A stretch of DNA of 34,343 nucleotides, taken from NCBI GenBank assembly GCA_905236235.1, contig CAJOPA010000110.1, forward strand, positions 1 through 34,343. The letters run 5' to 3'. This document shows, piece by piece, positions 1-34,343 of the stretch. The notes under the pieces are model-generated. The model was not told the origin of the DNA. It was given only the letters and a program-made list of their open reading frames with translations, and did not search any database. Position numbers and translations under genes: made by a program. The stretch comes from an uncultured Eubacterium sp. (GTDB lineage: Bacteria > Bacillota > Clostridia > Lachnospirales > Lachnospiraceae). Position 1 is the stretch's first letter; each line of letters opens with the position of its first letter.

Positions 1-84
1 GCAGGAGTGGCGGAATTGGCAGACGCGCAGGCTTCAGGTGCCTGTGGTAGCAATATCGTGTGGGTTCAAGTCCCATCTCCTGCA
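1..84 (+). tRNA. tRNA-Leu (anticodon CAG)
   Basis: Acceptor GCAGGAG (1-7) pairs with CTCCTGC (77-83); long variable arm; anticodon stem CAGGC/GCCTG around loop TTCAGGT; T-loop GGGTTCAAGTCCC; CCA not encoded. Confidence 0.95.
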
Positions 85-90
85 TAAAGG

Positions 91-122
91 AAAAGCCTTG
101 CACATGTGCAGGGCTTTTCTTT
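91..122 (+). terminator. Intrinsic terminator downstream of tRNA-Leu
   Basis: aaaagccttgcacatgtgcagggcttttctttt: about 14-bp self-complementary stem followed by T-rich run. Confidence 0.75.
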
Positions 123-134
123 TATGCAGGAGCT

Positions 135-220
135 CCTTGAACCCAGCGGGTTCAAGGTCTCCTCGCCCTGACGAGCTCGTCGGTCAGTTCGGGCTGAAAA
201 AGGTCCACCGGACCTTTTTC
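135..220. repeat. Cluster of three adjacent palindromes
   Basis: ccttgaaccc-agc-gggttcaagg (135-157), gacgagctcgtc (170-181), gaaaaaggtcc-acc-ggacctttttc (196-220). Confidence 0.8.
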
Positions 221-376
221 CGGGACGCCCTCACCCCATCTCCTGTATTGCGATCTCTTTATATTGATGAGGAAATCAATGGCAATCTATTTACGTATTC
301 CAAATTAATCAATATTGATAACATTAGGCATAAATTGAATGATATCGGGAAAGAAATACAAGGAGGATGTTTTTAG

Positions 377-1369
377 ATGAGAAATAAAGTAATGGGCACG
401 ATATCTCTGGGAGTCGGAATTCTCATTTTTTTGATAACATGTGTATGGATTCTGACCGGAATACGGAATATGAGTGCCGACTACCAGAGGTTGGAAAATC
501 TGGATGTTTCAGAGTCCACCACGGCTACGATCTCTTATGATGACCATTTTGCGTCGGAGGGATTTGGAATTCAAACCGATCCCGAAAATCCTGAAATGCG
601 TGAAGAATTAAATCGGTTCATTGAGGAAAGCCTAAAGGGAATAGACGAAAAGATCGTTGTCAGCGTACTGGTTTTCACAATGGTGACCGTCACGGTACTG
701 GTTTATTGGTTTTATTGGACTTTCGGAGAGAATAGAAAAAAGTATATTATGAGCATCCTGCTGGGGACATTGATCCTCTTTGGGGTTTTTCTGATTTGTA
801 TTGTGATTGCACATACAATTTTGCATATGCCATTCTATTTTCCGTTGGGATATGATCTTCTGCTGATTATTGCCAGCCTTTTATCCATTGCTGCCGGGAG
901 CTGTTTTCTTGGTTGGTTAATCAGGCGGGCCCGGTTTAAAGGAATTGTAGCTATCGCAGCAATCCCTGCCGTTATAGCGTTTTTTGTGTTTGGAACCGTA
1001 TTTGAATATGGATTATTCACGACTCCCCAAGTGGATTCATTTGACTATGTTGTTCAGGACTATGTTCCAAACCTGTACGATGAAAATTTTGAAGGTGAAG
1101 CATACTATGATGAAGTAAAAAATGTCATGATAGTAAATGGAACGGAATATTCGCCACGACAGGCAGACAATCCGGAATATTTGAGAGGAGTGAAACGCAT
1201 GGGGGCTATTCTCTACGAAGCCCTAAATCCATATGGTGGTAATGGCCTGTTTGCGGCATACGAAGTGGAAAGCAATATCAATATCAGTGTTGTCGCTTTA
1301 ATCCTGTATGTGGCGAAAGCACTCCTATTCGTTCTTTTGACCATGGGATTGAAGAATAGTAAGTCATAA
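377..1369 (+). CDS. Hypothetical multi-pass membrane protein
   Basis: 330-aa ORF preceded by AGGAGG (361-366); several hydrophobic segments; AT-rich compared with neighbouring genes. Confidence 0.8.
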   Translation: MRNKVMGTISLGVGILIFLITCVWILTGIRNMSADYQRLENLDVSESTTATISYDDHFASEGFGIQTDPENPEMREELNRFIEESLKGIDEKIVVSVLVFTMVTVTVLVYWFYWTFGENRKKYIMSILLGTLILFGVFLICIVIAHTILHMPFYFPLGYDLLLIIASLLSIAAGSCFLGWLIRRARFKGIVAIAAIPAVIAFFVFGTVFEYGLFTTPQVDSFDYVVQDYVPNLYDENFEGEAYYDEVKNVMIVNGTEYSPRQADNPEYLRGVKRMGAILYEALNPYGGNGLFAAYEVESNINISVVALILYVAKALLFVLLTMGLKNSKS

Positions 1370-1377
1370 TAGTCACA

Positions 1378-1407
1378 GGATACGGGTGCAAAACCCGATC
1401 CTTTTTT
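1378..1407 (+). terminator. Intrinsic terminator
   Basis: ggatacgggt-gcaaa-acccgatcc followed by tttttt. Confidence 0.75.
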
Positions 1408-1444
1408 ATGCCCATATGAAAAACCGAAATCACCACCGAACTCC

Positions 1445-1473
1445 TTGACGCAAACCCCAAATAAGAGCATAAT
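1445..1473 (+). promoter_or_regulatory. Sigma-A-like promoter for the NSS transporter
   Basis: TTGACG - 17 bp - CATAAT upstream of the CDS. Confidence 0.6.
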
Positions 1474-1566
1474 CAAACAGGTGCAGATTTTGCGCCTGTT
1501 TTGCCGTGCAAATGCAGAAAAACGGATGTTGCATTGCACGGAAATACGTGTGTGAGGGAGAATGTG

Positions 1567-2934
1567 ATGAGTGAAATGAAAAAAAGAGAAAATTTTGGTT
1601 CACGTCTCGGCTTTATATTGGTCAGTGCCGGATGCGCGGTGGGGATCGGAAACGTATGGAAGTTCCCCTATGTTACCGGACAGAACGGCGGCGCAGTATT
1701 CGTGCTGTTTTATCTGCTGTTCCTGATCCTTATGGGGATTCCTGTGATGACCATGGAGTTTGCCGTCGGACGAGCAAGCCGCAGAAGCGCGGTGTCCGGT
1801 TATAAGGCTCTGGAGAAAAAGGGCAGCAAGTGGCACATCCACGGATGGTTTTGTATCGCGGGATGCTACCTGTTGATGATGTATTACACCACGGTGTCCG
1901 GATGGATGCTGGATTACTTCTATAAATTTGCTGTCGGGACCTTTGACGAGATCGCGACGGAAGACGTCGGCGGCGTATTTGGCGCGATGCTCTCGGATCC
2001 CATTGAGATGGCGATCTTTATGGCGATCACCGTGCTTGCCGGATTTGGAGTCTTAAGCTTCGGTGTACAGAAGGGTCTTGAAAAGGTCAACAAGGTGATG
2101 ATGACCGGCCTGCTTCTTTTAATCGCCGTACTTGCCGTCCATTCCTTCACTCTTGAAGGGGCGGGCGAAGGCGTTGGTTTTTATCTGCTCCCCGATTGGA
2201 GCAGGGCAAAGGAAGCCGGACTTTGGAATGTGATGTCGGCCGCCATGAACCAGGCGTTCTTTACATTAAGCCTGGGTATCGGCGCGCTGGAGATCTTCGG
2301 AAGCTATATGTCCGATGAGAAGACGCTGACCGGGGAAGCGATCCGGGTATGTGCACTTGACACATTCGTGGCGATCCTTTCCGGACTGATCATTTTCCCT
2401 GCGTGCTTCAGCTACGGCGTACAGCCCGATCAGGGACCGTCCCTTATCTTCATCACGCTTCCTACGGTATTCATGAACATGCCGGCCGGACGGATCTGGG
2501 GAACCCTGTTTTTCGTATTCATGACGTTTGCAAGCTTTTCCACGGTAACGGCCGTGTTTGAAAATCTGATCGCCTATCTTGAGGATGAGTTCGGATGGAC
2601 GAGAGGCAAAGCGGTAACGGTTAACCTGATCTTTATATTGGTCGCAAGCCTCCCCTGCCTGCTCGGATACAATGTATGGAGCGATCTTCATATCATCGGC
2701 GGGCGTGATGTGCTTGACTCCGAGGATTTCCTGGTAAGTAATCTCTTGCTTCCGCTCGGATCGCTGATCTTCTGTCTGTTCTGCGTGACGAAGTTCGGAT
2801 GGGGATTTGACAAGTATTTGGCAGAGACCAATAAGGGCGACGGCATCAAGATGCCTATGTGGTTAAAGCCTTACTTCAAATTCGTGCTGCCGATCCTTGT
2901 GCTTATCATCGTGGTTATGGGGCTGATCCCGTAA
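1567..2934 (+). CDS. Sodium-dependent neurotransmitter:sodium symporter (SNF/NSS) family transporter
   Basis: N-terminal GSRLGFILVSAGCAVGIGNVWKFPYVTGQNGGAVF is the diagnostic NSS TM1 motif; start at MSEMKKRENF after gagggaga. Confidence 0.93.
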   Translation: MSEMKKRENFGSRLGFILVSAGCAVGIGNVWKFPYVTGQNGGAVFVLFYLLFLILMGIPVMTMEFAVGRASRRSAVSGYKALEKKGSKWHIHGWFCIAGCYLLMMYYTTVSGWMLDYFYKFAVGTFDEIATEDVGGVFGAMLSDPIEMAIFMAITVLAGFGVLSFGVQKGLEKVNKVMMTGLLLLIAVLAVHSFTLEGAGEGVGFYLLPDWSRAKEAGLWNVMSAAMNQAFFTLSLGIGALEIFGSYMSDEKTLTGEAIRVCALDTFVAILSGLIIFPACFSYGVQPDQGPSLIFITLPTVFMNMPAGRIWGTLFFVFMTFASFSTVTAVFENLIAYLEDEFGWTRGKAVTVNLIFILVASLPCLLGYNVWSDLHIIGGRDVLDSEDFLVSNLLLPLGSLIFCLFCVTKFGWGFDKYLAETNKGDGIKMPMWLKPYFKFVLPILVLIIVVMGLIP

Positions 2935-2984
2935 AAAAGGGATAGGATCACCGTAAGGTCATCTTTTGCCATAAGCAAAAAAAT

Positions 2985-3029
2985 CAGACCGTGTGAAGAG
3001 GGGTATCGCTTCACACGGTCTGTTTTTTT
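2985..3029. terminator. Strong (probably bidirectional) terminator between convergent genes
   Basis: cagaccgtgtgaag-aggggtatcg-cttcacacggtctg followed by ttttttt. Confidence 0.85.
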
Positions 3030-3047
3030 AGGAAAATTTAAAGCCGT

Positions 3048-4421
3048 TTATCCAATTTTAGGAAGCTTTGCAAAAGATTCCTTTAGCTGTGCATCTGTCG
3101 GAATCTCATCCGTCATCAGCCCATCATGGTATTTTTCGTAGGCGACCATGTCAAAGTATCCGGTTCCGGTAAGACCGAAGACGATGGTTTTTTCTTCTCC
3201 GGTCTCCTTGCATTTTAGCGCCTCATCAATCGCAGCTCTGATGGCGTGAGAACTTTCCGGTGCGGGCAGGATGCCTTCCACACGGGCGAACTGTTCTGCC
3301 GCTTCAAAGACGGATGTTTGTTCCACGCTTACCGCTTCCATCATTTTGTCATGGTAGAGCTGGGAAAGAATGGTACTCATGCCATGGAATCGAAGACCGC
3401 CGGCATGGTTCGGCGAGGGGATGAATCCGCTTCCGAGTGTGTACATCTTGGCAAGAGGGCAGATCATTCCCGTGTCGCAAAAGTCGTAAGCGAAGGTGCC
3501 TCTGGTAAAGCTCGGGCAGGAAGCAGGCTCAACGGCAATGATTCGGTAATCCGCTTCCCCACGGAGTTTTTCTCCCATAAACGGAGCAATGAGACCTCCA
3601 AGGTTGGAGCCGCCACCGGCACATCCGATGATGATATCCGGCTTGATACCGTATTTATCCAATGCGGTCTTTGTTTCCAGACCGATCACGGATTGATGAA
3701 GAAGAACCTGATTGAGTACGCTTCCAAGCACATAGCGATAACCGGGATTCTTTGTAGCAACTTCCACAGCTTCTGAAATGGCACAACCAAGGCTTCCGGT
3801 TGTTCCCGGATGTTCGGCAAGGATTTTCTTCCCGACCTCTGTTGTCTCGGAGGGTGAGGGGACAACAGATGCTCCATAGGTACGCATGACTTCACGGCGG
3901 AATGGTTTTTGCTCATAGGACACCTTTACCATATATACCTTGCAGTCCAGGTCAAAGTAGGAGCAGGCCATGGAAAGTGCCGTGCCCCACTGACCGGCTC
4001 CGGTCTCGGTTGTAACGCCTTTCAAGCCCTGCTTCTTTGCATAGTATGCCTGGGCGATGGCAGAATTAAGCTTGTGGCTTCCGCTGGTATTGTTGCCTTC
4101 AAACTTGTAGTAGATCTTTGCGGGAGTCTGAAGCTTTTCCTCCAGGCAATACGCACGCACAAGCGGAGAAGGGCGGTACATCTTGTAAAATTCACGGATC
4201 TCCTCGGGAATCTCCACAAATGCGGTGGTATCGTCCAGTTCCTGTTTTACGAGTTCCTCACAAAAGATCGGTGAGAGTTCTTCGGCAGTCAGGGGCTTGC
4301 CTGTCCCGGGATTAAGAAGGGGGGCGGGCTTGTTTTTCATATCTGCCCTCATGTTGTACCATTGTTTAGGCATCTCATCTTCGGTAAGATAGATTTTGTA
4401 AGGGATTTTTTTCTCTGACAT
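3048..4421 (-). CDS. TrpB-like pyridoxal-phosphate-dependent enzyme (tryptophan synthase beta, TrpB2 type)
   Basis: PLP lysine region KFEGNNTSGSHKLNSAIAQAYYAK, GCAGGGSNLGG phosphate-binding loop, EPASCPSFTRG; start MSEKKIPYKIYL preceded by GAAAGGAG. Confidence 0.92.
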   Translation of the reverse strand: MSEKKIPYKIYLTEDEMPKQWYNMRADMKNKPAPLLNPGTGKPLTAEELSPIFCEELVKQELDDTTAFVEIPEEIREFYKMYRPSPLVRAYCLEEKLQTPAKIYYKFEGNNTSGSHKLNSAIAQAYYAKKQGLKGVTTETGAGQWGTALSMACSYFDLDCKVYMVKVSYEQKPFRREVMRTYGASVVPSPSETTEVGKKILAEHPGTTGSLGCAISEAVEVATKNPGYRYVLGSVLNQVLLHQSVIGLETKTALDKYGIKPDIIIGCAGGGSNLGGLIAPFMGEKLRGEADYRIIAVEPASCPSFTRGTFAYDFCDTGMICPLAKMYTLGSGFIPSPNHAGGLRFHGMSTILSQLYHDKMMEAVSVEQTSVFEAAEQFARVEGILPAPESSHAIRAAIDEALKCKETGEEKTIVFGLTGTGYFDMVAYEKYHDGLMTDEIPTDAQLKESFAKLPKIG

Positions 4422-4444
4422 TTTGTTTTTCTCCTTTCGATTCG

Positions 4445-4755
4445 TTTGAAGACAGGTATCTCTCTGCGCATAAAAAATACCTGTCCCATAGCAAATGTTT
4501 GCTGGGACAGGTATAGATATCATTTACCTGCGGTGCCACCCGGCTTGGTGTATAGAATACACCCACTCATCGCGTACCATCATACGCCGGACTTTGATCA
4601 CGGAGATCCTCACTCCGTCTCACATACTAAGGCACAGCGCCTTTTCTGTTTCGCCCTCAGAAGTCCATTCGGCAAAAGCACTTTTGCTGCGATCACACCA
4701 TCCGCAACTCTCTGGTAAAAGGAGGCTTTAGCTTACTCACTCTTCCTCAACGGTT
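4445..4755 (-). promoter_or_regulatory. T-box leader (predicted tRNA-Trp responsive) upstream of the TrpB-like gene
   Basis: Minus strand contains the T-box core AAGCCGGGTGGCACCGCAGG (about 4530-4550), stem-I-like AGAGAGTTGCGGATGG, a UGG candidate specifier in GAATGGACTTCTGAGGGC (UGG at 4665-4667), and terminator tacctgtcccagcaaacatttgctatgggacaggta with a T-run. Confidence 0.93.
4475..4516 (-). terminator. Intrinsic terminator of the T-box leader
   Basis: Minus strand acctgtcccagcaaa...tttgctatgggacaggt followed by attttttat. Confidence 0.85.
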
Positions 4756-4761
4756 TAGACA

Positions 4762-4790
4762 AAAATATCATAAAGAAAAATCCTTGTCAA
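4762..4790 (-). promoter_or_regulatory. Sigma-A promoter driving the T-box leader
   Basis: Minus strand TTGACA - 17 bp - TATTTT. Confidence 0.8.
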
Positions 4791-4947
4791 GAATTTTTTG
4801 AAAAAATGGACAGAATATTTTACAGAGAGGAAGGAATGGGTTTTACGCCGTAATCATGCTATAATAAAGATGCGCACATAGGGTGCACAGAAAAAGGACC
4901 GCAACGTTTGCGTGAAGGTCAAATATTCCTATTACAGGAGGGGGAAC

Positions 4948-6993
4948 ATGAAAAGAAAATGGATGAAAGTGATGCTGGCGGCATCGCTGTCGCTAAGCCT
5001 TGTGCTTGGTATGGCAGCATGTGGCCAAAGCGGCGCACAGGACGCGGAAAACGCGGATCAGACGGGCGAGGAAACCTCTGATGGCGCCGCAGCCGCATCT
5101 TCCGATGCTTCGGGAGATGCTTCAGGGGATGCCTCAGGCAATGCCTTTGGCATGATGGGCATGAGTACGGGTCCGACCGAGACGGATTCCGCCAAGGCCA
5201 ATCCGGATCAGGCGATCACGCTGGACGGTATCGCCATGGGACAGGTACGTACGCTGTTAACGACCGCTGTTTTGGCATACGACGGCGGGGAGCTGGATGA
5301 GGCGCATACGACGAATGCAGGTCTTACCGAGGACGGTGATCTGACGACGATCGTGTCCGAGGAAGACAATGCCAACGGTATCGTGATCCGTAATACCGGC
5401 GCATTTGTGCTGGGCGGGGAGTCCGATCCGGCGCTTCTTGCTGAAAAGATCAATTTTTCCTATGTCAGTGGCAGCCATTATGGTGATTGGGAGGCTTTCT
5501 GCGCAGAGATGGGCTATGATGCTTCCATGACCGTGGAGGAGATTGCGGAGGATATCATTGCGAGCGGTTCCGCGACCAGCTATACCAATGTGGGACTGGC
5601 GGCACCGGAGACGGTATCCTTGAGCAATTACTACCTGGATTTCACCGGTTCGGGTACCAATGATATGGGTGGTTTCGGTGCGGCGTTGTACGTTTCGGAC
5701 AATGCGGTGGCGGAGTTTAATAACTTCAAGGTGATCACCCGCGGCCCGGGGCGCGGTACGCTCTTTACCAGATTTGGCGCGCAGGTGACTGTCAATGACT
5801 CGACGTTCTATGCAACGGCAGGAGATACTTCGAGTGCGGCGATGGGATGCCCTCCGGGACTGTTTCTCGAAGGCAAGGTACGCGCGACCAATGCGGTAGG
5901 CGCTTCCGTAGTGACCTACAATGATTCCGTTGTGATCAGCCAGGGCTGGGGTGCGCTCAGTACCGACAGCGACGATCTTTATACCAATGTGGAGACGCCT
6001 ACGACGCTGAATATCAACAACAGCTATATTGCCGTACTGACCAGCGGTTACGGTGCGTATTCCGACGGCGCGGCGCGCGATACGTTTAAGGACTCCTATA
6101 TTGATGTGCCGGACTACGGCGCGGTCGAGACGGGTTCCGGTATCGTATCTTTTGAAAATTGCGTGCTCAATGTCGGCATGTATGGCGTGATGACGCATTC
6201 CGGCAACAGCCGTGGCGAGATCGTATTTAAGGACAGTGAGCTGCATGTGGGCGAGAGTGCCGTGATGCTCAGGGACACTGCCAATACCGTAACGTTCGAA
6301 AATACCACCATCGCCTATGACGGCACTGCCACCATCAATACGGAGGCGGCAGAGAGCTACGGTGTGGATCTGGCGGATGTGGATGCGGAGTTTGGCACAA
6401 AGAACGGCGTGGATAGCACCTATCTTCATACGGACTTTAAGTCTGCGGATTCCAAGTGCATCGTCAAGCTTTTGCACAACAGCGACTCCGGGTCCGGCAC
6501 GGAATCCACCAATGCGGCGCCTGTCGTTACCATCATCGGTTCGACCATGGCGGGGGATATCTTGAACACCGCAGCGATGGAAGGCGATGAAAACACGGCG
6601 ACCAGCGGTCCGGCGGGTGAAGGTGTCCGTACGGCAAGAAGCATGGAGGTTGTTCTGGAGGATTCCACCATTACCGGTGCCATTTCCCTGGGACAGGACA
6701 CCTGGAAGTTTGTATTGTTTGCCTCCGGCGGCAATACCACGCAGCAGATCGGCTATGCAGCATCTACCAAGCTCGGCTCCTTCCATGACGACGGTTACGG
6801 CCTTACGCTTTCCGTGACCAAGGGATCCGTATGGGAAGTAACGGAGACGTCTTATCTGACGGAGCTTACCATTGATGAGGACTCCTCCGTTGTCGGCGCG
6901 GATGGCGCGACGGTTACCATGACGGTGGATGGTAAAGAGACCCCGATCGCCGCAGGAACCTACAGCGGCGAGATCGTGATCACCGTAAAATAA
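4948..6993 (+). CDS. Large secreted lipoprotein with beta-helix-like repetitive ectodomain
   Basis: MKRKWMKVMLAASLSLSLVLGMAAC signal peptide and lipobox; Ser/Gly/Asp linker ASGDASGDASGNAFG; repeated short strands with N/T/V/D (e.g. VTVNDSTFYATAGD, TLNINNSYIAVLTSGYGAYSDG); RBS gaggggg. Confidence 0.85.
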   Translation: MKRKWMKVMLAASLSLSLVLGMAACGQSGAQDAENADQTGEETSDGAAAASSDASGDASGDASGNAFGMMGMSTGPTETDSAKANPDQAITLDGIAMGQVRTLLTTAVLAYDGGELDEAHTTNAGLTEDGDLTTIVSEEDNANGIVIRNTGAFVLGGESDPALLAEKINFSYVSGSHYGDWEAFCAEMGYDASMTVEEIAEDIIASGSATSYTNVGLAAPETVSLSNYYLDFTGSGTNDMGGFGAALYVSDNAVAEFNNFKVITRGPGRGTLFTRFGAQVTVNDSTFYATAGDTSSAAMGCPPGLFLEGKVRATNAVGASVVTYNDSVVISQGWGALSTDSDDLYTNVETPTTLNINNSYIAVLTSGYGAYSDGAARDTFKDSYIDVPDYGAVETGSGIVSFENCVLNVGMYGVMTHSGNSRGEIVFKDSELHVGESAVMLRDTANTVTFENTTIAYDGTATINTEAAESYGVDLADVDAEFGTKNGVDSTYLHTDFKSADSKCIVKLLHNSDSGSGTESTNAAPVVTIIGSTMAGDILNTAAMEGDENTATSGPAGEGVRTARSMEVVLEDSTITGAISLGQDTWKFVLFASGGNTTQQIGYAASTKLGSFHDDGYGLTLSVTKGSVWEVTETSYLTELTIDEDSSVVGADGATVTMTVDGKETPIAAGTYSGEIVITVK

Positions 6994-7032
6994 TCGATAG
7001 GATCATCGAAAGAACCATTGATAAAAAGTGAG

Positions 7033-7060
7033 CCCGCAGGCGGTTGCCTGCGGGTTTTTT
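7033..7060 (+). terminator. Intrinsic terminator
   Basis: cccgcaggc-ggtt-gcctgcggg followed by tttttt. Confidence 0.9.
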
Positions 7061-7178
7061 ATACGGAAATTTTCGCGGAAAAATTTTTTTCAAAAAAAAA
7101 GGAAGTCCTTTTTTTGCATGGTATTACTTTTATGTAGGGAGAAAAAGACAGCCCATGCAGGGGGAAAGAGGACGATAC

Positions 7179-8183
7179 GTGACAGTTCGTGAAGAGATCG
7201 AAGAAAGAGAAAAACAGATACTAAGCCCGTATGCCGCGCGAAGCGTGGACAGTGTCGGCAGGGACGTTTCGGAGGAGCCTTGTGACCTTCGGCCGGCGTA
7301 TCAGCGGGACCGGGACAGAATCTTGCATTGCAAGGCATTCCGGCGGATGAAGCACAAGACGCAGGTCTTTTTTTCTCCCAAGGGAGATCATTACCGTACG
7401 CGGCTTACCCATACGCTGGAGGTATCGCAGATCGCGAGAACCATGTCCAAAGCGCTCAAATTAAATGAAGATTTAACAGAAGCGATCGCCTTGGGGCATG
7501 ATCTGGGGCATACGCCGTTCGGACATTCCGGCGAGCGGGTCCTTAATGAATTGTGTGAGGACGGTTTCAAACATCACGAGCAGAGTGTGCGCATCGTGGA
7601 GAAGCTTGAAAAGGACGGCGAGGGGTTAAACCTCACCGTGGAAGTCAGAAACGGCATCTTAAATCACAAGACCGGCGGCAAGGCCATGACCCTTGAGGGG
7701 GATGTGGTGCGTTTCGCTGATAAGATCGCCTATATCCATCATGATGCGGATGATGCCATTCGCGCAGGACTCTTGACGGAGGAGGATATTCCCGGAGAGC
7801 TTCGTGCGATCTTGGGGCAGAACTGTAAAGACCGGTTAAATTATCTGATCCATGACGTGATCGCTTCAAGCCTCGGAAAGCCTGAGATCCGCATGGCCGA
7901 GGAGACCTATCGGGCCATGATGGATTTTCGCCAATATATGTTTGATAATGTTTACAAGCACCCTTCCACCATTCGCGAGGAGAAAAAGGCCCAGGATCTG
8001 TTGCGCTTTCTTTTCCGATATTATATGGAGAGCCCCCGGCAGATGCCGGAGCTTTATACCGGCATGATCGCGCGGGGCGAAAAGCAGGACCGGGTTGTAT
8101 GTGACTATATTTCCGGGATGACGGATCAGTTTGCCATGGATACCTATCGCAGACTGACCATTCCCAACCATTGGAGCGTGTGA
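7179..8183 (+). CDS. dgt: Deoxyguanosinetriphosphate triphosphohydrolase (dGTPase) family, HD domain
   Basis: CKAFRRMKHKTQVFFSPKGDHYRTRLTHTLEVSQIAR and GHDLGHTPFGHSGE HD motifs; GTG start chosen because AAAGAGG lies 7 bp upstream (ATG 7155 is the alternative). Confidence 0.9.
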   Translation: MTVREEIEEREKQILSPYAARSVDSVGRDVSEEPCDLRPAYQRDRDRILHCKAFRRMKHKTQVFFSPKGDHYRTRLTHTLEVSQIARTMSKALKLNEDLTEAIALGHDLGHTPFGHSGERVLNELCEDGFKHHEQSVRIVEKLEKDGEGLNLTVEVRNGILNHKTGGKAMTLEGDVVRFADKIAYIHHDADDAIRAGLLTEEDIPGELRAILGQNCKDRLNYLIHDVIASSLGKPEIRMAEETYRAMMDFRQYMFDNVYKHPSTIREEKKAQDLLRFLFRYYMESPRQMPELYTGMIARGEKQDRVVCDYISGMTDQFAMDTYRRLTIPNHWSV

Positions 8184-8204
8184 TGCGGACGGGGGAAAAG
8201 GCAA

Positions 8205-9989
8205 ATGCCGTATATCAGTGATGAGCTTAAGGAGCAGATCCTTTCTTCGACGGATGTCGTCGACGTGATCTCCGACTATGTCAATTTAACGCGCAAAGGC
8301 GCCAATTACTGGGGACTGTGCCCGTTTCACGGGGAGAAGACCCCTTCCTTTTCCGTGTCTTCCGCCAAGCAGATCTACTACTGCTTTGGTTGCCACAAAG
8401 GGGGAGACAGTGTTCGATTTCTCATGGAATATGATAATATGTCTTTTCCGGAGGCCATGGCGCATCTGGCGGCCAAGGCCGGCATAGAGATCCCGGAGAG
8501 TGAGGAGCGCCCGCGGGACAGGAAGCTTGCGGACAAAAAGACCCGGCTCTTTGAGATCCAAAAACAGGCAGCGGCGTTTTATTATAGGCAGCTTCGGCAG
8601 CCCGGCGGAGAGACGGGGATGCGGTATTTTGAAAAAAGGCAGCTGACGCCGGAACTCATGCACCGGTTTGGACTGGGCTACGCGCCCAAGGCCATGGATG
8701 CACTCTACCGGCATTTAAAGGAGCAGGGTTTCAGCGATGCGGAGTTAAAGGACTCCGGTCTGGTGCAGTTTGATGAAAAGCGCGGGGCGCATGATAAGTT
8801 TTTCAATCGTGTCATGTTTCCCATCATGAATGCCAACAATAAGGTGATCGCCTTCGGCGGGCGTGTGCTGGGCGACGGAGAACCCAAGTATCTCAATTCG
8901 CCCGAGACGCCGATCTTTGAAAAGAGCAGAAACCTTTACGGCCTGCATTTGGCCAGGAAAAGCCGGGAACAATCCTTCATCCTTTGTGAAGGCTATATGG
9001 ACGTGATCGCCCTGCATCAGGGGGGATTTGATCATGCCGTTGCTTCGCTGGGGACGGCTTTTACCGGGGAACATGCCCTGCTTATGAAACGGTTTCGAAG
9101 GGATACGGTGTATCTGTGCTATGATTCCGACAGCGCGGGTACGAAGGCGGCCCTAAGAGCCATACCGATGCTGCGCGACGCGGGATTTAAAGTCCGCGTG
9201 ATCCATATGGAACCTTACAAGGACCCGGATGAATTTTTGAAAAACGAGGGTCCGGAGGCATTTCAGGAAAGGATCAAAGAGGCGGAAAACGGATTTTTGT
9301 TTGAAATACGCATGGACGCGCAGAGTCATACTTTGACGGATCCTGACGAGATGGCTGCATTTGAAAACCGTACGGCGCAAAAACTCAGTGAGATCGCGGA
9401 CGCTTTCCAAAGGGAAAATTACATCAAAGAGGTCCTGCGGATCTACGAGATCCCCGAGCGGACGCTACGGGACATGGTGGGTGCGCATGCACTCTCCGGC
9501 GGCGGAGACAGCCTGTACAAAAAGCCCGTTACACTCGAGGAAAAACCACGTCGGGAAAAAGGCAAAGCCGGGGTGATCGAGGCTTCCCAACGCATCCTTT
9601 TAACGTGGCTGAGCGAGGAGCCGGAGATCTATCATAAGATCAAGGATCACCTTCTTCCACAGGATTTTGAGGGGGAGGATTTTCAAAGTGTCGCTGCCCA
9701 GGTTTACAGGCAGATCGCCGAGGAAGGGAAGGTGTCGCCGGGTAGGATCGTGATGCGATCGGAGGAAGAAGGGGGCGATGCCGACAGACGTTCCGGTATG
9801 TTTTTTGGGGAATCCCAATCGGATCTGTCGGAGGCCGAAAAGGCCAAGGCCCTGAAGGAAACGGTGATCAGGATCAAGGAAAACGCGCTGGCGCGCAATG
9901 AGGAGGCCGGACAATCGGATCTGGCGGCGCTTGCGCAGTATATGGAAGAAAAGAAGCAATTGGACGCACTTCGCAAAATACAATTTTAA
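8205..9989 (+). CDS. dnaG: DNA primase
   Basis: Zinc-binding N-terminus [30 protein letters not shown]; Toprim segment [17 protein letters not shown]; upstream of rpoD. Confidence 0.97.
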
Positions 9990-10000
9990 GGAGAATGAAT

Positions 10001-11311
10001 ATGGCGGATAAAGATTTGGACATGAAAACGTTTGCAGAGAAGCTCCCGGAGTTTCTGGAATACATCCAGGCGAAAAAGGGCAATGAGATCATGTACTCGG
10101 ATATCAATGATTATTTCCGGGGAATGGAGATCGGTGAAAATGAGATGGAAAGTATCCTGGAGTACCTGGATGCCAAGGGTGTGGACGTGATCCACGAGGA
10201 ATCCGAGATCCGGGAACCCGATGCGGAGGAGCTCGAGATTGATGTCGCACTCGATCTTCCGGGACTGGAGCTGGATGATATTGATGATGCGGATATGGAT
10301 CAGATCGCCGAAGAGGAAGAGGTGGATCTGAAAAACATCGACCTCTCCGTGCCGGAGGGCATCAGCATTGAAGATCCGGTACGCATGTATTTAAAAGAGA
10401 TCGGCAAGGTGGCCCTTTTGACGGCCGACGAGGAGATCGAACTGGCCAAGGATATGGAGGCAGGTGCCGCCGCTGTGGAGAAATTGCCGCAGCTTAAGGC
10501 CGAGCTTGAGGCGGAAGGTCTTTCCGACAAAAAGAAAAAAGCGCTTACCAAGGAGATCGCAGAGCTTGAAGAAGCCGAGAGAAAGGGTGCGGAAGCGAAG
10601 CAGAAGCTTGCGGAGGCCAACCTTCGTCTTGTTGTATCCATTGCCAAGCGTTATGTGGGCCGTGGCATGCTTTTCCTCGATCTGATCCAGGAAGGAAACC
10701 TCGGACTCTTAAAGGCAGTCGAAAAGTTTGATTATCAGAAGGGATATAAGTTTTCCACCTATGCGACCTGGTGGATCCGTCAGGCCATCACCCGCGCCAT
10801 TGCGGATCAGGCCCGTACGATCCGTATCCCCGTGCATATGGTGGAAACCATCAACAAGCTGATCCGCGTGTCGAGACAGCTTTTACAGGAACTTGGCAGG
10901 GAGCCCCTTCCGGAGGAGATCGCGGATGAGATGGGCATTCCGGTGGAGCGCGTGCGCGAGATCTTAAAGATCAGCCAGGAGCCGGTATCTCTGGAGACTC
11001 CGATCGGCGAGGAAGAGGATTCCCATTTGGGAGATTTTATCCAGGACGAAAACGTGCCCGTACCGCCTGAGGCAGCGGCTGCACGTTTGTTAAACGAACA
11101 GTTGAGTGAAGTATTGGAGACGTTGACGGAGAGAGAGCAGAGGGTGCTGCGCCTGCGCTTTGGCCTGGACGACGGCAAGGCCCGGACACTCGAAGAGGTT
11201 GGACGGGAGTTTAATGTTACCCGTGAGCGTATCCGTCAGATCGAGGCAAAAGCCCTTCGCAAGCTTCGTCATCCCTCGAGGAGCCGCAAACTTCGTGATT
11301 ACCTTGAATAA
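10001..11311 (+). CDS. rpoD: RNA polymerase primary sigma factor
   Basis: Region 2 [63 protein letters not shown] and region 4 [31 protein letters not shown] 7 bp before ATG. Confidence 0.98.
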
Positions 11312-12083
11312 TTTAAATCAAAACTTAAAATTACCGGAACTTTCGGAAAGAATGCAGGCGATCTGCGCCATGGTCCCGGAGGACACCTTTGTGGTGGACG
11401 TGGGTACGGACCATGGCTATGTGCCGGCGTGGCTGGTCGGTACGGGCAGATGCGTGGGCGGCGCGGCGCTGGATGTGCGTCCGGGGCCGCTTTCCAAGGC
11501 GGTAGAGACCATGGAGATCTGCGGACTTACAGACCGCGTGGACTGCCTTTTGTCGGACGGGCTTAAGGAGTATACCGCCGCGCAGGCGGATCACGCAGCC
11601 CCTACGACCCTTGTGATCGCCGGGATGGGAGGCAATCTGATCTGCCGGATCCTTGCGGAGGATCCGGCAAAGACAAAGTCTTTTGCCACGTTCATTCTCG
11701 AGCCGCAATCGGACGTGTGGAAGGTGCGACAGATTCTTCTCGGACTTGGCTATGTCATTGCGGATGAGGACATGGTGGAAGAGGAGGGCAAGTATTACCC
11801 CATTCTTTTTGCGAAGGCCCAAGGCAAAGACACGCTTTCGGCGGAAAGGATCGAGCTGTCGCAGACGACGGAAAGAGCGCAGGCAACGACCGAAGAGATC
11901 TACGGACCCGTTCTTTTGCAAAAGAAACATCCCGTGCTTTTGCAATTTTTGCAAAAAGAGGAGCGGGAGCTTACCAAGATCATGGCGCAGGTTGCAAAAG
12001 CCGGCGCAGCGCAGAGAACGGAAGAGATTACAGAACGTCTTGCGAAGAACCGCAAGGCGCAGGAGAAAGTTCAGGAAAAGTAA
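11295..12083 (+). CDS. trmK: tRNA (adenine(22)-N(1))-methyltransferase family (TrmK)
   Basis: SAM motif [42 protein letters not shown]; follows rpoD. Start uncertain (GTG 11295, TTG 11304 or ATG 11352). Confidence 0.88.
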
Positions 12084-12094
12084 GGGGGGAGTCT

Positions 12095-12883
12095 ATGCAA
12101 TTACAAAGTCTTTTGGATGTGTTGGAGCGGGATTATCCGCTTGAGGATGCCGACAGCTGGGATCTGGAGAATGTCGGCCTGCAGGTGGGCAGTCGCGACA
12201 GGGACGTACACCGGATCTACCTGGCACTCGATGCCACGGAGGAAGTGATCGCGGATGCGGTTGAAAAGAAGGCCGATCTGTTACTGACGCATCATCCCAT
12301 GATTTTTGGCGGTATCCGCAAGGTAAATACGGATACTACGGTAGGGCGCAGGATCCTGACCCTGGCCGCGAAGGATATCTCCTATTACGCCATGCATACG
12401 AATTATGATATGCACAGGATGGGAGCACTCGCCGCAGAGCGGATTTCTCTGAAGGATGCGGAGATCCTCGAAGAGATCTATGAGCGTAACGGACAGCCGA
12501 TAGGGTATGGGAGGATCGGAAAGCTTCCATCCAAAATGTCCGTGAAAGACGTTTGTGAACTGATAAAATTAAATTTTCATTTAAGCAATGTGAAAGTTTT
12601 TGGTAGTATGCAATGCATGGTAGAAAGAGTGGCGATCAGCCCGGGATCCGGCAAGAGCATGATTGATATTGCCCTGCAAAAAGATGCGGAACTTTTGATC
12701 ACGGGAGATATCGACCATCATGACGGGATCGATGCCCGCCAGGAGGGGTTATGCATCATTGACGCCGGCCATTACGGGCTGGAGCATATTTTTGTGGAGG
12801 ATATGGCGGCTTATCTTTCGGAGCGTTTTCCGGAGACAGAGATCATCCGTGCGCCGCATGAGGAACCGTTTTCAGTGGTATAA
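12095..12883 (+). CDS. Nif3-like dinuclear metal center hexameric protein
   Basis: ENVGLQVGSRDRDV, LLTHHPMIFGGIRKV, AMHTNYDMHRMGA and ITGDIDHHDGIDA metal-binding motifs; immediately after trmK. Confidence 0.92.
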   Translation: MQLQSLLDVLERDYPLEDADSWDLENVGLQVGSRDRDVHRIYLALDATEEVIADAVEKKADLLLTHHPMIFGGIRKVNTDTTVGRRILTLAAKDISYYAMHTNYDMHRMGALAAERISLKDAEILEEIYERNGQPIGYGRIGKLPSKMSVKDVCELIKLNFHLSNVKVFGSMQCMVERVAISPGSGKSMIDIALQKDAELLITGDIDHHDGIDARQEGLCIIDAGHYGLEHIFVEDMAAYLSERFPETEIIRAPHEEPFSVV

Positions 12884-12899
12884 AATTAGGAGGTATGTT

Positions 12900-14558
12900 A
12901 TGGACACGATCAAGATGACATTTCAGGGGGAAACAAGGGAATACCCCGTGGGGATCACGTTTGGGGAGATCGCACGGGATTTTCAAGACCGTTATCGGGA
13001 CGAGATCATGCTCGCCTTGATCAACAATCGGCCGCGGGAGCTGTTTAAGACGGCGGATAAGGGCGGAGAGATCAGCTTTTTGACCATGGCGGATTCCGAG
13101 GGAATGCGCACCTATCGCAGGAGTGTTACGTTTTTGATGCTCTATGCCGCAAGAAAAATAAATCCCGACACGGATATCCGCGTGATGCGGTCCATGGGAC
13201 AGGGATTTTACTGTGAGATCACGAAGGAGTGCGGGGTGCCGCAGGATGAAGCCCAACTTGCAAAGATCAAAGAAGAGATGCAAAAGGCCGTAGAGGCGGA
13301 TCTCCCCATCCATAAGACTTCCATGAACAACGGCAAAGCCCGGGAGATGTTCCGGGAAAACGGTATGCCGGATAAGGACAGGCTCCTTAAATACCGTCGT
13401 GTTTCCAAGGTCAACATCTATGAACTTGATGGCTACTATGATTACTATTACGGATTCATGGTGGGAAGCACCGGTGTATTAAAGCATTTTGATTTACAGC
13501 TCTACAAAGAGGGCTTTATGCTGCTGTTTCCTTCGATGCTCGACACCTCCAAGGTGGCACCGTTAAAGTCCCTGCCCAAGATCCATGCGACGCTTTCCGA
13601 GACCAACAGCTGGTCCAAGAGCCTGCGTACGGCGACGGTGGCGGGATTAAACGAAAAGATTGCCTCCGGAGAGATGCAGCACCTGATCCTGGTGCAGGAA
13701 GCTTTGATGGAAAAAAAGATCTCCGAGATCGCATCGACCATTGCCGGGGACAGACGCATCAAATTTATCATGATCGCAGGACCCAGTTCTTCCGGGAAGA
13801 CCACCTTTGCCAACCGGCTTTCCGTACAGCTCTCCGCGCAGGGATTGCGGCCGCATCTGATCTCCCTGGATGATTTCTTTGTCAACCGTGACGATATGAT
13901 CCCGGGCCCTGACGGCAAACTGGATTTTGAGGCTTTGGAAGCACTCGATCTCGTGGAATTGAACCGTTGCATGACGGCGCTGCTTGACGGTGAGGAAGTG
14001 TCTATGCCGACGTTTAATTTTAAAACCGGAAGCCGCGAATACAACGGCAACTTCCTTCGCCTTGACGAGGGCGATGTCCTGGTGATCGAGGGCATCCACG
14101 GCTTAAATGAAAAGCTTTCGCCTTCCGTAAGCAAGGAACAGAAATATAAGATCTATATCAGTGCGCTGTCGCAGATCCATATCGATGAAAACAACTGCAT
14201 GTCCACCACGGACGGTAGATTGCTTCGAAGGATCATTCGTGATGCGCGGACCCGCGGAACGGGAGCAAGAGATACCATTGCGAGATGGCCTTCGGTACGT
14301 GCCGGTGAGGAAAACCATATCTTCCCCTTCCAGGAGGATGCGGATGTGATCTTTAACTCCGCCCTGATCTATGAGCTGGCGGTGTTGAAAGTCTACGCGG
14401 AGCCGCTTTTGTGGGGGATTCCGGATGATTGCGCCGAGTACACCGAGGCTAAGAGACTGTTAAAGCTTTTGGACTATGTGCTGCCCTATCCTTCGGATAT
14501 GATCAACCACAATTCCATTATCCGTGAATTTGCCGGCGGAAGCTGTTTTAACGTCTAA
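12900..14558 (+). CDS. Nucleoside (uridine-type) kinase with N-terminal TGS/ThrRS-like region
   Basis: TGS-like N-terminus; P-loop AGPSSSGKTTFANRLS; LISLDDFFVNRDD; VIEGIHGLNEKLS; ATG after TTAGGAGG. Confidence 0.88.
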   Translation: MDTIKMTFQGETREYPVGITFGEIARDFQDRYRDEIMLALINNRPRELFKTADKGGEISFLTMADSEGMRTYRRSVTFLMLYAARKINPDTDIRVMRSMGQGFYCEITKECGVPQDEAQLAKIKEEMQKAVEADLPIHKTSMNNGKAREMFRENGMPDKDRLLKYRRVSKVNIYELDGYYDYYYGFMVGSTGVLKHFDLQLYKEGFMLLFPSMLDTSKVAPLKSLPKIHATLSETNSWSKSLRTATVAGLNEKIASGEMQHLILVQEALMEKKISEIASTIAGDRRIKFIMIAGPSSSGKTTFANRLSVQLSAQGLRPHLISLDDFFVNRDDMIPGPDGKLDFEALEALDLVELNRCMTALLDGEEVSMPTFNFKTGSREYNGNFLRLDEGDVLVIEGIHGLNEKLSPSVSKEQKYKIYISALSQIHIDENNCMSTTDGRLLRRIIRDARTRGTGARDTIARWPSVRAGEENHIFPFQEDADVIFNSALIYELAVLKVYAEPLLWGIPDDCAEYTEAKRLLKLLDYVLPYPSDMINHNSIIREFAGGSCFNV

Positions 14559-14588
14559 ATCTAAAATAAATCTAAAGAAAATCTGAAA
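14556..14588 (+). repeat. Three 11-bp direct repeats (TAAATCTAAAA / TAAATCTAAAG / AAAATCTGAAA)
   Basis: Read directly; exactly phased at 11 bp and located 14 bp upstream of a candidate -35 element. Confidence 0.7.
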
Positions 14589-14602
14589 AGATAATAACTC
14601 TG

Positions 14603-14631
14603 TTGACGGGGGCTTTCTTTTGGAGTACATT
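14603..14631 (+). promoter_or_regulatory. Candidate promoter for the zinc-ribbon/DUF5685/J-domain cluster
   Basis: TTGACG - 17 bp - TACATT. Confidence 0.45.
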
Positions 14632-14694
14632 GATACTCGACTGATGGATATTTGCGGTCAGAGCGTCGTAAATGATGCAGAAAGGAGGCCCTCC

Positions 14695-15087
14695 GTGAGA
14701 GAGAAAATGGCAAGATTTATGATGGGACGATGTGGTGTGGATCAGTTATCCAGAGCGCTGACGATCTTAAGTCTCGTGTTCTTTCTGTTGTCCTTTACCG
14801 GGATTGCTGTATTTTACTGGTTGGCGATTGTCGTGCTTGTGATCGGTTATGCCAGGATCATGTCGCGCAATATCCCTAAGCGCTATCAGGAAAACATGAA
14901 GTATCTGCAGGCGACGGAGAAGCTTCGCACCGGGTATCGCCGGACGAAGACGCGCTTATCGCAGCGCAAGGTCTATCGGTTCTATCATTGTCCTTCCTGC
15001 AGGCAGACGGTACGTGTGCCCAAGGGCAAGGGACGGATCGCCATCACCTGTCCGAAGTGCAGGACGGAGTTTATCAAGAAGAGTTAA
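14695..15087 (+). CDS. Small membrane protein with C-terminal zinc ribbon
   Basis: Hydrophobic segment LTILSLVFFLLSFTGIAVFYWLAIVVLVIGYA plus CPSC-(x)n-CPKC; GTG start 7 bp after AAAGGAGG (ATG 14620 also possible). Confidence 0.75.
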   Translation: MREKMARFMMGRCGVDQLSRALTILSLVFFLLSFTGIAVFYWLAIVVLVIGYARIMSRNIPKRYQENMKYLQATEKLRTGYRRTKTRLSQRKVYRFYHCPSCRQTVRVPKGKGRIAITCPKCRTEFIKKS

Positions 15088-15100
15088 ATCGGGTGAGTAG

Positions 15101-15958
15101 ATGTTCGGATATGTCAATATCAACAAAAACGATCTGAGCAGAGAGGATTTTGAAACCTATCGATCCTATTATTGCGGACTGTGCCACGTTCTTCGCGACT
15201 ATGCGGGGGCGAAGGGACAGCTTTTATTAAATTATGATATGACATTTCTGATCATTCTTTTGACTGGGCTTTATGAGCCAAAGGACCGGGCGAGGAATTT
15301 TCGCTGCCCCTTACATCCTGCGCGCAGGCGCACCATGCGTGTCAATGAGATGACGTCCTATGCCGCGGATATGAATGTTCTTTTGTCCTATTACAGTTTT
15401 GCGGATGATGCGCAGGATGAGCATTCCATGTCCAAGCGGATGCTGATGAAGCTTTTTTCCAAGGATTATCGCAGGATCTTTATGACCTATCCCAGGCAGG
15501 CGGCTGCGGTTGAGAAGTACATCAGGCATCTTTCGGATGCCGAGAAGGTCTACGAGACCAATGTGGACAAGGTGGCGGGGCTGACCGGAGACATGCTGGC
15601 GGAGATTTTTTCCTACCGCAATGAGATGTGGTCGGAGGATCTGCGAACCCTGGGATTTTATCTCGGAAAGTTTATTTACATCATGGACGCCTATGATGAT
15701 ATCGACGAGGACTTAAAGGCCGGGCGATACAATGTGCTGGCGCAGACCAAGTCCGATAACCCCGGGGAGTTTGATACCATTGTCAAGCTTATGCTCATCA
15801 GTATGATGTCGGAGTGCGCCAAGGCATTTGAGCGTTTGCCGATCATCGAGCATGCGGACATTTTACGCAATATCCTTTATTCCGGTGTATGGAATAAATT
15901 CGAATATATTCAGTTTCGCAAAGCGAAACACAAGAAGACGGAAGAGAAGAGATCATGA
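15101..15958 (+). CDS. DUF5685 family protein
   Basis: [36 protein letters not shown]...[14 protein letters not shown]-terminus recognised as this family; located directly before a J-domain gene. Confidence 0.75.
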
Positions 15959-16689
15959 GGAATCCTTATCAGGTCTTGGGCGTCAGTGAGAACGCCACGG
16001 ATGACCAGATCAAAAAGGCTTACAGAACATTAAGCCGCAAATATCATCCCGATGCCAATGTCAACAATCCCAATAAAGCGGAGGCAGAGGAACGTTTCAA
16101 GGAAGTGCAGCAGGCGTATGATACCATTATGCGGATCCGTCAGCACGGCGGGACGTATGAGGAGTATTCCCGCAGTCAGTCGGGCTACGGCGGCGGAGCT
16201 TCCGCCGGATACCGGTCGCAGGGCACAGGCTACGGCGATTTCGGAGGCTTTGGCGGATTCGGTGGTTTTGGCGGGTTCGGCGGTTTCGGTGACTTTGCCG
16301 GAGGTTCGAACAGCACGGCGAATGAGCCCAATGAGTTACGCGCGGCGGCGAATTACATCCGGTCCGGGCACTACAATGAGGCACTTCATGTGCTGCACAC
16401 CATGAATGAACGGACGTCCCGCTGGTATTACTACAGCGCCATGGCCAATGCCGGTGCGGGCAATAACGTGACGGCGCGAGAGCATGCCGAAAAGGCCGTG
16501 GAGATGGAGCCCAGCAATCAGGAGTATCGCAGATTGGCGCAGATGCTGTCCTATAACGGCAATTGGTACCAGAACATGGGACAGACCTATTCCAGGAATG
16601 TGACGACGGGGCCGGGGCTTTGTTCCACGTTGTGTTGTTTGAATGCATTGTGCTATTTCTTTGGAAATGGTATGATCTGTTGTATATAG
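15955..16689 (+). CDS. J-domain (DnaJ-like) protein with Gly/Phe-rich linker and Cys-rich tail
   Basis: [33 protein letters not shown] includes the HPD motif; [25 protein letters not shown] overlap with upstream stop. Confidence 0.9.
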
Positions 16690-16705
16690 GAAGGCAGGAT
16701 GTTTT

Positions 16706-17719
16706 ATGTTGCAACGAAATGCTTTGATCGGAAAGAGAGAGAGCAGACGCTCTTTCTTCTTTGCTGTTTTGTGCCTGACGGTTTTCCTTTTATGCGGTTG
16801 CGGCAAGGCAGCGGATAACGGGGACACGGAGGCAGAAGGAAGCGCGGATGCAGTCCTTATGCAGAGCGTTACCGAGGATGCTTCGGAAGGATCCGACAGT
16901 GACGCGGACGCTGCGCAGGATGTACTTTTGGAGACGACAGAGGAGGAAGCGGACGCTACGGCGTCATCTTCCGCGGAGGATGTCGAGCATCCCGGACTCT
17001 GGACGGGCGCAGTACCGGACTATGAGGCGATCGCCGAGAAAAAGGCCGCCGAAGAGGAAGCGCGTCTTGCAGAGCAGTTTGAAAGCGGTGCGATGAGCGA
17101 TACGGAGGCGATCTCTTACTTTTTGAACCGGACCACGGGGACGGACCAGATGGTGGTGGTCGTCAGTGACGGCAGTACCTACGGGGCGACGTTATATTAT
17201 TACACGAAGGAGTCCGGCAGCTGGGAATACGTATTTGAGACCTATTCCGTGGTGGGTATGAACGGTATGGCCGACCATACCTACGAAGGCGACGTGACGA
17301 CGCCGGTGGGACGTTATGACCTGGGCCTTGCCTTCGGTATCAAATCCGACCCGGGGACTAGCCTTCCGTGGCTGGACGTCACAGACGATCTGTATTGGGT
17401 GGATGATACCGAGAGTGATTACTTTAACATGCTGGTAAGTTCGTACGAGGTATCCACGGATAACTGGGCTTCGGCGGAGCATTTGATCGATCATGCGAAC
17501 GCTTATAATTATGCCATCAATATCGAGGTCAATCCGGAATGCAGCAAGGATTGCGTTTCGGCGATCTTTTTACATGTATTCAGCTCCTATGTGCCCTATA
17601 CGCTGGGGTGCGTAGCCATCTCCGAGGAGAGGATGGTCGATCTTTTGCTTGATCTTGAGGTCGGTGCACAGATCACCATTGTGCGCAATACCGCCGAACT
17701 GGCAAATTATATGTATTAG
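16706..17719 (+). CDS. L,D-transpeptidase (YkuD-type) lipoprotein
   Basis: Signal/lipobox FAVLCLTVFLLCGCGK; C-terminal TPVGRYDLG...IFLHVFSSYVPYTLGCVAISEERM resembles the H...(S/T)xGCV catalytic motif. Confidence 0.8.
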   Translation: MLQRNALIGKRESRRSFFFAVLCLTVFLLCGCGKAADNGDTEAEGSADAVLMQSVTEDASEGSDSDADAAQDVLLETTEEEADATASSSAEDVEHPGLWTGAVPDYEAIAEKKAAEEEARLAEQFESGAMSDTEAISYFLNRTTGTDQMVVVVSDGSTYGATLYYYTKESGSWEYVFETYSVVGMNGMADHTYEGDVTTPVGRYDLGLAFGIKSDPGTSLPWLDVTDDLYWVDDTESDYFNMLVSSYEVSTDNWASAEHLIDHANAYNYAINIEVNPECSKDCVSAIFLHVFSSYVPYTLGCVAISEERMVDLLLDLEVGAQITIVRNTAELANYMY

Positions 17720-17721
17720 TC

Positions 17722-18079
17722 AAAAAACGTAAGTAGGATGAATGATCGCGGGCGCAAGTGCCGAAAGGCCGCGTCTGAGGAAAGTCCGGGCTTCACAGGG
17801 CAGGATGCCGGATAACGTCCGGTGGAGGCGACTCCAAGGATAGTGCAACAGAAATATACCGCCGTGTGATCACGGTAAGGGTGGAAGGGCAGTGTAAGAG
17901 ACTACCGCCCGGATGGTAACATCCGGGGCACATGTAAACCCCATTCGAAGCAAGACCGCACAGAAACATACGGTTGCCCGCCGGTTTCAGGTAGGTCGCT
18001 TAAGACCGTCGGTGACGACGGTATCAGATAGATGATCATTCTCGACATAACCCGGCTTACAGTCCTGCTTACGTTTTTT
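17722..18079 (+). ncRNA. rnpB: RNase P RNA (bacterial class A)
   Basis: Conserved gaggaaagtccgggcttcac, gaagggcagtgtaagagactaccg, cagaaacatacgg and ataacccggcttacag; P1-like complementarity aaaaaacgtaag / cttacgtttttt. Confidence 0.93.
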
Positions 18080-18147
18080 CTTTTTAAGATCCGCACATGG
18101 CTGTTGGCAGAAATGCGGATCAGTCTATACGGGGGAACGGCAACTGC

Positions 18148-19119
18148 ATGAAAAAATTATATTGTATTTTAACATTTGCTTTTTGCATCTTTGCTTTAAC
18201 CGGATGTTCGACTTCCGCAAGCAGACAGGCGGAGGAGGAGTATCGTGCGCAGGGGATCGCGCTTATGGATAGCGGGGATTATGCCTCTGCGGCCGCGTCT
18301 TTTCAGCTGGCACTCGATCAGTCTACCGGTGTCATCAGCGATCTGGAGATCGACATCTGTTTTTATAAGGCGGCTGCTTTGTACAATACCGGGGATATCG
18401 AGGGTGCCATTCGCGTCTATGATGCCATCATCGAATATCGCCCCAAGAATGTAAATGCTTATTATTATCGCGGTACCATGTACCTTTACCAGGGGGAAAG
18501 TGTCGCGGCCATGAATGATTACAACCAGGCGCTGACCTTAGACGGTTCCGATTTTGAATTGTATCTGCATATCGTGGAAAATCTGCGGGAAGCAGAGCTT
18601 ACGGATCAGGCATCGGCCATGATCGCGCAGGCCTTGAAGCTCGAGGCAAATGACACGGCATCCAAGCGGATCAAGGGGTATTTTTACTACCTTGACGGGG
18701 ATACGGGCAAGGCGATCAGCCTGTTAAAAGAGGCGGCGGAGGCCATGGACGAGGAGGCGATCCTTTACATGGTCAAGATCGCATTTGACAGTGATGACCT
18801 GGCGACGGCGCGGACGTATGTCAACCTCGGACTGATGGTGGAGGAGGGCGCCCATGCGCAGGAATTCATGTATATGGATGCTGTCCTTTACGAATATGAC
18901 TATGATTATGAGACGGCCTATGCACGATTTGCGCACTATCTTTCCCTGTATCCGGACGATGAGGATGCGCAGTGGGAATACACGTTTTTAAAGACACGGG
19001 TTGCGGACGATGCGGCCGTGGCGGAAGATGAGATCGTGGCGGATAATGAGGCAACGACTGAGAGTGAGGCCGAGGCCGGGACGGATGACGCCTCGGAAGC
19101 GGATGGAGAGGGCGAATGA
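18148..19119 (+). CDS. Tetratricopeptide-repeat lipoprotein
   Basis: MKKLYCILTFAFCIFALTGC lipobox; TPR-like repeats (ALMDSGDYASAAASFQLALD, ALYNTGDIEGAIRVYDAIIEYRP). Confidence 0.85.
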   Translation: MKKLYCILTFAFCIFALTGCSTSASRQAEEEYRAQGIALMDSGDYASAAASFQLALDQSTGVISDLEIDICFYKAAALYNTGDIEGAIRVYDAIIEYRPKNVNAYYYRGTMYLYQGESVAAMNDYNQALTLDGSDFELYLHIVENLREAELTDQASAMIAQALKLEANDTASKRIKGYFYYLDGDTGKAISLLKEAAEAMDEEAILYMVKIAFDSDDLATARTYVNLGLMVEEGAHAQEFMYMDAVLYEYDYDYETAYARFAHYLSLYPDDEDAQWEYTFLKTRVADDAAVAEDEIVADNEATTESEAEAGTDDASEADGEGE

Positions 19120-20369
19120 CGGATATGATCGTAACGGCGCAAGCACAGGAAAAAGTGATCCTGGTGGGCGTTTGCCTCGGCAATGAAGAAGAGACGCAGA
19201 TGTCGCTTGCGGAGCTCCGGGAGCTGGTCAGGACGGCCGGCGCGGAGACGGTGGGGATCGTGATGCAAAATCGCGATGCCGTACATCCGGGCACTTACGT
19301 GGGCAAAGGCAAGATCGAGGAGTTAAAGGAACTTCTTGCCGCCACCGATGCGGACGGGATCGTATGCGATGACGAGCTTTCCCCGGCGCAGATCAAAAAT
19401 TTAAGAGAAGCATTGGATACCAAGGTCATGGACAGGACCTTGGTTATTTTGGATATTTTTGCCGCGAGGGCGACGACCGCGGAAGGCAAGATCCAGGTGG
19501 AGCTTGCGCAGGAGAGGTACCGGTTAAGTCGTCTGGCCGGCTGGGGGAGATCGATGTCCCGTCTCGGCGGCGGGATCGGCACCAGAGGACCGGGTGAGAA
19601 AAAGCTGGAGACGGACCGCCGCGTGATCCGGGAGAGGATCGGGCAGTTAAAGCGGGAGCTGGCGCAGATCGTGCAAAATCGCGAGACCCAGAGAATGCAG
19701 CGGGAGAGAGCGTCCGTAAAGACCGTGGCCATTGTTGGATATACCAATGCCGGCAAATCTACGTTGTTAAATACGTTGACAGAGGCGGGCGTGCTGGAGG
19801 AGGATAAGCTTTTTGCCACCCTCGACCCCACCACGCGAATGCTTGCACTTGAAAGCGGTCAGGAGATCCTGCTGACGGATACCGTCGGATTTATCCGCAA
19901 GCTTCCGCATCATTTGGTGGAGGCTTTTCGCTCCACGTTGGAGGAGGCCGTCTATGCAGATGTTCTGATCCATGTGGTGGATGTGTCCAATCCGCAGATG
20001 TACGAACAGATGCATATCTGCTATGAGACGCTGGATCATTTGGGCGTGAAGGACAAGAAGATCATTACCTTGTTTAACAAGGTTGATGCGGTCGCCGAAG
20101 CCGATGATTGGCGGGATTTCAGAGCAGACTATACGATCATGACTTCCCTTAAGACCGGTGTCGGCGTGGACAGATGCAAGGCCTGCATAGAGGAGATCCT
20201 CAGGGAGGACAAACGTCTGGTGGAGAAGCTTTTTACCTATGAGGAAGCAGGACTGATCCAGGAGATCAGACGAAACGGCGAATTGCTCTCGGAGGAATAC
20301 CGGCCGGATGGGATCTTTGTACAGGCCTATGTGCCGGCGGAGATCTACGGGCGGATCATGAAGGGATAA
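19116..20369 (+). CDS. hflX: GTPase HflX
   Basis: [35 protein letters not shown]-like segment (here [28 protein letters not shown]), Walker A [35 protein letters not shown]. Confidence 0.97.
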   Translation: [417 protein letters not shown]

Positions 20370-20418
20370 TCCTAAACTATGGGGTTACACGAATGTTTTA
20401 AAAAAAGTACTTAAAAAA

Positions 20419-20447
20419 CGATGACAGACGAAAAAGAATCTGTTATA
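20419..20447 (+). promoter_or_regulatory. Candidate pyrC promoter
   Basis: ATGACA - 17 bp - TATAGT in gatgacagacgaaaaagaatctgttatagtaatcac (coordinates approximate to a few bases). Confidence 0.55.
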
Positions 20448-20535
20448 GTAATCACATAAAAGCAGTACGGAGAACGATGTGTCATCGTAATGTGTTATGT
20501 TAGGGGGAACGGTCTGCAAAAGATCGTGAAGCAGG

Positions 20536-20566
20536 AAAGCGAGTGCGTGGGGGTACTTGCTTTTTT
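20536..20566 (+). terminator. Candidate leader attenuator/terminator upstream of pyrC
   Basis: aaagcgagt-gcgtgggggt-acttgcttt followed by ttt(gtt); lies between the candidate promoter and the pyrC RBS. Confidence 0.45.
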
Positions 20567-20597
20567 GTTACCCTGCAAGCCGAGGGAGGAAAGCCGC

Positions 20598-21923
20598 ATG
20601 CTGTATATTCAAAATGGTAGATTGATCGATCCTGCAAGCCATCGGGATGAGGTGGGAGACCTTCTGATCCGTGATGGGAAGATTGCGGGATTTTTTGTTG
20701 GAGCGTATGCCATAGGCATGCGAAAAAAAATGAAGGATCTGGCCGGAAGCGAAGCGGAAGCGGAGGGCGCGGAGATCATCGACGCCACGGATTGTCTCGT
20801 GATGCCCGGTTTGATCGATCTGCACGTGCATTTGCGCGAGCCCGGACAGACGCAGAAGGAAACCGTGGAGACCGGTATGGCGGCCGCGGCCCGTGGCGGC
20901 TTTACCACGATCTTTGCCATGCCCAACACCAAGCCCGTGGCGGACAGCGCGGAGGTGATCCGCTTGGTGGAGGATAAGGCTGCGGCGATCGGCGGTGTCA
21001 AGGTCCATCAGGTCGGCGCCGTGACCAAAGGTCAGCTGGGCGAGGAGGCTGCGGATTATGCCGGCATGAAGGCGGCGGGGATGATCGCCATGTCCGAGGA
21101 TGGCAAGAGTGTCATGAACGCCCAGATCTATCGCGAGGCCATGGAGTATGCGGCGCGGGAGGATATCACCGTGATGGCGCATTGTGAGGATATTCATCTG
21201 GTGCACGGCGGCGTGATGCATCAAAGTGAGCGTTCGGAAAGCCTTGCGCTTAAAGGGATCACCCATGCGGTGGAGGACGTGATCGTGGCCCGGGACATCC
21301 TGCTTTCCAAGGAGACCGGGGCAAGACTTCATCTGTGTCATTGCAGTACGCGGGACAGCGTGCGGATGGTAGAGCAGGCCAAAAAGGACGGGCTGTCCGT
21401 GACGGGAGAGGTTTGCCCGCATCATTTTACGCTCTGCGCGGAGGATATTCCGGGCGATGACGCCAATTACAAGATGAATCCGCCCTTGCGTGACAGGGAG
21501 GATATGGAAGCTTTGCGCTGCGGTCTGCGCGATGGGATCATGGATGTGATCTCCACGGACCATGCACCCCATACGGCGGAGGAAAAGGCGGCTTCCATGG
21601 CCGAGGCGCCCTTTGGCATCGTGGGCCTTGAGACGGCAGCGGCGCTGACTTGGACGATCCTTGTGGAAGGCGGTTATCTGACGCCCATGCAGATGGCGGA
21701 AAAAATGAGTGCAAATCCCGCGCGGATCGCAAAGATCCCCGGAGGGAGTCTCGCAGAGGGGAGCGTTGCGGATGTTGTCATCCTGGATGTCAAGACTCCC
21801 TATACCATCGATCCTTCCGCATTTGCCTCCATGGGCAGAAATACGCCGTTTGCGGGGATGGAAGTCCGCGGACGCGTGCGTGCCACCATTGCGGACGGAC
21901 GCGTGATCTACAGAGAACAATAG
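20598..21923 (+). CDS. pyrC: Dihydroorotase
   Basis: VMPGLIDLHVHLREPGQTQKETVETGMAAAARGGFTTIFAMPNTKPVAD; DVISTDHAPHTAEEK; RBS gagggagg. Confidence 0.96.
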   Translation: MLYIQNGRLIDPASHRDEVGDLLIRDGKIAGFFVGAYAIGMRKKMKDLAGSEAEAEGAEIIDATDCLVMPGLIDLHVHLREPGQTQKETVETGMAAAARGGFTTIFAMPNTKPVADSAEVIRLVEDKAAAIGGVKVHQVGAVTKGQLGEEAADYAGMKAAGMIAMSEDGKSVMNAQIYREAMEYAAREDITVMAHCEDIHLVHGGVMHQSERSESLALKGITHAVEDVIVARDILLSKETGARLHLCHCSTRDSVRMVEQAKKDGLSVTGEVCPHHFTLCAEDIPGDDANYKMNPPLRDREDMEALRCGLRDGIMDVISTDHAPHTAEEKAASMAEAPFGIVGLETAAALTWTILVEGGYLTPMQMAEKMSANPARIAKIPGGSLAEGSVADVVILDVKTPYTIDPSAFASMGRNTPFAGMEVRGRVRATIADGRVIYREQ

Positions 21924-22007
21924 GACAGAGAGCGAACGTTTTTAAGAAGTTTGTTATAGCCCTTGCAAAATCATTTTGATTGTGATAGGATGGCTCATGT
22001 AAATTGC

Positions 22008-22136
22008 ATAGTGTTCTTCGGGGCAGGGTGAAATTCCCGACCGACGGTGATGCCTTTGGGCGAGTCCGTGAGCTTTTTTAAGCAGGATCCGGTGCGAATC
22101 CGGAACCGACAGTACAGTCTGGATGAGAGAAGAAGA
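22008..22136 (+). promoter_or_regulatory. FMN riboswitch
   Basis: ttcttcggggcagggtgaaattcccgaccgacggtgat...gagtccgtgag...ggatccggtgcgaatccggaaccgacagtacagtctggatgagagaagaag matches the FMN aptamer. Confidence 0.96.
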
Positions 22137-22171
22137 TGAAGCGACGTTTTCATGTAGTTTTGCTTGAATTG

Positions 22172-22197
22172 CCCCGGAAGTATTTCCGGGGTTTTTT
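22172..22197 (+). terminator. Terminator of the FMN riboswitch expression platform
   Basis: ccccggaa-gtat-ttccgggg followed by tttttt. Confidence 0.85.
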
Positions 22198-22293
22198 GAT
22201 TTTGCGAGCGAGATCGCAAGGCTGCTTGGGCATGTGCGTTGTGAATTCCGACTCAAGTAAGAAGAACCGTTATCAGACGAGAGGAGAGAAAAA

Positions 22294-22953
22294 ATGAACG
22301 ATGCAATGTCAAGAACCAGAAAACTGACCACCACAGCCATGCTTTCGGCGGTCGCCTTTGTACTCATGTATTTTGAGTTTTCCGTACCCCTGGTACCGTC
22401 TTTCTTAAAGATGGACCTTTCGGAATTGCCGGAGCTCATCGGTGCGTTTGCCATCGGACCCTTCTGGGGAGTGGCGATCTGCCTTGTAAAAAACCTTTTG
22501 CATGTGGCAGTGACCCAGTCGGCGACGGTAGGTGAGCTTTCCAATTTTATCTTAAGCGCAAGCTTCGTGCTGCCGGCAGGCCTGATCTACCGCAAGTGGC
22601 ATACCTTTAAGGGTGCAGCCGTAGGTGCTCTGGTTGGTACGATCGTGGCGGCTCTTATCAGCATTCCGTCCAATTATTTTATCGTATATCCCTTCTATGC
22701 GAGCGCCTATATGCCCATGGAAGTGATCATGGGAATGTACCAGGCGATCCGTCCGAAGACGGAGACGCTTTTGGAGGCACTGATCATCTTTAATGTTCCG
22801 TTTACTTTTATCAAGTTCTTTATCGCGGACGTTTTGACCTTCCTGGTATACAAGCGTCTGTCTCCGGTGATCAAGGGTACCTCCGTGAGAAATAAAAAAG
22901 TAACCGAAACCGTAAAAATCCTTTCCGAACAGGCCGAAAATGATGTACAATAG
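22294..22953 (+). CDS. ribU: Riboflavin ECF transporter S component
   Basis: MLSAVAFVLMYFEFSVPLVPSFLKMDLSELPELIGAFAIGPFWGVAICLVKNLLH; downstream of an FMN riboswitch. Confidence 0.93.
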   Translation: MNDAMSRTRKLTTTAMLSAVAFVLMYFEFSVPLVPSFLKMDLSELPELIGAFAIGPFWGVAICLVKNLLHVAVTQSATVGELSNFILSASFVLPAGLIYRKWHTFKGAAVGALVGTIVAALISIPSNYFIVYPFYASAYMPMEVIMGMYQAIRPKTETLLEALIIFNVPFTFIKFFIADVLTFLVYKRLSPVIKGTSVRNKKVTETVKILSEQAENDVQ

Positions 22954-22987
22954 ATAGGCTAGAATAAAACGGTAAAGGAGACCAACC

Positions 22988-24229
22988 ATGAGTAGTGAGA
23001 TCAGAGACATTTCCCTTGCACCCGCAGGAGAGCACAAGATCAGCTGGGTCAGGAGAAACTGCCCGCTGTTGCATATGCTGGAGGAGGATTTTTCCAAGGA
23101 AAAACCTTTTGCAGGCAAGAAGATCGCCCTGTCCGTGCATTTGGAGGCCAAGACCGCATATCTTTGCAAGGTACTGGCTGCCGGCGGTGCAGAGATGTAT
23201 GTTACAGGAAGCAATCCTTTGTCCACCCAGGATGATGTGGCCGCAGCCCTGGTTGCAGCCGGATTAAATGTATTTGCCTGGTATGACTCCACCCCGGAGG
23301 AATATGAACATCATATTTCCAAAGTGCTGGAAGTGGGACCGCATATCATTATCGACGATGGCGGCGATCTGGTGCATATGATGCACACGACGTATCCGCA
23401 TCTGATCGGCAATGTGATCGGTGGTTGCGAGGAGACCACTACGGGTGTCAATCGTCTTCGCGCGATGGATGCCAAGGGACAGTTGCAGTTCCCCATGGTT
23501 TTGGTTAACAATGCGGATTGTAAGCATTTATTTGATAATCGCTACGGCACGGGTCAGTCCGTTTTTGACGGTATCAACCGTACGACCAATCTGATCGTGG
23601 CCGGCAAGATCGTCGTTGTTGCCGGTTACGGCTGGTGCGGTAAGGGTGTAGCCATGCGTGCCAAGGGGCTTGGTGCCCGCGTGGTCGTGACCGAAGTGGA
23701 TCCCATCAAGGCCATTGAGGCCGTGATGGACGGATTTGATGTAATGCCCATGAACGAGGCGGCAAAGATCGGTGATTTCTTTATCACTGTGACCGGCTGC
23801 GACGGCGTCATCACCGAGAAAGATTTCCGTGTGATGAAGGACGGCGCGATCCTCTGCAACGCAGGTCATTTTGACTGCGAGATCGATATGAAGAGACTGC
23901 GTGAGATCGCCATCGATTCCGGCGAAGAGCGCAAGAACATCATGGGATATCAGGTCGATGCCGATCGTCGGATCTTTGTCCTTGCAGAGGGCCGACTGGT
24001 AAACCTCGCTGCCGGAGACGGTCATCCCGCAGAGATCATGGATATGAGTTTTGCGATCCAGGCGCTTTCCGCACGGTATCTCGTGCAGAATCAGGGCAAG
24101 ATCGCAGGAAAGCTTATCGACGTACCCAAGGAGGTCGACAATGAAGTGGCCGTCAGAAAGCTTCGTTTCCTCGAAAAGGAGATCGATGTACTGACCGAGG
24201 CCCAGAAGGAGTATCTTGGGTTGATATAA
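22988..24229 (+). CDS. ahcY: Adenosylhomocysteinase
   Basis: NNADCKHLFDNRYGTGQSVFDGINRTTNLIVAGKIVVVAGYGWCGKGVAMRAKGLGARVVVTEVDPIKA NAD-binding region. Confidence 0.95.
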   Translation: MSSEIRDISLAPAGEHKISWVRRNCPLLHMLEEDFSKEKPFAGKKIALSVHLEAKTAYLCKVLAAGGAEMYVTGSNPLSTQDDVAAALVAAGLNVFAWYDSTPEEYEHHISKVLEVGPHIIIDDGGDLVHMMHTTYPHLIGNVIGGCEETTTGVNRLRAMDAKGQLQFPMVLVNNADCKHLFDNRYGTGQSVFDGINRTTNLIVAGKIVVVAGYGWCGKGVAMRAKGLGARVVVTEVDPIKAIEAVMDGFDVMPMNEAAKIGDFFITVTGCDGVITEKDFRVMKDGAILCNAGHFDCEIDMKRLREIAIDSGEERKNIMGYQVDADRRIFVLAEGRLVNLAAGDGHPAEIMDMSFAIQALSARYLVQNQGKIAGKLIDVPKEVDNEVAVRKLRFLEKEIDVLTEAQKEYLGLI

Positions 24230-24241
24230 GAAAAATATAGT

Positions 24242-24435
24242 CCCGACAATCGCTCGGCATAAATCTTTTGCGGATGCGTAGGGCTTCTTCAAAGAAAAGA
24301 CGCGTTTCCCGTCGCATGGTCGAGGACTGTCTGAACGTAGTGAGTTCCGCAGACCATGCGAATTCAGAGGAAACGCGTCTTCTTTGTTAGAAGCCCCGCA
24401 TCAAGCAACCGGGTTTGCGCCGGGAGATCATCGGG
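24242..24435. repeat. Copy A of a dispersed long-hairpin element, between convergent ahcY and EamA genes
   Basis: 5' arm gatgcg..gggcttct..caaagaa..gacgcgtttcc pairs with 3' arm ggaaacgcgtctt.ctttgttagaagccc.cgcatc; inner stem gcatggtc/gaccatgc; primary-sequence similarity to 26981-27150. Confidence 0.85.
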
Positions 24436-24444
24436 AAAAGCAAA

Positions 24445-25344
24445 TCACCCCTCACCTAATTCCCCAACGACAGATGCCCCAATGATCATCGTCGCCCCAA
24501 GCAGTCCCGACGGCGCCATCCCTTCGCCAAGGAGGATCGCGGAAACGATCATTGCCACGATGGGATCGATGTAGCCGAGCATGGAGACGGATTGGGCTTT
24601 GAGGCCTTCCATACTGCCAAAATACATCACATAGAAAAGCCCGGTGTGGACGACGCCGATGACAAGAAGCATCACGATCAGCGTTGCATCCGGGGCGATC
24701 CTGCTAAACTGCCCTGTCATCAAAAGGTAGGGCAGCAGGACGATGGCGGCAAAGAGCAGTTGGATCAGGGTTTTTGCATAGGGATCGACGCCAGTGATCT
24801 TTTTATTTAATATCACGATCGCAGCGTAGAAGCACGCGGCCGATAAGGCAAGGATCACGCCCTTCACATCGGTTGCGGAGGTCTCATCGCCGGCAAAAAC
24901 ACCGGAGACAAGGACCATGCCGATCAGGGCAACGGCTGCGCAGGCAAGTTTTTTTGCGGTGAGGCGCTCTTTAAAAAGAAGCGGAGACAAAAGGATCACG
25001 ATGGTGGGCTGCATGTAATAGCAGAGGGTGGCTTTGGCCACGGTCGTGCAGTTGATGGCTTCAAAAAGCAGCATCCAGTTGATGCCCAAAAAGGCGCCGT
25101 TTAAGATCAAAAGGAGCAGCTTTTTTGTGCCGATACTGCGAAAGGATTGCCGGATGCCGGTAAAGTTTTTTTGGCGCAGCAGTATAAAAAGGAAAAGGGA
25201 GATCGCACCGATCATTCCCCGAAAAAAAGCGATCGCGCCGGATGACAGCGGGATGTAGCGCCTGAAAACGCCGACGGTTCCCACGATGACCAGGGACGCG
25301 ATCATGATCAGATAGGATGTTTTTTCATTCTTATCGTTTGACAT
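24445..25344 (-). CDS. EamA/DMT superfamily transporter
   Basis: About 300-aa polytopic protein with duplicated ~5-TM halves; SGAIAFFRGMIGAISLFLFILL, GYIDPIVAMIVSAILLGEGM; start overlaps pyrI stop. Confidence 0.88.
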   Translation of the reverse strand: MSNDKNEKTSYLIMIASLVIVGTVGVFRRYIPLSSGAIAFFRGMIGAISLFLFILLRQKNFTGIRQSFRSIGTKKLLLLILNGAFLGINWMLLFEAINCTTVAKATLCYYMQPTIVILLSPLLFKERLTAKKLACAAVALIGMVLVSGVFAGDETSATDVKGVILALSAACFYAAIVILNKKITGVDPYAKTLIQLLFAAIVLLPYLLMTGQFSRIAPDATLIVMLLVIGVVHTGLFYVMYFGSMEGLKAQSVSMLGYIDPIVAMIVSAILLGEGMAPSGLLGATMIIGASVVGELGEG

Positions 25345-25775
25345 CATTTCTTGGGTTCGTATTTTTCCTCGCAATATTTGCAACGATAGATCTCGCGATC
25401 GGGATCGGTCAGCACGAAGACATGCTCCAATTCCTGCTCGATGGAAGTGATGCAGCGGGGATTTTTGCATTTGATGATATGATGGACTTCCTTGGGGAGG
25501 TGGAGCTGCTTTTTCTCCACGATCTTTTCCTCACGGATAACATTAACGGTGATATTATGATCGATAAAGCCCAGGATATCCAGATCCAGCATATCGATGG
25601 GGCATTCCACTTTCAAAATATCTTTTTTGCCCATCTTGTTGCTGCGGGCATTTTTGATGATGGCCACGGTGCAGTCCAGCTCATCCAGTTTAAGGTCATG
25701 ATAGATCTGAAGGCTCATGCCTGCCTTGATATGGTCGAGTACGAATCCTTCGGAAATGGCGCCTACATTTAACAT
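25344..25775 (-). CDS. pyrI: Aspartate carbamoyltransferase regulatory subunit
   Basis: GFVLDHIKAGMSLQIYHDL N-domain; CKNPRCITSIEQELEHVF...YRCKYCEEKY zinc-binding C-domain; adjacent to pyrB. Confidence 0.95.
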   Translation of the reverse strand: MLNVGAISEGFVLDHIKAGMSLQIYHDLKLDELDCTVAIIKNARSNKMGKKDILKVECPIDMLDLDILGFIDHNITVNVIREEKIVEKKQLHLPKEVHHIIKCKNPRCITSIEQELEHVFVLTDPDREIYRCKYCEEKYEPKK

Positions 25776-25778
25776 TTG

Positions 25779-26699
25779 TCAGTCCTCCTTTGCGTACTCC
25801 AACAGTGTCAGGATCAGGGCCATGCGGACATAGACGCCGTATTGCGCCTGCTTGAAATACACGGCTCTCGGGTCATTGTCGATCTCCGTGGAAATCTCGT
25901 TGACACGGGGGAGAGGATGCAGTACCAGCATATCCTCCGGTGCTTTGGCCATCTTTGTTTTGTCAAGGACATAGTAATCCTTCATGCGGACGTAGTCTTC
26001 TTCGTTAAAGAAACGCTCTCTCTGTACGCGGGTCATGTATAAAAGATCCAGATCGTCCATGGCATCTTCCAGACGCTCCATCTCCGTATAGGGGATGTTC
26101 TGCGCATGCAAGACATCCTTCATGTAATCGGGAAGACGCAGTTCATCCGGGGAGATCAGCTTAAAGTTGACCCCGGGATAGCGGATCAGCGCATGGATCA
26201 GGGAATGTACCGTACGGCCAAACTTCAGATCGCCGCAAAGTCCGATGGTAAGATGATTAAGCCGTCCCTTTAAAGAACGGATGGTCAGAAGATCTGTGAG
26301 CGTTTGCGTGGGATGCTGGTGTCCGCCGTCGCCGGCATTGATCACGGGAATCTTTGCATGCTGGCTGGCCACAAGCGGAGCGCCCTCTTTGGGGTGGCGC
26401 ATGGCGCAGATGTCAGCGTAGCAGGAAAGGATGCGAATGGTATCGGAAACGCTCTCGCCCTTGGCCGCGGAACTGGAATCGGCGCTGGAAAATCCCAAAA
26501 CTTTGCCGCCGAGATTTAACATGGCGGATTCAAAGCTCAAACGGGTACGCGTGCTCGGTTCGTAAAACGCAACAGCCAGTTTCTTGCCTTCGCATTTATG
26601 TGCATATTGCTCCGGATGATTCTCGATATCATTGGCCAGATCCAGCAGTTTATCCAGCTCTTCTACCGAAAAATCCAGGGGACTCATTAAGTGTCGCAT
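25779..26699 (-). CDS. pyrB: Aspartate carbamoyltransferase catalytic subunit
   Basis: [55 protein letters not shown]. Confidence 0.98.
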
Positions 26700-26713
26700 A
26701 GGATCTCCTTTTT

Positions 26714-27416
26714 AAGTGATTGTATCCTAAAAATTATAGCATTCCCCCATGGAATTCACAAGCACGCCCCGTGATTTTTCACCCTTTTCTCTGCGAAAAC
26801 TCCCGCCCGGGCAGACCGCCATAAGGCGCCGGGCGCTTATTGGAAAACCATGGTTTCGACAAGCCGGCCTTAGAGGAGCTTTGGCAATAGTTCGAAATTT
26901 TGGTTTGCTAAAAGCGACGATTTTTTTTGCGAATAAACCTATCCGTGCTGATTAGAACATTTGCGCCCCGATGTTCGCCCTGCGCAAACCTTTTGCGGAT
27001 GCGTCGGGGTTCTTCAAAGAAACGGCACGTTTCCCGTCGCGCGGTCGAGGACTGTCTGAGCGAAGCGAGTTTCGCAGACCGCGCGAATTCGGAGGAAACG
27101 CGCCGTCTTTGTTAGAAGCCCAGCATCCGACAACCGAGTTTGCGCCGGGCGGACACCGGAACGCAAAAGTTCGAAGGTGCACGGACAGCTTATCTAAAAA
27201 AATCGTCTGTCTTTTGCAAACCGTAAAATTTCGACCAAATCTGCCAAATCACCCTCTAAGACCGCCTTGCCGGAATCATGTATTTTTAAAAAGCCCGGCG
27301 CCTTATGGCGGTCTGCCCGGGCGGGAGTTTTCGCAGGAGGGAAGCGTCGGATCATCATGGGGCGTGCCTGCAAATATCGTGGGGGAAATGCCTTGATTTG
27401 GAGGATGCAATCACTT
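26714..27416. repeat. Giant imperfect palindrome (about 700 bp) filling the pyrB-relA intergenic region; its centre is copy B of the dispersed hairpin element
   Basis: Perfect 44-bp inverted repeat 26791-26834 / 27293-27336; outer ends aagtgattgtatcct / aggatgcaatcactt; further collinear inverted blocks (ttcgaaatttt-ggtttgc / gcaaacc-gtaaaatttcga; inner 8-bp stem 27039-27046 / 27077-27084), all sharing a centre near 27064. Confidence 0.9.
26733..26761 (-). promoter_or_regulatory. pyrB promoter, inside the left palindrome arm
   Basis: Minus strand TTGTGA - 17 bp - TATAAT upstream of pyrB RBS AAGGAG. Confidence 0.7.
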
Positions 27417-27443
27417 GAATAGTAGGAGATTCTTTGGTAAAAT
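27415..27443 (+). promoter_or_regulatory. Candidate relA/spoT promoter abutting the outer end of the right palindrome arm
   Basis: TTGAAT - 17 bp - TAAAAT. Confidence 0.6.
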
Positions 27444-27479
27444 ATTATATTATTTTTCGTAGAAGAGGAGGTGAAATGC

Positions 27480-29792
27480 ATGGCAATGGACTATCCTGAA
27501 GTTTGGAAGGAATTGCAGGATGTTTCCTTAGAGACGCCGCAGGGTGTCACGGAGACCAGGGAATTTGAGGATCCGGAGACGCTTTACGGTGAGCTCGTGG
27601 ACCGGATCAAGCGGTACCATCCTTCGGCGGATACCACGCAGGTACGCAAAGCGTACGAGACTGCGGCGGCGGCGCATGAGGGCCAGGTGCGCAAGTCCGG
27701 AGAGCCATACATCATTCACCCCCTGTGCGTGGCCATTATTTTGGCGGACTTAGAGCTTGACAAGGAGACGATCATCGCGGGGATCCTTCACGATGTGGTG
27801 GAGGATACGGTGATGACGGAGGAGGAGATCGCAGAGCAGTTTGGTGAGGATGTGGCCCATCTGGTGGACGGCGTGACCAAGTTGGGGCAGATCGCCTATG
27901 ACGCGGACAAGGTCGAGGTGCAGGGAGAGAACCTGCGCAAGATGTTTTTGGCGATGGCCAAGGATATCCGCGTGATCATGATCAAGCTGGCGGACCGTCT
28001 GCACAATATGCGCACGCTCAAATACATGACCGAGGAAAAGCAAAAGGAAAAGGCAAGGGAGACCATGGAGATCTACTCCCCCATTGCGCAGCGCCTCGGC
28101 ATCTCCAAGTTAAAGATCGAACTCGACGACCTGTCCTTAAAATATCTGGAACCGCAGGCATACTATGATCTTGTGGACAAGATCATGATGCGTAAAAGCG
28201 TGCGGGAGGAGTATGTGGACCACCTGGTGGAGGAGGTAGGTGCCTACATCAAAGAGGCGCAGATCGAGGCCTCCATCGACGGCAGGATCAAGCACTTTTT
28301 CAGCATTTATCGTAAGATGGTCAACCAGGACAAGACCATTGACCAGATCTACGATCTTTTTGCCATCCGTATCATCGTGAAGGATGTGAAGGACTGCTAT
28401 GCGGCGCTTGGCGTGATCCATGAAAAATACAAGCCCATTCCCGGGCGGTTTAAGGATTATATCGCCATGCCCAAGCCCAATATGTATCAGTCGCTGCATA
28501 CCACGTTGATCGGTTCCAACGGGCAGCCTTTTGAAGTCCAGATCCGTACGGCGGAGATGCATCGTACGGCGGAGTACGGTATCGCGGCCCACTGGAAGTA
28601 CAAGGAGGCATCCGATGGCAAGACGGACAGTACGCCGGAGGCGGAGGAAGCGAAGCTTACGTGGCTCAGACAGATCCTGGAGTGGCAGCGGGACATGTCG
28701 GACAACCGGGAGTTTTTAAGCCTGCTTAAGAGTGATCTGGATCTTTTTTCAGACGAAGTCTTTTGCTTTAGCCCCCAGGGTGATGTGAAAAACCTGCCCA
28801 AAGGCGCCACGCCCATTGATTTTGCTTACTCCGTGCACAGCGCGGTCGGCAACAAAATGGTGGGAGCCAAGGCCAACGGCAAACTCGTTCCCATTGATTA
28901 CGTGATCAAAAACGGTGACCGGATCGAGATCCTCACCTCGCAAAATTCCAAGGGACCTAGCCGGGACTGGTTGGCCATCGTCAAGAGCACCCAGGCGAAA
29001 AACAAGATCAACCAGTGGTTCAAACAGGAATTTAAAGAAGAAAATATTGCGCACGGACGTGAGCTTTTGATCGCCAATGCCAAGGGCAAAGGCTTAGTGT
29101 TGTCCGACCTGATGAAGCCGGATTATCAAAAGGCGGTCCTTAAAAAATACGGATTCCGTGACTGGGATGCGCTTTTGGCCTCCGTAGGGCACGGCGCCAT
29201 CAAGGAAGGTCAGATCATTAACAAATTGCAGGATCTTTACGAAAAAGATCACCGCAAGGCCATTATCGAGGAGCAGATCCTGCAGAGCCTCGAGGATGGG
29301 ATCAAGCGCGAGGACGACAGGAAGGAAAAGGGCAAGAGCGGCATCGTTGTCAAGGGTGTGGATGATGTGGCAGTCCGTTTTTCCAAATGCTGTTCGCCGG
29401 TGCCCGGGGATGAGATCGTCGGTTTTGTAACGCGCGGCCGCGGGATCTCCATTCACAGAACGGATTGCGTCAACGTGATCAATATGCCGGAGATGGATCG
29501 TGCCAGACTGATCGACGCGGAGTGGCAGGAAGGTTTTGCCACCGGCGGATCCTATGTGGCGGACATCTGCGTTTATGCGCACAACAGAACAGGATTTTTG
29601 GCGGACGTGGTACGGATCTTTGCCGAAAAAGATATCGATATCACCAATGTTGCCTCGAAGGTTAGCAAGCAGAACATCGCGACCGTGGAGTTGAGCTTCC
29701 GCGTGATGAACCGCGAGGAACTGTCCAATCTGATCGAAAAGCTCAGACAGATCAACGGCGTGATCGATATCGAGCGTTCGACAGGCAGCTGA
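27480..29792 (+). CDS. relA: Bifunctional (p)ppGpp synthetase/hydrolase (RelA/SpoT homolog)
   Basis: HD domain GILHDVVEDTVMT; synthetase DLFAIRIIVKDVKDCYAALGVIHEKYKPIPGRFKDYIAMPKPNMYQSLHTT; TGS and C-terminal ACT; RBS agaggaggtg. Confidence 0.97.
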   Translation: MAMDYPEVWKELQDVSLETPQGVTETREFEDPETLYGELVDRIKRYHPSADTTQVRKAYETAAAAHEGQVRKSGEPYIIHPLCVAIILADLELDKETIIAGILHDVVEDTVMTEEEIAEQFGEDVAHLVDGVTKLGQIAYDADKVEVQGENLRKMFLAMAKDIRVIMIKLADRLHNMRTLKYMTEEKQKEKARETMEIYSPIAQRLGISKLKIELDDLSLKYLEPQAYYDLVDKIMMRKSVREEYVDHLVEEVGAYIKEAQIEASIDGRIKHFFSIYRKMVNQDKTIDQIYDLFAIRIIVKDVKDCYAALGVIHEKYKPIPGRFKDYIAMPKPNMYQSLHTTLIGSNGQPFEVQIRTAEMHRTAEYGIAAHWKYKEASDGKTDSTPEAEEAKLTWLRQILEWQRDMSDNREFLSLLKSDLDLFSDEVFCFSPQGDVKNLPKGATPIDFAYSVHSAVGNKMVGAKANGKLVPIDYVIKNGDRIEILTSQNSKGPSRDWLAIVKSTQAKNKINQWFKQEFKEENIAHGRELLIANAKGKGLVLSDLMKPDYQKAVLKKYGFRDWDALLASVGHGAIKEGQIINKLQDLYEKDHRKAIIEEQILQSLEDGIKREDDRKEKGKSGIVVKGVDDVAVRFSKCCSPVPGDEIVGFVTRGRGISIHRTDCVNVINMPEMDRARLIDAEWQEGFATGGSYVADICVYAHNRTGFLADVVRIFAEKDIDITNVASKVSKQNIATVELSFRVMNREELSNLIEKLRQINGVIDIERSTGS

Positions 29793-29821
29793 TACAGGAA
29801 AGACAAGCAGGGAGAACAACC

Positions 29822-30448
29822 ATGAATTATGAGATGAAGCATTATATTGTCGGGCCGATCGCCACGAATTGCTATTTTATGTGCAATATGGATACCAAAG
29901 AGATGATCCTTGTGGATCCGGGCGATCAGGCGGAGGTATTAAAGCTCAAGATCACCGAGAGCGGATGCACGCCCGTAGCCATTCTTTTGACCCACGGCCA
30001 TACGGATCATGTGCTCGCCGTCAATAAACTGCGCGAGGATTACCATGTGAAGGTCTATGCGCATGAATGGGAACGTGAAGAGATCGAGCGCGAGCCGGAT
30101 GCCATGGCGCGCTCTCTGGGCGCCGTGGAGATGGTGAAGGTGGATGAGTACATCCACGGAGAGCCGGTCCTTGACCTTGCGGGATTTAAGATCAAGGTTT
30201 TATCCACGCCCGGTCATACCGTGGGAGGATGTTGCTACTATCTGGAGGAGCAAAAGATCCTGTTTTCCGGAGATACGCTTTTTAACGGTTCCGTGGGAAG
30301 AACGGACTTTGCCGGCGGAAGCATGTCGAAGCTTATCGCTTCGATCGAGCAAAAGCTGTTTACCCTTCCGGAGGACGTGGAGGTGTTCCCGGGGCACGAA
30401 GCTTCAACAACTATTGGATTCGAGAAAAAGTTCAATCCTTATTTTTAG
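29822..30448 (+). CDS. MBL-fold metallohydrolase (glyoxalase II-like)
   Basis: LLTHGHTDHVLAVNKL, STPGHTVGGCCYYLEEQKILFSGDTLFNGSVGRTDF, PGHEASTTIGFEK. Confidence 0.93.
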   Translation: MNYEMKHYIVGPIATNCYFMCNMDTKEMILVDPGDQAEVLKLKITESGCTPVAILLTHGHTDHVLAVNKLREDYHVKVYAHEWEREEIEREPDAMARSLGAVEMVKVDEYIHGEPVLDLAGFKIKVLSTPGHTVGGCCYYLEEQKILFSGDTLFNGSVGRTDFAGGSMSKLIASIEQKLFTLPEDVEVFPGHEASTTIGFEKKFNPYF

Positions 30449-30465
30449 ATTTAATATTTTGGAAG

Positions 30466-31977
30466 ATGATCTGCATTCGATTAAATGAACCGGATTTTGA
30501 ATATGATATCTATTCTCTGTTCGGCGCGTTTTATCCCGGAGAGCCCATCGTGATCTCCGAGGATGAGGCGGTGCTTGAGAGAAAAAAGAGGGAGGCTTGT
30601 GAAACGTCGGACGAGCCCCTCTCTTTTTGCGCACAGATCACCTACGAACATCGGGATCGGGAGAACGTAAAGGAGATCGTTTGCAGATTTTTATCGGATC
30701 TTGACGGGGAAATTCTGGATGAAAAATGTATTCCCGTGTCTTATCGCAAGGAGGACCCTAAGCTCCGCAAGGAGACGAAGGATACGCTTAAACGCATGAT
30801 CTACGGGATGCTTCGCGATCGGACGGGGCAGACGCTTCCCTGGGGGACACTGACGGGGATCCGCCCCACAAAGATCGCTATGGAGATGCTCGATCGCGGA
30901 TGCACTCCGGAGGAGATTGCCCGGAGCATGGAGGAAACCTATCTCACAAGTAAAGAGAAGCGCGAAATCTGTATCGGGATCGCGCAAAAAGAAAAAAGTC
31001 TGCTTTCCGCCTTTCCGTATCGCGACGGATACAGCCTGTACATTGGGATACCGTTTTGCCCCACGAGATGCCTGTACTGTTCCTTTACCAGCTACCCCCT
31101 GTCTATATGGCAAAACAAAGTAGATGAGTATCTCGAAGCCCTGAAAAAGGAGCTTTCCGAGGTCGGCCGGTGGATGAAAAACGTGCCGCTTCACACCGTT
31201 TACATGGGAGGTGGGACGCCTACGTCGTTGACCGCCGAACAGATGGACGGACTGCTTTCTTTTCTGGAGGATACCTTTGATCTTAGCCATGTCCTGGAAT
31301 TTTGCGTGGAGGGCGGACGGCCGGACAGCTTCAGTAAAGACAAGCTTGCGGCCATGAAAAGGCATCCGGTGAGCCGGATCTCCATCAACCCGCAGACCAT
31401 GAACGAGGAAACCCTGCGCACCATCGGCAGGGCGCACAGCGTGGAAGATGTAAAGCGCGCGTTTGCGATGGCAAGGGAGTATGATTTTGACAATATCAAC
31501 ATGGATATCATCCTGGGACTCCCCGGGGAGGGAGAGGCGCAGATCTGTCATACTTTGGACGAAATCGCCACCCTTTGTCCCGAAAGTCTGACGGTTCATT
31601 CTTTGGCCGTGAAGCGTGCAGCAAAACTGGCAAAAGAACGCAAAAAGTATACCATGCAAAATACAAATGAATGGATGCAAACGGTGGGCAAATATGCTAC
31701 AATGTTGGGCATGGAGCCTTACTATCTCTACCGTCAGAAGAACATGGCGGGCAACCTGGAAAATATCGGTTACGCCCGACTGGGACGGGAAGGTCTCTAC
31801 AACATCCTCATCATGGAGGAGAAGCAGACCATTGTAAGCTGCGGTGCCGGAGGACTGACCAAGGTGATCCGGGACGGCAGACCTTTGCGTATTGAGAACG
31901 TAAAGGATGTGGGGGTCTATCGGGATCGGCTCCCGGAGATGATCGAGAGAAAACGTGCGGTTCTTACCGCAGGATAA
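30466..31977 (+). CDS. hemZ: Coproporphyrinogen III oxidase-like radical SAM protein (HemZ)
   Basis: Radical SAM motif CPTRCLYCSFTSYP, YMGGGTPTSLTAEQMDGLL, DIILGLPGE; N-terminal extension typical of HemZ. Confidence 0.9.
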   Translation: MICIRLNEPDFEYDIYSLFGAFYPGEPIVISEDEAVLERKKREACETSDEPLSFCAQITYEHRDRENVKEIVCRFLSDLDGEILDEKCIPVSYRKEDPKLRKETKDTLKRMIYGMLRDRTGQTLPWGTLTGIRPTKIAMEMLDRGCTPEEIARSMEETYLTSKEKREICIGIAQKEKSLLSAFPYRDGYSLYIGIPFCPTRCLYCSFTSYPLSIWQNKVDEYLEALKKELSEVGRWMKNVPLHTVYMGGGTPTSLTAEQMDGLLSFLEDTFDLSHVLEFCVEGGRPDSFSKDKLAAMKRHPVSRISINPQTMNEETLRTIGRAHSVEDVKRAFAMAREYDFDNINMDIILGLPGEGEAQICHTLDEIATLCPESLTVHSLAVKRAAKLAKERKKYTMQNTNEWMQTVGKYATMLGMEPYYLYRQKNMAGNLENIGYARLGREGLYNILIMEEKQTIVSCGAGGLTKVIRDGRPLRIENVKDVGVYRDRLPEMIERKRAVLTAG

Positions 31978-31998
31978 GGCATAGAGAAAGGAAACGAG

Positions 31999-33267
31999 AT
32001 GGCACTGAAAAAGAAGCCGGTCAACGGGATGAAGGATATCCTCCCGGCAGAGAAAAAGATGCGTGATTATGTGATGCGCGTGATCACGGATACTTACGTA
32101 AGCTATGGTTTTACCCCGGTGGAGACCCCCTGTATGGAGGATATCTCCAATCTTTCCAGCAAGCAGGGCGGGGAAAACGAAAAGCTTATTTTTAAGATTT
32201 TAAAACGTGGAGAGAAGCTCAATGTCCAAGAAGCCACCACGCCGGAGGAGATCGTGGACATGGGGATGCGCTATGACCTGACGGTTCCTCTCTGCCGTTT
32301 TTATGCAAACAACCGCAATGATCTGCCTTCACCCTTTAAGGCGTTGCAGATGGGCAATGTATGGCGCGCCGACAGACCCCAGCGCGGACGGTATCGGCAG
32401 TTTATGCAGTGCGATATCGATATCCTGGGAGAGGCGGGCAATCTTGCTGAGATCGAGCTGATCCTTGCTACCACGACGACGCTTGGCAAACTCGGTTTTC
32501 GCGGATTTGAGATCCGTATCAATGACCGGCGGATGTTAAAAGCCATGGCGGCGGCTTCCGGTTTTGCCGAGGAGGACTATGACAATGTGTTCATCATCCT
32601 CGATAAGATGGACAAGATCGGCCTTGACGGCGTGAAGGAGGAGCTTCTCGCTGCAGGTTACAAGGCGGAGAGCATTGAGAAGTATATCGCGTATTTTGAA
32701 GCTTTGCAGGGAAAGGACGCAGCCGGGCAGATCGCACTTTTGGGCGAGATGTTGGGTGCGCATCTTCCGGAGCACACGGCCGAGGGACTGACAGAGATCC
32801 TGACCGCAGTGGAGGCGGCCAAGCAGGCAGATTTTGCCATGGTCTTTGACCCTACGCTGGTGCGCGGCATGAGCTATTATACCGGCACGATCTTTGAGAT
32901 CGCCATTCCGGAATTCGGCGGCAGCTGCGGCGGTGGCGGACGTTATGACAAGATGATCGGTAATTTCACCGGGGAGGATGTACCGGCTTGCGGTTTTTCC
33001 ATCGGATTTGAGCGCATCGTGCTTTTGATGATGGAGCAGCATTTTGAAATCCCCGAGATGCCGAAAAAGCAGGCTTTCCTTGTGGAGAAGGGACTGGGTG
33101 CGGCTGCGCTTACCGAGGTGATGCAAAAGGCAGGACAGCTTCGCGCACAAGGCAATCAGGTGCTTGTCGTGCATATGAACAAAAACAAAAAGTTCCAAAA
33201 AGAAAAGCTTGCCCAGGAAGGCTATGAGGAAATACAGGAATTTTTCAAAGATTCCTTTCAACGTTAA
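31999..33267 (+). CDS. hisS: Histidyl-tRNA synthetase
   Basis: GMKDILPAEKKMRDYV, LKRGEKLNVQEATTPEEIVDMGMRYDLTVPLCRF, QRGRYRQFMQCDIDILGE, GGGGRYDKMIGNF. Confidence 0.95.
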   Translation: MALKKKPVNGMKDILPAEKKMRDYVMRVITDTYVSYGFTPVETPCMEDISNLSSKQGGENEKLIFKILKRGEKLNVQEATTPEEIVDMGMRYDLTVPLCRFYANNRNDLPSPFKALQMGNVWRADRPQRGRYRQFMQCDIDILGEAGNLAEIELILATTTTLGKLGFRGFEIRINDRRMLKAMAAASGFAEEDYDNVFIILDKMDKIGLDGVKEELLAAGYKAESIEKYIAYFEALQGKDAAGQIALLGEMLGAHLPEHTAEGLTEILTAVEAAKQADFAMVFDPTLVRGMSYYTGTIFEIAIPEFGGSCGGGGRYDKMIGNFTGEDVPACGFSIGFERIVLLMMEQHFEIPEMPKKQAFLVEKGLGAAALTEVMQKAGQLRAQGNQVLVVHMNKNKKFQKEKLAQEGYEEIQEFFKDSFQR

Positions 33268-33306
33268 TTTTAAATTTAATAACCTGTGATCAGGAGGATA
33301 CAACAA

Positions 33307-34343
33307 ATGGCAGAATCCATGAAAGGATTAAAGCGAAGCCATCGTGCGGCTGAGGTAGGCACGGAGAATATCGGGACGAAGGTCACCGTGATGGGGTGGG
33401 TGCAAAAACGCCGCAATCTCGGCAGCCTTATCTTTATCGACCTGCGCGACCGCTCCGGCATACTGCAGATCGTGTTTGACGAGACCAAGACCGGTTCGGA
33501 GAATTTCGCTAAGGCGGGAGAGCTTCGCAGTGAATACGTGATTGCCGTGGAGGGCGAGGTAGTCAAGCGCAGCGGCGCCGTCAATGAGAATCTTAAGACC
33601 GGTGAGATCGAGGTCATGGCAGAGAATCTTCGGATCCTCTCGGAGTCTGAGACGCCGCCGTTTCCGATCGAGGAAAATTCGCAGACGAAGGACGAGATCC
33701 GCTTAAAATACCGTTATCTGGATCTGCGCCGTCCGGACCTGCAGAGAAATCTCATGCTGCGTAGCCGCGTGACGACGCTCGTGCGTACCTTCATGGAGAA
33801 GGAGGGGTTCCTTGAGATCGAGACCCCCATGCTTGCCAAGTCTACGCCGGAGGGCGCCCGGGATTATCTGGTACCCAGCCGCGTGCATCCCGGCAGTTTT
33901 TATGCGCTTCCCCAAAGCCCGCAGCTTTTCAAGCAGCTTTTGATGTGTTCGGGGTATGACCGCTATATCCAGGTCACCAAGTGTTTCCGCGATGAGGATC
34001 TGCGTGCGGACAGACAGCCGGAGTTTACGCAGATCGATATGGAGCTTTCCTTCGTGGATGAAGAAGACGTGATGGACGTTAATGAGCGTCTTTTGCAATA
34101 TATTTTCAAAGAGGCGATCGGTGTGGACGTCTCCCTGCCTCTTCCGAGGATGCCCTGGCAGGAGGCGATGGACCGTTTCGGTTCGGACAAGCCCGACACC
34201 CGGTTTGGCATGGAGCTTTGCGATATCTCCGATGTGGTGAAGGATTGCGGTTTTGGCGTCTTTACGGGCGCGCTTGCCAACGGTGGCAGTGTCCGCGGCA
34301 TCAATGCCAAGGGACAGGGCGGCATGGGACGCAAGCAGATCGA
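33307..34343 (+). CDS. aspS: Aspartyl-tRNA synthetase (truncated by window end)
   Basis: MGWVQKRRNLGSLIFIDLRDRSGILQIVF OB-fold; RYLDLRRPDLQRNLMLRSRV; FLEIETPMLAKSTPEGARDYLVPSR; open to the window edge. Confidence 0.95.
   Translation, partial: MAESMKGLKRSHRAAEVGTENIGTKVTVMGWVQKRRNLGSLIFIDLRDRSGILQIVFDETKTGSENFAKAGELRSEYVIAVEGEVVKRSGAVNENLKTGEIEVMAENLRILSESETPPFPIEENSQTKDEIRLKYRYLDLRRPDLQRNLMLRSRVTTLVRTFMEKEGFLEIETPMLAKSTPEGARDYLVPSRVHPGSFYALPQSPQLFKQLLMCSGYDRYIQVTKCFRDEDLRADRQPEFTQIDMELSFVDEEDVMDVNERLLQYIFKEAIGVDVSLPLPRMPWQEAMDRFGSDKPDTRFGMELCDISDVVKDCGFGVFTGALANGGSVRGINAKGQGGMGRKQI

What the first reader, a model, noticed from the sequence alone, without database searches (positions are those of the whole stretch)
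26714..27416. A ~700-bp giant imperfect palindrome fills the pyrB-relA intergenic region
Seen: the left half reads as the reverse complement of the right half over essentially the whole interval. There is a perfect 44-bp block (ctgcgaaaactcccgcccgggcagaccgccataaggcgccgggc at 26791-26834, complement at 27293-27336), matching outer ends, and several other collinear blocks, all around one centre near 27064. Neither flanking gene explains it, and the ORFs drawn across it look incidental. Inference: it could be a large fold-back/MITE-type element, a cruciform-forming or replication/recombination site, or the template for a very long double-stranded RNA hairpin (RNase III substrate). Long palindromes are generally unstable in bacteria, so retention of both arms suggests either recent origin or selection.
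Basis: seen in the sequence. Interest (0 to 1): 0.78.

Follow-up and report, generated by a model that had tools for sequence, protein, structure and literature searches.

The report
Overgrown copy of dispersed hairpin repeat
The giant palindrome is real: it is the largest copy of a small hairpin-shaped DNA repeat scattered through this bacterium, it carries a tip motif also found in repeats of bacteria from at least six phyla, and its long arms look like inverted copies of neighbouring DNA made when replication switched template.

Summary
Confirmed: 26705-27425 is one imperfect palindrome (MFE -432 versus -238 for shuffles). It is not a one-off. A ~160-bp core (26984-27143) is a dispersed repeat with 7 full copies in this 1.6-Mb MAG, one more in this window (24259-24418), and none in six congeners. 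Copies covary as hairpins. The tip, GAGGACTGTYTGAGCG-NAG-CGAGTTCCGCA, occurs as dispersed hairpin repeats in genomes of at least six phyla (1 to ~24 copies each). A circularly permuted form exists. The tip was not found in the plasmid, phage, viral-contig or E. coli collections; no Rfam family matches; no Y1 transposase, reverse transcriptase or recurrent neighbour gene explains its spread. Arms outside the core are copy-specific: the window's distal arms match nothing else in the genome except each other. In another copy the arm is an inverted copy of the adjacent prfA gene's last codons. A 44-bp perfect block in ~74% arms looks like a recent conversion tract. Best reading: a REP/RPE-like non-autonomous hairpin element whose arms are perfected and extended by quasipalindrome template switching. 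The repeat family is well supported, the growth mechanism moderately, the mobiliser unknown. A specific RNA role for the 720-nt hairpin is not supported.

The parts
26705..27425 (.). whole imperfect palindrome, axis near 27064
26984..27143 (+). repeat core (covariance model R1), shared by 7 loci of the genome
27047..27062 (+). apical motif strand A, GAGGACTGTCTGAGCG
27066..27076 (+). apical motif strand B, CGAGTTTCGCA (consensus CGAGTTCCGCA), after the AAG loop
26705..26983 (.). left outer arm; distal ~190 bp match nothing else in the genome except the right arm; contains the pyrB promoter and ribosome-binding site
27144..27425 (.). right outer arm, diverged inverted copy of the left outer arm including a decayed copy of the pyrB promoter/RBS region
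26791..26834 (+). 44-bp perfect block, left copy
   Evidence: a run this long has P about 1.5e-4 at 74% background identity
27293..27336 (-). 44-bp perfect block, right copy
26658..26674 (-). pyrB codons matching the relA leader (27452-27467) near the palindrome axis; possible remnant of a longer arm
   Evidence: 16 of 17 columns plus one gap; 1 of 1328 control windows scores as high; suggestive only
25779..26699 (-). pyrB (aspartate carbamoyltransferase), flanking gene
27471..29792 (+). relA/spoT-type (p)ppGpp synthetase-hydrolase, flanking gene
26733..26761 (-). promoter-like site for pyrB (TTGTGA-17-TATAAT) inside the left arm
27415..27443 (+). promoter-like site for relA (TTGAAT-17-TAAAAT) at the right edge of the palindrome
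24259..24418 (+). second copy of the repeat core, without long arms, between convergent S-adenosylhomocysteine hydrolase and EamA transporter genes

Best explanation
The palindrome is one copy, the largest, of a non-autonomous dispersed hairpin repeat. SHOWN: a ~160-bp hairpin core with a conserved apical internal-loop motif is present at 7 intergenic loci of this genome and covaries between its arms. The same motif tops hairpin repeats in genomes of at least six phyla, patchily distributed. Outside the shared region the arms are copy-specific, and one copy carries an inverted copy of its neighbour gene's end. INFERRED: the core spreads between chromosomal sites, probably through recognition of the folded motif by an enzyme not identified here. 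At each site the hairpin stalls or misguides replication; the nascent strand folds back or jumps to the opposite strand and copies the other arm and the flank beyond it before switching back. This restores pairing (compensatory changes, the 44-bp perfect tract) and lets the palindrome grow outward over neighbouring sequence, here the pyrB leader, to 720 bp. The arms then decay neutrally. The element is most likely selfish or neutral for the host; placement at 3' ends is the tolerated one.
For: Dispersed core. Covariation: 11 pairs and 19 cells changed on both sides, 0/500 shuffles; copy-specific pairing in a second genome, G135: own arm partner best in 13-15 of 16 copies, mean score 46.8 versus 23.5. 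Conserved tip in many phyla: 29 exact matches in 84,980 species, about 0.5 expected by my own arithmetic; 1-24 copies per genome with 0 in the reversed-pattern control. Permuted form. Patchiness: absent in six congeners; present in few of 397 genomes of the family. Copy-specific arms: scores 304, 189 and 70 versus a cross-copy maximum of 45. prfA case: inverted copy of AACGAAAGCGCCTG, 16 of 17 columns, while congener G003 shows that the ...ESA* gene end is native. Outer arms decay without strand bias, G-U:A-C 14:10. Perfect 44-bp tract P about 1.5e-4. Template switching is published as able to create and maintain hairpins (PMC8794818) and quasipalindrome mutations are documented in E. coli (PMC7202029).
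Against: No empty site, target duplication or mobilising enzyme was found, so mobility rests on dispersal and patchiness. Only 3 of 7 copies here have long arms, so growth could be rare, or long arms could be ancestral and lost elsewhere. The pyrB-codon extension is weak. prfA C-termini vary among congeners; only G003 shares ESA*. In Barnesiella and Nitrospira copies the arms show no copy-specific covariation. Conservation of the tip motif needs a separate selective cause that template switching does not supply.
Confidence: 0.62

Rival explanations
1. A functional structured RNA: the core (or whole hairpin) is transcribed and the conserved internal loop binds a protein or RNA; arms are kept paired by selection on the RNA.
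For: Covariation; a highly conserved asymmetric internal loop found in two circular permutations, as expected for a three-dimensional RNA motif; G-U:A-C 21:1 in inner stems of G135 copies.
Against: Counted by column the G-U/A-C test is inconclusive (5:1, 3:2, 0:4, 0:1); outer arms here are balanced (14:10); motif orientation relative to co-directional genes is about even (16:15); variable copy number, absence from congeners, no dedicated promoter seen; no Rfam match.
Confidence: 0.2
2. A fold-back/MITE-type transposon in which the whole 720-bp palindrome is the mobile unit, moved by a transposase in trans.
For: Dispersed copies in one genome, patchy distribution, no coding capacity.
Against: Only the middle 160-300 bp is shared; the outer arms match nothing else in the genome except each other; no target-site duplication seen, no neighbouring transposase.
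Confidence: 0.08
3. A REP-type sequence moved by a Y1 HUH nuclease (RAYT/TnpA-REP).
For: Intergenic, chromosomal, hairpin, many copies, avoidance of divergent promoter regions (21 convergent to 5 divergent).
Against: No Y1_Tnp gene in the window's own genome, nor in the Barnesiella and Nitrospira genomes with the most copies; no GTAG-type tag noted; much longer than the 20-40 bp of REPs.
Confidence: 0.06
4. Assembly artefact: a chimeric inverted join at a repeat in the MAG.
For: Contigs end at or near other copies (L010, L011, L003); contig L024 of another MAG turns back on itself at such a hairpin; pyrB and relA are on different contigs in all six congeners.
Against: Arms differ by ~25% including indels, not near-identical; the core recurs at six other loci at 80-86% identity, too diverged for short-read joining; other intact palindromes (510 and ~300 bp) lie within contigs.
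Confidence: 0.04

Closest known systems
Repetitive extragenic palindromes (REPs) and their RAYT nucleases
   Same: short chromosomal hairpin repeats, non-coding, intergenic, many copies, patchy among species
   Different: core is ~160 bp with a conserved apical internal loop rather than a 20-40 bp hairpin with a GTAG/CGTC tag; no Y1 transposase in several high-copy genomes
Rickettsia palindromic elements (RPE)
   Same: palindromic element that also lands in frame inside protein genes (recJ twice, a pseudouridine synthase)
   Different: spread over at least six phyla; a single conserved tip motif; mostly intergenic; sequence relation to RPEs not tested
Quasipalindromes corrected by template switching (E. 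coli; RNA gene stems, PMC8794818)
   Same: imperfect inverted repeats whose arms are homogenised, giving perfect tracts and multi-base compensatory changes
   Different: here the hairpin is a dispersed repeat, and arms appear to have grown hundreds of bp into unique flanks
Bacterial MITEs / fold-back elements
   Same: non-autonomous, dispersed, hairpin-forming
   Different: no terminal inverted repeats of a known IS, no target duplication found, variable arm length per copy

Membership tests
REP elements (RAYT-associated) | 20-40 bp hairpin with a GTAG/GTGG or CGTC tag at its foot | tested here: not met
   shared core is ~160 bp; the conserved part is at the tip, with no such tag at the foot (definitions in PMC3733652, PMC6006769)
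REP elements (RAYT-associated) | cognate Y1 HUH transposase (PF01797) in the genome | tested here: not met
   8 of 23 motif genomes match; none in the window's genome, Barnesiella G071 or Nitrospira G062; own genome is 87% complete
MITE / fold-back transposon | fixed unit with terminal inverted repeats shared by all copies | tested here: not met
   copies share only the core; arms beyond it are copy-specific
MITE / fold-back transposon | target-site duplication or precise empty site | tested here: inconclusive
   congeners are not syntenic at pyrB-relA; in the congener of G135 only one gene fragment aligned
Rickettsia palindromic elements | palindromic repeat inserted in frame in protein genes | tested here: met
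   recJ of L033 and L038, pseudouridine synthase of L041; not in the window's own genome
Rickettsia palindromic elements | sequence relatedness to RPE families | not tested
   no RPE reference sequences were compared
Known structured RNA (Rfam 15) | match to a covariance model | tested here: not met
   no credible match to any copy, of either permutation
Retroelement-mobilised RNA (retron, group II, DGR) | reverse transcriptase in the genome | tested here: not met
   RVT_1 absent from own, G062, G071, G135, G210
Template-switch quasipalindrome | perfect tract within an imperfect palindrome; arms homogenised per locus | tested here: met
   44-bp tract, P about 1.5e-4; copy-specific arms and pairing
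Template-switch quasipalindrome | arm sequence copied from the flank in inverted orientation, shown against an ancestral state | tested here: inconclusive
   prfA case supported by one congener; pyrB case suggestive

The most novel reading that the evidence does not exclude
The tip (strands GAGGACTGTYTGAGCG and CGAGTTCCGCA, in two circular permutations) is an uncharted folded nucleic-acid recognition motif that defines a superfamily of dispersed hairpin elements reaching across bacterial phyla on chromosomes, moved by an unidentified enzyme, and its hairpins seed the growth of giant palindromes by copying neighbouring genes in reverse.
Probability: 0.4. Interest if true: 0.82.

Novelty: new variant of a known kind. 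Interest (0 to 1): 0.68.

Why it matters
Long palindromes are thought to be quickly lost in bacteria; this family suggests they can be seeded, repaired and enlarged at several chromosomal sites, giving natural material to test template switching as a palindrome builder. The conserved tip, found in at least six phyla with no known enzyme or Rfam family, points to an unidentified mobilising or binding protein. The two circular permutations tell experimenters which part to test.

Tried and rejected
RAYT/Y1 transposase as mobiliser. Reverse transcriptase. Recurrent neighbour gene: protein clustering around 60+ copies found none that recurs across unrelated groups beyond a few three-group coincidences; copies flanking genes in G315 enclose ordinary or unmatched genes. 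Rfam families; I suspected the 'skipping-rope' RNA from memory, but no Rfam match supports it. Plasmids, phages, viral contigs, E. coli: no match. Literature by sequence string: nothing relevant. Empty site at pyrB-relA: congeners not syntenic, upstream sequences unrelated. Strand asymmetry of G-U versus A-C as an RNA test: balanced or conflicting between families, inconclusive. Contig L024, whose palindrome includes 78 codons of folA, was first taken as proof of arm growth, then set aside: the inverted copy differs mainly at synonymous sites, some shared with a sister species, which fits a strain-chimeric contig end.

Full report
OBSERVATION. The palindrome is real. The repeat finder gives collinear inverted blocks, including the 44-bp perfect one. 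A gapped self-comparison gives 26705-27425 at 75% over 750 columns. The single-strand fold is -432.5 kcal/mol against -238 +/- 9 for shuffles. Outside the 44-bp block the arms are 74% identical. The flanks are pyrB (minus strand) and a relA/spoT gene (plus strand); the left arm carries the pyrB promoter-like site and the right edge the relA one.

IT IS A REPEAT. Searching the window's own MAG with the palindrome returned the centre at many other places, one of them in the same window at 24242-24444. A covariance model of the core finds exactly seven full copies and none in six congeners. The copies I annotated lie between unrelated genes, mostly housekeeping. Between copies the core is about 80-86% identical by BLASTN, and its stems covary: 11 pairs changed on both sides, 97% of cells paired, 0 of 500 shuffles as good. 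Two other copies are also large palindromes, 510 and about 300 bp.

THE TIP IS WIDESPREAD. An exact pattern of the tip, GTYTGANCNNAGNNAGTTYCGCAGAC, matched 29 loci among 84,980 species genomes, where my own arithmetic expects about 0.5. Most are the tips of long hairpins with quite different stems, in Bacteroidota, Nitrospirota, Campylobacterota, Patescibacteria, Pseudomonadota and Lachnospiraceae. Within those genomes a looser pattern finds 1 to 24 copies, with zero for the reversed control. In Barnesiella, Nitrospira and Iodobacter nearly every copy is followed by a second A/T-rich hairpin. In the window's own family, 17 of 397 genomes match a short pattern of strand A, several of them chance hits in coding sequence, but a few hold many real copies (17 and 18 in G210 and G135). 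The tip was not found in the plasmid, phage, viral-contig or E. coli collections. It matches no Rfam family.

TWO PERMUTATIONS. In G210, G247 and congener G001 the two conserved strands occur in the opposite order, CGAGTTCCGCA - cap - GAGGACTGTTTGAGCG, inside a different outer stem. The same internal loop is thus closed from either side. That is what one expects if the folded loop itself is what is recognised. Whether it is recognised as RNA or single-stranded DNA is open.

THE ARMS ARE LOCAL. Beyond the core, scoring each copy's left flank against its own right flank and against those of other copies gives 304 (window), 189 (L003) and 70 (L007), with a cross-copy maximum of 45; four copies have no significant extension. 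The distal ~190-230 bp of each window arm match nothing else in the genome except the opposite arm. In L007 the arm runs through the stop codon and last codons of prfA, and the other arm carries the inverted copy, 16 of 17 columns, ending at the next gene's stop codon. A congener has the same ...ESA* protein end, so the prfA side is probably the native one. In the window the left arm includes the pyrB promoter and ribosome-binding site. The right arm has a decayed copy of it in reverse, and a further 17-column match to pyrB codons lies near the axis (1 of 1328 control windows as good). That last point is suggestive only.

MECHANISM. Replication template switching between the arms of imperfect hairpins is published as able to create and repair stems (PMC8794818; E. 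coli quasipalindromes, PMC7202029). It accounts together for the perfect 44-bp tract in 74% arms, for compensatory multi-base changes, for arm lengths from ~170 to 720 bp, and for inverted copies of neighbouring genes. In this window's outer arms the two classes of transition mismatch are balanced (14 G-U to 10 A-C type), as for neutral decay. Tests for RNA-strand selection gave mixed answers between families. How the core moves is unknown: no Y1 transposase, reverse transcriptase or recurrent neighbour gene fits.

PLACEMENT. Among classifiable copies, 21 lie between convergent genes and 5 between divergent ones, and the motif has no preferred orientation between co-directional genes. The window copy, between two divergent genes, is an exception. 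In three Patescibacteria-type genomes the element sits in frame inside recJ (twice, different positions) and a pseudouridine synthase, as Rickettsia palindromic elements do (established knowledge; not compared by sequence here).

LIMITS. The window genome is a fragmented 87%-complete MAG. Contigs end at or near several copies, and one foreign contig is probably chimeric there. No close strain was available for empty-site tests. Only open-access papers could be searched, so the motif may be described elsewhere under a name I did not find.

Noticed in passing
L033:2255-4105, L038:714-2480: The element is inserted in frame in recJ of two different CPR-type genomes, at different positions and in opposite orientations; the motif reads EDCLSEASSAD in the first. 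A striking coincidence for a single-strand DNA exonuclease gene.
   Followed up: partly
L041:3905-4891: In-frame insertion of the element in a pseudouridine synthase gene of a Saccharibacteria MAG (..EDCLSAASSADN..).
   Followed up: partly
L156, downstream of prfA in congener G001: A hairpin with the permuted motif lies 3' of prfA, the same gene that borders copy L007 in the window's genome, in the opposite orientation. Coincidence or hot spot.
   Followed up: partly
L024:4365-5091 (contig end): The contig turns back on itself at the hairpin and carries a 97% inverted copy of the first 78 codons of folA, with mostly synonymous differences: probable strain chimera, or a true inverted duplication.
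   Followed up: yes
L010 and L011, contig edges in G000: Contigs of the MAG end within or next to copies of the repeat; palindromes may be a general cause of contig breaks and of missing copies.
   Followed up: no
L096, L115, L131 (Barnesiella, Nitrospira, Iodobacter): A second hairpin of the form CTTTTG..CAAAAG or TTCTT..AAGAA follows the main hairpin in all three groups but is not seen in the window's family.
   Followed up: no
window 61-145 and 2978-3029: Two further short palindromes (84% over 88 and 81% over 52 columns), the first next to the tRNA gene at 1-84.
   Followed up: no
window 17730-18075 and 22010-22138: Ordinary RNase P RNA (class A) and FMN riboswitch.
   Followed up: no
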